DNA of 64,000 nt from Sphingomonas sp. IW22 (GTDB taxonomy: Bacteria; Pseudomonadota; Alphaproteobacteria; Sphingomonadales; Sphingomonadaceae): contig NZ_JBGGWB010000001.1 in assembly GCF_041321155.1 (NCBI RefSeq), positions 1,933,501 through 1,997,500 of the forward strand, read 5' to 3'. Made by a program: the position numbers and the translations under genes. This document shows positions 1 through 64,000 of the stretch, piece by piece; within the stretch, counting starts at the first letter, position 1, and each line of letters opens with the position of its first letter. The notes under the pieces are model-generated. The model did no database searches. It had not been told where the DNA came from and was given only the letters and a program-made list of their open reading frames with translations.

Positions 1-790
1 GGTCGCCCGCAAGTGCCTCTATCCCCTGCGTGATGCTGGCAAAGACAGCTAGGTAGCTCAGCACCGCCATCAGCGACAGCGACTGCACCGCCATCGCCCG
101 CGACAATTGCACTGGCCGCTCGTCGTCGCGGTGGAAACGAGTCGCGAATACCGCCGCGACCACGACAGCGGCGACGCCGCGGGTTGCCAGCATGGTCGCC
201 GGCCATTCCCCCGTAGCCCAAGCCAGCGTGAAAAGATTGGCGTCGACCAGCCACATCGCGGCGATTGCAAGCGCGGACGTGCGGACGGCGATCTTGTTGG
301 TGCGGGCATGGGCGTTCTGGACCAGTACCAGCGCCGCGACCGTGGCAAGCAGGCGCAGGACGATGCCGATCTCATCCAGCCCGCTCGCTAAATTCGCGGA
401 CGTGGCCAAAGCCGCTGCTGACGAGACTAGTCCCCCCAGTGCAAAGATCGCCGCAAGCGTTGCGTGAAATGCGATGGTGGAGCGTCGGGTCGCGATGTCG
501 GCGGAGGGTGGCTGCATTTGCCAGACCATCCCCAGCCATGCCAGATTGCGAGCGGTTTCAAGCAGCCGGCTGATACCTTCTCCACCGCCTACAGCCGCGA
601 CCGCCAGTGCCCAAAGGGCGGTCGCTCCAAATGCGACGGCCTGCATCCCGCGCCGCCGCCGTGCCTGCCAGGACCAGATCGCAAGCACCGCGAACAACAG
701 CGAAGCCAGCGCATGGCTCCACATCACCAGAATGTCGGTAAGCTCGGCGGCAATCACTGGACCATGCCGTGCCAGCGTTGTCGGGCGCAT
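1..790 (-). CDS. prsK: PEP-CTERM system sensor histidine kinase PrsK, N-terminal part (cut by window edge)
   Basis: The frame opens at an ATG at 790 and runs off the left edge without a stop, giving at least 263 residues. It encodes a chain of hydrophobic segments, a typical multi-helix membrane sensor region. The stretch ETARNLAWLGMVWQ and the later FATRFHRDDERP resemble the N-terminal membrane part of PrsK kinases, which pair with the regulator PrsR near exosortase and exopolysaccharide genes. The GAF and kinase domains would lie outside the window. A GTG at 757 is an alternative start, and neither has a clear ribosome-binding site. Reading it as PrsK rests on remembered family similarity. 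The multi-span membrane region itself is plain in the sequence. Confidence 0.62.
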   Translation of the reverse strand, partial: MRPTTLARHGPVIAAELTDILVMWSHALASLLFAVLAIWSWQARRRRGMQAVAFGATALWALAVAAVGGGEGISRLLETARNLAWLGMVWQMQPPSADIATRRSTIAFHATLAAIFALGGLVSSAAALATSANLASGLDEIGIVLRLLATVAALVLVQNAHARTNKIAVRTSALAIAAMWLVDANLFTLAWATGEWPATMLATRGVAAVVVAAVFATRFHRDDERPVQLSRAMAVQSLSLMAVLSYLAVFASITQGIEALAGD

Positions 791-984
791 GCGCGACTGA
801 TTGCCAAGGCTACCGACCCGCGCTTGTAAGGGATGCCGACATGATGCGGGTGTCGCAGCAATTTACGAAAAAAGGCTGAACGTCCCGCAGGGGGCGGCTG
901 CTTTCCAAACGACATACGCCGGCATACAGTCAGCGCCAGCGGCATGAGTATGTCTGAACAATTTTCTGATCGGTCGGGGGCTTG

Positions 985-1326
985 ATGGGACGAGTGCGGC
1001 GCAAGATCGCCGTTGCCGAACATGAAGCCCGACGGTCGGTCGACCGCGACGCGGCGGCTGCGTGCGCCCTATGTGGTCGTCCTTTGGGCGCGCGGGTGGA
1101 GCGGCATCATCCGGTGCCACGTAGCGAGGGCGGGCGGCACACCGTTCCCGTGCATCCCGTCTGCCACCGGATCATTCACGCCACCTTGACGAACAAGGAA
1201 CTGGCGATGCACGGGGACGACGTGACGGGGCTGGCAGCGCATCCCGCCATCGCGCGTTTCGTCAAATGGCTGTCCGGCAAGCCTGCCGACTTTCACGTCA
1301 CTACCCGACGGCGCAATCGCCCCTAA
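985..1326 (+). CDS. HNH endonuclease-like zinc protein
   Basis: This 113-residue basic protein has a CxxC pair (CALCGRPL, about residue 28), then ERHHPVPRSEGG, which carries the HH of an HNH core, then HPVCHRIIHA. This order (CxxC, double His, C/H pair and final His) is that of compact HNH nucleases that bind one metal at the active site. The ATG was chosen over a TTG one codon upstream; a G-run lies a few bases before it. No methylase, toxin partner or phage gene is nearby, so it looks like a free-standing housekeeping or relic HNH gene. Nuclease activity is inferred from family only. The gene faces fdxA convergently, with a GC-rich imperfect inverted repeat between them. Confidence 0.72.
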   Translation: MGRVRRKIAVAEHEARRSVDRDAAAACALCGRPLGARVERHHPVPRSEGGRHTVPVHPVCHRIIHATLTNKELAMHGDDVTGLAAHPAIARFVKWLSGKPADFHVTTRRRNRP

Positions 1327-1392
1327 CCGCGGTCCGAGAAGATGACCGGGGCAGGGGCCATCCTACCCATCGGCCACCTGGCCCCGATCCGG

Positions 1393-1734
1393 TCAGTCGC
1401 CTTCGCCGGGTTCGGGCGAGAAATATTTCTCGAACTTGCCCTCGACGCCCTTGAACTCATCCGCGTCCGCCGGGGTCTGATTGGCGTTGCGCGTGACGTT
1501 TGGCCACTGTGCCGAGAAGGTGTTGTTCAGCTCAAGCCACTTTTCCAGGCCGTTCTCGGTATCGGGCAGGATGGCCTCAGCCGGGCATTCCGGTTCGCAT
1601 ACGCCGCAGTCGATGCATTCACTGGGATTGATGACGAGCATGTTCTCGCCCTCATAGAAGCAGTCGACCGGACACACTTCGACGCAATCCATATATTTGC
1701 AGCGGATGCAGGCGTCGGTGACGACGTAAGTCAT
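1393..1734 (-). CDS. fdxA: 7Fe ferredoxin FdxA
   Basis: The 113-residue protein matches the Azotobacter FdxI-type 7Fe ferredoxin. The N-terminal [17 protein letters not shown] supplies the ligands for a 3Fe-4S and part of a 4Fe-4S cluster, and [12 protein letters not shown] supplies the second cluster. A family-typical C-terminal tail follows. It is a soluble low-potential electron carrier. It is last in a minus-strand group behind the Suv3-type helicase and the S4 protein. That order is common in Alphaproteobacteria, where carD usually follows; here the next gene is the convergent HNH gene. Confidence 0.93.
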
Positions 1735-1769
1735 GTGCAGGCAGGCTCCAGTCGGAAAACGCGCCCCTG

Positions 1770-2072
1770 CTATGCGGCGGCGCTCGGTGCGTCAACGCCC
1801 TTGCTCGCTGTCGGGTCCAGCGAAGCGTAACAAGTCTGTGCTTCAGGCGCGGGTCCGCGACGATGCGGAAGCGCCTCGACCCGAATCGCGCGCACGCGAC
1901 CGGCCATGGGAAAGGTCAGCACCGATCCGACGCGCACAGGAACATGGGCGCGGTCGATCCGGCGCCCGTCCATTCGCATCGTTCCAGCCTCCGCCATTCG
2001 TTGCGCGGCGGAACGGGTCTTCGCAAAGCGCGCATACCAAAGGAACAGGTCGAGCCGGATCGTGTCAGCCAC
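1770..2072 (-). CDS. S4-domain RNA-binding protein (HslR-like)
   Basis: About 100 residues. An S4 fold begins near the N-terminus: [16 protein letters not shown], then [19 protein letters not shown], then [11 protein letters not shown]. The layout is that of the heat-shock protein 15/HslR family, which binds free 50S subunits or structured RNA. I chose a GTG start at 2072 that overlaps the stop of the upstream helicase gene by 8 bp, because the S4 domain starts immediately after it. An ATG at 2144 would add 24 unrelated residues lying wholly inside the helicase gene. Translational coupling to the helicase suggests a shared role in RNA handling. Confidence 0.82.
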
Positions 2073-4566
2073 GTCCGAAATCCAGTTCTGCCAGCGCGGC
2101 AAAGGCGTTGCCGGGGCGCGGCGCGATGGAAGCGACGGGTTCACGGCGACGCGGGCGTCCGCGCCATGTCCACGCGGGCGGTCCCTCTCGACTGGCGTCG
2201 TGGCGAAAGCCCAGCATTGCCATCAACCGCGCGAACGTCGTCGGCGCCAGCCCGATCGAGGTGGCGAGGGCGGGGTCCGGCACGAACGGCTTGCGCCCCT
2301 GGCGCGCATCATGGGCCGCACGGGCGATACGCTCAACCAGATCGACGCGGACATGCTGCCCGCCGATCCGCCGGAAACCCGTTGCGGGTCGCGACAGCAC
2401 GGTTGCCCCCTCAGGCGGCAGTGCAAAGGGCAGTTCGCCGCCCTTCGCGGCCACCAGCGCGGCGCGCCAGCGCATCGGTTGTGGCTTCAACAGGCGCGGA
2501 TCGAACAGGTCGAGCGTGCCGATCGTGATCCCAGCGCGCCGCAGTCGCCGCCGCGCGCCTGGGTCGAGTTCATCGAGCGATGCCGCAAGATAGTCGCGCG
2601 GGACGATGCCGCCCGCGTCGCTCAGGGCTGCGGCGACGGCGCGCAGCGCGGGCTGCGCGGCGGGATCACGTGCGGCTTCGTCCAGGCGCACCAGTGCGGG
2701 CACCTGCTTTGCCAGCTGTGCGTCGAGCCACCGGGCAAGCCGCGCGCGCACCCGCTCGCGCATCGCCTTGTCCAGACAGTCGAGCGCGCGGTCGAGCGTC
2801 ACGCGGGGCCGGGTCAGGGATGGCCCTGCCTCAAGACGGGCGACGGGATTACCCGACCAACCTATGGCGGGCTGCTCGCGCTCATCCGCCAGCAGCGCGA
2901 AATCGGGGTCGGCTGCGGCGATCAGCGCCTCCGCACGCTTCGAAAATTCGACGCCAAGCCGCTTTTCGGCGGCAGAGAGCAGAAGCCGCTTGTCCGACGC
3001 GCGCGCATCGGCGGCAACCTGAAAGCGAAAGCCGTCGACGCGGCCCAGCACATGATCCTCGACCATCACTTCGCCCTCTGCGCCGACGGTGACGGGCAGG
3101 TGGCGGGCATCGGCGCCGATCTGGCGCAGCAATACCGTCGTGCGCTTGTCGACAAATCGCTGGGTCAGGCTGGCATGCAGCGCGTCGGACAGCCGCTCCT
3201 CCAACTCGCGCGTCCGTTCGGCCCAATGGGCGGGTTCGGCCAGCCAGTCATCGCGATGCGCGATATAGGCCCAGCTTCGCGCGGCAGAGATGCGCCCAGC
3301 CAGCGTCTCCACATCGCCGTCCAGCCGGTCGAGCCGCGCGATTTCGTCAGCGAACCATTGGTGCGGGATATGTCCCGATCCTTCGGACAGATGCTGGAAC
3401 ACTCGCCCGACAAAACGCGCGTGCGGGTCGACACCCAGTTTGCGGAAGTCGGGCAGGCCGCATGCGGCCCACAGGCGGCGGACCATTCGGGGGTGGCGTG
3501 CGCGGGCGCGGACCCAATCTTCCTCGGCCAGCTTTTTCAGGACGGCAAGGTCGACCGCCTGGGGGGCGGCGCGCAGGACTTCGGCATCGGGCCGCCGCTC
3601 CAGACTGGCCACCAGCGCGTCGATGCTGGCGAAATCTGGAGAGCCTTCGCGCCAGAACAGGTGCGACAATGGGGGCACCTGATGCCCTTCGATCGCCAGA
3701 ACCTCTTCCGGCGTGAAGGCGCCCGGCCCTTCATCGTGCAACGCGCCAAAGGTTCCGTCGCGTTGATGGCGTCCCGCGCGACCGGCGATCTGCGCCATTT
3801 CGGCAACCGTTAGCCGCCGTTGCCGCCGCCCGTCGAATTTGTGCAGGCTTGCAAACGCGACATGGGCCACGTCCATGTTCAGACCCATGCCGATCGCATC
3901 GGTCGCGACGAGATAATCGACCTCACCGGCTTGAAACATCGCAACCTGGGCATTGCGGGTCCGGGGGCTAAGCGCGCCCATGACAACCGCCGCGCCGCCG
4001 CGCATCCGGCGGATCGCTTCGGCAACGGCGTAAACTTCTTCAGCGGAAAAGGCGACGATGGCGGAACGCTTGGGTAGCCGCGACAGCTTGCGCGCGCCGG
4101 CATAGCTGAGCGTCGAAAAGCGCGGTCGGCCGATGATTTCGGCATCGGGAACCAGCGACTTGAGCATCGGGCGCAGCGAGTTGGAGCCGAGGATCATCGT
4201 CTCGGCAAAGCCGCGCGCGTGCAGCAGGCGCTCGGTAAAGACATGGCCGCGTTCGGGGTCGGCGCCCAGCTGCGCTTCATCCAGCGCGACAAAGGCGACT
4301 TCGCGGTCCGTCGGCATCGATTCGGCGGTGCACAGAAACCAGCGCGCCTTTGGCGGCAGGATGCGTTCTTCGCCGGTGATCAGCGCGACCTGATGCGCGC
4401 CCTTCACCGCGACGACGCGTTCATAGACTTCGCGGGCAAGCAGCCGAAGCGGAAAGCCCATGATCCCACTGGCGTGACCCATCATGCGTTCGACCGCGAG
4501 ATGGGTCTTGCCCGTGTTGGTCGGTCCCAGGACGGCGGTGACCGGGCTACGCGCGAACTGGGTCAT
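2065..4566 (-). CDS. Suv3-type superfamily 2 helicase
   Basis: This 833-residue protein has the Walker A motif GPTNTGKTHLA at residues 14-24, a DEAQ-type Walker B (VALDEAQ), and the conserved C-terminal helicase motifs VATDAIGMGLNMD and QIAGRAGRHQ. That combination is the Suv3/mitochondrial degradosome class of RNA/DNA helicases, found as a single conserved gene in Alphaproteobacteria. The last 400 residues are a family-specific region ending in an Arg/Gly-rich tail. It is first in an operon with the S4 protein and fdxA. The bacterial substrate is not established; RNA unwinding is inferred from the family. Confidence 0.88.
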   Translation of the reverse strand: MTQFARSPVTAVLGPTNTGKTHLAVERMMGHASGIMGFPLRLLAREVYERVVAVKGAHQVALITGEERILPPKARWFLCTAESMPTDREVAFVALDEAQLGADPERGHVFTERLLHARGFAETMILGSNSLRPMLKSLVPDAEIIGRPRFSTLSYAGARKLSRLPKRSAIVAFSAEEVYAVAEAIRRMRGGAAVVMGALSPRTRNAQVAMFQAGEVDYLVATDAIGMGLNMDVAHVAFASLHKFDGRRQRRLTVAEMAQIAGRAGRHQRDGTFGALHDEGPGAFTPEEVLAIEGHQVPPLSHLFWREGSPDFASIDALVASLERRPDAEVLRAAPQAVDLAVLKKLAEEDWVRARARHPRMVRRLWAACGLPDFRKLGVDPHARFVGRVFQHLSEGSGHIPHQWFADEIARLDRLDGDVETLAGRISAARSWAYIAHRDDWLAEPAHWAERTRELEERLSDALHASLTQRFVDKRTTVLLRQIGADARHLPVTVGAEGEVMVEDHVLGRVDGFRFQVAADARASDKRLLLSAAEKRLGVEFSKRAEALIAAADPDFALLADEREQPAIGWSGNPVARLEAGPSLTRPRVTLDRALDCLDKAMRERVRARLARWLDAQLAKQVPALVRLDEAARDPAAQPALRAVAAALSDAGGIVPRDYLAASLDELDPGARRRLRRAGITIGTLDLFDPRLLKPQPMRWRAALVAAKGGELPFALPPEGATVLSRPATGFRRIGGQHVRVDLVERIARAAHDARQGRKPFVPDPALATSIGLAPTTFARLMAMLGFRHDASREGPPAWTWRGRPRRREPVASIAPRPGNAFAALAELDFGRG

Positions 4567-4633
4567 AATATCCCGAACATCGGGTCAGGATGCGCGCGAC
4601 GCAACCCCCGTCGCGTCGGCGCGCTCCGTTGGA

Positions 4634-5347
4634 TCAGCGAACGCGCGGACCGCCATAGGGAAGGGGCGGCGGCGGGCGTCGGTCGCGGCGCGGCAACTGT
4701 GCCTGATAGGCGTGACCGCAATGGTCGACGCAATAGGGGAAGCCGGGGTTCACCTTGTCGCCGCAAAAATGGAAATCCGGCTCGCCCGGATGGCCGATCG
4801 GCCATTTGCAAATGCGGTCGTTCAGGTCGAGCAGGCTGGTCTTGCCCGCAATCGCCTCTGACGGGCGCGCGGGCACCAAGCGCCGGGGCGGAGCGGGCGT
4901 GCTGGGCGGTGCCTGCTCGCCGGGGTTCTGACGAACGAAGCCGCCAGGGCCGACCGAGCGCAGCTCGGTGCGCGGCGGTGGGGGCGCCGCTGCCTGTTCA
5001 TCGTCCTCAATTTCGGGTTCCGGTTCCGGCTCCGGCGCCGGGGGCGGTGCAACCGCTGCCGGGCGGGGCGGGGCCGGGGGGGCGGGCTGTGGCCGCGCGG
5101 CGACGGGTTCGGGCTTTGGCGGCTCGGCCACCGGCTTGGGCGCCGCGGCGGCCGCCGCTGCGGCCTTTGCCTCAGGGTCGACATTGGCCTTCACCGGCGA
5201 AGGGCGAGGCTTCAGTCCAAGGCGATGCGCCTTACCGATCACCGCGTTGCGGCTGATCCCGCCAAGCTCCTCGGCGATCTGGCTGGCAGTCATGCCCGAT
5301 TCCCACATCTTGGTCAGCGTGGCGATGCGTTCCTCGGTCCAGCTCAT
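4634..5347 (-). CDS. gcrA: GcrA cell-cycle regulator
   Basis: The 237-residue product starts with MSWTEERIATLTKMW followed by SASQIAEELGGISRNAVIGK-type helix-turn-helix sequence (here TASQIAEELGGISRNAVIGK). This is the DNA-binding domain of GcrA, which works with RNA polymerase sigma-70 and CcrM GANTC methylation to time cell-cycle genes. The C-terminal polymerase-binding part is recognisable (LNDRICKWPIGHP and FCGDK, PYCVDHC). Between them, about residues 50-150 are almost entirely Ala, Pro and Glu, making this longer than the roughly 170-residue Caulobacter protein. It is transcribed divergently from the ABC permease across about 75 bp. Confidence 0.93.
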   Translation of the reverse strand: MSWTEERIATLTKMWESGMTASQIAEELGGISRNAVIGKAHRLGLKPRPSPVKANVDPEAKAAAAAAAAPKPVAEPPKPEPVAARPQPAPPAPPRPAAVAPPPAPEPEPEPEIEDDEQAAAPPPPRTELRSVGPGGFVRQNPGEQAPPSTPAPPRRLVPARPSEAIAGKTSLLDLNDRICKWPIGHPGEPDFHFCGDKVNPGFPYCVDHCGHAYQAQLPRRDRRPPPPLPYGGPRVR

Positions 5348-5422
5348 GCGTTCACAAATCCCGTTCTCAAATCATTGCCTGTCGCCTTGCGGGCGCGGAT
5401 CACAGCGACTAGTCGCTGCCCC

Positions 5423-6253
5423 ATGGCAAGCGAACCACTGCCCACCGACGACATGCTGCCCCCACCCGGCGCGCCGGTGATTCGGAGCGTCAATTGGGGG
5501 GGCTTGCGCGCCCTCTATGTGAAGGAGGTGCGGCGCTTCTTCAAGGTGCAGCTCCAGACGATCTGGGCGCCCGCCGTCACGACCTTGTTGTACCTCGTCA
5601 TCTTCACCGTGGCTTTGGGCGGATCGGGCCGCATGGTGATGGGCGTACCATTCGCCGAATTCATCGCGCCAGGGCTGATCGTCATGGGCATGCTGCAGAA
5701 CAGCTTTGCCAATTCCAGCTTCTCGCTGCTCGTCGGCAAGATGCAGGGAACGATCGTCGATTACCTCATGCCGCCCCTCTCCACGGGCGAGTTGCTAGGC
5801 GCGCTGGTCGGCGCGGCGGTGACGCGTGCGGTGCTGGTCGGCGCCGCGGTATGGCTGGCCATGGCGGTCTGGGGCGTTGATGTATGGCCGCGTCATCCAC
5901 TGGCCATGCTGTGGTTTGGCCTTCTGGGGTCGGCGATGCTGGCGCTGATCGGGGTGATGACGTCGATGTGGGCGGAAAAATTCGATCACGCCGCCGCGAT
6001 CACCAATTTCGTGATCGCGCCGCTATCGTTGCTGTCGGGCACCTTCTATTCGGTCGAGGCGCTGTCGCCGACATTCCGGTCGATCAGCCGTGCCAATCCG
6101 TTTTTCTACATCATCTCCGGCTTCCGCTATGGCTTTCTGGAGCGGGCGGATTCGAATGTCGTGGTGGGTGGCGCGGTGCTGCTGGCGGTGAACGTCGTGC
6201 TGGCCGTTGGCTGCTACGCGCTGTTGCGGCGCGGCTGGCGGATCAAGAGCTGA
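5423..6253 (+). CDS. ABC-2 type transporter permease
   Basis: The 276-residue protein begins with a short soluble tail (MASEPLPTDDM) and the amphipathic KEVRRFFK segment typical of ABC-2 permeases. About six membrane helices follow, with the family signatures FIAPGLIVMGMLQNSF and LSLLSGTFYSVEAL. This places it with the YadH/NodJ group of exporter permeases. The ATP-binding partner usually sits directly upstream, but here the upstream neighbour is divergent gcrA and downstream is argD, so the ATPase must be elsewhere. The substrate cannot be told from the sequence. The ATG at 5423 was preferred to upstream codons that lie in the gcrA promoter region. Confidence 0.85.
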   Translation: MASEPLPTDDMLPPPGAPVIRSVNWGGLRALYVKEVRRFFKVQLQTIWAPAVTTLLYLVIFTVALGGSGRMVMGVPFAEFIAPGLIVMGMLQNSFANSSFSLLVGKMQGTIVDYLMPPLSTGELLGALVGAAVTRAVLVGAAVWLAMAVWGVDVWPRHPLAMLWFGLLGSAMLALIGVMTSMWAEKFDHAAAITNFVIAPLSLLSGTFYSVEALSPTFRSISRANPFFYIISGFRYGFLERADSNVVVGGAVLLAVNVVLAVGCYALLRRGWRIKS

Positions 6254-6301
6254 CGCGCATCGCTTGACCCCCGGCCATTGCCGGTCGTATCAGCGCGTTG
6301 C

Positions 6302-6330
6302 AGGGCGGCCGGCGTGGCCGCCCTTTCGCG
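6302..6330 (+). terminator. Rho-independent terminator after the ABC permease
   Basis: AGGGCGGCC, a 5-base loop and GGCCGCCCT form a perfect 9-bp stem, followed by TTTCG. It lies 48 bp past the permease stop and ahead of the argD ribosome-binding site, so it separates the two genes. Confidence 0.7.
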
Positions 6331-6362
6331 TTCCGGTTCTTTCTCAGTCAGGAGTTGATCCC

Positions 6363-7559
6363 ATGCCGATTCCAGCGCTCATGCCCGTTTACCCGCGGTG
6401 CGAGGTGCGCCCGGTGCGAGGTGAGGGTTGCTACCTGATCGGCGAACGCGGCGAGCGTTATCTGGACTTCGCCAGCGGCATCGCGGTCAACGCGCTGGGC
6501 CATGGCCACCCCCATCTGACCAAGGCCATTCAGGAACAGGCGGCGACGCTTTGCCACGTGTCGAACCTGTACGGCTCGCCACAGGGCGAGGCGCTGGCGC
6601 AGCGCATCGTCGACAACAGCTTTGCCGACACGGTGTTCTTCACCAATTCGGGGGCCGAGGCGGTGGAATGCGCGATCAAGACCGCGCGCCGCTATCACTA
6701 TGCCAATGGCAATCCGGAACGGCACACGCTGATCACCTTCGATACGGCGTTTCATGGCCGTACGCTTGGCGCCATTTCGGCGACCAACCAGCCCAAGATG
6801 CGTGACGGTTTCGAGCCGCTGCTGCCGGGCTTCGCCTATGCCAAGTTCAACGATCTGGAAGGTGCGCTGGCGCTGATCGACGGTAACACCGCCGGTTTCC
6901 TGGTCGAGCCGGTGCAGGGTGAGGGCGGCATTCGTCCCGCGACGCCCGAATTCATGCAGGGTCTGCGCCGCGCATGTGACGAACATGGCCTGTTGCTGGT
7001 GCTGGACGAGGTTCAGGCGGGCTATGGCCGCACGGGCAAGTTCCTGTCGCACGAGCATTATGGTGTCACCGCCGACATTGCGGCGGTCGCCAAGGGCATC
7101 GGGGGCGGCTTTCCGCTCGGCGCCTGCCTCGCGACCGAGGAAGCGGCAAAGGGCATGGTATTCGGCACCCATGGATCGACCTATGGCGGCAACCCGCTGG
7201 CGATGGCGGCGGGTCAGGCGGTGCTGGACGTGATGCTGGAGTCGGGTTTCCTCGACCGCGTCACCGAAATGGGCAATCGGCTGCGTCAGGGACTGGAACA
7301 GATGATCCCGAACCACGATCACCTGTTCGACAGCGTGCGTGGTCTGGGCCTGATGCTGGGCCTTAAACTGAAGGAACCGGCCGTGTGCCGCGACTTCGTT
7401 GCCCATGCGCGCGACCATCACGGGCTGTTGACCGTCGCTGCGGGCGAGAATGTCATCCGGATCCTGCCCCCGCTGGTGATCGAGGAAGCGCATATCGCCG
7501 AAGCGATCGAAAAGCTGTCCCAGGCGGCGCGGACTTTCGCGCCCGCATCGGAGGCGTGA
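6363..7559 (+). CDS. argD: Acetylornithine aminotransferase ArgD
   Basis: A class III PLP aminotransferase of 398 residues. It has the family motifs [14 protein letters not shown] (phosphate binding), [15 protein letters not shown], and [14 protein letters not shown] with the PLP-binding lysine. It converts N-acetylglutamate semialdehyde to N-acetylornithine in arginine synthesis, and in some bacteria also acts on succinyl-diaminopimelate. An AGGAG ribosome-binding site precedes the ATG. Its stop overlaps the argF start by one base (TGATG), so the two are translationally coupled. argC lies about 42 kb away in this window. Confidence 0.95.
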
Positions 7560-8482
7560 TGGCGATGCGGCATTTCCTTAACCTGTCCGACGCCGGTCCT
7601 GACGGCTGCGCCGCAATTCTTGCCCACGCGCTGGACCGCAAGAGGGCGCGTGCCGGCTGGACCAAGGGACGCGTCGATGCGGATGCGCCGCTGGCGGGCC
7701 ATGTGCTTGCCATGATCTTCGAAAAGAACTCGACCCGCACCCGCGTCAGCTTCGACATGGCGATGCGCCAGCTCGGCGGGCAGGCGATGGTCATGGATGC
7801 GGGCACGATGCAGCTCGGCCGGGGTGAGACGGTCGCGGACACCGCGCGCGTGCTGTCGCGCTACGTCGACGGCATCATGATCCGCACCGACGACCACGCC
7901 AAGGTTGAGGAGATGGCCCGTCACGCGACCGTGCCGGTCATCAACGGCCTGACCGACTTTTCCCATCCGTGTCAGATTATGGCGGACCTGCTGACCATCC
8001 TCGAAACGGGCAAGGCGCTGCCGGGCCTGAAGGTGGCCTGGCTGGGCGACGGGAACAACGTATTGTCGTCGATTGTCGAAGCGGGTGGGATCTTCGGCTT
8101 TGACGTCGTCTCGGCCTGCCCGCAGGGTTTTCAGCCGTCAGAGGATGTGCTGGCAATGGGCCGTGGGCGCGCGCGCTGCGTCGCCGACCCGCGTGAAGCG
8201 GTGGAGGATGCGGACATCGTCGTCACCGACACCTGGATTTCGATGGGGCAGCAGCATGCCGAGGCAAAGCTGGCGGCCATGATGCCCTATCAGGTCGATG
8301 CCGCCCTGATGGCGAGAGCGCGCCCCGATGCCAGCTTCCTCCACTGCCTGCCTGCGCATCGCGAGGAGGAAGTGACGACCGAGGTGATCGAGGGGCCGCA
8401 GTCGCTGATCTGGAACGAGGCGGAGAACCGTCTTCACGCGCAAAAGTCGATCCTGCGCTGGTGTTTCGGGCAAATCGGCTGA
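7559..8482 (+). CDS. argF: Ornithine carbamoyltransferase
   Basis: A 307-residue anabolic OTCase. It shows the carbamoyl phosphate motif STRTR (in [13 protein letters not shown]), the FSHPCQ motif that binds carbamoyl phosphate, the ornithine loop region DTWISMGQ, and the catalytic HCLPAHR. It makes citrulline from ornithine and carbamoyl phosphate. It is coupled to argD by a one-base overlap. The argD-argF pair followed by Hsp33 is a familiar alphaproteobacterial order; here a palindromic repeat separates argF from hslO. Confidence 0.95.
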
Positions 8483-8530
8483 CGTTGTAATCGCGGTGCC
8501 GCTGCTTATCTCGCTGCCTCACCATCATCC

Positions 8531-8620
8531 CCGTTCGCCCTGAGCTGGTTGCGAAGGGCTGTCCTTCTTTCCGGTTCGGAAAGGGGCAGGACGGGGCTTC
8601 GACCAGCTTTGCCCGAACGG
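8531..8620. repeat. REP-like intergenic palindrome between argF and hslO
   Basis: CCGTTCGCCCTGAGCTGG at the left and its imperfect reverse complement ending GCCCGAACGG at the right form two arms of about 33 bases around a short centre. The arms hold the elements GTTCGCCCTGAGC and GCTTCGACCAGC. Repeats of this kind (TTCG-CCTGAGC / GCTTCGAC-AGC) are scattered between genes in many sphingomonads. It could fold into a long hairpin in RNA and reduce read-through into hslO. Only this copy was noticed in the window. Confidence 0.65.
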
Positions 8621-8628
8621 GATCGACC

Positions 8629-9549
8629 ATGACCAGCCTGCCCACGCCCCCCAACGACCTCGACCGCGCCATCGGCTTCACGCTGCCGGATCGGCATGCC
8701 CGCGGGCGCATCGCGCGTCTGGGGCCGGTGCTGGACGAGATCCTGTCGGCCCATGCCTATCCGCCCGCCATCGAGCGGTTATTGGCGGAGGCGCTGACGC
8801 TGACCGCGCTGCTGGGGGCGACGCTGAAGGATGCCGGGGGGCAGCTGACGCTTCAGGCGCAGCAGCAAGGCGGCATCGTCAGCCTGATGGTCTGCGACTA
8901 TAAGGGTGGCGAGCTACGCGGCTATGTGCAGTTCGACGCTGAGCGGCTGGCGCAGCTGGGCGAGGATCCGTCGCTGTTCGCGCTGTTCAACCAGGGTTAT
9001 CTGGCCGTCACTTTCGACCAGGCGACGACGGGGGAGCGTTATCAGGGGATCGTTCCGCTGGACGGCGCATCGCTGGGCGAAGCGGCGCAGGCCTATTTCA
9101 TGCAGTCCGAACAGATCCCCAGCCTGGTCACCCTTGGCAGCCGGCGCGGTCCTGACGGCCGGCTGGTCGCGGGCGGCCTGTTCCTCCAGCATTTGCCGGA
9201 GGGCGAGGAAGGGCGTGAGCGCCTGCACGTGCGTGACGACCATCCCGAATGGGAACATGTCGAGGCGCTGGCCACGACCATGGGGCAGGACGAATTGGCC
9301 GATCCTTCCATTCCGCTCGAAAATCTCGTTTGGCGCCTGTTCAACGAGGAGCGGGAGGTCCGCACCCTGATGGGCGTCGACCTGACGCGCGGATGTCGGT
9401 GCAACGCCGACTATATCGGTTCAGTACTGGCCAAGTTTCCGGCCGAGGAGCGGGCCGAGATGGCCGACGATGCCGGCTTCATTACCGTCGATTGCGCCTT
9501 TTGCGCGCGCAAATTTCCAGTCTCGCTCGCCGACCTTGCGGCAAGCTGA
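8629..9549 (+). CDS. hslO: Redox-regulated chaperone Hsp33
   Basis: 306 residues. The N-terminal holdase domain is recognisable by LTALLGATLKDAGGQLTLQ and GELRGYVQFD. The C-terminal redox switch has CRC (RGCRCNADYI) and CAFC (VDCAFCARKF), the four zinc-binding cysteines. When oxidised the zinc is released and the protein becomes an active holdase. The ATG at 8629 gives the family length and lies just past the palindromic repeat. It probably has its own promoter, since a strong hairpin separates it from argF. Confidence 0.95.
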   Translation: MTSLPTPPNDLDRAIGFTLPDRHARGRIARLGPVLDEILSAHAYPPAIERLLAEALTLTALLGATLKDAGGQLTLQAQQQGGIVSLMVCDYKGGELRGYVQFDAERLAQLGEDPSLFALFNQGYLAVTFDQATTGERYQGIVPLDGASLGEAAQAYFMQSEQIPSLVTLGSRRGPDGRLVAGGLFLQHLPEGEEGRERLHVRDDHPEWEHVEALATTMGQDELADPSIPLENLVWRLFNEEREVRTLMGVDLTRGCRCNADYIGSVLAKFPAEERAEMADDAGFITVDCAFCARKFPVSLADLAAS

Positions 9550-9654
9550 ACCGACCCTTGCAAATCCCACCCGGTGATCCCACCTGATTAAATGAACGCT
9601 TGCGTTGGCGAATTGGGGATCGCCGGCCAGTGTGGGATGTCGGGGAGTGAGAAG

Positions 9655-10062
9655 ATGAGGTTGGCAGGCTGGCTGCGTTCCGCAATCGGCGGGGCGTTGT
9701 TGCTGGGCGGGGGCGTGGCATTTGCGGTGCCGGCACAGGCGCCGACGCTGAACGTGCTGTCGGGAATCGAACCGGGGCGCTGGCAACTGCGCGAGATTGA
9801 AAGCGGCACGGAACGGACTGTATGCGTCAGCGATCCGCGCATCCTGATCCAGCTGCATCACGGTGCCGCTCAGTGCGCGCGCTTCATCATCGACAATCAG
9901 CCGAAGAGCGGGACCGTGCATTATACCTGTTCCGGTGCGGGTCATGGCCGCACGACTCTGTCATTGGAAACGCCCCGGCTGTTGCAGATCAGCACGCAGG
10001 GACTGGCCAATGGCCTGCCTTTTCAAAGCGATATCGAGGCCCGCCGCCTTGGTCACTGCTGA
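9655..10062 (+). CDS. Exported DUF3617-like hypothetical protein
   Basis: 135 residues. The N-terminus MRLAGWLRSAIGGALLLGG with VAFAVPAQA is a Sec signal peptide. The mature part has GIEPGRWQLREIESG and pairs of cysteines (TVCVSD, AQCARF, YTCSG, GHC). This is the layout of small periplasmic DUF3617-type proteins of sphingomonads, whose function is unknown. GGGAG precedes the chosen ATG. An ATG 21 codons upstream would bury the signal peptide and was not used. It stands alone between hslO and queC, with a strong hairpin downstream. Confidence 0.68.
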   Translation: MRLAGWLRSAIGGALLLGGGVAFAVPAQAPTLNVLSGIEPGRWQLREIESGTERTVCVSDPRILIQLHHGAAQCARFIIDNQPKSGTVHYTCSGAGHGRTTLSLETPRLLQISTQGLANGLPFQSDIEARRLGHC

Positions 10063-10162
10063 TTTCCGCACGGCGTTCAGGGAAGGTTTAACTGTTTGGC
10101 GTTAGAAGCCGGAATTGCCTCTTATGGGGCATGCTCCCTGGCTAGAATTCCCAAGCCAAACT

Positions 10163-10197
10163 GGGTCGCCCCGCTTGTCGGGGCGGCCCTTTGTTGT
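10163..10197 (+). terminator. Hairpin terminator upstream of queC
   Basis: GGGTCGCCCCG, a 5-base loop and CGGGGCGGCCC pair over 11 bp (one G-U), followed by TTTGTTGT. It ends the upstream exported-protein transcript. It also lies in the 222-bp leader of queC, where a preQ1-responsive attenuator would be expected, but no preQ1 aptamer consensus was recognised. Confidence 0.6.
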
Positions 10198-10284
10198 AGG
10201 GCGCGGCCGCAGGCGCTATGTCTGCCGACAGATATGCGGGCCACGGTTCCGCCACTTCCAACATTTTCAGAGACCAGCCGCCCA

Positions 10285-10971
10285 ATGTCCACACAGCCGC
10301 TTGCCGTTGCCCTGATTTCCGGCGGCCTCGATTCAATGGTTTCGGCCGCCCATGCCCGTGAAGCCGGTTTCCGGCTGCTTGCGCTGTCGGTGGACTATAA
10401 TCAGCGCCACCAGATCGAACTGGCCGCCGCGCGGCGGATCGCGCGCGAACTGGGCGCCGAACGCCACATCGTGCTGCCGCTGGACCTGTCGGCTTTTGGC
10501 GGCTCGGCGCTGACCGCCGATATCGAGGTGCCGAAGAATGGCGTCGGTGAGGATATTCCGGTGACCTATGTCCCGGCGCGCAACACCATTTTTCTCAGCC
10601 TCGCGTTGGGCTGGGCCGAGGCGGCGGGCGCCCGCGACCTGTTCATCGGCGTCAATGCGCTCGACTATTCGGGCTATCCCGATTGCCGCCCCGAATTCAT
10701 CGCCGCGTTCGAGGGGCTGGCCGATCTGGCGACCAAGGCGGGGGTAGAGGGGCACCCGTTCCGCATCCACGCCCCGCTCCAGCACATGACCAAGGCCGAC
10801 ATCGCGCGCGAGGCGATGCGGCTGGGAATGGACGCGGGGATGAGCTGGTCTTGTTACGATCCCGCACCCGGCGGCCTGCATTGCGGGCTGTGCGACAGTT
10901 GCCGCTTGCGGATGAAGGGTTTTGAGGAAGCGGGTCTGCCCGATCCCACCCGTTACGCGACCCACCCATGA
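10285..10971 (+). CDS. queC: 7-cyano-7-deazaguanine synthase QueC
   Basis: The 228-residue protein has the PP-loop ATP-binding motif LISGGLDSM at residues 9-17 and the zinc-binding [14 protein letters not shown] near the C-terminus, preceded by a further cysteine in SWSCYDP. It converts 7-carboxy-7-deazaguanine to preQ0 using ATP and ammonia, on the way to queuosine in tRNA. Its last four bases overlap the queE start (ATGA), so queC and queE are translated as a coupled pair that catalyses consecutive steps. Confidence 0.95.
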
Positions 10972-11600
10972 GCTACGCCGTCAAGGAACTGTTCCTGACC
11001 CTGCAGGGGGAGGGGTTTCATGCCGGTCGCCGCGCGGTGTTCGTACGGTTCGCCGGGTGCAACCTTTGGTCTGGCCGAGAATCGGATCGGGCCAGCGCGA
11101 TCTGCCGCTTCTGCGATACCGATTTCGTGGGCATGGACGGCGGCGGGGGCGGGCGCTTCGACAATGCTGACGCGCTGGTCCAGGCGGTCGAGGCGGCATG
11201 GGGGCCGGGTAGCGACAACCGGCTCGTCGTGCTGACCGGCGGCGAGCCAATGTTGCAGGTGGACGACGCGCTGGTCGATGCGCTGCATCAGGCGGGCTTC
11301 ACCATCGCCATCGAAAGCAACGGCACGCTGGCCGTTCACCGCGGCATCGACTGGGTCTGCATCAGCCCCAAGGCAGGCAGCGAAGTGGTGCAGCGCGCGG
11401 GTGACGAACTGAAGCTGGTTTGGCCGCAAGCAGGCAGCGATGTGGACGCGATGGAGCAATGGGACTTCCGCCACTTCCTGGTTCAGCCGCTGGACGACGC
11501 GGCGGGCCGGGCGAATTGGGAAGCCGCGATTGCGCTCGCCATGGATCGGCCGCGCTGGCGGTTGTCGTTGCAGACGCACAAGCTGCTCGGCCTGCGCTGA
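10968..11600 (+). CDS. queE: 7-carboxy-7-deazaguanine synthase QueE
   Basis: 210 residues; a compact radical SAM enzyme. The cluster motif runs from GCNLW to CRFC: a Cys, 14 residues, a Cys, 2 residues and a Cys. This is the variant spacing known from Burkholderia QueE, not the classical CX3CX2[11 protein letters not shown] is the SAM-binding GGE motif. It makes 7-carboxy-7-deazaguanine from 6-carboxytetrahydropterin. It overlaps queC by four bases. Confidence 0.93.
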
Positions 11601-11606
11601 CCCCCG

Positions 11607-12341
11607 GTGCATATCGTTGCGCCTGCCATCATGCTGTCGGTGCAACCGCATGGGGAACATGGCGCGATCGTCAGAGCCCTGACTCGCGATGATGGTGTTC
11701 AGCCCGGCTATGTCCGCGGGGGCCGTTCACGCGCGCTGCGTCCGGTGCTTCAACCGGGCAACCGCATCCGGGGCGAATGGCGCGCGCGAACCGAAAGCCA
11801 GCTTGCCGCGCTGACGGTCGAACTGCTGCAGAGCTGCGCGCCCTTGTTTACCGAGGCTTTGCCCGCTGCCGCCATCGAATGGCTGACCGCACTGACCGTC
11901 GCCACCCTGCCGGAGGGGCAGCGATACCCGGCGCTTTACGACGCGCTGGGGGCGGTGATCGACGCGGTGGAGGCTGCCCCTGCCGCGCGCGGATGGGCCG
12001 GGCTGATCGCACGATATGAACTGTTGTTGCTGGCAGAGCTGGGGTTCGGCCTGGCGCTCGACACCTGTATCGCGACCGGCGTTCGCGACGACCTCGCTTT
12101 TGTCAGTCCGCGAAGTGGCGGTGCGGTCAGCCGTGACGCTGCACGCGGTTATGAAGCGCGACTGCTGCCATTGCCGTCGTTCCTGACGGCGGGTGGGGAG
12201 GCGCCCGACTGGCAGGCGATCTTTGCCGCCTTTGCCATCACCGGTCATTTCGTCGAGCGCGACCTGCTGTCCGGGCGGGCGGGCGATGCGTTGGCCGCGC
12301 GAGAGCGGTTGCTGGAACGGTTGCGGCGCGCGAGCGGCTAG
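11607..12341 (+). CDS. recO: DNA repair protein RecO
   Basis: 244 residues. The N-terminal OB fold is marked by PAIMLSVQPHGEHGAIVRAL and GYVRGGRSRALRPVLQPGN. A helical region follows with YELLLLAELGFGLALDTC, as in RecO. It helps load RecA on SSB-coated single-stranded DNA with RecR. The start is a GTG at 11607, six bases past queE. The cysteine-zinc motif found in some RecO proteins is reduced to a single Cys, which is usual in this order. Confidence 0.9.
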   Translation: MHIVAPAIMLSVQPHGEHGAIVRALTRDDGVQPGYVRGGRSRALRPVLQPGNRIRGEWRARTESQLAALTVELLQSCAPLFTEALPAAAIEWLTALTVATLPEGQRYPALYDALGAVIDAVEAAPAARGWAGLIARYELLLLAELGFGLALDTCIATGVRDDLAFVSPRSGGAVSRDAARGYEARLLPLPSFLTAGGEAPDWQAIFAAFAITGHFVERDLLSGRAGDALAARERLLERLRRASG

Positions 12342-12371
12342 GGCATGGGCAGCGCCGAAAAGGAGGGTCTA

Positions 12372-13418
12372 ATGCCGCATCTGATCGCCGTGTTGCCGGG
12401 GGACGGCATCGGCCCCGAAGTCACCGCCGAAGCGCGCCGCGTCCTTGAGGCGCTGAGTCTTGATCTGGTGTTCGAGGAAGCGCCCGTCGGCGGTGCTGCC
12501 TATGATGCGGCGGGGCATCCGCTGCCGCCTGTCACGCTCGACCTTGCCCGTCGCTCTGACGCGATTCTGTTCGGTGCCGTCGGTGACGCACGCTATGACA
12601 GTCTTGAGCGCGCGTTGCGGCCCGAACAGGCTATTCTGGGTCTGCGCAAGGAACTGGGCTTGTTCGCCAATCTGCGGCCTGCGCGGCTGTTCAAGGGGCT
12701 GGAAGACGCCTCGGCCCTTCGTCCTGAAGTTGCGGCGACGATCGACCTTGTCATCGTGCGCGAACTGACCGGTGACGTGTATTTCGGCCTGAAATCGCGC
12801 GGTACGACGGCGGACGGGCTGCGCGAGGGTCGCGACCTGATGCGCTATGACGAAGCCGAAGTGGCGCGCATTGCCCGTGTTGGTTTTGAGACCGCCCGCA
12901 CGCGCGGTCGCCGGCTGTGTTCGGTTGACAAGGCCAATGTGCTGGAAACCTCGCAGCTGTGGCGCGATGTCGTGATCGAGGTGTCGGCCGACTATCCAGA
13001 TGTGGCACTGACCCACATGTATGTCGACAATGCCGCCATGCAGATGGTGCGCGATCCCGGTCAGTTCGACGTGATCGTGACCGGCAATCTGTTCGGCGAC
13101 ATCCTGTCGGATCAGGCGTCGATGTGCGCCGGGTCGATCGGCATGCTGCCTTCGGCAGCGCTGGGCGCGACGGGGCAGGGGCTTTATGAGCCGATCCACG
13201 GCTCGGCGCCCGATATCGCCGGTCAGGGCAAGGCCAATCCATGTGCCGCAATCCTGTCGGCGGCGATGTTGCTGCGTCATTCGCTGCGCCTGTCCGAACC
13301 CGCTGACCGGGTTGAAGCGGCGGTTGCTGCAGCCATTGTTGGCGGCGCTCGCACCGCCGACCTTGGTGGTACCCTGTCGACGCGGGATATGGCCGACCGG
13401 ATCATCGCCGGGCTGTAA
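12372..13418 (+). CDS. leuB: 3-isopropylmalate dehydrogenase
   Basis: 348 residues. It begins with [13 protein letters not shown] and contains TGDVYFG, the catalytic [13 protein letters not shown], the metal-binding [31 protein letters not shown], and [18 protein letters not shown]. It oxidises and decarboxylates 3-isopropylmalate with NAD in leucine synthesis. An AGGAGG box lies five bases before the chosen ATG; an ATG nine codons earlier overlaps that box and was rejected. leuC and leuD are not in the window. It is convergent with the psp array. Confidence 0.95.
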
Positions 13419-13446
13419 CACCCGGCAGTCACCGGCATCGTTGTTC

Positions 13447-13695
13447 CTAAAGGTCGACTCCGGCGGCAATCGCTTCCAGCTTGCGGATGCGCTCCTTCAG
13501 ATCGGCAATCTCGATCCGCTGGGTGGCCGACGGACCGGGAATGTTGTCGCTGTCCGCGGGTGCGCTGGCGGCGTTCAATTGCTGGCGTTTCAGGGCCAGC
13601 CACCCGCGCCAGGCCACCAGAAGGGCAGCGGTGATCATTGCCAGCGCCGTCAGCGCCGCCGCGGCCATGGACAGATAGAATTGGGGGTCATGCAT
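13447..13695 (-). CDS. Small PspB-like membrane protein, last of the psp array
   Basis: 82 residues: one N-terminal membrane helix (AAAALTALAMITAALLVAW), a basic linker, and a C-terminal helix IADLKERIRKLEAIAAG. It is the most diverged of the small proteins downstream of pspC and ends right after the ERI-type motif. GGGAGA sits eight bases before this ATG. An ATG at 13731, overlapping the preceding stop as TGATG, would add 12 residues and cannot be excluded. Function is unknown; position and layout suggest an envelope-stress role. Confidence 0.72.
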   Translation of the reverse strand: MHDPQFYLSMAAAALTALAMITAALLVAWRGWLALKRQQLNAASAPADSDNIPGPSATQRIEIADLKERIRKLEAIAAGVDL

Positions 13696-13730
13696 CGCTG
13701 CGTCTCCCATCGAAAATTCGGGCGCCAGCA

Positions 13731-13976
13731 TCAGGCGCGGTTGTCGTCGCGCAGCCGGGCGATCTCGCGGTCCAGCCTCACGCTGTCTTCGGTGTCGGTG
13801 ATGACGCGCTCCAGCACGGCCACACGTTCCTTCAGCGTGCGGATCTCCTCGCGCATCCGAACCGAGTCGGGGTGATCGCCGCCGGGGCGTTCGTTCTGCG
13901 CCTTGACCTTGGCCTGGACGATCTTCCCGATCGTTACCAGCGCCACGATCGCCACCACCATCGAAAACGGGTCCAT
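13731..13976 (-). CDS. Small PspB-like membrane protein (psp array member 4)
   Basis: 81 residues: a membrane helix at the N-terminus (DPFSMVVAIVALVTIGKIV), a charged linker, and a coiled-coil tail with LKERVAVLERVITD and RLDREIARLR. Both motifs recur in the other members of this array. GGGAGGG lies four bases before the ATG. It is minus-strand, in series with the others and without internal terminators. No function is known. Confidence 0.75.
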   Translation of the reverse strand: MDPFSMVVAIVALVTIGKIVQAKVKAQNERPGGDHPDSVRMREEIRTLKERVAVLERVITDTEDSVRLDREIARLRDDNRA

Positions 13977-14008
13977 CAATCCCTCCCTAGTCGCCTTTGG
14001 CGTATCGT

Positions 14009-14278
14009 TCAGTTCAGCGGCTGTTGACGCAGCCGTTCAATCTCGTCGGCGACGGCAATGCCTCGGTCGGTGACGATACGCTCCAGCACGCGCACGCGCT
14101 GCTCCAGCCGTTCGACATGCGCGGCATATTGCGCCGCCTTTTCCGCCGTCTGGGCATTCAGCGCCGTCGCCGTCGCTTCCTTGTGCTTAAGCCAACGCTT
14201 GAACATGTCGCTGCCGACGCCCGCGATCACGGGGATGCCCACGACGATCAGGAAGAAGCTGATCATGTTCAGGTCCAT
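14009..14278 (-). CDS. Small PspB-like membrane protein (psp array member 3)
   Basis: 89 residues: helix MISFFLIVVGIPVIAGVG, basic stop-transfer MFKRWLKHKEA, then a coiled coil ending RVRVLERIVTD and ADEIERLRQQ. A strong GGAGG box precedes the ATG. The long upstream extension of this frame (to 14488) crosses the preceding gene and is not real. The architecture is that of PspB: one helix followed by a cytoplasmic coiled coil. Confidence 0.78.
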   Translation of the reverse strand: MDLNMISFFLIVVGIPVIAGVGSDMFKRWLKHKEATATALNAQTAEKAAQYAAHVERLEQRVRVLERIVTDRGIAVADEIERLRQQPLN

Positions 14279-14292
14279 TGCCGATCCTCCGT

Positions 14293-14613
14293 TCAGTTGG
14301 CGCGGCCGCGCAGCTGCTCGATCTCGCGGTCGAGTGCACGAGCGCCATCGGTGACGATCCGCTCGACATTGGCGAGCCGATCCTTGATCGAGCCGAGTTC
14401 GGCGCGAAGCTGCGCGTTTTCCTGGCTCAGCAATTTTATTCGTTCGACCGTTTCGTCGTTGCGGACGGGATAGATGGCCTGGCCCCATGCACCGTCGAGC
14501 GGATAGTCGTTCTTCACGCGCATCCAGGTGGTCAGCACCCAGCCAGCGACACCGATGACGGTCAGCGTCACGATCAGCGGCGCAGATTCCATCAGAAGTG
14601 GGATCGTTTCCAT
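14293..14613 (-). CDS. Small PspB-like membrane protein (psp array member 2)
   Basis: 106 residues: membrane helix APLIVTLTVIGVAGWVLTTWM, then a loop with NDYPLDGAWG, then a coiled coil carrying NVERIVTD and ALDREIEQLRGR. The loop and helix resemble the next upstream member (WIVTTWLRVKHGYP against WVLTTWMRVKNDYP), so these two are the closest pair and look like a duplication. GGAAGGA precedes the ATG. Function unknown. Confidence 0.8.
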   Translation of the reverse strand: METIPLLMESAPLIVTLTVIGVAGWVLTTWMRVKNDYPLDGAWGQAIYPVRNDETVERIKLLSQENAQLRAELGSIKDRLANVERIVTDGARALDREIEQLRGRAN

Positions 14614-14626
14614 ATTCTGTCCTTCC

Positions 14627-14920
14627 TCAGCGCAGCGCGTCGATGTCGCGGTTCAGTCGTTCGGCAGGGTCGGTCGCGATGCGCTCCAGCACGGCGATCC
14701 GTTCCTCCAGCCGACCGATCTGTCCGGTAAGCCGCTCATTTTCCGATGCCAGCAGCGCGATGCGCCGATCAGCGTCGGGGCCGGCGCCCTTGTGTATCGT
14801 TGCGCCATTGTCGTCGGTGATCGGATAGCCATGCTTGACGCGCAGCCATGTCGTGACGATCCAGGCACCCATCGACAGCGCGATGATCGCGATAACGAAA
14901 CCCGGTCCACCCCAGCCCAT
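14627..14920 (-). CDS. Small PspB-like membrane protein (psp array member 1)
   Basis: 97 residues: helix GFVIAIIALSMGAWIVTTWL, short polar loop RVKHGYPITDD, then a coiled coil ending IAVLERIATD and LNRDIDALR. GGGAGGAAG precedes the ATG. It directly follows pspC, with 29 bp between them, so it is almost certainly in the psp transcript. Together with the three downstream relatives it repeats the pspB layout and the C-terminal signature also seen at the end of PspC. Confidence 0.8.
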   Translation of the reverse strand: MGWGGPGFVIAIIALSMGAWIVTTWLRVKHGYPITDDNGATIHKGAGPDADRRIALLASENERLTGQIGRLEERIAVLERIATDPAERLNRDIDALR

Positions 14921-14949
14921 TGTTCTTCCTCCCTTTTATCTACGCGCCG

Positions 14950-15330
14950 TCAGCGAAGCCGGTCGATCTCTTCGGCCAGGCGGTTGTTGCGCCCGACATA
15001 GAAGCTCTCGATTTCAGCCAGGCGCCGGTCGATGTCGCGAAACTTCGAACGGACTTCGGCGGTCGAGCGCTTGGGATTGGAGCGTACGCGCTGCCAGAAC
15101 TTCTCGTCCTCCGCGCTTTCATACAGGCCATAGGGTTTGGCCGGTGCCATCCAGGCGATCATGAAATAGGCGACCAGCGTCCAGGGAAAGCCCCCCAGCA
15201 GGGTCAGCATGGCTGCGCCGACGCGAACCCAGATGACATCGACGCCGGTATAGTCCGCGATACCCGCGCAGACGCCCATCCATTTGCCGTTCTGCTTGTC
15301 GACATATAATTTGGTGCGGCTGGCAGACAT
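14950..15330 (-). CDS. pspC: Phage shock protein PspC
   Basis: 126 residues. The PspC domain is clear: KLYVDKQNGKWMGVCAGIADY, VIWVRVGAAMLTL, then a membrane helix FPWTLVAYFMIAWMA. After it comes a soluble tail with KFRDIDRRLAEIES and RLAEEIDRLR. This tail, absent from minimal PspC proteins, matches the C-terminal signature of the small proteins encoded downstream. PspC is the inner-membrane partner of PspB; in enterobacteria the pair senses envelope stress and draws PspA away from PspF. The ATG at 15330 follows a GAGGAGG box inside the end of pspB. Confidence 0.9.
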   Translation of the reverse strand: MSASRTKLYVDKQNGKWMGVCAGIADYTGVDVIWVRVGAAMLTLLGGFPWTLVAYFMIAWMAPAKPYGLYESAEDEKFWQRVRSNPKRSTAEVRSKFRDIDRRLAEIESFYVGRNNRLAEEIDRLR

Positions 15331-15331
15331 T

Positions 15332-15610
15332 TCAGTTCCTCCTCGAGAAATCATATTGGGACCGCTCGTCCTCACGCACGCGGGGTGCTTCGGGCTGGAA
15401 GTCCGGGTTGTCGGCGGCGACGATCCGTTCGATGGTCTCCAGCCGCTCGTCGAGCCGCCGGGCCATGTGATGTAGTTCGTCGAGCAGCTTCTCGTCCTCG
15501 CCGGTCAGGGTCGGGGACTGTTTCCACTTCGTGATGTAGTGGAGGATGATCCAGGGCATCCCGACGAACAGGATGCCGCAGACCATGATCGGGACAAGCA
15601 CGTCCTCCAT
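15332..15610 (-). CDS. pspB: Phage shock protein PspB
   Basis: 92 residues: N-terminal helix VPIMVCGILFVGMPWIILHYITKW, then LDELHHMARRLDERLETIERIVAAD, the amphipathic coiled coil of PspB. Length and layout match the family. Its stop is one base from the pspC start and its own start is a few bases past pspA, so pspA-pspB-pspC form one tight operon. The ETIERIV sequence is the prototype of the motif repeated in the downstream small proteins. Confidence 0.9.
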   Translation of the reverse strand: MEDVLVPIMVCGILFVGMPWIILHYITKWKQSPTLTGEDEKLLDELHHMARRLDERLETIERIVAADNPDFQPEAPRVREDERSQYDFSRRN

Positions 15611-15614
15611 GGGA

Positions 15615-16280
15615 TCAGCCTTCCTTGTTCAGGCGCGCCTTCAGCGCGGCCAGCTCGGCATCGACCTTTTCCGACGACTTCAGCTCGGCAATCTCTTCCT
15701 CAAGCGTCTTTACGCCGCCCATGCCGGCCGCATCGGCGCGACCCTCTGCCATGTCGACGCGGCGCTCCAGCGTGTCGAACCGCGAAAAGGCGTCGGCCAC
15801 GCGTTCACCGGCATACATTTCGCGCAGGCGATAGCGGTTCTCGGCGCTTTCCAGCCGGGTCGCGATCGAGTTCTGGCGCGAACGTGCTTCGCGCAGCTTG
15901 CTCTGGAGTTTGGCGATATCGGCTTCCGATGCCTTCAGCGCGTCGTCCAGCACGGTGATCTCGGCCTTGAGCTGATCGGCCATGTCAGCGGCCTTCTGGC
16001 GCTCGACCAGCGCGGCCTTGGCGAGATCCTCGCGATCCTTGGACAGCGCCAGTTCGGCCTTTTCGGTCCAGCTGTCCTGCAGCTTTTCCAGCTTGGCGAT
16101 GTGGCGGCGCATTTCCTTCTGATCGGCGATGGTGCGCGCGGCGGATGCGCGAACCTCGACCAGCGTTTCCTCCATCTCGAGGATGATCATGCGGATCATC
16201 TTCGCAGGGTCTTCCGCCTTGTCGAGCAGGTCGGTGACATTGGCGGCGATGATGTCCCGCGTCCTGGAGAAAATACCCAT
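15615..16280 (-). CDS. pspA: Phage shock protein PspA
   Basis: 221 residues, almost entirely coiled coil. MGIFSRTRDIIAANVTDLLD is the N-terminal amphipathic helix that binds stressed membranes, and the rest is the ESCRT-III-like helical hairpin typical of PspA/IM30. In proteobacteria PspA also binds PspF and blocks its ATPase. GAAGGAG precedes the ATG at 16280; an ATG eight residues upstream lies before that box. A strong hairpin with a T-run sits 25-60 bases upstream, between pspA and the preceding gene, so expression depends on read-through or on a promoter not recognised here. Confidence 0.95.
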   Translation of the reverse strand: MGIFSRTRDIIAANVTDLLDKAEDPAKMIRMIILEMEETLVEVRASAARTIADQKEMRRHIAKLEKLQDSWTEKAELALSKDREDLAKAALVERQKAADMADQLKAEITVLDDALKASEADIAKLQSKLREARSRQNSIATRLESAENRYRLREMYAGERVADAFSRFDTLERRVDMAEGRADAAGMGGVKTLEEEIAELKSSEKVDAELAALKARLNKEG

Positions 16281-16304
16281 GAAAAATACTCCTTCGTACA
16301 ATCG

Positions 16305-16341
16305 TCAAAAATCCGGGGCGAGGATGAGGGCCTCGCCCCGG
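16305..16341 (-). terminator. Hairpin with T-run between the TonB-C gene and pspA
   Basis: CCGGGGCGAGG, a 7-base loop and CCTCGCCCCGG form a perfect 11-bp stem. On the minus strand it is followed by ATTTTTGA, the classical intrinsic terminator form. It lies after the stop of the TonB-C gene and before the pspA ribosome-binding site. It therefore either ends the upstream transcript or attenuates read-through into pspA. Confidence 0.8.
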
Positions 16342-16352
16342 CCAGGGACCGG

Positions 16353-16859
16353 TCAGCCGATGGGCTGTCCGGCGGGAACTTCGGCATGAAGCTGACGCAC
16401 GCTCGCGGCGAGGTCCAGCGACTGGCGACGGACACTGGCGCGGTTCCGGTTCGCCTGCGGCGTCGCAAAGAAGATTTCGACCGGGATCATGCGAACCCGA
16501 CCGCGCATCTCGGCGGGCAGACGCGGGAAAGCCGTGTGGTTGACCGCGCGCAGCGCTTCGTCGTCCAGCACGCGATTGCCGGTTGGCACATCAAGCGACG
16601 TGGCAAGCAACTGGCCTTCGCCATCGAAATGGGCGCCGACGATCGCGGCCTTCTGCATCCGTACCGCAACCGGGACCGCGGGGGATGGCCGGATCTGTTC
16701 GTGCAGCGATTTGGTCACGGCGCGCATCCATTGATGCCGGTCGAGTTCGCCCGCGCGCGCCGGCGCGGCGGCAAGGCCCAGGCACAACGTGCTCGCGGCA
16801 ACGGCGCCCAGCAGTGTGACAAGCGGTTGACGAACATCGTGGCGGGCCTTCCTGAGCAT
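16353..16859 (-). CDS. Secreted TonB C-terminal-domain protein under the psp sigma-54 promoter
   Basis: 168 residues. It starts with a long Sec signal peptide (LVTLLGAVAASTLCLGL, cleavage near APARA). Around residues 75-135 is a TonB-C-like fold: AAIVGAHFDGEGQLLATSLDVPTGNRVLDDEAL, here split as DGEGQLL, SLDVPTG, LDDEALRAV, then FPRLPAEMRGR and PVEIFF. It lacks the N-terminal anchor and proline arm of true TonB, so it is probably a periplasmic protein rather than an energy transducer. GGGAGA precedes the ATG. It is the first gene downstream of the sigma-54 promoter and is separated from pspA by the hairpin. Confidence 0.78.
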   Translation of the reverse strand: MLRKARHDVRQPLVTLLGAVAASTLCLGLAAAPARAGELDRHQWMRAVTKSLHEQIRPSPAVPVAVRMQKAAIVGAHFDGEGQLLATSLDVPTGNRVLDDEALRAVNHTAFPRLPAEMRGRVRMIPVEIFFATPQANRNRASVRRQSLDLAASVRQLHAEVPAGQPIG

Positions 16860-16921
16860 TGGGGATTCTCCCTGAACCTTGGTTATCTTTGCTGCCACTC
16901 TGCGGTGGTCATCGGATGCTA

Positions 16922-16938
16922 TGCACAGGGCGTGCCAG
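16922..16938 (-). promoter_or_regulatory. Sigma-54 (-24/-12) promoter of the psp operon
   Basis: On the minus strand the sequence reads CTGGCACGccctGTGCA, close to the sigma-54 consensus TGGCACG-N4-TTGC(A/T). It lies about 63 bases before the start of the TonB-C gene and reads towards pspA. The divergent gene is PspF, the enhancer-binding activator for exactly this kind of promoter. Confidence 0.82.
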
Positions 16939-17012
16939 TTTGACGTAAGCCTCTCCGCAAAGGCGAAGCCTGACAATTTGTTCATGACGATGGGATAGTG
17001 GTTGCCAACACT

Positions 17013-17027
17013 TGGCGGAATCCGCCA
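17013..17027. promoter_or_regulatory. Palindrome TGGCGGAATCCGCCA, candidate PspF binding site
   Basis: A perfect 7-1-7 palindrome lies about 90-100 bases upstream of the expected sigma-54 start site and just before the pspF start. Enhancer-binding proteins usually bind at that distance. It could serve both activation of the psp operon and autoregulation of pspF. Binding is inferred from position only. Confidence 0.45.
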
Positions 17028-17038
17028 CAATCGCGGAC

Positions 17039-18079
17039 ATGGAGCGAACTGCACCCGTAATCGGTCAATCCACCGCGTTTCTGGACGCATTGGAGCGTGC
17101 CAGCCGCGCCGCGCCGCTGGACCGCCCCGTGCTGGTGATCGGAGAGCGGGGAACCGGTAAGGAGCTGGTGGCCGAGCGTCTGCACCGTCTGAGCGGCCGA
17201 TGGGACCAGCCGCTGGTCGTGATGAATTGCGCTGCACTGCCTGAAACGCTGATCGAAGCTGAATTGTTCGGGCACGAGGCAGGTGCATTTACCGGCGCGC
17301 AAAAGGGGCGTGCGGGCCGCTTCGAGGAAGCGCATGGCGGCACATTGTTTCTCGATGAACTCGGCACGCTTTCGATGGCCGCGCAGGATCGGCTGTTGCG
17401 CGCGGTCGAATATGGCGAGATCACGCGCATCGGGTCTTCGCGCCCGTTGCGGGTCGATGTTCGGATCGTCGCGGCGACGAACGAACATCTGCCCGACCGC
17501 GTCGCCAGGGGCAGTTTTCGCGCTGACCTGCTCGATCGGCTATGTTTCGAGGTGGTAACGCTGCCGCCGCTTCGTGCACGCAGCGGCGACATCATGGTGC
17601 TGGCCGATCATTTCGGGCGGCGCATGGCATCCGAACTGGGATGGGACCGCTGGCCCGGCTTCGGTCCGGAAGCGATCGAGATGCTGGAGACGCATCGCTG
17701 GCCGGGCAATGTGCGTGAGCTTCGCAACGTGGTCGAGCGGGCGGTCTATCGCTGGGAACGCGAAGGACCGGTGGACATGATCCAGATCGATCCGTTTGAT
17801 TCTCCATGGCGTCCGGGCGGCAGCGGCGGTTTCGTCGAACCGGCGGGCGAGCTCAAAGGCGGGGCACCGACGACGGCGGAGGCTGCGCCCGTCGCGGCAC
17901 CCGCCGAACCGGCGATCGATGGGGATTTCCGCACCCGCGTCGCGACCTATGAACGCCGTCTGCTGACGCGCGCCATGGCCGAACACCGTTATAATCAGCG
18001 TGCAACCGCCGAGGCGTTGGGCCTGACATATGACCAGTTGCGGCACGCATTGAGAAAGCACGGGCTGCTTTCGGGTTAG
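17039..18079 (+). CDS. pspF: Psp operon transcriptional activator PspF
   Basis: 346 residues with no N-terminal receiver domain, as in PspF. The AAA+ domain has Walker A GERGTGKE, the sigma-54-contacting GAFTGA loop, Walker B GGTLFLDELGTL, and HRWPGNVRELRNVVERAVYRW. After an Ala/Pro/Gly linker (about residues 255-305) comes a Fis-type helix-turn-helix, with NQRATAEALGLTYDQLR. It activates sigma-54 RNA polymerase by ATP hydrolysis and is inhibited by PspA. It is divergent from the psp operon. The ATG was preferred to a TTG nine codons upstream, which overlaps the palindrome. Confidence 0.94.
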   Translation: MERTAPVIGQSTAFLDALERASRAAPLDRPVLVIGERGTGKELVAERLHRLSGRWDQPLVVMNCAALPETLIEAELFGHEAGAFTGAQKGRAGRFEEAHGGTLFLDELGTLSMAAQDRLLRAVEYGEITRIGSSRPLRVDVRIVAATNEHLPDRVARGSFRADLLDRLCFEVVTLPPLRARSGDIMVLADHFGRRMASELGWDRWPGFGPEAIEMLETHRWPGNVRELRNVVERAVYRWEREGPVDMIQIDPFDSPWRPGGSGGFVEPAGELKGGAPTTAEAAPVAAPAEPAIDGDFRTRVATYERRLLTRAMAEHRYNQRATAEALGLTYDQLRHALRKHGLLSG

Positions 18080-18171
18080 GCGGGGCTATGCTTCACCGCC
18101 GATTTCGATAGGGTGGGGCGATCGACATTGCGGCCATTATCGCGCGCCGCGGATCAATGACGGGCGGTTAA

Positions 18172-19821
18172 GTGGCGGAAAGACCAAAGGGGTTCGCGCT
18201 GTTCCGGGCGGCGCTCACCAATCGGAAAACGGCGGCAATGCTGATGCTGGGCTTCGCATCGGGCCTGCCATTCGTGCTGCTGATCGGTACGTTGAACGCT
18301 TGGCTGGGCGAATTGAAGATCAGCCTGGCGACTATCGGTGTGCTGTCGTGGATCGGCCTTGCCTATGCCTTCAAGTTCCTGTGGTCGCCGTTGGTCGACC
18401 GCCTGCGGCTGCCGCTGATCGGCGGACTGGGGCAGCGACGGTCGTGGCTGATCCTGTGTCAGGGCCTGCTGGCGTTGTCCTTATGGGGGCTGGCGGCGAC
18501 AGATCCGGTGGCGGCCATCGGCAGTTTTGCGGGCATCGCGGTCGTGGCGGCGTTTCTGTCCGCAACGCAGGACGTGGTGATCGACGCATGGCGGATCGAG
18601 ATCGCCGACGACACCGCAACGGTGGAATTCCTGTCGGCAGTTTATCAACTCGGCAACAGGCTGTCGGCGCTGGCCGGGGGCGCGCTGGCGCTGGTGTTGG
18701 CGGCGCGGCTGGACTGGCCGACGGTCTATATCGGCTTTGGCTTTGCGATGCTGGCGGCACTGGGTGCAACTTTGTTCCTGCCCGAAGCGCGGCGGGATGC
18801 TGCCGATGCAGCCCACCCGCTGTCCGGCCATTCGGTGCCCGAACGCCGCAAAAGGGCGGCCGCGCTTGCGATCGTCGCCATCTGCTGGGGTTGGGCGATC
18901 CTGGTGCTGGGCAATTTCATGGTCTCCGCGCTTCAGCCACCGGTGCCGGGTGTACCCGGTCCTTCGGCGGGCGACTTCACGCGGATGCAAGGGCCGTGGA
19001 TCATCGTCGCGACGGTGATCATTCCCGCGCTTGTCGCCGGATGGACCCGCCGGCTGCCGCAGCATCAGGGCGGGGGCGAGAAGATGGGCGGCACGCGCGC
19101 GGCGGCGGACCATTGTTATCGCGCGCTGATCCTGCCCCTGGCAGAGATTGTCGATCGGCTGAAATGGGGTGCGATCCTGGTCCTGGCGCTGATCCTGCTT
19201 TACCGGATCGCCGATTCGATCTGGGCGCCCTTTGCATTTCCCTTCTATCTCGATTTTCTGGGCTATTCGAACGACGAGGTCGCGTTCGCCTCGAAGCTGT
19301 TTGGCGTGTGGATGACGATCGCGGGCGTGGCGCTGGGGGGGTACATGCTGGCCGCATGGGGGCGCATGCCAACGCTGGTCGCAGGCGGTGCCGTGGCGGC
19401 GTTGTCGAACCTGCTCTTTGCCGATCTTGCGCTTGGCGGTCCGACCATCGACGCGTTCATGCACATGGTCGCGCTGGACCAAATCGGCATCGATGTGCGT
19501 ATGATGCGCCTGCTGGTGGCCATCTGTGGTGAGAATATCGCGGGCGGGCTCGCCGGGACGGCGTTCGTCGCCTACATTTCCTCCATCACGGCGCGGGAAT
19601 ACAGCGCGGTCCAATATGCGCTGTTGTCCTCGATGACCTTTCTGGTCGGTGCGCTGGGCCGGGCCGCGACGGGGGAGGCGATCGACAAGGTTGGTTATGC
19701 CAATGTGTTCTACGTGACAGCCGGGCTGGGCGGCGTCGCCGTGCTGCTGGTGCTGGCCGAATGGTGGCGCAGCACGTCGGCGGCGGCACGTGTAAAAGAG
19801 CCGGACGTCAGTCCCGTCTGA
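18172..19821 (+). CDS. ampG: AmpG-family muropeptide permease (MFS)
   Basis: 549 residues with about 12-14 membrane helices. LMLGFASGLPFVLLIGTLNAWL, YAFKFLWSPLVDRLRLP, RRSWLILCQ and ATQDVVIDAWRIE are AmpG signatures. AmpG imports GlcNAc-anhydro-MurNAc peptides for cell-wall recycling, a process tied to beta-lactamase induction. The start is GTG at 18172. A hydrophilic insert of about 60 residues near residues 285-345 makes it longer than E. coli AmpG. Its 3' end overlaps the convergent gene by 14 bp. Confidence 0.87.
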   Translation: MAERPKGFALFRAALTNRKTAAMLMLGFASGLPFVLLIGTLNAWLGELKISLATIGVLSWIGLAYAFKFLWSPLVDRLRLPLIGGLGQRRSWLILCQGLLALSLWGLAATDPVAAIGSFAGIAVVAAFLSATQDVVIDAWRIEIADDTATVEFLSAVYQLGNRLSALAGGALALVLAARLDWPTVYIGFGFAMLAALGATLFLPEARRDAADAAHPLSGHSVPERRKRAAALAIVAICWGWAILVLGNFMVSALQPPVPGVPGPSAGDFTRMQGPWIIVATVIIPALVAGWTRRLPQHQGGGEKMGGTRAAADHCYRALILPLAEIVDRLKWGAILVLALILLYRIADSIWAPFAFPFYLDFLGYSNDEVAFASKLFGVWMTIAGVALGGYMLAAWGRMPTLVAGGAVAALSNLLFADLALGGPTIDAFMHMVALDQIGIDVRMMRLLVAICGENIAGGLAGTAFVAYISSITAREYSAVQYALLSSMTFLVGALGRAATGEAIDKVGYANVFYVTAGLGGVAVLLVLAEWWRSTSAAARVKEPDVSPV

Positions 19822-20242
19822 GCGGGAGGCCCAGATCGTTGAAGGCGGTCACTACGCAATGCGCGGTGCAAACGATGCTGGATGCGTCGCGGACGCCGAT
19901 CAGGTCCGCCAGCAGATAAGCTGAACGCTGCGGGTTTTCGCTGACACCGCGCAGCGCCTCGATCATCGTAGCTTCGGCACCCGTCATGCGCGGGCAGCAC
20001 CATGGCGCAATCTGAATGGGCCGCGCCGCGCGCACCGACATGTCGTGCATCAGCGTGCGCAGCAGCACCAGCGGCCGCCGGAAATCGACGCCGAACGCAG
20101 TCAGGAAGGCATGAGAGGCCGCTGCGTCCTGAAGCCCGTGCGCCCCCATCTGGCGGATGCCGAACAGGATCAGGCGCGCAGCCGGATCGCTGGGCTGAAG
20201 ATGGGGAAGGGTGGTCGAAAGCGTGTCGATTGTGCGCGTCAA
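19808..20242 (-). CDS. DUF6628-like conserved sphingomonad protein
   Basis: About 144 residues, soluble and mostly helical. Key stretches are ARLILFGIRQMGAHGLQDA, AFGVDFRRPLVLLRTLMHD, IAPWCCPRMTGAEATMIEAL and AYLLADLIGV. They resemble a sphingomonad family I know as DUF6628, with the CC in a conserved place. No function is known. I chose a TTG at 20242, which has GGGAG seven bases upstream; another TTG nine codons earlier is possible. It is convergent with ampG, with overlapping ends. Confidence 0.65.
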   Translation of the reverse strand: MTRTIDTLSTTLPHLQPSDPAARLILFGIRQMGAHGLQDAAASHAFLTAFGVDFRRPLVLLRTLMHDMSVRAARPIQIAPWCCPRMTGAEATMIEALRGVSENPQRSAYLLADLIGVRDASSIVCTAHCVVTAFNDLGLPLRRD

Positions 20243-20308
20243 GGCGAGTCTCCCGCTTGGTGGAGCCAATCTCGCCGATCAGTTATTGCAAGTCAATATC
20301 AACAAGCG

Positions 20309-21616
20309 TCAATCCGGCGCCTCGTCGTTCAGGTGTAGCACCTCACCGGCTAGATAGAGCGAACCGAGGATGAGCACCGCAGCGCGTAGTCCCCCTTGCC
20401 CCAGCCGGTCGAGCGCTGTGGGCACGTCGCGCGCCTGACCGGCGCTCAGTCCATGCTGATGGGCGAGCTTGCAGAGCAGGCCTGGTGCGTGATGAGCGTG
20501 GTGAGGCACCGGCACGGCGATCAGAGCGGCGACATGCGGTGCGATGGCCGCGATGATCCCAGCTGCATCCTTGTTCGCCAGCACGCCCAGTACGACCGTC
20601 GGCTTTTCTGCCTGTTCGGCAAGCCAGTCCGCTGCCGCTTGCGCTGCGTTCAGGTTGTGCGCGCCGTCAATGGTGATGCTGCTGCCTGGCGGCAGGCGGT
20701 CGAGCAGGGGGCCGCGACCCAGGCGCTGCATGCGGGCGGGCCAGCGTACGTCGCGCGCGGCAGTGGCAATCGCGTCGGTTGGAACATTCAGTCGATCCTG
20801 CGCCCGCAGCATGGCAGCAGCGAGAGCGAGATTCTCGTGCTGATGCGCGCCCGGCATGGCGGGCAGCGGCAGCGTGATACGGCCCTTGGCGTCAGCAACG
20901 ACGATACCGTCGCCGTCACGCACACCCTGCCACTCGATCCCGCGCCGTGAGAGCGGCGCACCGGCGCGAGCCGCCACGTCGGCGATCACGCGGGTACAAC
21001 TGTCGGGTTGATCGAGGGTGACCAGCGGCACGCCGCTGCGTGCGATCCCCGCCTTTTCGGCAGCAATGGCTTCGATTGTGTCGCCCAGAAATGCCTGATG
21101 GTCGATGCCCAACCGGGCAATGCCGCCAACCAGCGAAGTCGGGATCACGTTGGTGGCATCCAGCCGCCCGCCAAGCCCGACCTCGATCACGCAGGCGTCT
21201 GCCGGGGTGCGCGCAAAGGCGAGGAACGCGACCGCCGTGGTCACCTCGAAAAAACTGGCGCCGATGTCACCGCCGGCGTCCAGCACCTCGGCCAGCAACT
21301 CGCCGAGCGTTTCGTCCTCGATCAGGCGGCCGGCGACCCGGATTCGTTCATTGAAACGGACCAGATGCGGGCTGGTATAGGCATGGACGCGGTGCCCCGC
21401 CGCCTCCAGCGCACCGCGCAGCAGCGCACAGGTCGAGCCCTTGCCGTTCGTGCCCGCGACATGGAAGACCGGTGGTAGTGCGCAGTGCGGATCGCCTACG
21501 CGGCCCAGCAGGCGCGTGATGCGGTCCAGCCCCAGTACGTCCGCCCCCGGGCCCAGTGCGGCCAGCCGGTCGAGCTGGCGTTGAACGAACGGGTCGCTCG
21601 ACCTTGCATGGTCCAT
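20309..21616 (-). CDS. folC: Dihydrofolate synthase / folylpolyglutamate synthase
   Basis: 435 residues of the Mur ligase superfamily. ATP binding is at HVAGTNGKGSTCALL; other family markers are YTSPHLVRFNERIR, EVGLGGRLDATNVI, LGIDHQAFLGDTIEAIAAEKAGI and the C-terminal DGAHN. It adds glutamate to dihydropteroate and to folates. It is last in the trpF-trpB-trpA-accD-folC series, a conserved order in Alphaproteobacteria, and starts 11 bp past accD. Confidence 0.94.
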   Translation of the reverse strand: MDHARSSDPFVQRQLDRLAALGPGADVLGLDRITRLLGRVGDPHCALPPVFHVAGTNGKGSTCALLRGALEAAGHRVHAYTSPHLVRFNERIRVAGRLIEDETLGELLAEVLDAGGDIGASFFEVTTAVAFLAFARTPADACVIEVGLGGRLDATNVIPTSLVGGIARLGIDHQAFLGDTIEAIAAEKAGIARSGVPLVTLDQPDSCTRVIADVAARAGAPLSRRGIEWQGVRDGDGIVVADAKGRITLPLPAMPGAHQHENLALAAAMLRAQDRLNVPTDAIATAARDVRWPARMQRLGRGPLLDRLPPGSSITIDGAHNLNAAQAAADWLAEQAEKPTVVLGVLANKDAAGIIAAIAPHVAALIAVPVPHHAHHAPGLLCKLAHQHGLSAGQARDVPTALDRLGQGGLRAAVLILGSLYLAGEVLHLNDEAPD

Positions 21617-21627
21617 CGGCGTGGCGC

Positions 21628-22485
21628 TCAGGCAGCCGCCCGTTCGTGGGTCAGATAGTCGATCAGGTTGGCCAGCGTTGCGCGCAGATCCTTGCGCTCA
21701 ACCACCATGTCGATCAGCCCATGATCGCGATAATATTCGCTGGTCTGGAAGTTTTCAGGCAGCTTTTCGCGGATCGTCTGCTCGATGACGCGGCGACCGG
21801 TAAAGGCCAGCGTCGCCTTCGGCTCGGCAATTTGCACGTCGCCCAGCATGGCATAGGCGGCCATGACCCCGCCGGACGTCGGATCGGTCAGCACGACGAT
21901 ATAGGGCAGGCCCGCATCGTGCAGCATCTCGATCGCGACGGTGGTGCGCGGCATCTGCATCAGGCTGAGAATACCCTCCTGCATTCGCGCGCCGCCTGAT
22001 GCGGTGAAGACGATGAAAGGGGCGCGTGCGGCAATCGCAGCTTCGACGCCCGCGATGAAGCCCTCGCCCACGGCCTGGCCCATCGACCCGCCCATGAAGG
22101 CGAAGTTCTGGACGCCAACCACCGCACGCCTTCCCTCGATCAGCCCGCGTGCGGAAATGAAGGCGTCCTGATCGCCGGTATCGGCGCGCGCAGCCTTCAG
22201 CCGGGCGATATAAGGTTTGGAATCGCGAAACTTCAAAGGGTCGTCAGCAACGCGGGGGGCGGGCAGGGACTTGCAGGTGCCCTCATCGAACAGATGCGCG
22301 AACCGCGCCTTCGGACCGATGCGGCCGTGATGATCGCACAATGGGCAGACCGACAGGTTCTCCTCATACTCGCGCGTGAACACCATCTGACCGCAACCCT
22401 TGCACTTGTGCCAGAGATTGTCGGGCGTCTCACGCGAAGGGACGACGGAAGCGAGCGCGTTGCGGACGCGGTTGAGCCAGCTCAT
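21628..22485 (-). CDS. accD: Acetyl-CoA carboxylase carboxyltransferase subunit beta
   Basis: 285 residues. The N-terminal zinc ribbon has CKGCGQ and CPLCDHH; the carboxyltransferase core has GFIAGVEAAIAA, FTASGGARMQEG and LTDPTSGGVMAAYAMLGD. With AccA it transfers carboxyl from biotin to acetyl-CoA, the first step of fatty acid synthesis. Its ATG overlaps the trpA stop (ATGA), so tryptophan and lipid genes are translationally coupled here. Confidence 0.95.
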   Translation of the reverse strand: MSWLNRVRNALASVVPSRETPDNLWHKCKGCGQMVFTREYEENLSVCPLCDHHGRIGPKARFAHLFDEGTCKSLPAPRVADDPLKFRDSKPYIARLKAARADTGDQDAFISARGLIEGRRAVVGVQNFAFMGGSMGQAVGEGFIAGVEAAIAARAPFIVFTASGGARMQEGILSLMQMPRTTVAIEMLHDAGLPYIVVLTDPTSGGVMAAYAMLGDVQIAEPKATLAFTGRRVIEQTIREKLPENFQTSEYYRDHGLIDMVVERKDLRATLANLIDYLTHERAAA

Positions 22486-23279
22486 GCGGGAATCCTGGAA
22501 TTGACGATCGCGTCTTTCAGCGATCGGATATAGTCGGTGACATGGGGCGCAGCGGCCGCGCCGTACTGCGCCACGATTTCAACGATTGCGGAGCCGACGA
22601 CCACGCCGTCGGCAACACGCGCAATCGCCGCCGCCTGTTCGGGCGTACGGACGCCGAAGCCGACGGCGATGGGCAGGTCGGTCGACTTTTTCAGCCGGGC
22701 GACCGCTTCCTCGATCGAGGCCTGGGCCGCTTGCTGCACACCCGTGATGCCCGCGACCGAGACGTAATAGATAAAGCCCGACGCGCCATCCAGCACGGCG
22801 GGCAGGCGCGCGACGTCGGTGGTCGGCGTCGCCAGCCGGATGGGTGCGATGCCGGATTCGCGCAGCTTGGGGCCGAGCGCGTCGTCCTCTTCCGGCGGCA
22901 CATCGACACAGATCACGCCGTCGACGCCCGCCCGGGCCAGCGCATCGGCGAACCATGCTGCCCCGCGGCGCAGCATCGGGTTGGCATAGCCCATCAGGAC
23001 CAGCGGCACGTCCGGATGGCGTTCCCTGAAACCGGTCGCGATCGACAGGATGTCGGCCGTGCGCGTGCCTGCCGCAAGGCTGCGGATATTCGCTGCCTGG
23101 ATTGCCGGGCCATCGGCCATGGGATCGGTAAAGGGCATGCCCAGTTCGATTACATCAGCCCCGCCGGCGACCAGCGCGTCGAGGATCGCCGGCGTTGCTT
23201 CCGGCGCGGGATCGCCCGCAGTCACGAACGCGACCAGCGCGGGCGCGTCCTTCGCAAAAGCATCGGCAAGGCGGCTCAT
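22482..23279 (-). CDS. trpA: Tryptophan synthase alpha subunit
   Basis: 265 residues, a TIM barrel. [24 protein letters not shown] (with the catalytic Glu and Asp region), [32 protein letters not shown] and [10 protein letters not shown] are all TrpA hallmarks. It cleaves indoleglycerol phosphate to indole and glyceraldehyde-3-phosphate and passes the indole to TrpB. The ATG overlaps the trpB stop by four bases and its own stop overlaps accD. An upstream in-frame ATG at 23336 lies inside trpB and was rejected. Confidence 0.96.
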
Positions 23280-24529
23280 ATCGCCACCCCCAGTGCATCG
23301 GCGACGGTAAAGATGTCCTTGTCGCCGCGCCCGCACAGATTGGCGAGGATGATCGCATCGCGCGGCATTTCGCGCGCATGCTTTGCGACGGCGGCGATGG
23401 CGTGGCTTGGCTCCAGCGCGGGAATGATGCCCTCGGTCCGGCAGAGCAGCTGGAACGCGTCCAGCGCCTCGTCATCGGTGATCGAGGTGTATTCGACGCG
23501 TCCGATTTCCTTCAGCCACGAATGTTCGGGGCCGATGCCCGGATAGTCGAGGCCAGCCGAGATCGAGTGCGCCTCAGCGATCTGGCCATCCTCGTCCTGA
23601 AGCAGATAGGTCTTGTTGCCGTGCAGCACGCCCGGCGCGCCGCCCGCCAGGCTGGCGGCATGAAGCCTGTCCAGGCCATGGCCCGCCGCCTCGACCCCCA
23701 GCATCTTCACGTCGGCATCGTCGAGGAACGGATGGAACAGGCCAATTGCGTTCGATCCGCCACCGATCGCCGCGACCAGCATGTCGGGCAGACGGCCGGT
23801 GCGCGACATCATCTGCGCGCGCGCTTCCTTGCCGATCACGCTTTGGAAATCGCGGACCAGTTCCGGATAAGGATGCGGCCCGGCGGCGGTGCCGATGATG
23901 TAGAAGGTGTCGTGGACATTGGCGACCCAGTCGCGCAGCGCCTCGTTCATTGCATCCTTCAGCGTGGCGGCGCCGCTGGCGACCGGGCGCACTTCGGCCC
24001 CGAGCAGCTTCATGCGGAACACATTTGGCTGCTGCCGCTCCACATCCTTCGCGCCCATGAAAATGGTGCAGGGCAGGCCAAAGCGCGCGCATACGGTGGC
24101 GGTCGCCACGCCGTGCTGGCCTGCGCCGGTTTCCGCGATGATCCGCGTCTTGCCCATGCGGATCGCCAGCAGGATCTGGCCGATGCAATTGTTGATCTTG
24201 TGTGCGCCGGTGTGGTTCAGCTCGTCACGCTTGAACCAGACCTGCGCGCCCATGCCCGGCTCCGCGCTTTCGCGCAGCGCGTCGGTCAGTCGTTCCGCAT
24301 AATAAAGCGGGCTGGGGCGGCCGACATAATGTTCCAGCAGATCCTCGAACTGGGCCGTAAAGGCGGGGTCCGCCTTGGCCGCGCGATATTCGCGTTCCAG
24401 GTCCAGGATCAGCGGCATCAGCGTTTCGGCGACATAGCGGCCGCCGAACTGACCGAAATGGCCGCGTTCGTCGGGCTGCTGGCGCAAGCTGTTGGGCTGC
24501 GCGGCGATAGCGTTTTCGGGGGCAATCAT
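23276..24529 (-). CDS. trpB: Tryptophan synthase beta subunit
   Basis: 417 residues, PLP-dependent. [41 protein letters not shown] with the PLP lysine, [14 protein letters not shown] and [11 protein letters not shown] match TrpB1. It joins indole and serine to tryptophan. It is translationally coupled to trpA and lies 46 bp downstream of trpF. Confidence 0.96.
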
Positions 24530-24575
24530 CGTGCCCGCGCTTTAGCACAGGCGTGGCAGAGGGGAAGCCCGTCGC

Positions 24576-25211
24576 TCAGGCTTCCGCTACCGCCAAAAGG
24601 AACGCGGCGACTTTGCCGCTGTCTTTTACGCCCGGCGCGCTTTCGACGCCGGAAGAGACATCGACGATTGGCGCGCCGGTCCGGCGAACGGCCTCCGCCA
24701 CGTTCGCCGCGTCCAGCCCGCCTGACAGCGCCCATGGCGCAGGGTGGCGATAGCCGTCCAGCAGCCCCCAGTCGAAGCGCAGTCCCATACCACCGGGCAG
24801 CGCCGCGCTGTCAGGCGTCTTAGCATCGTAAAGGATACGGTCGGCCAGCCCCGCAAGCGGACGTGCGCCTTCAAGATCGGCACGTGTCTTGACCGCCACC
24901 GCGACCCATAGCGGCAATCCCGTCCGGTCCCGGATCGCGGCGATGCGCGCGGGAGCAGTCTTGTGCAACTGCAACGTGTCGAGCCGTCCCGCGGCAATCG
25001 CCTGATCCAACAGCGCGTCGTCAGGGTCCACGAACACGCCCACGCGGCCAACATGCGCCGGCACTCGTCCCGCCAGCGCGGCGGCGCGGTCGAATGACAA
25101 GTGGCGGGGGGAGGGGGGGAAGAACACGAGTCCGACATGTGCCGCACCGCCGCCGATTGCCGCGTCCAATGTATCCGGCGTCGACAGGCCACAGATTTTT
25201 GCGCTCGTCAT
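24576..25211 (-). CDS. trpF: Phosphoribosylanthranilate isomerase
   Basis: 211 residues. The N-terminal AKICGLSTPD carries the catalytic Cys; HVGLVFFPPSPRHLS, VGVFVDPDD, LQLH and the phosphate-binding LSGGLDAANVAEA and DVSSGVE are family marks. It converts phosphoribosylanthranilate to CdRP. The ATG at 25211 puts KICG at the usual position; an in-frame ATG four codons upstream is possible. It is the first gene of the trp series and is separated from pyrF by a small plus-strand gene. Confidence 0.93.
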   Translation of the reverse strand: MTSAKICGLSTPDTLDAAIGGGAAHVGLVFFPPSPRHLSFDRAAALAGRVPAHVGRVGVFVDPDDALLDQAIAAGRLDTLQLHKTAPARIAAIRDRTGLPLWVAVAVKTRADLEGARPLAGLADRILYDAKTPDSAALPGGMGLRFDWGLLDGYRHPAPWALSGGLDAANVAEAVRRTGAPIVDVSSGVESAPGVKDSGKVAAFLLAVAEA

Positions 25212-25299
25212 ATTTCTATCCAAAAATGCTGCGTCGCGGCAATTTGTTCATCTGGTGGTTAGCTTTACGCTGGTATCCCCATGCGCTCAGGAGGTTGCG

Positions 25300-25437
25300 A
25301 TGAGCAAGATGCAGGCGTTTCTCCGTGCGCGTTCGCGTGCAAGTCTGGCCGCGATGCTGCTGGCGGGCGGCATCGGCCTTTATCTGATCGGCACGAAGGT
25401 CGGCGACACGCTGGCGGGATTTGCCGCCGCCGTCTGA
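25300..25437 (+). CDS. Small single-helix membrane protein (45 residues)
   Basis: A strong AGGAGG box six bases before the ATG supports this short gene. The product has a basic N-terminus (MSKMQAFLRARSRASL) and one membrane helix (AAMLLAGGIGLYLIGTKVG). It stands alone on the plus strand between trpF and pyrF, both minus. Its role is unknown. It could be a small inner-membrane modulator, but nothing in the sequence shows a partner. Confidence 0.6.
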   Translation: MSKMQAFLRARSRASLAAMLLAGGIGLYLIGTKVGDTLAGFAAAV

Positions 25438-25448
25438 CCGACCGTCGG

Positions 25449-26123
25449 TCAGAGCGTCGCTTCGATCGCGCGCGCGGCGGCGTCGGGGTCTTCGGCCTGT
25501 GTGATCGGCCGACCGATGACGAGGATCGACGCCCCCGCATCCAGTGCGGCGCGCGGTGTCACCACCCGCTTCTGGTCACCCACCGGACCTTCTGCCGGGC
25601 GCACGCCGGGCACCACGAAAAAGCCCTGCGGCCACGCCTTTTTGGCCGCTGCAACCTCCGCCCCGGAACAGACGATACCGTCCACGCCGGCATCTCGCGC
25701 CAGTTCGCTCAGGCGAAGCACCTGTTCATGCGGTGCCCGCTCCACGCCGATCGAGCGCAGATCCTCTCCGTCCAGGCTGGTCAGTGTCGTTACCGCCACC
25801 ACCTTGGTGCCGCTGGGCGCCGCTGCTTTCGCATCCTCCAGCATCGAGCGGCCACCCGATGCGTGAACGGTCAGGATCGCAGGCTCCAGCGGGCGAAGCG
25901 CCTGAATGGCCTTTGCCACCGTGTTCGGAATGTCGTGAAATTTCAGGTCGAGGAAGATCGGCAGACCGATTTCCGCCATATCCTTCACGCCTGAACGGCC
26001 ATTGGCCATGAAAAATTCCAGGCCCAGCTTGATGCCGCCGACATGGTTGCGAACGCGCTGAGCAATCAGGCGCGCACGGTCGATATCCGGAGTGTCGATC
26101 GCGACATAGATCGGCGTGCTCAT
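25449..26123 (-). CDS. pyrF: Orotidine 5'-phosphate decarboxylase
   Basis: 224 residues. YVAIDTPDIDRA, KLGLEFF, the catalytic LDLKFHDIPNTV, VHASGG, VPGVRP and VTPRAALDAGASILVIGRPI define PyrF. It makes UMP from OMP. Its ATG overlaps the lapA stop as ATGA. The long upstream extension of the frame covers lapA in another frame and is not coding. Confidence 0.95.
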   Translation of the reverse strand: MSTPIYVAIDTPDIDRARLIAQRVRNHVGGIKLGLEFFMANGRSGVKDMAEIGLPIFLDLKFHDIPNTVAKAIQALRPLEPAILTVHASGGRSMLEDAKAAAPSGTKVVAVTTLTSLDGEDLRSIGVERAPHEQVLRLSELARDAGVDGIVCSGAEVAAAKKAWPQGFFVVPGVRPAEGPVGDQKRVVTPRAALDAGASILVIGRPITQAEDPDAAARAIEATL

Positions 26124-26467
26124 ACCCGCGCCTCCGGCGCTACGGTGTCGTTCATCGCAAGCGGTGCGTCGGGGCTCTCGATATCGGCCGCCAGCGGCTC
26201 GACCGAAGTCGCATGGGTCGTGCGCAGGTCGGTCAGCGTACGTTCCGCGCTGGCAAGGCGCGACTTCAACCGCCAACGCGTGCCCAGATGCAGGAAATAG
26301 GTGGGCAGAAAACCCAGCAGGAACATCGCGCCCATCAACAGCGGCAGGTTGATGTCGGCCACCAGACCACCCCACAGCTTCACGGGCACCGGCGCCCAGT
26401 TGTTGAATGAAAAGGCAACGACGATGCCGGCGACCAGCACCCAGATCAACGTTCGCAGAAACTGCAT
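26120..26467 (-). CDS. lapA: LapA-domain (DUF1049) membrane protein
   Basis: 115 residues. Two membrane helices (LIWVLVAGIVVAFSFN and LPLLMGAMFLLGFLPTYFL) flank a short periplasmic loop containing WAPVPVKLWGG, as in LapA/YciS, followed by a coiled-coil tail. In E. coli LapA works with LapB in lipopolysaccharide assembly control. LapB is not in the window, so the symbol is by domain only. It overlaps pyrF by four bases. Confidence 0.78.
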   Translation of the reverse strand: MQFLRTLIWVLVAGIVVAFSFNNWAPVPVKLWGGLVADINLPLLMGAMFLLGFLPTYFLHLGTRWRLKSRLASAERTLTDLRTTHATSVEPLAADIESPDAPLAMNDTVAPEARV

Positions 26468-26511
26468 TCGGGCCCCTTTTTGGGATGTGTTCTTTGCCCG
26501 GATGCTACGCG

Positions 26512-28824
26512 CTAATCACCGCCCTGACCAGTCCGCTCGCCCAGTTCCGCGCGGATCGACGCGATCAGCCCCGGAATGGCGGTCAGCCGTCCTTCCTCCT
26601 CATCAAGGATGGCGTGGAACAGCGCCTGCTTGATGGCGGTCGTCCGGCCGGGGCGCAGCCTTGTTGCCGGGGGCAGGGACGACAACAGGATATCAACCAG
26701 CCGCTCCGCACCGTGCAGGCGTCCCCACAGATAGTCGTTCTCGCGATAGGTTCGGCTGAAGAACGCGCCGAACGCGTGGAACTGTATCCCCTTCAGGCAC
26801 GCGTTCGCACCGCCTTCGCGAATGGCGGTGGCGTCGTCGGGGCTGATCCGGTCGACGCGAACGGGATCGAATTCGTCCAGCCCCTCACCCTGGAGCAGCG
26901 GCAGCGTCGCGATGTCGAAAAAGGGAAAACCAAGATAGGCGAGCAGCAGCGGGCGGCGCAGGTCGCGCGTCAGGCCGCTGAACGCCTTTGCCAGTGCCGC
27001 ATCGGTGGCCGCATCCAGGGTCCGCAGATCAAGCGCCGTGTCCAGAGCCTGCAGGGCATTCTCCGCATCGCCGGGCAGGCGCCGTGCGACGGGCTTCAAC
27101 GCGGCGTGCGTCTCCGAACGCTGTCGCTCCAGATAGGCGGATAATGCCGAATAGGTCGCGTCGCGCACTTCGGACAGATCGGCGCGGTCTTGCTCGCCAT
27201 CCTGCTCCCCGATCCGCCGGACCAGCAGGCGCAGGCGGCGGATGCGAAAGCCCAGGTCGAAACTGCGGAGGAACTCGATCGCTTCTGCCGTTGCGCCGCC
27301 GGAATGGGCGGTGCCGATGCCGAACGCGCCGCGTGCCCTCGCGGCTTCGGCAATGGCATCGCGCACGCGCCGCTGCGGTTCGGGGCCGTCGCGGCTGGCC
27401 AGCTGGTTGAACAGCTGGGCGATACGGTCGATCACGCCCTCGACCTTCAACAGGCCATAGGCGGCCTGACCATATCCGGCCTTGCCCGCTGCGGCGGACT
27501 GCGCGCGGCGGCGCCACGCCGCCAGCCGCCGGGGCGTGGGGTAGTCGAGGAGGAAGGTATAGCCGAACAGGCTTTCCACCTGTCCCTCAACCTCACCGCG
27601 CAACTGTTCGAGAATGCTGTGCATCCGCTCGATCCGGGCCGAGCGGGCGGACAGCGTTTCCAGGCTGTCGCGAATGGGTTGTTGACGCGGAATCTCGGAA
27701 AGGGCCCCGATCAGCGTCTGGAAAAATCCGGGCAGCCCTTCGATCTGTCCGTTCAGCGCAAAGCGAAAGCCCGGCGCGGGGTCGATGAACACGAAGCGGC
27801 GGTCGATCTGCCGCCGCGCCGGTCGTTCTCGAAGTGCGGCGATGGCGGGGCGAAAGGGGGCATTGGCCAGTACCGAACCGTCGATCAGTACGGCCTTTTC
27901 CGCCGCCTTGACGCTGGCGTGGCGCGGCATTGCCCGTGCCAGAAAGGCATCGCGCCCCGGCCATTCCCCACCGCGCGCGGCGATCGCCCGGTCCAGTTCC
28001 GCCACGTTAAATGGCGGGAAGGCACCCGGAAAGCTCGACGTCGCGCGCGCGGCAAAGGTTAGGTCGGCGGGTTCGGCGAATGCCTCCCCCGTGCGCCCCT
28101 GGCTGGCGAAGGACAGGACCAGACGATGCTCCGTCTCCACCACTTCCGGCGGTGAATTGATGCGCAATCGTTCGGGATGCCCGGCAAAGTCGGTGACGGT
28201 GACGAACAGGTCCAGCGGCTGGCCGTGCGGCAGCAAGCGCGGCCCCGCCGGTGCCTTGGCCATCGCATCAAACGCATCGAGCAACAGCCCGCACAGCAAC
28301 TCACCGCCAAAGGGCGGTTCGAACCAGCGGGAGCGGACGAAATGGTCGAGCTTGGCGCGCACTTCATCGCGCGCGGCCAGTTCGACGGTTTCGTCGACCA
28401 TCTTGTTCCCGGCCGCCATCCACGCGATCGGACGCGCCCAGAATTTGGTCATCGAATGGCTGGGCGCCTGAGCGGGGTCGATCAACCCTTCTACGTCGGC
28501 ATGTTCCAGCCACAGGTCGGTCAGCGGATCCAGACTCTGCCCGGTTTCAATCGCCTGCGCGAAAAAGACGCTGTTGATCCCCCCGGCACTTGCGCCCGCC
28601 AGAATATCGACCAGTACACGCAGGCGCAGGCCCGAAGCCTCCGCAATCTCTTCGAAAACGGCGCGATAGACGCCCTGCGTCCCGCCCGATGGCGGGTCGC
28701 CCGCGCACCACGCCTGGCTGGCGCATACCAGTCGCCACAGCTCCTTGGTGATGCCGTGCATGTATATCGCAAGGCTGATCCCGCCATAGCAGACCAGCGC
28801 AAGTCGGAGCTCCTTGTCGCGCAT
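26512..28824 (-). CDS. Large patatin-like phospholipase
   Basis: 770 residues. The patatin domain starts at once with LRLALVCYGGISLAIYMHGI; the nucleophile elbow is GASAGG (Ser about 79) and the dyad aspartate is in LIDGSVLANAPF near residue 320. The long C-terminal half is helical and typical of patatin-related proteins of this size (TIGR03607-like). It has no signal peptide. Its ATG overlaps the stop of the upstream EEP gene (TGATG), so both products are made together. Lipid acyl hydrolysis is inferred from the motif; the substrate is unknown. Confidence 0.87.
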   Translation of the reverse strand: MRDKELRLALVCYGGISLAIYMHGITKELWRLVCASQAWCAGDPPSGGTQGVYRAVFEEIAEASGLRLRVLVDILAGASAGGINSVFFAQAIETGQSLDPLTDLWLEHADVEGLIDPAQAPSHSMTKFWARPIAWMAAGNKMVDETVELAARDEVRAKLDHFVRSRWFEPPFGGELLCGLLLDAFDAMAKAPAGPRLLPHGQPLDLFVTVTDFAGHPERLRINSPPEVVETEHRLVLSFASQGRTGEAFAEPADLTFAARATSSFPGAFPPFNVAELDRAIAARGGEWPGRDAFLARAMPRHASVKAAEKAVLIDGSVLANAPFRPAIAALRERPARRQIDRRFVFIDPAPGFRFALNGQIEGLPGFFQTLIGALSEIPRQQPIRDSLETLSARSARIERMHSILEQLRGEVEGQVESLFGYTFLLDYPTPRRLAAWRRRAQSAAAGKAGYGQAAYGLLKVEGVIDRIAQLFNQLASRDGPEPQRRVRDAIAEAARARGAFGIGTAHSGGATAEAIEFLRSFDLGFRIRRLRLLVRRIGEQDGEQDRADLSEVRDATYSALSAYLERQRSETHAALKPVARRLPGDAENALQALDTALDLRTLDAATDAALAKAFSGLTRDLRRPLLLAYLGFPFFDIATLPLLQGEGLDEFDPVRVDRISPDDATAIREGGANACLKGIQFHAFGAFFSRTYRENDYLWGRLHGAERLVDILLSSLPPATRLRPGRTTAIKQALFHAILDEEEGRLTAIPGLIASIRAELGERTGQGGD

Positions 28825-29510
28825 CAGCGGATCGTTGCCCAGATCGGCAGATGGTCCGACGCCACGCGCGCCGATGGGCTCATATGAACGCCGCAATCGG
28901 TGATGGTCAGTTGCGGGCTGACGATGATGCGGTCCAGCCGCCCGACCGGCCGCTGTGCGTGAAAGCTGGGGCCGGTTTCGGCAATCGCATGATCGCGGGC
29001 GAAGTCCTTAAGGCAACCGCCCGCGCCCCGCCATTCGTTCAGGTCGCCCATCATTACGCACGGCATCGGATTGCCATCGGCCAGGTGATCCAGCACCGCC
29101 TTCGCCTGCCGCCGCCGCCACAGGCCGGACAGGTCCAGATGCATGCCCACCACGCGGATCGTGTGTCGGCCCAGCCGGACATCCGCGCTGACCGCGCCGC
29201 GCGGCTCCAGCGCGGGCAGATGTACCGGGGTGCAGGCGAGTATCTCGGCCGATTTGCGGACCAGCAGGACGTTGCCGTGCCATCCCATGCTGGCAGCGCG
29301 GATCGCGACGGGTACTGCCTGATAATCGCTGTGTTCGGACAAAAGGTGCGGCGTCAGCACCGCCGCACGCGTGCCAAAGCGCCGGTCGGCTTCCTGAAGC
29401 GCGACGATATCGGCGTCGATTTCGTTCAGCACTTCAAGAATGCGTTCGGGGCGGCGCTGACGGTCGGTGCCGACCGCCTTTCGCATGTTGTAGCTGGCGA
29501 CCTTTAGCAT
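28824..29510 (-). CDS. Endonuclease/exonuclease/phosphatase-family protein
   Basis: 228 residues. SYNMRKAVG, DADIVALQEAD, MGDLNEW and the closing SDHLPIWATI are the metal-binding and catalytic motifs of the EEP fold shared by DNase I, sphingomyelinases and inositol phosphatases. There is no signal peptide, so it acts in the cytoplasm. It is coupled to the patatin gene, which suggests a phospholipid or phosphodiester substrate over DNA, but this is only inference. A TTG one codon upstream is an alternative start. Confidence 0.85.
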   Translation of the reverse strand: MLKVASYNMRKAVGTDRQRRPERILEVLNEIDADIVALQEADRRFGTRAAVLTPHLLSEHSDYQAVPVAIRAASMGWHGNVLLVRKSAEILACTPVHLPALEPRGAVSADVRLGRHTIRVVGMHLDLSGLWRRRQAKAVLDHLADGNPMPCVMMGDLNEWRGAGGCLKDFARDHAIAETGPSFHAQRPVGRLDRIIVSPQLTITDCGVHMSPSARVASDHLPIWATIR

Positions 29511-29570
29511 CAAGATTGGTTTAGCGTGGTCATGGCGCAGGGGGAACGGTGCGCGGATATGCCGGTTCCC

Positions 29571-30923
29571 TCATCGCGGCAGCTCGATCCGGGCGACCAG
29601 ACCGCCGCCAGCCCGGTTTTCCAACGTCACACGCCCGCCAGCATCGCGCACGATCGCGCGGGTCAGTGCCAGGCCAAGGCCGATGCCGCCGGTTTCACGA
29701 TTGCGAGAGCTTTCCAGGCGTACGAAAGGGTCGAACACCGCGTCCAGCTTGTCGACCGGCAGGCCGGGGCCACGATCGCATACCGCAATGACGACGCGAT
29801 TGAGTTCTGCGGTAATCTGCACTTCTGCGGCACCGGCATATTTGATGGCATTTTCGATCAGGTTGCGCACCGCGCGGCGCATCAGGCTGGGGCGCAGGCG
29901 CATGCGGATGCGATCAGCCTCGTCGAACGCGACGTCGTGGTCCAGATCGCGAAAATCCTCGACCACCGCATCGACCAGCGCGGCCATGTCGACGTCGGCA
30001 ATCGGCTCGCTGGGGCGACCCAGCCGCGCGAGCGACAGGATGTCCTCCAACGTGCGGTGCATCTCCCCTACGATATCGGCCATGCGCTGACGGTCGGCAT
30101 CGTCCTCGACCGACTCGATCCGCACGCGCAGCGCTGCCAGCGGGGTCCGCAGATCGTGGCCGATGGCGCCCAGCATCCGGTCCTTTTCGTCGAGCATCGC
30201 CGACACGCGCGCCGACAATTCGTTATAGGCCGCGATCAGCGCCCGGACGTCACCGGGGCCGCGCTCCGTCATGGGTTCGGGATCGCCGCCGGGGGCAAAG
30301 GCGCGCGCGCGGGCGGTCAACTCGCTCAACGGTCGCGTCACGCGCCGCCCGATCCACAGGACAGGCAGCAGCACGACGGCGTAGAGGATAAGCGTCTGGG
30401 CAATAAGCTGCCACAACAAGGTACGCTCGGCGCGCGGCCATGGCCCGCTGAGCGTCAGCCAGCGCCCGTCGCGCAGTTGTACGCCCACCACCACCTCCGC
30501 ACCCAGATTGGCCAGCCGGCGCGCGCGGTCGCGGCGCATCCCGGCAAGGCGCGGATCGTCGGCGGAATAATGGCGGATGCCGCTGACCACCGCACGATAG
30601 GCGATGTTGCTCTCCGCCAGTCCGCTGCGGATGCCGAATTCGATGTCCTCCGCCGGGCGCAGGCCGGGCGGGACGGGATTGCGCGCCGCCAGCCGAACGC
30701 GCGCGCGGGGCCGGTCGAACGGGGCAAGTCGTCCGGCCTGCAATCGTTCGGCCGCATCGACCATGCGCGTGACGGTCGGCACGACGATCTGCGTAAAGCG
30801 AAGCTCGCGCCGCTCGCGATAGAGCAAGGCGAAATTGATCGCCTGTGCCACGAACAGCGCGACCGCGACCAGAAGCGCGATCTGTCCCGACAGGCTGCGC
30901 GGCCAGCGCGGTCGTGCGATCAC
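29571..30923 (-). CDS. Sensor histidine kinase
   Basis: 450 residues. It has two membrane helices (about 12-33 and 169-192) around a 130-residue periplasmic sensor, then a HAMP region, the HisKA box AIGHDLRTPL (His about 256), and HATPase motifs NLIENAIKYA, DRGPGLP and GGIGLGLALTR. It resembles EnvZ/RstB-type kinases. I chose a GTG start that overlaps the response regulator stop (GTGA). The signal is unknown. The EF-hand exported protein encoded upstream of the regulator hints at calcium, but that is weak. Confidence 0.9.
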   Translation of the reverse strand: MIARPRWPRSLSGQIALLVAVALFVAQAINFALLYRERRELRFTQIVVPTVTRMVDAAERLQAGRLAPFDRPRARVRLAARNPVPPGLRPAEDIEFGIRSGLAESNIAYRAVVSGIRHYSADDPRLAGMRRDRARRLANLGAEVVVGVQLRDGRWLTLSGPWPRAERTLLWQLIAQTLILYAVVLLPVLWIGRRVTRPLSELTARARAFAPGGDPEPMTERGPGDVRALIAAYNELSARVSAMLDEKDRMLGAIGHDLRTPLAALRVRIESVEDDADRQRMADIVGEMHRTLEDILSLARLGRPSEPIADVDMAALVDAVVEDFRDLDHDVAFDEADRIRMRLRPSLMRRAVRNLIENAIKYAGAAEVQITAELNRVVIAVCDRGPGLPVDKLDAVFDPFVRLESSRNRETGGIGLGLALTRAIVRDAGGRVTLENRAGGGLVARIELPR

Positions 30924-31639
30924 AGCCGCGTCACCTCTGCCGCCAGCGTATAGCCGCCGCCCCACACCGTCTTGATGATCGCAGGGTTCTTCGGATCGGC
31001 CTCGATCTTCTTTCGCAAGCGGCTGACCTGATTGTCGATGGCGCGGTCGAACGCCGCCGCCTCACGCCCCTGCGTCAGGTCAAGCAACTGATCGCGTGTC
31101 AGCACCTGTCGCGGGCGGGTGGCCAGTGCCAGCAGCAGATTGAACTCGCCGGTGGACAGCGGCACCTCTACGCCCTCCCGGTCGACCAGCGTGCGCTCGC
31201 CCGTTTTCAGCACCCAGCCTGCAAAGGCATAGGCGCCGGCGTCCGGCGCATGCTGGCGCACCGCACCCGTCGCGACGCGGCGCAGGATCACCTTGATCCG
31301 CGCCAGCAGCTCGCGTGGGGAAAAGGGCTTCACCACATAATCGTCCGCGCCCATTTCAAGGCCAACGATGCGGTCGGTCTCCTCGCTGCGGGCCGTCAAC
31401 AGGATCACGGGCGTCTCGCTCGTTTCACGAATGTGGCGACACAGGCTCAGTCCGTCTTCGCCCGGCATCATGATGTCCAGGATCGCCAGATCGATGGCAT
31501 AGGCAGCCAGCCGTGCGCGCGCGCCCTCCGCATCGCCCGCCTGGGTAACACGAAATCCCTGTTTGGTCAGATATTGCGCCAATGGCTCACGGATCGAGCG
31601 TTCGTCATCGACAAGCAGAAGATGGGGGGTATCGGCCAT
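30920..31639 (-). CDS. OmpR-family response regulator
   Basis: 239 residues. The receiver domain has LLVDDERSIR, phospho-acceptor Asp near 55 (LAILDIMMPG) and VILLTAR, VVKPFSPREL. The C-terminal winged helix has STGEFNLLLALATRPRQVLTRDQLL and IDNQVSRLRKKIE. It is paired with the overlapping histidine kinase gene. The ATG at 31639 fits the start of the receiver fold. Confidence 0.93.
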   Translation of the reverse strand: MADTPHLLLVDDERSIREPLAQYLTKQGFRVTQAGDAEGARARLAAYAIDLAILDIMMPGEDGLSLCRHIRETSETPVILLTARSEETDRIVGLEMGADDYVVKPFSPRELLARIKVILRRVATGAVRQHAPDAGAYAFAGWVLKTGERTLVDREGVEVPLSTGEFNLLLALATRPRQVLTRDQLLDLTQGREAAAFDRAIDNQVSRLRKKIEADPKNPAIIKTVWGGGYTLAAEVTRL

Positions 31640-31733
31640 ATGCTCACCCTGAAGCGGTTGACGCGGATTGGCTAGAGGGGGTGGAGCCGGGTGGGCGTGG
31701 GGGAGGAGCATCCCGCCCGGCTCCCCGGCAAGG

Positions 31734-32240
31734 TCAGTTGCCGGTTGGCGGTGTCGGCGCGCCGCCATGGCCGCGCATGCCGCGGTGGCTCATGCGCTTG
31801 TCGCGCATTGCCTGGGTTTCGGCGGCGTCAAGGCGACCATCGCCATTGCTGTCGATCCGCTGGAAACGCTGCGTCGCGCCGGCGCGGAACTCGGCTTGGC
31901 TGACCGATCCGTTCCGGTCCGTGTCGAGGCGGGTGAGCATACGCTGCGCCATTTTTCCGCCGCGCTTGCCCATCTTCTGGGCGCGTGCCTCGCGGCGTTC
32001 GGCTCGCTGCTGACGGAGCGCCTCAACTTCGGCCTGGGTGACCTGTCCGTCCCGATTGGTGTCGAGCCGGGTGAAATGCTGGTCGGCACGGCTGATCGCC
32101 TCCTCCTGCGTGGCGGGGGGCTGCATCCGCATCCGGGCGCCAGCGGGCGGGGTCTGCTGCGCAGCAAAGGCGGTGCTGGCAAGCACGGTCGAACCCAGCG
32201 CGGCGGCGATGACGATACGGGGCATTTTGGGGCGTTTCAT
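31734..32240 (-). CDS. Exported EF-hand protein
   Basis: 168 residues. A signal peptide (IVIAAALGSTVLASTAFA) is followed by three EF-hand loops at about residues 60-71 (DTNRDGQVTQAE), 106-117 (DTDRNGSVSQAE) and 130-141 (DSNGDGRLDAAE). The ends are very basic and Met/Arg/Gly-rich. It should bind calcium in the periplasm or outside the cell. It lies 94 bp upstream of the response regulator on the same strand, with a stable GC-rich hairpin (31683-31724) but no T-run between them. Confidence 0.85.
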   Translation of the reverse strand: MKRPKMPRIVIAAALGSTVLASTAFAAQQTPPAGARMRMQPPATQEEAISRADQHFTRLDTNRDGQVTQAEVEALRQQRAERREARAQKMGKRGGKMAQRMLTRLDTDRNGSVSQAEFRAGATQRFQRIDSNGDGRLDAAETQAMRDKRMSHRGMRGHGGAPTPPTGN

Positions 32241-32545
32241 GTGTCGCGTTCCATTGTGTTGGTCCGGGCCATTCCGAACCTGTGAGCATCAAAATGCCGT
32301 CGTCATGTCGCGCGGATATGTCGTGCGGGCGCAATATTGTCGCGAATTGTCGCCATGCCGATGAACGGTTGCGAAAAGCAACTGTTCGCAAGCGGGGTAT
32401 GGCGATGCAGCAATTGCGTTTGCGCAACATCTTTCCCGAATAAGAGCGATGTGGGCGCGATTCCTCTTGACGCCAACGGCGCGCCATTCATTATTCGAGA
32501 GACGGGTATGCGCCGGAACAGAGCCGCGACCCGGGAGGAGAGGAT
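32241..32545. promoter_or_regulatory. Divergent intergenic region with repeated TTGCG inverted repeats
   Basis: This 305-bp gap separates the EF-hand gene from the TonB-dependent receptor. It holds TTGCGAA/TTCGCAA arms at 32369-32375 and 32385-32391, and TTGCG-TTTG-CGCAA at 32414-32427. A possible promoter for the receptor is TTGACG at 32467-32472 with an AT-rich -10 around 32488-32495. No ORF with coding character was found. The inverted repeats look like operator sites for an unknown regulator. Confidence 0.4.
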
Positions 32546-35332
32546 ATGACCAAGCCGCAGCTCATGACTGCCTGTGGGTTCCTTGCATTCGCGTTTGCCG
32601 GGGTCACGCCAGCAATGGCTCAGCAGGAAACCGACCCTGCGGCCGCCCCGGCATCCGCGACCGAGCAGGCCAGTACCGCACAGGATACGCAGAACGCCGG
32701 CGACATTATCGTGACGGCTCAGGGTCGCGCCCAGTTGCTGACCGATGTGCCGGTCGCGGTGTCCGCGGTGTCCGCCGAATCGCTTCAGCTGTCGGGCGCG
32801 ACCGACATCCGTGCGCTGAACCAGCTGGCCCCGTCGCTGCTCGTCAGCTCGACCGGGACCGAGGCGAACGGGTCGGCCCGTATCCGCGGTATCGGTACGG
32901 TTGGCGACAATCCGGGCCTGGAAAGCTCGGTCGCCGTGTTCATCGACGGGGTGTATCGCTCCCGTTCGGGGATCGGCCTGAACGAACTGGGCGAAATCGA
33001 CCGGGTTGAGGTGCTGCGCGGGCCGCAAGGGACGTTGTTCGGCCGCAATGCGTCGGCGGGTATCATCAACATCGTGTCGAAACAGCCGACCTATGAATTG
33101 GGCGGCATGGCCGAGGTCACCTATGGCAATTATGATTTCTGGCGCTTTCAGGGCGCACTGAACCTGCCGATCACCAAAAATCTGGCTGCCCGCGTCGACG
33201 GCGTTTATGCAAAGCGCGACGGCTTCTATTACGACGCCGCGAACGACATCGACGTGAACAATCGCGATCGCTTCTTTGTTCGCGGTCAGCTCCGCTGGGA
33301 ACCGACCAGCGACATCAATGTCCGCATCATCGGCGACTATACCAAGCGTGATGAGCGGTGCTGCGGCGCGACCTATGTTGACTCGTCGGTCAATCAGTTC
33401 GTCGGTAATCTGAACAGCCCGGCAACGCCGCTGACCACCGGTCTGGCGGGCGGCAACAACATCATCAACGTCCTGCGCGATCTTGGGCAACCGATCGGGT
33501 CGTTCACGCCCGGCTATGACCGGACCATCTATTCGACGCCGGGCCGCAGCTTTGACGGGCAGACCGAGGACAAGGGGGTTTCGGCACAGGTCGACTGGGA
33601 TTTCGGCGGCGCGACGCTCACCTCGATCACGGCTTACCGCGACTATCTGACCGATCAGGGATCGGACACCGACTACTCCACGATCGACATCCTCTATCGC
33701 GCGGCCGACGGCAATGCGAGCCGCCGGTTCGAGACGTTCAGCCAGGAACTGCGGCTCCAGGGCGAAGCATTTGGCGGCACGCTCGACTGGTTGATCGGCG
33801 GCTATTACGCCAACGAAGATTTGACCGTCCGGGACAATCTGCGCTTCGGCAACCAATATGGCCGTTTCGCCACATGCCGCATCATTTCGGGCGGCGCGCT
33901 GGCGACGCTTTATTCCCCGACCAACGCCGCCTGCATCAGCCCCACGGGCCGGGCGGTGCTGAACGGGCAGGTGCCGACTGTGCCGTCGCCGCTGGGCGCG
34001 GCCGGGCCGCTGGTGGTTGCGGCACTCGACCGGCTGGATGCCATCAACGATCGCGGCACGGGGGTCGATGTTTATGAACAGAACAGCCGCAACTATGCGT
34101 TTTTCACGCACAACATCGTCCACTTGACTGATACGCTCGATCTGACCGTCGGCGTTCGTTACACGAATGAGCGCAAGCGGCTGAATGCGCGTTTCACCAA
34201 CGACAATGTGAACTGCGTCGCGAATCAGCAGGCGCTGGGCAGCTTCTTGACCAATCCGGCGCTGGCTGCGGTTGCGGGCGGGATCATCGGCCTGTCGTGC
34301 CAGGGCAATTCGACCAGCGAGCTGAACGGCGCGTCGATCGCCGACGAACGGAACGAGGACGAGTTCACGGGAACCGCCGTCCTGTCATGGAAGCCCACCC
34401 CTGATCTGCTTTTGTACGGCAGCTATTCGCGGGGGTACAAGGCGGGCGGCTTCAACCTTGACAGATCGGCGTTGAAAAGTCCGCTGGCTAGCTTTGCCGC
34501 GCTGGGCGGGCCGCAGGCATTGACCCGCAACCTGCAATTCGACCCCGAAATCAACAACGCCTATGAAATCGGCGCCAAATATTCGGTTCGCGACTTCACC
34601 CTGACGTTGGCTGCGTTCCGACAGGAGTTCAAGAACTTCCAGCTCAACACCTTCAACGGCGCCGTCTTCCTGGTCGCTACGGTCAATGCCTGCGACACCG
34701 ATCTGGCGGGCGGCGACCGCGATACCAGCGCAGCGACGGGTGCGTGTCCTGCCGACGATGTGCAATATGGTGTCGTGTCTCAGGGCGTCGAGCTTGAGGC
34801 TAACTTGTCACCCGTGCGTGATGTGAACATCAACCTGGGCATGACCTATGCCGACACGCATTACCGGGAAAACCTGGTCGGCAGCGCAAGCGGCATTCCG
34901 CTCGACCCGGCGCTTCGGGTGTTGCCGGGCAATCAACTGTCCAACGCCCCCGAAATCGTCGCAACGGGCAGCCTGTCGTGGACGCCCGAAATCGGCAGCT
35001 CTGGCCTGCGTGGCCTGTTCTATATCGACACGCGCCTGACCGACGATTTCAACACCGGTTCGGACCTGTTCCCGCAAAAGCTTCAGGACAGCTTCGTGCT
35101 GGTCAACGCACGCGTCGGCATTCGTGGGCGCGATGAGCGTTGGGCGCTGGAATTGTGGGCACAGAATCTGACCAACACCCAATATGCACAGGTCGCGTTC
35201 AACTCACCGTTCCAACAGGGAGCGAACGGTGCGCCCTTCGTCGACCCGAAATATCCGGGCGGCCGTCAGGTCTTTTCGCAATATCTGGCCGAACCGCGAA
35301 CCTATGGCGTGACGCTCAGGACGCGCTTCTAA
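32546..35332 (+). CDS. TonB-dependent outer-membrane receptor
   Basis: 928 residues. It has a signal peptide (CGFLAFAFAGVTPAMAQ), a linker, and a plug domain with DIIVTAQGR (TonB-box-like) and ARIRGIG and VEVLRGPQGTLFGRNASAG. A 22-strand barrel follows with YSRGYKAGGF, ending in TLRTRF, whose terminal Phe is needed for BAM insertion. It imports a large or scarce substrate using TonB energy. The plug resembles receptors of sphingomonads for lipophilic or plant-derived compounds. GGGAGGAGAGG precedes the ATG. The nearby acyl-CoA and alcohol dehydrogenase genes may act on its cargo. Confidence 0.93.
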   Translation: MTKPQLMTACGFLAFAFAGVTPAMAQQETDPAAAPASATEQASTAQDTQNAGDIIVTAQGRAQLLTDVPVAVSAVSAESLQLSGATDIRALNQLAPSLLVSSTGTEANGSARIRGIGTVGDNPGLESSVAVFIDGVYRSRSGIGLNELGEIDRVEVLRGPQGTLFGRNASAGIINIVSKQPTYELGGMAEVTYGNYDFWRFQGALNLPITKNLAARVDGVYAKRDGFYYDAANDIDVNNRDRFFVRGQLRWEPTSDINVRIIGDYTKRDERCCGATYVDSSVNQFVGNLNSPATPLTTGLAGGNNIINVLRDLGQPIGSFTPGYDRTIYSTPGRSFDGQTEDKGVSAQVDWDFGGATLTSITAYRDYLTDQGSDTDYSTIDILYRAADGNASRRFETFSQELRLQGEAFGGTLDWLIGGYYANEDLTVRDNLRFGNQYGRFATCRIISGGALATLYSPTNAACISPTGRAVLNGQVPTVPSPLGAAGPLVVAALDRLDAINDRGTGVDVYEQNSRNYAFFTHNIVHLTDTLDLTVGVRYTNERKRLNARFTNDNVNCVANQQALGSFLTNPALAAVAGGIIGLSCQGNSTSELNGASIADERNEDEFTGTAVLSWKPTPDLLLYGSYSRGYKAGGFNLDRSALKSPLASFAALGGPQALTRNLQFDPEINNAYEIGAKYSVRDFTLTLAAFRQEFKNFQLNTFNGAVFLVATVNACDTDLAGGDRDTSAATGACPADDVQYGVVSQGVELEANLSPVRDVNINLGMTYADTHYRENLVGSASGIPLDPALRVLPGNQLSNAPEIVATGSLSWTPEIGSSGLRGLFYIDTRLTDDFNTGSDLFPQKLQDSFVLVNARVGIRGRDERWALELWAQNLTNTQYAQVAFNSPFQQGANGAPFVDPKYPGGRQVFSQYLAEPRTYGVTLRTRF

Positions 35333-35340
35333 TCGGAGGG

Positions 35341-35366
35341 GGCGGGGGTTCAGGCCCCCGCCTTTT
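35341..35366 (+). terminator. Terminator after the TonB-dependent receptor
   Basis: GGCGGGGG, a 6-base loop and CCCCCGCC form an 8-bp stem followed by TTTT. It starts eight bases past the receptor stop and overlaps the end of the convergent phosphotransferase gene. Confidence 0.8.
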
Positions 35367-36369
35367 CCGCAAAGGACCAGGCGGCGCGGGCAAGTCCCGG
35401 CACCTTGGCGGCCGTCGCGGCCGCTTCGGCGTTCGACGCGTTTCCGTCGATCACCCGCTTCTTTATCCCCTGAACAATGCCCATCAGCCGGAACAGGTTA
35501 TAGGCGAAGAACCAGTTCAGGTCGGGCAGCCCATCGCGACCCGTGCGCGTGCAATAACGCCCCACAATCTCATCCAGCGTCGGAATGCCCGTCGCTGGCC
35601 CGGTCATGCCCATGACGCCGGATCGCCCCTCTGGCTCTGTCACCCAGTTCATGGCTAGGTAGGCGAAATCCGCCAGCGGATCGCCAAGCGTCGCCAGTTC
35701 CCAGTCGAGCACCGCCGCTACCTTTGCGCTGTCGGGGGCATAGATCAGGTTGTCGATGCGATAATCGCCGTGCACGATCGACGTGCGCGTTTGTTCGGGA
35801 ACGGTGCGTGGCAGCCATTCGATCAGCCGCTCCGCCTCGGGCAGGTTATCGGTCTGGGCCATGCGATATTGCCGTGTCCAGCGCGCGACCTGTCGCTCGA
35901 AATAATTGCCGGGCTTGCCGAAATCGCCCAGCCCGACCTGATCGGGGTCGATGGCGTGCAGGTCAGCCAGCGTGTCGACCATCGATTCATAATGTGCCTG
36001 CCGCGCCTCAGGCGTCATGGCGGGCAAGGTGCCGTCCCACAGCGTCCGCCCTTCCACCATGTTCATGATGTAGAATGCGGCGCCGATCACGCCGTCATCC
36101 TCGCACAATGCATGGGGGCGGGCGACCGGGAAGCCGGTAGGGTGCAGCGCGGCGATCAGCCGGAACTCCCGGTTAACGGCATGGGCCGACGGCAGCAGCG
36201 GGCCGAACGGCTTTCGACGCAGCACATAGCTGCCGCTGCCCGACTCCAGTCGATAGGTGGGATTGGATTGCCCGCCGGGAAACTTCTGCGCGGTCAGAGG
36301 TCCGGTATAACCCGCCACGTTTGCGGCCATCCACCGGTCGAGCGCGGCAAGGTCGAAATCGGCGGTCAT
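35350..36369 (-). CDS. APH/ACAD10-type phosphotransferase
   Basis: 339 residues with an aminoglycoside-phosphotransferase kinase fold. PGGQSNPTYRLESG is the nucleotide loop, YVLRRKP carries the ATP lysine, SIVHGDYRIDNLIY is the catalytic loop and VLDWELATLGDPLADFAY the metal-binding region. This matches the kinase family fused to acyl-CoA dehydrogenase in ACAD10/11 and found as LvaA in levulinate catabolism, rather than drug-resistance enzymes. It overlaps the alcohol dehydrogenase gene by four bases, in one operon with an acyl-CoA dehydrogenase. Phosphorylation of a hydroxyacyl-CoA is inferred. Confidence 0.88.
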   Translation of the reverse strand: MTADFDLAALDRWMAANVAGYTGPLTAQKFPGGQSNPTYRLESGSGSYVLRRKPFGPLLPSAHAVNREFRLIAALHPTGFPVARPHALCEDDGVIGAAFYIMNMVEGRTLWDGTLPAMTPEARQAHYESMVDTLADLHAIDPDQVGLGDFGKPGNYFERQVARWTRQYRMAQTDNLPEAERLIEWLPRTVPEQTRTSIVHGDYRIDNLIYAPDSAKVAAVLDWELATLGDPLADFAYLAMNWVTEPEGRSGVMGMTGPATGIPTLDEIVGRYCTRTGRDGLPDLNWFFAYNLFRLMGIVQGIKKRVIDGNASNAEAAATAAKVPGLARAAWSFAEKAGA

Positions 36370-37457
36370 GCGAACACCACTACCGAACGCGCGCCGTCGC
36401 CACGCCGCAACCGGTCGAACCCCTCATTGACCTGATCCAGCGTGATCCGCTCTGACACCATGGTGTCGAGGTCGAGCAGTCCGTTCAGATACATGCGGAC
36501 CAGCCGTGGCAGGTCGATGGGGAAGCGGCTGGAGCCCAGAAGCGAACCTTGGATCTTCTTGCCGGTCAGGAATGTCGGACCGGGCAGGCTGACCGACTGA
36601 CCGGGCGCGATCATGCCCAAAATGGTCGCGGTGCCGCCGCGTCGCAGGATACTCCATGCCAGCTCGGCGGTGGCGGGGCGGCCGACCGCTTCGATCGCGT
36701 AATGCACGCCGCCGCCGGTCAGCTTCACGATCTGCTTGACGATGTCATCCGCAGCGGGATCCAGCGCATGGGTCGCGCCCATCCGCATTGCCAGGTCGCG
36801 CTTTTCGGGCGTGGGGTCGAGCGCGAGGATCAGCCCTGCACCCGCGATCCGCGCGGCGTTGATCGCGGCTAGGCCGATACCGCCCGCGCCGATCACGGCA
36901 ATGCTCTCACCGGGGCTGAGGCAACTGTCGTTGAACACTGATCCCGCGCCCGTGATCACCGCGCATCCCAGCAGCGCAGCGCGGTCCAGCGGCATCGCCG
37001 GATCAATCGCGACACAGGCATTTTCATGCACCAGCATCCGCTCGGCAAAGGCGGAGAGGTTCAGGAAGGGCGCAAGCGGGGTGCCGTCCTCCAGCGACAG
37101 GCGCGGGGCTGCATCGGCCGGGCGGCGAGTGGCTGGACTGTTGCACAGCGACGGGCGGCCGCTGACGCAATATTCGCATGCGCCGCAAAATACCGTCAGG
37201 AACGTGACGACATGGTCACCCGGCTTTACGCTGACCACGCCGTCGCCCACCGCCTCCACGACGCCTGACGCTTCATGGCCGGGGACCGTCGGCATCGGGT
37301 GGGGAAAGGCGCCGTCAATGAAGTGCAGGTCGGATCTGCACAAGCCGCAGGCGGCAGTGCGGATCAGCACTTCGCGCGGACCGGGGCGATCGACGCGGAT
37401 CGGCTCGACCGACAGCGGGCGGCCCGCTTCGCGAAGGATCGCGGCGCGAGCCATCAT
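36366..37457 (-). CDS. Zinc-dependent alcohol dehydrogenase (MDR family)
   Basis: 363 residues. The catalytic zinc site is in [11 protein letters not shown] and [15 protein letters not shown]; the structural zinc site is [15 protein letters not shown]. The NAD fold has [21 protein letters not shown], here split as [12 protein letters not shown]. It resembles class III-like and Rxyl-type dehydrogenases. It is the middle gene of the phosphotransferase-ADH-acyl-CoA dehydrogenase operon, with ATGA overlaps at both ends. A second ATG immediately follows the first. The substrate is unknown; an alcohol or hydroxyacid feeding the acyl-CoA pathway is likely. Confidence 0.9.
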
Positions 37458-38692
37458 GCCGGATATTTCCCGAATTCGGCACGGGCAATGGCACGGTTGT
37501 GAACTTCATCCGGCCCGTCGGCAAAGCGCAGCGTGCGAAGGCCGGCCCAGCTTGCGGCCAGTGGCGTATCGTCGGACACGCCCATGCCGCCATGCGCCTG
37601 AATGGCGTCGTCGATGATCTGAAGCGCCATGGTCGGGGCCTGAACCTTGATCATCGCGATTTCCAGCTGCGCGGCCTTGTTTCCCGCCTTGTCCATCATG
37701 TCGGCGGCCTTCAGGCACAAAAGGCGCGTCATCTCGATATCGATGCGCGCACGGGCGATGCGCTGTTCCCAGATCGAATGATCGGCAATCCGCTTGCCGA
37801 ACGCCGTGCGCGACAACAGGCGGCGGGCCATGAGTTCGATGCCGGTTTCCGCCGCGCCGATGGTCCGCATGCAATGATGGATCCGCCCCGGCCCTAGCCG
37901 CCCCTGAGCGATTTCGAATCCGCGCCCTTCGCCCAGCAGCAGGTTTTCGGCGGGCACGCGCACATTGTCGAGCACGACTTCGCCATGCCCGTGCGGTGCG
38001 TGGTCATAGCCATAGACGCTGAGCATCCGTTCGATCCGCACACCGGGCGTGTCCAGCGGCACGAGGATCATCGACTGCTGTTGATGGCGCTTTGCCTGCG
38101 TATCGGTCTTGCCCATCACAATCGCGACTTTGCAGCGCGGATCGCCCGTGCCCGAAGACCACCATTTACGACCGTCGAGCACATAATCGTCGCCGTCGCG
38201 GCGGATTGAGGTTTCGATATTGGTCGCATCCGATGACGCGACCGCAGGCTCGGTCATCAGGAAAGCCGAGCGGATTTCGCCGTTCATCAGCGGCCTCAGC
38301 CAGCGTTCCTTTTGTTCGAAGCTGCCATAGCGTTGCAGCACCTCCATATTGCCCGTGTCGGGCGCGGAGCAGTTGAACACCTCGCTCGCCCAGTGGATGC
38401 GGCCCATTTCCTCGGCGCATAACGCGTATTCAAGGTTGGTCAGCTGCGTGCCTTCGAACGCGAAACGGTCGTCGACGGGCGGGGCGCCCGAATGGGGCGG
38501 CATGAACAGGTTCCACAAGCCGGCGTCGCGGGCGCGCGGTTTCAGTTCCTCGATCACATTGGAGGGCGCCCATCGGTCGCCACTTGCCGCATCGGCATGG
38601 TAATCATGGTTTCTCGGCGCGATTTCCGTGGCGATAAAATCGCGCACGCGGTCCCGAAAATGCGTTTCTCGCTCGGTCAGCGTGAAGTCCAT
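37454..38692 (-). CDS. Acyl-CoA dehydrogenase, ACAD11-like
   Basis: 412 residues. FAD and substrate motifs are [50 protein letters not shown] and the C-terminal [15 protein letters not shown]. The layout is that of the large ACAD10/11-like branch. It is the first gene of an operon with the alcohol dehydrogenase and the APH-type kinase. The ATG at 38692 follows GGAGAGG; an in-frame ATG five codons upstream overlaps that box. It is divergent from the double-TetR regulator, which is its likely repressor. Confidence 0.92.
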
Positions 38693-38802
38693 GGGCGGCC
38701 TCTCCATCCGGTCGTTTGACGCTGGGGTTAAAGCATACCCGATCTTCGGACAAGCGGCCGCGGTACGCCTTTGCCGTCCCGTAAGCAGGGATAGTGCGTA
38801 GC

Positions 38803-40071
38803 ATGCAAAAAACACTGTATCTTCGAAACCGACGCGCTAAATCTATCGCCATGAGTGTAGCGGAGGGGACGAAACGCTTTCAGGCCAAACGCGACGCGAT
38901 CCTGGCGGCCGCGGCCGAAGCGATTAACGAGCAATCGGCAAAGGGCATGACCTTTGCCGATGTGGCGCGGCGCGTGGGGCTGAACACCACCAGCGTCACC
39001 TATTATTTCAAGCGCAAGGAGGATCTGGCCGCCGCCGCCTTCGATCATACGATCCAGACATTGCTGGCATCGCTGGACGACGCGCTGGAACAGGCGACGC
39101 CACAGGACCGCGTGGCCCGGTTCCTGTCGATCACCATGGCACGCCTGTCACGCGTGGCGTCGGGCGAGGAAAAGCCGGTCGCCGTCCTGTCCGACCTTCG
39201 CGCCATGGACGACCCGATGAAGGGGGAGTTGCTGGCGGGCTGGCGCGACGTGTTCCGCCGGACGCGCAGCCTGTTCGGGCCGATGCCCACCCGCGCGCAT
39301 ACCGACCTGAACGGCGCGCGCGCGCACGTCCTGCTGGAAAACACCTTCTGGCTGACCGCCTGGATCGACCGGTACGAACCGGACCAGTATCCACGGGTCG
39401 AGGCGCGGTTGATGGACGTGTTTGCGAACGGGCTGGCGGGCCCGCGCGCCGGATGGGCGCCGGACCTGCTGGACCTGACGCATGGTGCGCCGCGCAGCAG
39501 CCGGGAGAATTTCCTGCTCGCCGCGACCCGGCTGATCAACGAACTCGGCTATCGCGGCGCGTCGGTGCAGCGCATCGCCAGCGAGCTGAACGTGACCAAG
39601 GGCAGCTTCTATCACCATCTCGACGCAAAGGATGACCTGGTCACCCAATGCTATGTCCGCAGCTTCGCCACCATTACCGAAGCGCAGCGTGAGGCGGATG
39701 CGATGGGCGGCAGCCACTGGCACCGCCTGTCCAGCGCACTCGCGACCTTGCTCGACATCCAGTTCTCGGAAGCCGGGCCGTTGTTGCGCACCACGGCGCT
39801 GTCCGGCCTGCCGGTCGGGGTGCGGCAGGTAATGATTGACCGGTCGAACCGCATCGCCCGGCGCTTTGCGGGCACGATCAGCGACAGCATTGCCGAAGGA
39901 TCGTGCCGCGCGGTCGATCCGCTGGTTGCCAGCCAGGCGCTGATGGCGCTTCAGAATGCGGCGTTCGACATGCGCAAATGGGCAGGCACCATGGGGCGGG
40001 AGCGTGCGGTGGCGCTTTATGCCTCGACGGTAATGTTTGGCATGTTCGACGACCGGGCGATCGAGGGATAG
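38803..40071 (+). CDS. TetR-family regulator with two HTH domains
   Basis: 422 residues, about twice the usual TetR size. The first HTH (about residues 25-70) has [19 protein letters not shown] and YYFKRKEDL. The second (about 235-285) has [20 protein letters not shown] and [10 protein letters not shown]. Each is followed by a helical ligand-binding-like region, so the protein looks like two TetR units in one chain. It is divergent from the acyl-CoA dehydrogenase operon and followed closely by an SDR, and probably controls both. ATG at 38851 is an alternative start. Confidence 0.85.
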
Positions 40072-40083
40072 GGGAAGGTGGAC

Positions 40084-40881
40084 ATGCGCTTTGCCGGCAA
40101 ATCGGTGATCGTCACCGGCGCGGGATCGGGGATCGGCCGCGCAACGGCGACGGCCTTTGCCCAGGCGGGCGCTGTGGTCATGTGCGCGGATATGACGGCC
40201 GAGGTCGACGAGACGGTCGGTGCCATTCGGGCCGCCGGAGGGCAGGCGCGCGCGATGCAGTGCGATGCGGGAGATGAGGCTCAGGTCGCAGAATTGATCG
40301 AATTGGCATGTCAGGCGCATGGCGGGCTGGACATCATCCACGCCAATGCGGGCATTTCCGGGGAGCTGGCGGGGTTGTTTGATCAGTCTGCAGCGGACTG
40401 GACCGAGATCCTTCGCGTCAACCTGATCGGTCCGTTTCTGGCCATTCGCCACGGCGCGCCACGCATTGCGGAGCGGGGCGGGGGCGCCATCGTGCTGACC
40501 GCCAGCGTGGCGGGCCTGCGTTCCGGGGCGGGCGGCGCGGCCTATTCCGCGTCCAAGGCGGGCGTCATCAATCTGGCCCAGACGGCAGCACAGCAGCTGA
40601 CCGGATCGGGCGTTCGCGTGAACGCGGTTTGCCCGGGGCTGGTCGAAACCGGCATGACGCAGATGATCTTCGACCGCGCGCGCGAACGCGGGGTAGAGGG
40701 GCGGGTGGGTGCGCTCAATCCGCTGAAACGGTCGGGGCGGGCCGATGAAATCGCCGAAGCCGTCCTGTTTCTGGCCAGCGACGCGGCCAGTTACGTCAAT
40801 GGACAGGCGCTGGCGGTCGATGGCGGTTTGTCGTCCAGCCACCCGGTGACGGGCCAGCGTTATGGTCGGGTCGCGGCCTGA
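40084..40881 (+). CDS. Short-chain dehydrogenase/reductase
   Basis: 265 residues, classical SDR. The cofactor motif is [11 protein letters not shown] appears in HANAGISG, then the catalytic Ser (TASVAG), YSASK and the C-terminal VDGG motif. GGGGAAGG precedes the ATG, 12 bp after the double-TetR gene, so the two are co-transcribed. An NAD(P)-dependent hydroxyacyl or alcohol oxidation linked to the divergent acyl-CoA operon is likely but not shown. Confidence 0.92.
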
Positions 40882-41000
40882 CCCAATCTTAGTTTTGGGG
40901 CGCTAAAACCCAAAGCCCCTTCCAATCCCCTTCAGGCCAGCTAAAGCGGCAGCCGTTTTTGTTCGCCCGTCATGGGCTTTCACGACAGGAAATTGCTGAA

Positions 41001-42026
41001 ATGGGGTATCGGATCGTCGTCGCCGGCGCGACTGGCAATGTCGGGCGCGAAATGCTCAACATCCTTGCCGAGCGGGAATTTCCCGCTGACGAGATCGCCG
41101 TGCTGGCAAGCAGCCGCTCGGTCGGGGAAGAGGCTGATTATGGCGAAACCGGCCGCAAGCTGAAAATCCAGAATATCGAGCATTTCGATCCCACCGGCTG
41201 GGACATGGCGCTGTTTGCGATCGGCAGTGATGCGACCAAGATCTATGCGCCCAAATTCGCGGCGGCGGGCTGCGTCGTGATCGACAATTCGTCGCTGTAT
41301 CGCATGGACCCGGACGTGCCGCTGATCGTGCCGGAAGTGAACCCGGAGGCGATCGACGGCTACACCGCGCGCAACATCATCGCCAATCCGAACTGCTCGA
41401 CCGCGCAGATGGTCGTGGCGCTGAAGCCGCTGCATGACGCGGCGGGCATCAAGCGCGTGGTCGTGGCGACCTATCAGTCGGTCTCAGGCGCCGGCAAGGC
41501 GGGCATGGACGAGCTGTTCGAGCAGAGCCGCAACATCTTCGTCGGCGATTCCGCCGAACCGAAGAAGTTCACCAAGCAGATCGCCTTCAACGTGATCCCG
41601 CACATCGACAGCTTCCTCGACGACGGCTCGACCAAGGAAGAATGGAAGATGGTGGTCGAGACGAAGAAGATCCTCGATCCCAAGGTCAAGGTTGTCGCCA
41701 CCTGCGTCCGCGTGCCGGTATTCGTCGGCCATTCGGAAGCGGTGCATGTCGAGTTCGAGCGCGAAATCTCGGCCGAGCAGGCGCAGGACATCCTGCGCGA
41801 ATCGCCCGGCGTCATGCTGGTCGACAAGCGTGAGGACGGGGGATACGTCACGCCGGTCGAATGCGTGGGCGACTATGCAACCTTCATCAGCCGTGTGCGG
41901 GAAGATTCGACGGTCGAAAACGGCCTCGCCTTCTGGTGCGTCAGCGACAATCTGCGCAAGGGCGCGGCGCTGAATGCGGTACAGATCGCCGAACTGCTGG
42001 GTCGCCGCCATCTGAAGAAGGGCTGA
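41001..42026 (+). CDS. asd: Aspartate-semialdehyde dehydrogenase
   Basis: 341 residues. The NADP motif is VVAGATGNVGREML; the catalytic cysteine is in IIANPNCSTAQM (Cys about 132); QSVSGAGKAG and HSEAVHVEFE are further marks. It makes aspartate semialdehyde for lysine, diaminopimelate, methionine and threonine. AGGAAATT precedes the chosen ATG. A long stem-loop follows the gene. Confidence 0.95.
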   Translation: MGYRIVVAGATGNVGREMLNILAEREFPADEIAVLASSRSVGEEADYGETGRKLKIQNIEHFDPTGWDMALFAIGSDATKIYAPKFAAAGCVVIDNSSLYRMDPDVPLIVPEVNPEAIDGYTARNIIANPNCSTAQMVVALKPLHDAAGIKRVVVATYQSVSGAGKAGMDELFEQSRNIFVGDSAEPKKFTKQIAFNVIPHIDSFLDDGSTKEEWKMVVETKKILDPKVKVVATCVRVPVFVGHSEAVHVEFEREISAEQAQDILRESPGVMLVDKREDGGYVTPVECVGDYATFISRVREDSTVENGLAFWCVSDNLRKGAALNAVQIAELLGRRHLKKG

Positions 42027-42033
42027 TCGTCGG

Positions 42034-42068
42034 GGCGCGGCGGGGCTTGCCTCGCCGCGCCGCCTTGT
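42034..42068 (+). terminator. Terminator after asd
   Basis: GGCGCGGCGGGG, a CTTG loop and CCTCGCCGCGCC pair over 12 bp (one G-U), followed by GCCTTGTT. It starts seven bases past the asd stop. Confidence 0.65.
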
Positions 42069-42080
42069 TAGTCAGGGCGA

Positions 42081-42857
42081 ATGGCCGACACCTTCAGCAC
42101 GCATCACATCACCGCTCCCGACGGCACACGCATCGCGTGGCACGAAATGGGGGAGGGGCGCCCCGTGGTGCTGATCCACGGTTACATGTCCGACGCCAAC
42201 ACCAACTGGATCCGCTTTGGCCATGCGGCGAAGGTCGCGGCCAAGGGCTTTCGCGTGATCATGCCCGACTTGCGCGCGCATGGCCAAAGCGACCGGCCAC
42301 AGGATGCCGCCGCCTACCGCCCCGATGTGCTGGCGGAGGATAACGAAGCGCTGGTCGCGCATCTGGGTCTGACCGATTACGATCTTGGCGGTTATTCGCT
42401 GGGCGCGCGCACGACCATGCGGATGCTGGATCGCGGCAATGTGCCGATGCCCGCACGCCTGATCTTTGTCGGTATGGGGCTGGAAGGGCTGACCGACACC
42501 AACCGCCGGGGCGGTCATTTCCGTGGCATTCTCGACAATCTGGGCAATTTCGAGCGCGGATCGCCGCAGTGGATGGTCGAGGCGTTCCTGAAATCGACCA
42601 AGGGCGATCCGGTGGCGTTGCGCCACATCCTCGACACCTTTGTCGACACCGAATTGGCGCGCATTCAGACGATCCGTCAGCCGACGCTTGTGCTGGCGGG
42701 TGAGGAGGATGACGACAACGGCTCTCACCGCGAACTGGCGGAGACGATTCCCGACGCCGATCTGGCCGAAGTGCCCGGCGGGCATATGAGCGCGGTGACC
42801 AAGCCCGAGCTGGGCAACGCGCTGGCCGACTGGCTGGGCGGCCCAACCCGGCCCTGA
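42081..42857 (+). CDS. Alpha/beta hydrolase
   Basis: 258 residues. The oxyanion region is VVLIHGYMSD, the nucleophile elbow GGYSLGAR (Ser about 106), the acid is in the LVLAGEEDDD area, and the histidine is in VPGGHMSAV. There is no signal peptide. It is a generic hydrolase and the sequence does not fix its substrate. It lies 25 bp before the LysE gene, so both may share a transcript. Confidence 0.88.
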   Translation: MADTFSTHHITAPDGTRIAWHEMGEGRPVVLIHGYMSDANTNWIRFGHAAKVAAKGFRVIMPDLRAHGQSDRPQDAAAYRPDVLAEDNEALVAHLGLTDYDLGGYSLGARTTMRMLDRGNVPMPARLIFVGMGLEGLTDTNRRGGHFRGILDNLGNFERGSPQWMVEAFLKSTKGDPVALRHILDTFVDTELARIQTIRQPTLVLAGEEDDDNGSHRELAETIPDADLAEVPGGHMSAVTKPELGNALADWLGGPTRP

Positions 42858-42881
42858 CGAACGACAGAGGGCGCCGCTGTC

Positions 42882-43502
42882 ATGGACCTGCAACTGTGGC
42901 TCGCCTTTCTTTCCGCATCGCTGGTGATCGGAATCATTCCGGGGCCAGGTGTCGCATCTATTGTCGGTTTCGCGTTCAGTTCGGGGCGAAGGGTCGCGCT
43001 GGCGTCGGTCGCGGGCATGGCGCTTGGCAATGCGATCGCCATTTCGGTTTCATTGGCGGGCGCGGGCGCGATCTTAAGCTCGTCGGCGGTTGCCTTCACG
43101 ATCCTGAAATGGGTGGGCGCAGCGTATCTGGTCGTCGTAGGCCTGATTGCGGTCCTGGGGCGAGACGCGCCGTCCGAAGATGGCGTGGCGCACCGGCCGA
43201 TCAGCGCGCGCACGGCGTTCGCGACCAACATGGCCGTCGGCACCTTTCATCCAAAGACGATCCTGTTCTTCGTCGCCTTCGCCTCGCAGTTCATTCAAGC
43301 TGACCGCCCCTATCTAGCGCAAGCGGCGATCCTGGTCGCCACGTTCACCGGCGCGGCGGCGGCGACCGACACGCTGTATGCGGTGGCGGCTTCGAGGGCG
43401 TCTGGCCTCGTCCGAAAGCCGGCGGCGCGGCGATGGGCGCGCCGTGCCGGCGGCGGTGCGGTGATGGCAGCGGGCATCGCGATGGCGGCGATGCGGCGCT
43501 GA
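42882..43502 (+). CDS. LysE/RhtB-family exporter
   Basis: 206 residues, about six membrane helices. IGIIPGPGVASIVGFAFSSGRR is the family N-terminal signature, and KWVGAAYLVVVGL and FHPKTILFFVAFASQFI also fit. Such proteins export amino acids or homoserine lactones. It is convergent with the AMP nucleosidase gene, with only six bases between the stops. Confidence 0.9.
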   Translation: MDLQLWLAFLSASLVIGIIPGPGVASIVGFAFSSGRRVALASVAGMALGNAIAISVSLAGAGAILSSSAVAFTILKWVGAAYLVVVGLIAVLGRDAPSEDGVAHRPISARTAFATNMAVGTFHPKTILFFVAFASQFIQADRPYLAQAAILVATFTGAAAATDTLYAVAASRASGLVRKPAARRWARRAGGGAVMAAGIAMAAMRR

Positions 43503-43508
43503 CGGGGG

Positions 43509-44942
43509 TTACCGGAACGGCGGCTCGTTAAAGGCGCGAAGCTTGCGGCTGTGCAGCTTGGCGCCTTCCCGTCGCAGTTCCTCAACGGTTTCAATGCCGA
43601 TCCGCATATGCTCGTTGATCGCGCGTTCGTAGAAGCGGTTGGCCTGTCCCGGCAGCTTCAATTCGCCATGCAGTGGCTTGTCCGACACGCACAGCAACGT
43701 GCCATAGGGGACGCGGAAGCGATAACCTTGGGCCGCGATCGTTGCCGATTCCATGTCGATGCCCACTGCGCGGCTGAGCGAAAAGCGCAGCGCCGAAGCG
43801 GAAAAGCGCAGTTCCCAGTTGCGGTCGTCGGTGGTCACGATGGTGCCGGTGCGAAGGCGACGCTTCAGCTCGTCCCCTGATTGGCCCGACACCGTCTCTG
43901 CCGCGCGGGCCAGCGCCTGCTGAACCTCGGCAATGGCGGGCACGGGGATGGCGGGGGGCAGGACTTCGTCCAGCACATGATCGTCGCGAAGATAGGCATG
44001 GGCCAGCACATAGTCGCCGATCCGCTGGCTGGGGCGCAGGCCGCCGCAATGGCCGATCATCAGCCATGCTTCGGGCCGCATGACCGCGAGATGATCGGTG
44101 ATCGTCTTGGCGTTGGACGGGCCGACGCCGATATTGACCAGCGTGATGCCCGTGCGGTCAGGCGCAATCAGGTGATAGGCGGGCATCTGGTGCCGGCGCC
44201 ACGCGCTGTCGCTGACATGATCGGCGGGCGCGGCCCCGGCTTCCAGATACAGGCCGCCGGCACCGGATAAGGCGGTGTAGCGACCCTGTCCCAGCTGTTC
44301 GGTGCCCCAGCGGACGAACTCATCCACATAACGGTGATAGTTCGTGAACAGCACATATTTCTGCACATGTTCGGGCGGGGTGCCGGTATAGTGGCGCAGG
44401 CGCGCGAGGCTGAAATCGGTGCGAAGACCGTCGAACAGCGCCAGCGGACGGGTGCCGTCGGGACTTTCCCAAAGACCATCGGCGATCTCGTCGCCGATAT
44501 GCGCGAGCTCCGTCGCCGGGAACCAGCGCGCGAGTTCGGATGCCGACACTTCGTCCAGCTGCAGCGCGTGGCCGAGGTCCAGCACATAGGGGAAGGGGAT
44601 TTCCTGCCGACCAGCGACTGCCGAGACGTCGACGTCATAATCCTCGATCAACAGCGTCAATTGTTCAACCAGATAGTCGGCATACATCGCCGGCTTGGTC
44701 ACGCTGATGCGATAGTCGCCCGGCGTCACCAGTCGTCCGAAAGAGCGCAGCGGAGCGGGGCGGTCGGGGCCGCCGGTATAGCGGACGTGAATTTCAGGAT
44801 AAGCGAAGCTGCCGTCGGCACGGGCCGAAGGATGCGGCGGCTGGCCGCTGGTCAGATATGCTTCAAGTGCCTCTCGCAGGCGAGCGACCGAGGCGGTGTA
44901 GAGCCGATCCAGTTCGGCAACGATGTCTTCTGCCTTTGTCAT
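43509..44942 (-). CDS. amn: AMP nucleosidase
   Basis: 477 residues. The N-terminal regulatory domain has FGRLVTPGDYRISVTKP. The C-terminal phosphorylase-like domain has VNIGVGPSNAKTITDHLAVMRPEAWLMIGHCGG (seen as NIGVGPSNAKT and MIGHCGGLR) and AVGIDMESATIAAQGYRF with the catalytic Asp/Glu. It splits AMP into adenine and ribose-5-phosphate, adjusting adenylate pools. Length and both domains match Amn. It has its own promoter region, with the terminator of the next gene upstream. Confidence 0.93.
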   Translation of the reverse strand: MTKAEDIVAELDRLYTASVARLREALEAYLTSGQPPHPSARADGSFAYPEIHVRYTGGPDRPAPLRSFGRLVTPGDYRISVTKPAMYADYLVEQLTLLIEDYDVDVSAVAGRQEIPFPYVLDLGHALQLDEVSASELARWFPATELAHIGDEIADGLWESPDGTRPLALFDGLRTDFSLARLRHYTGTPPEHVQKYVLFTNYHRYVDEFVRWGTEQLGQGRYTALSGAGGLYLEAGAAPADHVSDSAWRRHQMPAYHLIAPDRTGITLVNIGVGPSNAKTITDHLAVMRPEAWLMIGHCGGLRPSQRIGDYVLAHAYLRDDHVLDEVLPPAIPVPAIAEVQQALARAAETVSGQSGDELKRRLRTGTIVTTDDRNWELRFSASALRFSLSRAVGIDMESATIAAQGYRFRVPYGTLLCVSDKPLHGELKLPGQANRFYERAINEHMRIGIETVEELRREGAKLHSRKLRAFNEPPFR

Positions 44943-44988
44943 CTTTCGCGGCTAAGGCCGAAACATGACGCTTGCAAGATGCCGGATG

Positions 44989-45022
44989 AAAAACGGCCCC
45001 GGCGGCTGATCTGCCGGGGCCG
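44989..45022 (-). terminator. Terminator of the H1-like/ElaB-like gene
   Basis: CGGCCCCGGC, a 9-base loop and GCCGGGGCCG form a perfect 10-bp stem followed on the minus strand by TTTTT. It sits just past the stop of the 130-residue Ala/Lys-rich protein gene. Confidence 0.85.
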
Positions 45023-45032
45023 CTTGTTCTGG

Positions 45033-45425
45033 TCAGTGGGTGGTGGCGCCATTGGCGGTGCCGCCCTTGGCGCTGGCGGCCTTTGTCCGGGTGGACGTCG
45101 GCTTCTTTGCCACAGCCTTTTTCGGCGCGGTCTTGCCGTCGGCAGGCGCGGCCTTGCGCTTCTCCACCAGCTTGCTCACACCGAAAGCAGCGCCAGCAAC
45201 CGCGGCTGCCGCACCGACGGCAATCGCTGCCGCCGAAACGGGGTGGCGCTTGGCCGAATCGACGGTGGTTTCGGTTGCCTCGTCGATGCGCTTTGCTGCT
45301 TTCTTGGCAGCGGAGCGGCTGCGCTCGGCAGCGTCGCTCGCGGCCTTACGGACACGCTCTGCTGCCGTGGCGCCGTCATTCTTGCTCGTGTCGGACACAG
45401 CCGTGTTCGCGGTCTCGGTCGTCAT
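45033..45425 (-). CDS. Ala/Lys-rich membrane-anchored protein (ElaB/YqjD-like)
   Basis: 130 residues. The N-terminal half is an amphipathic helix rich in Ala, Lys and Arg (AAERVRKAASDAAERSRSA). A hydrophobic segment follows at about 62-85 (HPVSAAAIAVGAAAAVAGAA), then a lysine/alanine tail with PKKAVAKKP resembling histone H1. The helix-then-hydrophobic arrangement recalls DUF883/ElaB proteins, which tether ribosomes to the membrane; the tail is unlike them. Its function is unknown. It has its own terminator. Confidence 0.72.
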   Translation of the reverse strand: MTTETANTAVSDTSKNDGATAAERVRKAASDAAERSRSAAKKAAKRIDEATETTVDSAKRHPVSAAAIAVGAAAAVAGAAFGVSKLVEKRKAAPADGKTAPKKAVAKKPTSTRTKAASAKGGTANGATTH

Positions 45426-45492
45426 GGCGAAATCTCCTTTCGCTATTGCAACAATCGGGACCGGGATGGGTTCCCGGTGTCTACTGCGTGGC

Positions 45493-45975
45493 TCAGAGCT
45501 GCTCGATCAGATGGTCGGCGGAGCTGACCTTGAATTCGCCGGGCTGTTCGACATGCACCTGTTCGACCACGCCATCATTGACGATCATTGCGTAACGCTG
45601 GCTGCGCTTGCCCATGCCATAGGCGCTGCCGTCCATTTCCAGACCGACCGCGCGCGCGAATTCGCCATTGCCGTCGGCCAGCATCGTCACCTTGCCCGCG
45701 GCGTCGTTCGCCTTGCTCCAAGCGCCCAGCACGAAGGCGTCGTTGACGGCCGTGCAGGCGACTTCATCAATGCCCTTGGCGGCCAGTTCGTCCTTGCGCT
45801 CGATAAAACCCGGCAGGTGGCGAGCGGAGCAGGTGGGCGTAAAGGCGCCAGGCACGGCGAACAGCGCGACGCGGCGACCCTTGAAGAAGTCGGCGCTGCT
45901 GACCTGATCGGGACCATCGGGGCCTGCCTTTACAAAGGTGGTTTCGGGTAGGCGGTCGCCGGTCTTGATCGTCAT
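45493..45975 (-). CDS. Prx5-type peroxiredoxin
   Basis: 160 residues. The peroxidatic cysteine is Cys49 in VPGAFTPTCSARHLPGF, the Prx5 signature. There is a family-typical GRRVALFAVPG before it and RSQRYAMIVNDG near the end. It reduces hydrogen peroxide and alkyl peroxides with glutathione or glutaredoxin. It is divergent from yqgE across about 98 bp. Confidence 0.94.
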   Translation of the reverse strand: MTIKTGDRLPETTFVKAGPDGPDQVSSADFFKGRRVALFAVPGAFTPTCSARHLPGFIERKDELAAKGIDEVACTAVNDAFVLGAWSKANDAAGKVTMLADGNGEFARAVGLEMDGSAYGMGKRSQRYAMIVNDGVVEQVHVEQPGEFKVSSADHLIEQL

Positions 45976-46073
45976 GCGTCTGCTCCTGTTGTTCAGCTGT
46001 CGCAGCTTGGATGCACGCGCGATGATTTCAAGCGGTGGCGGATCGCTTTCGTGGTTCCTATGGTTATCCGGTG

Positions 46074-46646
46074 ATGGATGCAGACGTTTCGACCGGGCCC
46101 TTTCTGACGGGGCAGTTTCTTTTGGCCATGCCGGGTATTGGCGACCCGCGTTTCGACCGTGCAGTGATCGCTATCTGCGCCCATGATGCTGAAGGTGCGC
46201 TGGGGATCGGCATCGGGGCGACGATCGACGGGCTGACGCTGCACGATGTTTTGCAGCAGTTCGATATTCCGACCGATGGCGTCGAGGCGGCCCCCGTCCA
46301 TTTTGGCGGGCCCGTCGAGACACGGCGCGGGTTCGTCATCCACTCGACCGACTGGAACGGACAGGACACAGTCGACGTGGCCGGACGCTGGGCCTTGTCA
46401 GGCACCGTCGATGTGCTGCGCGCGATCGCGGAGGGAACCGGGCCGTCGCGCTGGCTGGTGGCACTTGGCTATGCCGGCTGGTCCGAAGGGCAGCTGGACG
46501 AGGAGATGACTCGTCACGGCTGGTTCAACGTCGCCGGGGACGAGGCACTGCTATACGACACCGGCGTCGACCGCCGTTGGGTTTCGGGCTTCCGCGGGGC
46601 GGGGATCGACCCGGCCATGCTGGCGAACAGCGCGGGTCAGGCCTGA
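46074..46646 (+). CDS. YqgE/AlgH family protein
   Basis: 190 residues. GQFLLAMPGIGDPRFDRAVIAIC, the FGGPVETRRGFV motif and the ALGYAGWSEGQLDEEM motif define the family (DUF179). Function is unresolved; it has been linked to alginate control in Pseudomonas. The ATG at 46074 places the conserved GQFLLAMPG near residue 13, as in other members. A GTG 13 codons upstream is possible. Confidence 0.9.
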   Translation: MDADVSTGPFLTGQFLLAMPGIGDPRFDRAVIAICAHDAEGALGIGIGATIDGLTLHDVLQQFDIPTDGVEAAPVHFGGPVETRRGFVIHSTDWNGQDTVDVAGRWALSGTVDVLRAIAEGTGPSRWLVALGYAGWSEGQLDEEMTRHGWFNVAGDEALLYDTGVDRRWVSGFRGAGIDPAMLANSAGQA

Positions 46647-46649
46647 GCA

Positions 46650-46671
46650 CACATAAACATATCTTTATATG
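46650..46671. promoter_or_regulatory. Operator-like palindrome upstream of ahcY
   Basis: ACATAAACATATCTTTATAT lies inside a 22-bp palindrome pairing 9 of 11 positions, in the 94-bp leader of ahcY just after yqgE. AT-rich palindromes with ATAAA-N6-TTTAT cores are the kind used by ArsR-family SAH/SAM-responsive regulators of methionine genes (SahR/SamR). It is strikingly AT-rich for this genome. Binding by such a protein is inferred. Confidence 0.55.
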
Positions 46672-46740
46672 GCGTTTGCCTTCCGCCGGTACACAGGGTA
46701 GAGGCGCGGCACGCGCAATCGGCGATACAGGAGATCAATC

Positions 46741-48162
46741 GTGGCCACCGCTCCCGTCCTTGAGAACAAGGACTATGTCATCAAGGATCTGTCGCTGGCC
46801 GATTTCGGCCGCGCCGAGATCAAGATCGCCGAAACCGAGATGCCGGGCCTGATGAGCCTGCGCGAAGAATTCGGCGCCGCACAGCCGCTGAAGGGTGCGC
46901 GGATCACCGGGTCGCTGCACATGACGATCCAGACCGCCGTGCTGATCGAGACGCTGACCGCGCTGGGCGCCGATGTTCGCTGGGCAACCTGCAACATCTT
47001 CTCGACGCAGGACCACGCCGCCGCTGCCATCGCGGCTGCCGGTATTCCGGTGTTCGCGGTCAAGGGTGAAAGCCTGGCCGAATATTGGGACTATGTCGGC
47101 GAAATCTTTGACTGGGATCGCACCGGGGACGGCACGACCGCCAACCTGATCCTGGACGACGGCGGCGACGCGACCATGTTCGCGCTGTGGGGTGCAAAGC
47201 TGGAAGCCGGCGCGAACCTGCCCGAGCCGGAAAATGATGAAGAAGTCGAATTCCAGCGCGCGCTGAAGGCGTTCATCGCCAAGAAGCCCGGCTATCTCAC
47301 CGAAACGGTCAAGAACCTGAAGGGCGTGTCGGAAGAAACCACCACCGGCGTCCACCGCCTTTACGAAATCGCGAAGAAGGGCGAGCTGCCTTTCCCCGCG
47401 ATCAACGTGAACGACAGCGTCACCAAGTCGAAGTTCGACAATCTGTACGGCTGCAAGGAATCGCTGGTCGATGCGATCCGTCGCGCGACCGATGTGATGC
47501 TGGCGGGCAAGGTTGCCTGTGTCGCGGGCTTTGGTGACGTGGGCAAGGGCAGCGCCCAGTCGCTGCGCAACGGCGGCGCGCGCGTCATGGTGACTGAAGT
47601 CGACCCGATCTGCGCGCTGCAGGCCGCGATGGAAGGGTTCGAGGTCGTGACGATGGAGGAAGCGGTGACCCGCGCCGACATCTTCTGCACCGCGACGGGT
47701 AACGCCGACGTCATCACCGCCGATCACATGAAGGCCATGAAGCCGATGTCGATCGTCTGCAACATTGGCCACTTCGACAGCGAGATCCAGATTTCGGCAC
47801 TGTCGAACTATAAGTGGACCGAAGTGAAGCCCGGCACCGACCTGGTCGAGTTCCCGGACGGCAAGCAGATCATCGTGCTGGCCAAGGGGCGCCTGGTGAA
47901 CCTGGGCTGCGCCACTGGCCACCCGTCGTTCGTGATGTCGTCCAGCTTCACCAATCAGACGCTGGCGCAGATCGAGCTTTGGACCAAGGGCGAGGAATAT
48001 GACAACAAGGTCTATGTCCTGCCTAAGCACCTCGACGAAAAGGTCGCGGCGCTGCACCTGGAAAAGCTGGGTGTGAAGCTGTCCAAGCTGACGCCGAAGC
48101 AGGCCGGTTACATCGGCGTGCCGGTCGAAGGGCCGTTCAAGCCGGATCATTATCGCTACTGA
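46741..48162 (+). CDS. ahcY: Adenosylhomocysteinase
   Basis: 473 residues. [33 protein letters not shown], the Lys/Asp active-site region [17 protein letters not shown]-binding [12 protein letters not shown] and the C-terminal HYRY are diagnostic. It splits S-adenosylhomocysteine to adenosine and homocysteine, keeping methylation going. The start is GTG at 46741 with GGAG nearby. The leader contains an operator-like palindrome. Confidence 0.96.
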
Positions 48163-48197
48163 TGCCGACGCCCGACGGGCGTATTACCAGATGAAGG

Positions 48198-48230
48198 AGG
48201 GCGCGGTTCCGCAGGGAGTCGCGCCCTTTC
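48198..48230 (+). terminator. Terminator after ahcY
   Basis: AGGGCGCG, a 14-base loop and CGCGCCCT form an 8-bp stem followed by TTC. It lies 35 bp past the ahcY stop. Confidence 0.68.
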
Positions 48231-48296
48231 TCATGGCCAAGCACACCCAAATTTTTCGGGGTAGTTGGTCTGGCCCGTGCAACTTATCCCTGCGTC

Positions 48297-49058
48297 ATGG
48301 ACATGCGAATGGATGACGAGCTGTGGGCGCTGACCGAAAAGGAGAAGCAGACGCTTCGCCTGATTGTGCGCGGTCACGATGGAAAATCGATTGCCCGGAC
48401 GCTCGACCTGTCGGTTCACACGGTCAATGAACGGCTGCGCGACGCACGGCGCAAGATGGCGGTATCGAGCAGCCGCGAAGCAGCGCGGATGCTGTTGGCA
48501 GCCGAAAGCAAATCCTCCCCCGAAACCATTGGGGACAAACATATTGGGGCAGACGCAGACGTTGCGTCGGCCGATCTCGAAAGCGCGTCCTCGTTGGACG
48601 CTGGGCGGCCGCACCGCCCGTGGATCCTTTCGGGAGTGATTTTGATGACCCTTGTCCTTGGTCTTCTCGCGCTTGTCGCCGCGCCTGATCTGACCGTTTC
48701 ACCGCCGCAAGCCACCTCCGCTGCGGCGCACAATCCCGAAGTGGTGGAAGTCGCGCAGGAATGGCTGGAACTGGGTGATGAAGGTCAGTGGGAGGAGGCT
48801 TACGATGCGACCGCCATCGCCTTTCGCAAGCTGAACACGCTCAAGGTGTGGATCGACGTTTCCGAGAAGGTCCGTGCCCCGCTCGGCAATGTTATTTCGC
48901 GCACCTTTGTCAGCCAGGAAAACCTGCCCGCACCACCGCGCGGGTACGAGGTCGTCAAGTTCCGCACGCGCTTCGCAAACAAAGGCGAAACGATAGAGAC
49001 CGTCTCGTTTGACCGGGAAGGCGGCGAATGGCGGGTCGTTGGTGTGACGCTCGACTGA
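48297..49058 (+). CDS. Membrane-anchored LuxR-type HTH protein with DUF4019 domain
   Basis: 253 residues. The N-terminus holds a LuxR/GerE helix-turn-helix: LTEKEKQTLRLIVRGHDGKS, then IARTLDLSVHTVNERLRDARRKM. One membrane helix follows at about 109-129, then a periplasmic DUF4019 domain (VAQEWLELGDEGQWEEAYD, near residues 145-253). So DNA binding is inside and a sensor-like domain outside, as in ToxR-type one-component regulators. The ATG at 48297 was used; one four codons later is possible. The target is unknown. Confidence 0.82.
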   Translation: MDMRMDDELWALTEKEKQTLRLIVRGHDGKSIARTLDLSVHTVNERLRDARRKMAVSSSREAARMLLAAESKSSPETIGDKHIGADADVASADLESASSLDAGRPHRPWILSGVILMTLVLGLLALVAAPDLTVSPPQATSAAAHNPEVVEVAQEWLELGDEGQWEEAYDATAIAFRKLNTLKVWIDVSEKVRAPLGNVISRTFVSQENLPAPPRGYEVVKFRTRFANKGETIETVSFDREGGEWRVVGVTLD

Positions 49059-49059
49059 C

Positions 49060-49989
49060 TTAGACGCGCAATCCGGCCACCGGGTCCAGCCCGGCCATGA
49101 CGTTCAGGTTCTGAACCGCTGCACCGGCCGCGCCCTTGCCCAGATTGTCGAGCGTGGCGATCAGGCGGGCCTGGCCGGTGTCGGCATTGCCGAAGACGCG
49201 CAGCGTCATGCGGTCGGTTCCGGCATCGGCCTCGATCTCAACCGCGTTCACGCCGTCGGTGCCGGCAATGCGGATCAGCGGCTGCTCACGATAGGCATCG
49301 CGCCAGGCCGTCTCGATTGCAGCCAGTGACGGCTTGCGCGGCAGCGCGTGGAGCGGCAGCGGGACCTCGATCAACATGCCGCGATAGGCGCGTGCGACGG
49401 CCGGCTGGAAGATCGGCGGATGTGCCATGCGCGCGTGCCGCTGCATTTCCGGCAGATGCTTGTGCGACAGCGACAGGCCGTAGGCGCGGTGCGCGGTCAC
49501 TGCGGCCTCGCCCTCGAACTCGGCCACCATCGTCTTGCCGCCGCCCGAATAGCCGGACACGGCATTGACGCTGATCGGCCAGTCATGCGGGATCAACCCA
49601 CTGCGGACCAACGGGCGCACCAGCGCAAGAAAGCCAGTGGGGTAGCACCCTGGATTGCTGACCCGCGCCGACCCGGCAATCGCCGCCATCTGCGCCGGTT
49701 CCAACTCTGGAAAGCCGTAGGTCCAGCCATCCGCGACCCGGTGGGCGCTGGATGCGTCGATCACGCGGACGTCGGGATTTTCAATCAGTGCGACGGCTTC
49801 GCGTGCGGCATCATCAGGCAGGCACAGAATGACGAAATCGGCATCGTTCAGCGCACCCGCGCGAGCGGCGGGATCCTTTCGCGCATCGCCTTCCAGCGTG
49901 ACGATACGAAACTCGGCACGGTCGGCCAGTCGTTCGCGGATTTCCAGCCCCGTGGTGCCTGCGGCACCGTCGATGAACAGCTTTTGCAT
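49060..49989 (-). CDS. argC: N-acetyl-gamma-glutamyl-phosphate reductase (short type)
   Basis: 309 residues, the shorter type 2 ArgC. FIDGAAGTTGLEI is the NADP motif; the catalytic Cys115 lies in VSNPGCYPTGFLAL; AVSGYSGGGKTMV and HKHLPEMQRHA also match. It reduces N-acetylglutamyl phosphate. Its ATG overlaps the stop of the NlpC/P60-like gene by one base. It ends two bases from the convergent LuxR-HTH gene. Confidence 0.93.
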   Translation of the reverse strand: MQKLFIDGAAGTTGLEIRERLADRAEFRIVTLEGDARKDPAARAGALNDADFVILCLPDDAAREAVALIENPDVRVIDASSAHRVADGWTYGFPELEPAQMAAIAGSARVSNPGCYPTGFLALVRPLVRSGLIPHDWPISVNAVSGYSGGGKTMVAEFEGEAAVTAHRAYGLSLSHKHLPEMQRHARMAHPPIFQPAVARAYRGMLIEVPLPLHALPRKPSLAAIETAWRDAYREQPLIRIAGTDGVNAVEIEADAGTDRMTLRVFGNADTGQARLIATLDNLGKGAAGAAVQNLNVMAGLDPVAGLRV

Positions 49990-50879
49990 CAGCCGATCCT
50001 ACCTCTTGCGACGAGCGCTCCATAGCGTTCTTCGAGTTGCGAGAGCGATTCGCGTTTCACCGCGCCATCGACGTGAACGGCGCTGTCGTCGTCGACGCAA
50101 ATGGCCAGATGGTCGTTGAAGATCATGACATCGCCGGGGCCGCCCGCAACACCCAGCGATCCGCCAATGGCGTCAAACAGGCGAGGTGCGCGAATGTTCG
50201 CCAGATCGTGCGCCAAGAACACAAAACCCGTAGCGTCGACGCCAGAGCCGGAACGGCCGGCTGCGCGTTCCGGCAAGCCGATCAGCGCAACGGCTGCGCC
50301 CGCGACGCCGCCGGGATAGCCTTGATCCAGTGGCGCAACAGCATCGCGGGCGACATAGCCATGGTCGCACAGCAGGAACGCACCGCGTTCGCCCAGCGCG
50401 GTCACGCGCGCGCCCATTGGCGAGGCGGCCAGGATTGTCGCGTTGGAATCGGGTGCTTCGCGAAACAGGGCTTCACGCTGAACGATCCGGTGCGTTGCGG
50501 CGACCGCGTCCCCCAGCACGGCGGCGTCGACATAGCCAACCAGCCCGTCGGTCATCGACACGCCCCATGCCGTCTGATCGGTCAGTTCCAGCAGGTCAAA
50601 ACAATCACCCGGCAGCAATTCGGAAATTACCGGCGCATCGACGCCCACACCGCTTCGCAGCGCGCATGGCGCCACCGCGGTGCGCGCCGTGGCCATGGCA
50701 TAATGCGGGGCGAATACCCGGTCGGCCAGCCGCACGTCGGTCAGGTCGGCGCGGACCGGATAGAATCGCGGATCGAGTCGGACCGACGGGCCCGTCAGTG
50801 CGTGCCGTTCACGACCGATCGTGACCGTTGCGGCCTGTGACGGCGCCGTCGCCGTCGACAAATTGCCCGAATTCTGCAA
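49989..50879 (-). CDS. NlpC/P60-family protein lacking the catalytic cysteine
   Basis: 296 residues. Two SH3-like segments (about 70-185, with VGVDAPVISELLPGDCFDLLE and ALFREAPDSNATILAASPMGARV) precede an NlpC/P60 domain. In active enzymes the motif reads D-C-S/T-G; here it is GSGVDATGFV, with Ala216 (codon at 50232-50234) in place of the catalytic Cys. The catalytic His is kept (NDHLAI, His257). The protein is therefore probably not an active dipeptidyl endopeptidase. The start, a TTG at 50879 inside marR, is uncertain. It is coupled to argC by overlap. Confidence 0.8.
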   Translation of the reverse strand: MQNSGNLSTATAPSQAATVTIGRERHALTGPSVRLDPRFYPVRADLTDVRLADRVFAPHYAMATARTAVAPCALRSGVGVDAPVISELLPGDCFDLLELTDQTAWGVSMTDGLVGYVDAAVLGDAVAATHRIVQREALFREAPDSNATILAASPMGARVTALGERGAFLLCDHGYVARDAVAPLDQGYPGGVAGAAVALIGLPERAAGRSGSGVDATGFVFLAHDLANIRAPRLFDAIGGSLGVAGGPGDVMIFNDHLAICVDDDSAVHVDGAVKRESLSQLEERYGALVARGRIG

Positions 50880-51183
50880 GAAAGTCCGCCCCTTCCGGTG
50901 TGCGCGTGACGAAGATGTTGCGCTTGTCGCTGTCGTCGCGCTGGCGGCGCAGATAGCCGAGCGCGCCCAGTCTGTTCAAGGCGCGCGTGATGACCGGTTT
51001 CGATACATTCAACGCCCGCGCCAGGCCGCGCACCGTATGCGGGCCCGGTTTCAGATAGACCAGCATCAGCAGGGCCATCTGGCGATTGGTCAAATCTGGC
51101 TCACCCGATCGGACATAGTCCACCAGGGTGTTCATCCATGATGCCAGCGTTTCCGGGCTGATCGCATTCACGCGTGAGTCCAT
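50809..51183 (-). CDS. MarR-family transcriptional regulator
   Basis: 124 residues, a compact winged helix. LTNRQMALLMLVYLKPGPHTVRGLARALNVSKPVITRALNRL is the recognition region (seen as TVRGLARALNVSKP), followed by the wing DDSDKRNIFVTRTPEG. It likely represses a neighbouring gene. The ATG at 51183 was taken; one six codons upstream exists. It overlaps the start of the NlpC/P60-like gene. Confidence 0.87.
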   Translation of the reverse strand: MDSRVNAISPETLASWMNTLVDYVRSGEPDLTNRQMALLMLVYLKPGPHTVRGLARALNVSKPVITRALNRLGALGYLRRQRDDSDKRNIFVTRTPEGADFLAEFGQFVDGDGAVTGRNGHDRS

Positions 51184-51386
51184 ATCGTTACAGCTCCGCA
51201 AGCACGGAGGGGCTATGCGGATCAGAACGCCTTCGACGCGATGCGGTTGCGGCCCATTAAGGATTTGTCATAATAGTGTTCGAGCAGTCGCGGCCGGGCC
51301 GGTTGATCCCGAACCCGCCTCGGCCTATGTGCCACCCATTCCGGGGGTCGGAGACGGCGCCCCTTTGCTGGATTCCGACAGGGCTG

Positions 51387-51773
51387 ATGCTGTTTACTTT
51401 TCTTCTCGTGGTGCAGGCGATCGTTGCCGCGCTGCTCGTCACCGTCATTCTCATGCAGCAGTCGGAGGGTGGTGGCCTGACGTCTGGCGGCAGCCCGTCG
51501 GGGCTGATGTCGGCGCGCGGCGCGGCCAATTTCCTGACGCGTGCGACGTCGGTGCTGGCGGGCCTGTTCATCGTGATGAGCATCGTTCTGGCGGTGATGG
51601 CGGCCACGCGCGGCGCCGGCGCCATTGATACCAGCCTTGCGCGGCCCGCTGCGCCCGCCACGACGCCGGCGCCTGGTGCCGGTGCATCGGTCGATCCGCT
51701 GGATGCGGCGGCCGGCGCGGTGGTGGCGAATCAGGCGGCTCCTGCCGATAACGCGGCCACGCCCAACCCCTGA
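51387..51773 (+). CDS. secG: Protein translocase subunit SecG
   Basis: 128 residues. FLLVVQAIVAALLVTVILMQQSEGGGL is the first helix with the conserved LMQQSEGGGL; SARGAANFLTRATSVLAGLF contains the second helix. The C-terminal 40 residues are Ala/Pro-rich, as often in Alphaproteobacteria. It is part of SecYEG. The ATG at 51387 fits the family start; longer upstream frames do not look coding. Confidence 0.93.
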   Translation: MLFTFLLVVQAIVAALLVTVILMQQSEGGGLTSGGSPSGLMSARGAANFLTRATSVLAGLFIVMSIVLAVMAATRGAGAIDTSLARPAAPATTPAPGAGASVDPLDAAAGAVVANQAAPADNAATPNP

Positions 51774-51869
51774 TCTGCGGCGCTTCGGCGCTTGCAATCA
51801 TTATTTTCCGTGGCGCCCGGATTCGGGCGCTTGTCGTCCGCTGTATTTCGACGTTAGGCGTTTCCTCCC

Positions 51870-53504
<1,635 letters not shown>

Positions 53505-53514
53505 CCGGCCATGC

Positions 53515-53546
53515 AAAAGGCGCCCGAACCGCGAGGTTCGGGCGCC
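53515..53546 (-). terminator. Bidirectional-type terminator between pyrG and hsp20
   Basis: GGCGCCCGAACC, a GCGA tetraloop and GGTTCGGGCGCC form a perfect 12-bp stem. On the minus strand it is followed by TTTTGC, so it best terminates hsp20, but it probably stops pyrG too. Confidence 0.85.
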
Positions 53547-53612
53547 TCTGCCGCGGCACCCAAGGGAGCAAGGCGCCTGCTGGAGCTGACCGCCTGAGCG
53601 ATTGGCGGCGGG

Positions 53613-54077
53613 TCAGGCCGCCTGATGCTCGATCGCGGTGCTGGTGGGGGCCCCGGTCGCGATGGCGATCTTCTTGGGCTTCATCGCTTCGGGCACCTCG
53701 CGGATAAGATCGACCGTCAGCAGGCCGTCGGCGAGGGCCGCGCTTTCGACGCGCACGAAATCAGCCAGCTCGAAACGGCGTTCAAAGCTGCGGTTCGCGA
53801 TGCCGAGGTGCAGGAACGCGCCGCGCTGTGCATCGCCGTCCTCACCCTTGCGACCCGCCACGATCAGCAGGTTCTGCTGCGCGGTGATGTCGATCTCTTC
53901 CGCCTTGAACCCGGCCACCGCCAACGTGATCCGATAATGATCCTCGGCCGTGCGTTCGAGATTGAAGGGCGGATAATTGTCCCCCTGCGCCTGGCGCGCG
54001 CTCGCTTCCATCAGGTCGAACAGACGGTCGAAACCGATGGTGGAACGGCGATAGGGGGTGAAGTCGAACTGACGCAT
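53613..54077 (-). CDS. Small heat-shock protein (Hsp20/IbpA)
   Basis: 154 residues. The alpha-crystallin domain (about 40-130) has YPPFNLERTAEDHYRI, LAVAGFKAEEIDI and RSFERRFELAD; an IxI-like tail is less clear. MRQFDFTPYRRSTIGFDRLFD is the typical IbpA N-terminus. It holds denatured proteins for refolding. Its leader has a sigma-32-like promoter and a ROSE-like element covering the Shine-Dalgarno, so it should be controlled by heat at both transcription and translation. Confidence 0.94.
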   Translation of the reverse strand: MRQFDFTPYRRSTIGFDRLFDLMEASARQAQGDNYPPFNLERTAEDHYRITLAVAGFKAEEIDITAQQNLLIVAGRKGEDGDAQRGAFLHLGIANRSFERRFELADFVRVESAALADGLLTVDLIREVPEAMKPKKIAIATGAPTSTAIEHQAA

Positions 54078-54166
54078 GTCAAATCCTCCGAATGAGCAAT
54101 GTGACGTTGGACGCCGCCCGATGTGGCGCGGCGTTGTCGGCGACCCGTGTCTGGGCGTCGGCGACA
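54078..54166 (-). ncRNA. ROSE-like RNA thermometer in the hsp20 5' leader
   Basis: The minus-strand leader has paired segments (CGCCGCGCC with GGGCGGCG; GTGTC with GACAC) and ends TTGCTCATTCGGAGGATT before the ATG. UUGCU facing the GGAGGA Shine-Dalgarno across a short loop is the hallmark of ROSE elements, which melt on heating. Folding was judged by eye. Confidence 0.7.
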
Positions 54167-54172
54167 CGAAAT

Positions 54173-54200
54173 AAATGGGTCCGGATTGATCGATTTCAAG
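54173..54200 (-). promoter_or_regulatory. Sigma-32 (RpoH) type promoter of hsp20
   Basis: On the minus strand CTTGAAA, a 14-base spacer and CCCATTT match the heat-shock consensus CTTGAAA-N14-CCCCATNT. The expected start site is around 54166, giving a leader of about 90 bases that contains the ROSE-like element. Confidence 0.78.
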
Positions 54201-54270
54201 CGTTCGAATGCGCGCCAGCCGCGCGTGATTCGCACCCCCGAAACAGCGCAGGTGGGAAGCGGATCAACGC

Positions 54271-54300
54271 AAAAAAGGGCGCCGCACTTTCGCGACGCCC
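54271..54300 (-). terminator. Terminator of the dicarboxylate symporter gene
   Basis: GGGCGTCGC and GCGGCGCCC (one mismatch) pair around a short loop, followed by TTTTTT on the minus strand, about 45-70 bp past the symporter stop. Confidence 0.8.
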
Positions 54301-54342
54301 CCTTGCTTTTCGGACCTGGCAGCTTGCCCGGCGTGGCGCAGT

Positions 54343-55674
54343 TCAGCCGCCCATTTTCGTGAAGCTGTCGGGCCCGGTCGCGGGCGGGCCGCCATGCGGT
54401 GCGGGCAGGGGTTCGATCTCCGCCGGCTCCGGCTGGTCGAGGCGCCCGGTCTCCCATTTCGCAATGACCGCGCTGGCGACGGCGTTGCCGACGACGTTGG
54501 TGGCCGAACGGCCCATGTCGAGGAAATGGTCCACCGCCAGGATCAGCAGCAGGCCCGCTTCCGGAATGTCGAAAAAGGCGAGCGTGGCGGCGATGACGAC
54601 CAGGCTGGCGCGCGGCACGCCCGCGACCCCCTTTGACGTGACCATCAGCACCAGCAGCATCGTGATCTGCTGTCCCAGCGACAGGTCGATGCCATAGGCC
54701 TGCGCGATGAACATCGTCGCAAAGGTCATGTAGATCATCGAGCCGTCGAGGTTGAACGAATAGCCCAGCGGCAGCACGAAGCTGGCAATGCGTGGCGGCA
54801 CGCCGAATCGGTCCAGCGCCTCCAGCGTGCGCGGATAGGCCGCCTCCGACGATGCTGTGGAAAAGGCGAGGAGCAACGGATCGCGGATGTAGCGGACCAG
54901 CTCGCGCATCCGCGGACCGACGATCAGGAAGCCGATGCCGATCATCAGCGCCCACAACGTCGCCATGCCGATGTAGAAAGTGCCCATGAAATAGGCGAGG
55001 CTGCCGATGATGCCCGGGCCGCGCTCGGCCAGCGTGCCCGCCACCGCCGCGAATACGGCGAACGGGGCAAATCGCATCACATAATTGGTCACCTGAAGGA
55101 TGACCTGCGCCAGCGCCTCCACCCCGCGCAGCAGCGGGGCGGCCTTTTCGCCGACCGCCGTCATGGCCACGCCGATGAAGAGGCTGGCGACGACGATCTG
55201 AAGAATTTCGTTGGTCGCCATCGCCTCGATAATCGACGCGGGGACGATGTGGGCGATGAAATCCTTTAGGTTGAACGCGGCCTTGTCGACGCCGCTGGCC
55301 GCGTCGGCGGCGGGGATCGGAATGTCCAGCCCTACGCCCGGCTGGAAGAAATTGACCAGGATCAGCCCCAGCGTCAGCGACAACAGGCTGGCGCAGATGA
55401 ACCAGCCGATCGCGCGGCCGCCGACACGGCCCAGCGCTGTTGTGTCGCCCATATGCGCGATGCCCGCCACCAGCGTGGAGAACACCAGCGGCGCGATGAT
55501 CATCTTGATCAGCCGCAGGAAGACCGTCGTGACGATCGAGAAATAGCCGGCAAGTTCGCTCAACCGCGCATCACCGGGGCCACCGCCGTCGGTCAACGAC
55601 AGGTTCAGCGCGAGGCCGACGATGATCCCCAGAACCAGGCCGATCAGGATGTAAAGGGTCAGGCGCTTGGCCAA
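54343..55674 (-). CDS. Dicarboxylate/amino acid:cation symporter
   Basis: 443 residues of the SLC1/DAACS family. IIAPLVFSTLVAGIAHMGD, the serine-rich hairpin FSTASSEAAYP (SSxx-type), LPLGYSFNLDGSMIYM and the DHFLDMGRSATNVVGNAVAS motif are diagnostic. It imports C4-dicarboxylates or glutamate/aspartate with protons or sodium. It stands alone, with a terminator, and is divergent from alaS. Confidence 0.94.
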   Translation of the reverse strand: MAKRLTLYILIGLVLGIIVGLALNLSLTDGGGPGDARLSELAGYFSIVTTVFLRLIKMIIAPLVFSTLVAGIAHMGDTTALGRVGGRAIGWFICASLLSLTLGLILVNFFQPGVGLDIPIPAADAASGVDKAAFNLKDFIAHIVPASIIEAMATNEILQIVVASLFIGVAMTAVGEKAAPLLRGVEALAQVILQVTNYVMRFAPFAVFAAVAGTLAERGPGIIGSLAYFMGTFYIGMATLWALMIGIGFLIVGPRMRELVRYIRDPLLLAFSTASSEAAYPRTLEALDRFGVPPRIASFVLPLGYSFNLDGSMIYMTFATMFIAQAYGIDLSLGQQITMLLVLMVTSKGVAGVPRASLVVIAATLAFFDIPEAGLLLILAVDHFLDMGRSATNVVGNAVASAVIAKWETGRLDQPEPAEIEPLPAPHGGPPATGPDSFTKMGG

Positions 55675-55791
55675 AAGTCACTCTCCGAAATCACGAACCG
55701 ACAAGGGGATGCCCACTGGCACGGCCAAGCGCAACCCCGAGCCCTTTCGATCCTGCTTGAGACGAAGCGCGCGCTCGCATAAGCGGGCGAT

Positions 55792-58437
<2,646 letters not shown>

Positions 58438-58450
58438 TCGCCCGCCCGGC

Positions 58451-59920
58451 TCAACGCGGGTCGAGCGTCAGTTTCGCTCGACCCGAAATCCGCACCGGCA
58501 GGTAAAGGCCCGCGCCGGCTGCGCGCAATCGTCCGCTTTGAATGCGGTCGAACTCGGCATTCAGCACCAGCTCCCCCTCGCGCTTTTCGGCGACGGCGCG
58601 ACGGATGCGGCCGATCAGCCTGGTGACGTCGCGACGGAAATTCTGGCCCAGTTCATTGGCGATCAGCTGACTGACGCCGGGCGCGTCGCCCACCGCAATC
58701 AACAGGTTGCCCGCGGCGCCATCGGTGTTGCCGGTGATGTTCAGGTCGGTGAACTCCACCTTGGGAGAACCGGGCTGGTTGACGGGCAGGGCGCTCAACC
58801 AGATCGTGCCGCGTGTCGGCGCATCGCTGTCGCCGACGCGCTGCGCGATCAGCCGCACGCCCACGGCGATCCGTCCGCCCGTGGTACCATAGGCATCGAC
58901 CGATTCGAACCGGGCAGTCACGGGGCCCAAGCCCGGCACCTCGAACGGGCGGCGCGACCGTTTCCGCAGCGCCTTCAGGATGACCGGGTTCAGCTGGCGA
59001 TAATCGGCCAGGACAGGCACGAACAGTCGCAATTCGTTGCGCTGCGTCGTGCGGCCCAATGCAGGGAGCGGCGTGGTGGGCGGCAGCGCGGGTTGCTCGC
59101 CCACCACGGTTTCGGTCAGCGCCTCTACCCCCAGGTCGAGGCGAACCTTGCCACCCCGCATGTCATAGCCGCCGTAGAAGATCTTCTGCGGCGTGACGCG
59201 CAGCCACACGGGCGGGCGCGCGCGATTGAGCTGAAGCGTCGCGAACCCTGCGCGCCAGATGCGCTCTACCTGTGCACGCGTGTCCAGCCGGGCAAGCTCA
59301 CGCGGTAACTCGCGCTCCAGCCGCGCGACGATCGGCCGCAACCGTTCGTCGGCGCGGTCGGTAAAGGTGATGCGCTGCCCCAGAAAGTCGACCCCCGGCG
59401 GCTCCCGCCAGTCATAGCTGAGGTCGACGGTGGCGCGCGGTTCGAACCGTTCGTTCAGCGACAGGCGGATGCGGGCATGGGCCATGGCCGTGCCGGTCGC
59501 GGTTTCCCTGAGTGGCAGGCCGCCGACCTTGCGCGCGCCGATCCGTGCGTTCAGCGGCACGTCGGCCACAATCACCTGACCCTCGCCGCGCAGGCGGATG
59601 GGGCCGCGCGTAACCGTGCCGGTGATGGTACAGCCCATGTCGGGTGTTACCTTGATCCGTTCCCCGAACAGCTTGACGCGCTGCCCCTCGACACAGGTGT
59701 CGACGTGGCGGTCGATCGACCACAACTCGCGCGGGATATGCCGCTCGATCAGTTCGGTCAGCGCGCGGCTGTCCGATTCAACGGGCAGGGCGATGAAGGA
59801 CGGCTCGGTCGGCCAGCGTACCGGCGTATCGACGCGCGGCGGCACCGTTTCGCGATCCGGCGAGCATCCGGCCGCCAGCGCCAATGCCAATCCGGCCGCC
59901 AGCCGCCATTCCAACCGCAT
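58451..59920 (-). CDS. DUF4403 lipoprotein
   Basis: 489 residues. A lipobox LAAGC places the lipidated Cys at residue 19. The mature protein has two similar halves rich in beta strands, with repeated patterns such as DVPLNARIGARKVGGLPL, and VDLSYDWREPPGVDFLG and the closing VRISGRAKLTLDP. This is the DUF4403 family, possibly a TULIP-type lipid-binding fold; its function is unknown. No operon partner is evident. It starts 69 bp from the DAHP synthase stop on the same strand. Confidence 0.83.
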   Translation of the reverse strand: MRLEWRLAAGLALALAAGCSPDRETVPPRVDTPVRWPTEPSFIALPVESDSRALTELIERHIPRELWSIDRHVDTCVEGQRVKLFGERIKVTPDMGCTITGTVTRGPIRLRGEGQVIVADVPLNARIGARKVGGLPLRETATGTAMAHARIRLSLNERFEPRATVDLSYDWREPPGVDFLGQRITFTDRADERLRPIVARLERELPRELARLDTRAQVERIWRAGFATLQLNRARPPVWLRVTPQKIFYGGYDMRGGKVRLDLGVEALTETVVGEQPALPPTTPLPALGRTTQRNELRLFVPVLADYRQLNPVILKALRKRSRRPFEVPGLGPVTARFESVDAYGTTGGRIAVGVRLIAQRVGDSDAPTRGTIWLSALPVNQPGSPKVEFTDLNITGNTDGAAGNLLIAVGDAPGVSQLIANELGQNFRRDVTRLIGRIRRAVAEKREGELVLNAEFDRIQSGRLRAAGAGLYLPVRISGRAKLTLDPR

Positions 59921-59989
59921 CTAAAGCCCCCGTGTCGTTGCCCGGGTATTCCCGCCGCGCAACGACAAAACCGGGGATTTACATTCGGG

Positions 59990-61579
59990 TCAAGCAGCAG
60001 CCTTTTTGCGCTCGGCCAGTTCCTCGTTCAGCATTTCAGCCAGCAGGAAGGCCAGTTCGATGCTCTGACCCGCATTCAGGCGCGGGTCGCAGTGCGTGTG
60101 ATAGCGGTCGGCCAGCGCCTGTTCACTGACCGCGATGGCTCCGCCAGTGCATTCGGTCACGTCCTGGCCGGTCATCTCGGCATGGATGCCGCCGGCATGC
60201 GTACCCTCTGCCCGGTGGACGGCGAAGAAGCCGCGCACTTCGGCAAGGATGCGGTCGAAGGGCCGCGTCTTGTATCCTGTCGCCGCCTTGATCGTGTTGC
60301 CGTGCATCGGGTCACAGCTCCAGACGACCGGATGCCCCTCACGCTTCACAGCGCGGACCAGGGCGGGCAAGTGCGCCTCGATCTTGTCATGGCCATAGCG
60401 GGTGATCAGCGTCATACGACCCGGTACGCGGTGCGGGTTCAGCGTATCGAGCAGGCGCAACAGCGCGTCCGGCTCAAGGCTGGGGCCACACTTCATGCCG
60501 ATGGGATTGCCGATCCCGCGCAGGAACTCGACATGCGCCGACCCGTCAAAGCGGGTGCGGTCGCCGATCCACAGGAAATGGGCCGATGTGTCGTACCAGT
60601 CGCCCGTCAGCGAATCCTGCCGCGTCAGCGCCTGCTCATAGGGGAGCAACAGCGCCTCATGGCTGGTGTAGAAATCGGTGCGGGCCAGCTGGGGCACGGT
60701 TTCGGGATTGATCCCGCACGCCTCCATGAACTCCAACGCCTCCCCGATGCGGTCAGCTACGTCGGCATAGCGCTGTGACCAGGGGCTGCGGCCCATGAAG
60801 TCCAGCGTCCATTTATGGACCTGATGCAAATTGGCATAGCCGCCCTGTGCGAATGCGCGCAGCAGGTTCAGCGTCGCCGCCGATTGCGAATAGGCGCGCA
60901 GCAACCGGCCCGGATCGGGCACGCGGCCCTCAGGGGTGAAGGCGATGTCGTTGACATTGTCGCCGCGATAGCTGGGCAGTTCGACACCGTCGATCACTTC
61001 GGTCGGGGCAGAGCGCGGCTTGGCGAACTGGCCCGCCATGCGTCCCACCTTCACGGTCGGCAGCTTGGATGCGAACGTCAGCACCACCGCCATTTGCAGG
61101 ATCACGCGGAAGGTATCGCGGATGTTGTTGGGATGAAACTCGGCGAAGCTTTCGGCGCAATCTCCGCCCTGCAGCAGGAAGCCCCGCCCTTCGGCCACGC
61201 GGCCCAGTTCGGCAGTCAGCTGACGCGCTTCACCGGCGAAGACCAATGGGGGAAATCGGCCAAGTTCAGCCGTAGTCGCGGCCAGTGCATTGGCGTCCGG
61301 ATAATCGGGCATCTGGCGCGCTTCGGCGGACTGCCAGCTTGTAGGGGACCAGCGACCCATTTCATTCTCCATGTTGCGCGCCGTCACGAACCAGTCGGCG
61401 TGATGCGCGATACCGTTGCCAGCGATCTGGTTGACGATCGGCGCCGCGGCGCGCTTTCCATCTTCTTCCCAACCCTGAACCGTGCTGCCCGGCGCACCAT
61501 ACCACGCGCCGAAAGCCGCACGGCTGATGCCGCGTTGTTCGCGAAAGCGGCGAATCTTCATGCCTGCAAGCGTCGTCAT
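59990..61579 (-). CDS. Class II DAHP synthase with in-frame N-terminal HTH domain
   Basis: 529 residues read as one frame. Residues 1-73 form an XRE/Cro-like helix-turn-helix ([20 protein letters not shown], then [12 protein letters not shown]). From about residue 74 it is a complete class II 3-deoxy-7-phosphoheptulonate synthase: [56 protein letters not shown] and [22 protein letters not shown] synthase starts the shikimate pathway. An internal ATG at 61360 with GGAG upstream would give a normal 456-residue enzyme. Whether the cell makes the fusion, the short enzyme, or both cannot be decided here. Confidence 0.85.
61353..61372 (-). promoter_or_regulatory. Internal ribosome-binding site and start for the DAHP synthase core
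   Basis: The minus strand reads ATGGAGAATGAAATGGGT. GGAG lies about seven bases before the second ATG (61360), which begins MGRWSPTSW at the usual start of class II DAHP synthases. It supports independent initiation of the enzyme inside the HTH-extended frame. Confidence 0.5.
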
Positions 61580-61717
61580 ACGAGGTGCTTACGCCAACGG
61601 GGTAAACTGCTCAACCCCAAAAGGGTAAGTGGAATAATTGTGCGTACTCCCCTTGTGCGGCGCAACAACGCGAGGCAGCATGCAACCATTAACCAGAGTT
61701 GAGCATTAAGAGGGTTG

Positions 61718-63211
61718 ATGGGGGCTGATCGCGCGTTCGACGAAATCTGGGGCCATGGCGGCCCTGCCAATCCACGGGCCGAGCTTAACGCGCTGGCTGG
61801 ATGGATTGCCGACACCCCGCGCGATGAGCTGGCCCGCCGGTCCGAGGCGGCTGAAAACACCTTTCGGCAATTGGGCATCACCTTCGCCGTCTATGGCGAC
61901 CGTGAAGCTGCGGAGCGGATCATCCCGTTCGACATCGTGCCGCGCGTTTTCCTGGCCGACGAATGGGCTCGCCTGTCCGATGGGCTGGTACAGCGGGTAG
62001 AGGCCATCAACGCCTTTCTCGACGATATTTATGGTGAGCGGCGCATCCTGAAGGACGGCGTGCTGCCGCCCGACATCGTGCTTCGCAACCCGCAGTTCCG
62101 GGGGGAGGTGGTGGGGATACGCCCGCCGCACGGAATCTGGGCACATATCTGTGGCATCGATCTGGTCCGCACTGGGCCGGATGCCTTCCATGTGCTTGAG
62201 GACAATGCCCGTACGCCGTCAGGCGTGTCCTACATGCTCGAAAACCGGGAGGCGATGATCCGGCTGTGTCCGGAACTGTTCCGCTCGTTCCGGGTGGCGG
62301 CGGTGGACAGCTATCCCGACCGGCTGCACGAAACGATGCGATCGGTCGCGCCGCCGGGGGCAGGCAGCCGCCCGGTCTGCGTCGTGCTGACGCCGGGGCA
62401 TTTCAACAGCGCCTATTATGAACACAGCTTCCTGGCCGATTCGATGGGTATCGAGTTGGTGGAGCCCGCCGATCTGGTCGTCGATGACGATGTCGTGTGG
62501 ATGCAGACCATTGCAGGCCGGGTGAAGGTCGATGTGATCTATCGCCGGATCGACGACGACTTTCTCGACCCGGTGGTTTTCAGGCCGGATTCGCTGCTGG
62601 GCGTGCCGGGCATCATGTCCGCCTATCGCGCAGGCAATGTCACGCTGATCAACGCGCCGGGCAACGGCATTGCCGATGACAAGGCGATCTATAGCTATAT
62701 GCCCGAAATCGTCCGCTATTATTCGGGCGGCGAGGCCAAGCTGCCCAATGTCGAGACATGGCGCTGTCGTGAGCCGCAGGCGCTGAAATATGTCCTCGAA
62801 CGCCTGCCCGAACTGGTGGTCAAGCTGGTCGACGGATCGGGCGGTTATGGGATGCTGGTCGGCCCGACAGCGACCAAGGATGAGATCGAGCGATTTCGCG
62901 CCGCGCTGATCGCCGAGCCGCATCGTTATATCGCACAGCCGACGCTGGCGCTGTCGACGGTCCCGACACTGAGCGAAAAGGGGCTGGCGCCGCGCCATGT
63001 CGATTTCCGCCCCTTTGTCCTGACCGGTCGCAACGGGGTTCAGGTAGTGCCCGGCGGTCTGACCCGCGTCGCGCTTCGCGAAGGATCGCTGGTCGTCAAC
63101 TCCAGCCAGGGTGGCGGAACCAAGGACAGTTTCGTGCTGATGCCCGATCCTCAGTCGGGGCAGGGGCAGCAACAGGGCGAGATGATGCAGCGTCAGGAAC
63201 TTCACGCATGA
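61718..63211 (+). CDS. Circularly permuted type 2 ATP-grasp protein
   Basis: 497 residues. The N-terminal half has RIIPFDIVPRVFLADEWARL and INAFLDDIYGERRILKDGV; the ATP-grasp part has VLEDNARTPSGVSYMLENRE, LTPGHFNSAYYEHSFLA and LVDGSGGYGMLVGP. Such proteins pair with alpha-E-domain and transglutaminase-like proteins and are predicted to make an unknown peptide-like bond. AGAGGG precedes the ATG. The gene for the alpha-E partner begins 10 bp downstream, so they form an operon. It is divergent from the DAHP synthase gene. Confidence 0.92.
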   Translation: MGADRAFDEIWGHGGPANPRAELNALAGWIADTPRDELARRSEAAENTFRQLGITFAVYGDREAAERIIPFDIVPRVFLADEWARLSDGLVQRVEAINAFLDDIYGERRILKDGVLPPDIVLRNPQFRGEVVGIRPPHGIWAHICGIDLVRTGPDAFHVLEDNARTPSGVSYMLENREAMIRLCPELFRSFRVAAVDSYPDRLHETMRSVAPPGAGSRPVCVVLTPGHFNSAYYEHSFLADSMGIELVEPADLVVDDDVVWMQTIAGRVKVDVIYRRIDDDFLDPVVFRPDSLLGVPGIMSAYRAGNVTLINAPGNGIADDKAIYSYMPEIVRYYSGGEAKLPNVETWRCREPQALKYVLERLPELVVKLVDGSGGYGMLVGPTATKDEIERFRAALIAEPHRYIAQPTLALSTVPTLSEKGLAPRHVDFRPFVLTGRNGVQVVPGGLTRVALREGSLVVNSSQGGGTKDSFVLMPDPQSGQGQQQGEMMQRQELHA

Positions 63212-63221
63212 GCGCGCGCGC

Positions 63222-64000
63222 ATGCTGATGCTCTCTCGCACCGCGGCGTCACTTTACTGGCTTGGCCGCTATGTCGAACGCGCCGATTTCATCGCTCGTC
63301 TGGTCGAGGCGACCGTGCGGCTGGACGCGCTGTCCGCGACCCCGGCGGGGGAAGCGGCATGGGCCAGTGCGCTGCGCGTCACCTATAACGACGCGGCCTT
63401 TGCCACGACGGGCGCGCCGGTCGATCAGGCCAGCGTCGCGCGGTTCCTGACCATCGACAGCGGGCATGGCGGCTCGATCGTCCAGTGTCTGGACATGGCG
63501 CGAAACAACGCCCGCGCGGTCCGCACCGCACTGACACGAGAGGCGTGGACAGCGATCAATCGCGCATGGCTGTTGTTCAACTCACGCCTGCGCCCCGGCA
63601 ATGCGATGGCGACGCTCAACCTGGTCGAGGCGGTGAAGGCCGAGACGCGTGGGTTCGAGGGCGCGGTCCTTCGCATGATGCGGAACGAGGCGGTGTGGTT
63701 CATCCGGCTCGGTTCGGCCATCGAACGGGCAGACAACACCGCGCGGCTGATCGATGTCAAATATCACCTGCTGTTGCCGGAGGGCGAGCAGATCGGCGGC
63801 GTGGTCGACCGCGACCAATGGACCACGATCCTGCAAACGGTCTCGGCGGTCACTGCCTATCGCTGGCTCTATTCCGATGGATTGAAGCCCAGTCTGGTCA
63901 TCGACCTGTTGCTTTCCCGCCCCGAACTGCCCCGCTCGCTGGCGGCGTGCGTCGAGGAGTCGGTGGAGATGCTCGGCCTGCTGGGCAAGCGGACGGGCCT
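63222..64000 (+). CDS. Alpha-E domain protein, N-terminal part (cut by window edge)
   Basis: At least 259 residues; open at the right edge. It begins MLMLSRTAASLYWLGRYVER, a hallmark of the alpha-E family, with repeated helical motifs such as ERADNTARLIDVKYH. The family is always linked to circularly permuted ATP-grasp proteins, as here. A transglutaminase-like protease gene often follows and may lie just beyond the window. Confidence 0.9.
   Translation, partial: MLMLSRTAASLYWLGRYVERADFIARLVEATVRLDALSATPAGEAAWASALRVTYNDAAFATTGAPVDQASVARFLTIDSGHGGSIVQCLDMARNNARAVRTALTREAWTAINRAWLLFNSRLRPGNAMATLNLVEAVKAETRGFEGAVLRMMRNEAVWFIRLGSAIERADNTARLIDVKYHLLLPEGEQIGGVVDRDQWTTILQTVSAVTAYRWLYSDGLKPSLVIDLLLSRPELPRSLAACVEESVEMLGLLGKRTG

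Follow-up and report, generated by a model that had tools for sequence, protein, structure and literature searches.

A family-wide array of small PspB- and PspC-like membrane proteins in the psp operon of sphingomonads

The locus lies in Sphingomonas sp. IW22, within a stretch of 64,000 nucleotides that was analyzed as a whole (the window). On the minus strand, between 13,447 and 16,280, the gene order is pspA, pspB, pspC, X1, X2, X3, X4 and X5 (Table 1), and the window's pspA, pspB and pspC are ordinary by model score. An earlier sequence-only reading of the window had placed five co-directional small genes after pspA-pspB-pspC, and the gene calls confirm this; the interval given there for the five-gene array, 13,447 to 15,330, holds X1 to X5 but takes in pspC as well. 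The motifs quoted in that reading are exact, both for the tails of X1 to X4 listed in Table 1 and for ETIERIV in PspB and KLEAIAAG in X5. X2 also has a conserved segment, TTWLRxKxGYPL. The ORF list begins X4 one codon earlier, at a TTG, and the X5 length of 82 aa follows database entry P0122, becoming 94 aa with the ATG at 13731. The weak TonB C-terminal match of the ORF between the candidate promoter and pspA is to PF13103 (E 0.001, below cut-off), and in 8/9 relatives read this slot holds a much shorter hydrophobic ORF.

Table 1. Features of the psp locus in the window
Feature	Coordinates	Strand	Characteristics
pspF-like sigma-54 activator, divergent	17012..18079	+	Sigma54_activat E 5e-61; Fis-type HTH_8 E 1.6e-6
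Candidate sigma-54 (-24/-12) promoter site TGGCACGCCCTGTGCA	16922..16937	-	One mismatch to assumed consensus
ORF between promoter and pspA	16353..16859	-	Signal-peptide-like start by eye; weak TonB C-terminal match
pspA	15615..16280	-	PF04012 E 3e-36
pspB	15332..15610	-	PF06667 E 7e-26; TIGR02976 above cut-off
pspC	14950..15330	-	TIGR02978 121.9 bits, E 1e-35, above cut-off; tail has shared motif
X1, 97 aa	14627..14920	-	One TM helix, coiled coil, tail ERIATD..RDIDALR
X2, 106 aa	14293..14613	-	Architecture as X1; tail ERIVTD..REIEQLR
X3, 89 aa	14009..14278	-	Closest to PspB; tail ERIVTD..DEIERLR; TIGR02976 E 1e-4, below cut-off
X4, 81 aa	13731..13976	-	Tail ERVITD..REIARLR
X5, 82 aa, last gene	13447..13695	-	Tail KLEAIAAGVDL, without LR ending

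The candidate promoter was scored against what we take to be the sigma-54 consensus, and it is the only one-mismatch site in the window. Sites with up to two mismatches are not enriched there (22 matches versus 32 expected), so the case for this site rests on its position and its conservation. An equivalent site (at least 10/11 matches, no more than 700 nt upstream of pspA) was found in 79/80 named relatives, as against 1/80 in a reverse-strand control, and pspB-pspC lies upstream of the array in 80/80; these counts lean towards X2-bearing arrays because the 80 loci are the best of 359, chosen by X2. No terminator-like hairpin was found on the minus strand within the window's array, and the sole minus-strand one (16341-16313) lies upstream of pspA. 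Among 236 neighboring pairs of array genes in the loci laid out, 83 show an overlap and 131 a gap of 0-40 nt (214/236 together). By gene order, divergent PspF-like activator and conserved site, X1 to X5 are, like PspB, predicted members of a pspA operon with PspF/sigma-54 control, which supports the sigma-54 operon membership proposed from the sequence.

X1 to X5 each have one hydrophobic stretch in the first part of the protein, with hydropathy peaks of 1.9-2.4. Of all array proteins with a called helix, 286/289 carry more K/R after the helix than before it and none shows the reverse; in 7 further array proteins the helix was not called. One helix with a positive C-terminal flank predicts an N-out, C-in orientation for X1 to X5. 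The arrangement that characterizes PspB, an N-terminal single helix, positive inside, followed by a coiled coil, was thus found in all five, the coiled coil being judged by eye, and the PspB-like architecture first suspected is borne out.

Kinship among the small proteins was measured by a pairwise shuffle test, in which the shuffles that match the observed score were counted out of 500 per pair, and by profile comparison (hhalign, family alignments). For all six pairs among X1 to X4, 0/500 shuffles reach the observed score (z 6.4-24.9). X5 against X1, X2, X3 and X4 gives 1, 11, 24 and 1 of 500 (z 2.2-4.3), PspB against X1 to X5 gives 5, 49, 2, 1 and 64, and PspC against X1 to X5 gives 11, 0, 0, 4 and 60; on these counts the kinship of X5, and that of X2 with PspB, is weak or falls short of significance in so simple a test. 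Profile similarity among the small proteins is high for X1 to X4 (98.6-99.9%) and weaker for X5 (85, 19, 82 and 92% to X1, X2, X3 and X4, the matches to X1, X3 and X4 spanning 21-47 columns), these and the following probabilities each standing for a single comparison. Against PspB of other families, a comparison in which, as with PspC, coiled coils inflate weak similarity, the values are 96.5% for X3 (62 columns, including the TM helix), 91.8% for X4, 90.9% for X1, 53.8% for X2 and 1.6% for X5. In 40 column-shuffled controls against PspB and PspC of other families, the best control scored below the observed value for X1 to X4 and above it for X5. X5 was therefore rejected as an ordinary PspB, its best shuffle scoring 19.4 versus 14.9 observed.

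At their cut-offs the curated PspB models do not pick up the small proteins. X3 does not reach the cut-offs of PF06667 (15.3 of 25.6 bits) or TIGR02976 (22.6 of 51.7 bits), X1, X2, X4 and X5 have no match to either at E <= 1, and the search for a solved structure of PspB returned at best a designed coiled coil (E 0.26). An X1 to X4 profile built from 26 sequences was run against 289 class genomes, with up to 18 candidates scored per genome, and matched in 19/289; four of these, counting the window's genome, belong to its family and 15 do not. These 15 comprise six PspB passing the Pfam cut-off, one PspC (matched in its tail), one small PspB-like protein without a Pfam match (L158), one X-like gene pair (G327, L156) and six that, on inspection by eye, resemble long coiled-coil frames or chance ones. 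Judged by sequence, X1 to X4 are homologous to one another and appear to be remoter homologs of PspB and of the C-terminal PspC tail, and X5 appears to be a distant, shortened and highly conserved relative of X1 to X4, its end being nearly always LEAIA(A/S)G(V/I)(D/E)L. Of what was first proposed, homology is supported for four of the five genes among themselves and, clearly, for three of these with PspB; X5 is a distant relative that has no PspB profile similarity.

The element shared by X1 to X4 is their end, a coiled coil with L-E-R-I-V-T-D followed by L-x-x-E-I-x-x-L-R. The window's own pspC terminates in ..IESFYVGRNNRLAEEIDRLR, and in alignment the sphingomonad PspC end, RLADIE-x-FYTSRNTRLADEIDSLR, has the same terminal element. 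The ERIVTD...EI..LR pattern belongs to the C-terminal tail of PspC no less than to that of PspB, a correction to the sequence-only reading, which had linked these proteins to PspB. The PspC model TIGR02978 matches X2 (E 0.001, at 74-121) and X3 (E 0.0018, at 78-121 of 121), both below cut-off, and its tail has no direct match in X1, X4 or X5. Profile comparison against PspC of other families gave 87.8% for X1, 54.3% for X2, 45.7% for X4, 39.7% for X3 and 0.8% for X5. X1 to X5 differ from PspC in having one membrane helix before the tail and no match to the PspC domain PF04024. Compared with PspB, X1 to X4 are likewise small, with one N-terminal helix and a coiled coil bearing RLxxRxxxLERI in the same operon, but where PspB finishes in a PDWR-type end they carry an additional terminal segment containing T(D/S) and E-I-x-x-L-R. 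Taken together, X1 to X4 look like old paralogs with a coiled-coil segment in common with PspB and a two-stretch terminal tail around T(D/S) in common with PspC. The window's PspB itself cross-matches the NCBIfam PspC model (E 1.8e-4), and profile comparison of PspB with PspC from the same other families gave just 19.7%, so the case for kinship of PspB and PspC leans more on the cross-match and the shuffle test.

The tail is of interest for what its counterpart does in E. coli. In the accessible text of PMC3068692, PspA contact and psp induction are described for a PspC 69-119 fragment co-expressed with PspB, the putative leucine zipper (77-98) is required, its mutants losing PspA contact, and contact between PspB and PspA was not seen; the 69-119 part is treated there as periplasmic, with dual topology possible. 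The portions available of PMC5596341 have the C-terminal domain of PspC binding PspA in the on state. By its position in the model (about 74-121), the PspC tail that X1 to X4 resemble overlaps the 69-119 segment linked to PspA contact. This likeness (to the PspC part described in what is available of PMC3068692) would also suit a negative feedback or buffering role, in which the tails do not sense but titrate PspA or PspC, resetting the response, and the upstream sigma-54 site would mean that the proteins are made mainly after induction. The X classes, however, have distinct conserved membrane and linker parts that mere titration would not need, and we regard buffering as unlikely.

A separation of PspC from its tail occurs naturally in another family of the order (f8). 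There a second, tail-less PspC of 73-84 residues lies behind the normal pspC in 11/21 loci, and in 9/21 a single-pass tail-bearing protein then follows it.

The spread of the array was followed through the order, where PspB is present in 134/147 genomes searched. Of the 134 PspB-positive order loci 120 were laid out, the window's genome being a further one and 13 others being left out; gene counts come from simple ORF chaining and class labels from similarity to the window's proteins, with one array position (in L098) without a label, and the Pfam check for SufE covers one locus. A search of sphingomonad genomes for the array had been proposed, and it succeeded: in the window's GTDB family, 59/59 PspB-positive loci laid out, an even sample over 24 genera, carry 2-7 array genes. 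One locus has two genes, five have three, 14 have four, 20 have five, 15 have six and 4 have seven. X5 is labeled in 53/59 of them and is last in 53/53; it is also last in 78/78 of the best 80 of 359 named loci where it is labeled. Among the 61 order loci outside the family, 9 (in f8) have a single X-like gene, one (in f5) has a second PspB proper and 51 have none. An array limited to strain IW22 is ruled out by these family-wide loci, and the named carriers (best 80 of 359) include Sphingomonas, Sphingobium, Novosphingobium, Sphingopyxis and Sphingorhabdus as well as Stakelama, Hephaestia, Parasphingopyxis and Chakrabartia.

In a wider sample the X2 profile matches 134/149 family genomes, which is not a count of X2 genes because this profile also weakly matches other array members. 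Of the 17 family genomes without an X2-profile match (15) or negative for PspB (two), 9 are also without PspA. Seven further psp-positive family genomes, chosen for missing X2 or PspB, have 0-3 array genes: two have X5 alone (G487, G520), two have one X-like gene each (G443, G458) and one (G471) has no array gene that we could find. The remaining two are without pspB; G053 keeps X3 and X4, its PspC being tail-less as well, and G146 keeps two X3 and X4. In G503, PspA and PspB lie at a contig end, which puts the array there beyond judgement. The full array is therefore not required for a psp operon, since G471 has none of it and four other genomes have one gene.

A class- or phylum-wide array was not met in the samples searched (289 class and 299 phylum genomes). 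Matches were obtained in 36/299 phylum genomes, 13 of the family and 23 others. In eleven stretches from 9/23 of the latter there are one or two X-like genes but none matching pspA, pspB or pspC; G327 and G410 were read too, and 12 lie outside the reading. X-like genes in such stretches occur in several families of the phylum, one example (f153) being an X-like pair behind a gene that looks dut-like by eye. Because relatives of the tail sit elsewhere in stretches without pspA, pspB or pspC, the tail alone is no proof of a Psp role. Relatives of this kind, and the sub-threshold Pfam and NCBIfam scores, would also fit generic single-pass coiled-coil proteins that lie in the operon by chance, resemble PspB and PspC by convergence and have some other envelope role. 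Against such a chance placement, column-shuffled controls score lower for X1 to X4, a whole-genome search with their profile brings up six Pfam-confirmed PspB and one PspC, the array is inside the psp operon in every family locus laid out, and PspC split from its tail, the tail being on a protein of its own, occurs; we consider it very unlikely.

The sequence-only reading had also suggested repeated duplication; across the family, however, the copies are not fresh ones. The classes separate into near-pure groups in a tree built from 296 array proteins: 53/54 X2 members fall in a side of 54, 54/54 X5 members group together, 50/51 X4 in 59, 80/90 X3 in a side of 81 and 39/47 X1 in 40. There are 15 label changes on this tree versus about 173 when labels are shuffled, although tree and labels are not wholly independent, the labels having been assigned by likeness to proteins of the window. 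No cherry joins two genes of one genome, and with the near-pure X1 to X5 clades this rules out recent tandem duplication; the slots are instead old orthologous groups found family-wide. Across 8 genome pairs, matched from the array end and halted at the first label mismatch, dN/dS lies between 0 and 0.58; one gene comparison is undefined, its sequences being identical. On these measures the array slots are old, orthologous and under purifying selection, and the sigma-54 site ahead of them is conserved.

The reading that we favor, at somewhat better than even confidence from the sequence evidence, is that X1 to X5 form an expanded PspBC-type membrane module, an enlarged complex that docks PspA. 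The X helices would lie next to PspB and PspC in the inner membrane, with the tails either pairing together or presenting several PspC-like docking sites to PspA. Under envelope stress the enlarged complex would capture PspA, so that PspF is freed and PspA is gathered at the membrane. Differing membrane and linker parts could let different members read different membrane states, and X5, last in the array and lacking the tail's terminal half, may be a fixed structural partner, not a docking tail. The X proteins might otherwise be alternative PspB-type adaptors that compete with PspB for PspC, one at a time, each feeding in a different signal. X3 comes closest to PspB across most of its sequence, the two genomes without pspB retain X3 and X4, and in the accessible text of PMC2764110 E. 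coli PspB binds ArcB and takes a signal from it, all of which suit adaptors. Retention of several old classes in one operon, however, fits co-assembly as well as competition, and we hold the adaptor alternative to be doubtful. Beyond the enlarged PspA-docking complex itself, we put forward tentatively, as the less probable case, a combinatorial sensor in which the PspA-capturing tail is spread over old, specialized single-pass proteins, capped by a near-invariant X5, with insult-specific recruitment of PspA and a dispensable PspB.

E. coli PspD and PspG are small membrane proteins. Like X1 to X5 they are further proteins of the PspF regulon, according to the available parts of PMC9239133 and PMC3068692, but neither family is among the Pfam or NCBIfam matches of X1 to X5 at E <= 1, and that identity was rejected. 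Closer in kind are psp operon variants in PMC11237479, whose accessible text reports PspB duplicates and PspC fused to a divergent PspB; as in the X array, there are extra PspB genes in the operon and PspB-like segments recognized at PspC ends. The duplicates are covered there, in the text available, by one clause and one accession (AOL22920.1), and that text has no word beginning with "sphingo", while array size, order and spread may stand in its tables or web pages. PMC9239133 counts Psp domains, and its available text likewise has no such word. A literature search on sphingomonad Psp and PspB duplication, most subscription papers lying outside it, returned no description of the array, and the accessible parts of sphingomonad papers that mention phage shock proteins have nothing on it. 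The sequence-only reading knew of no description at all. In that form the claim is too broad, PspB duplicates in psp operons having been noted in the accessible text of PMC11237479, but we found none for the ordered array, its PspC-shared tail or its spread.

How membrane damage is sensed by PspB and PspC and passed on to PspA is still debated. A bacterial family with several natural variants of the tail in its operon is a ready set of parts for testing the tail's role, and its usefulness as a test set grows with the genomes that naturally miss pspB, the PspC tail or individual array members. A likely role would extend to a large set of database relatives (at E <= 0.001, 6367 for X3 and 3518 for X5), whose listed named members mostly have hypothetical or unlikely names. 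Among the 120 listed of 6367 X3 relatives, most are without a name; phage shock protein B appears once among the visible names, and the others are hypothetical, Gam, LytS and PilA. For the sphingomonads themselves, the row of small proteins suggests a stress switch rebuilt from many parts, not two.

Counterparts of some elements of the array, X1-X5 (the five small single-pass membrane protein genes behind pspA-pspB-pspC) and the tail (the C-terminal element of ERIVTD..EI..LR type common to X1-X4 and the end of PspC), were also found outside the arrangement of the window. Two psp operons of relatives (L286 and L294) lack pspB yet keep X3 and X4, and in L286 PspC is also without the tail. Single-pass proteins resembling X3 or X4 are encoded in other families of the phylum (L276-L279, L281-L285, L295), where no match to pspA, pspB or pspC was detected in the 9-10 kb read around them. 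Their neighbouring genes differ from locus to locus, with a few, judged by eye, shared by two loci each.

In f153, a family outside the window's own, two X-like genes form a pair (L156, L280) close to genes that by eye resemble coaBC and dut; in genome G327 a normal pspFABC is present elsewhere, apart from the X-like pair. A protein of G030 with an X1-type tail also lies away from psp, and by inspection its front part has one or more cysteines and looks non-membrane. Some relatives of X3 are named Gam, LytS/YehU histidine kinase, PilA or negative regulator of replication initiation in databases; these names look like annotation errors.

Coordinates of features in the window and in loci of relatives
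Feature	Sequence	Coordinates	Strand	Remark
X3	window	14009-14278	-	
168-aa ORF	window	16353-16859	-	signal-peptide-like start; weak TonB C-terminal match
Terminator-like hairpin	window	16313-16341		after 168-aa ORF, before pspA
X-like pair	L156	1246-1728		f153
X-like pair	L280	4371-4865		f153
Protein with X1-type tail	L287	4228-4617		G030
..TRPGG.. protein	L093	7515-7688		
..TRPGG.. protein	L092	7174-7347		

The 168-aa ORF of the window lies between the sigma-54 site and pspA, a slot occupied in eight of nine relatives read by a short hydrophobic ORF of ~35-58 residues with A as last residue. Directly after X5, 13 of the 120 PspB-positive loci laid out from an order-wide search (59 from the window's family) encode a hydrophobic protein of 56-60 aa ending in ..TRPGG.. 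(two examples tabulated, 11 further loci); one representative scanned gave no Pfam match. Many loci carry a ~135-aa gene behind the array, which Pfam identifies as SufE in L136.

In nine loci of f8, another family of the window's order, pspABC is followed by a second PspC gene, a single-pass protein gene and a further gene. The second PspC is without the tail, and the single-pass protein after it bears a tail of the PspC type. In L033 the last gene encodes an L,D-transpeptidase (YkuD, by Pfam), which its counterparts in L036-L038, L052, L060, L061, L123 and L142 resemble by eye. The arrangement in these nine loci is a split PspC.
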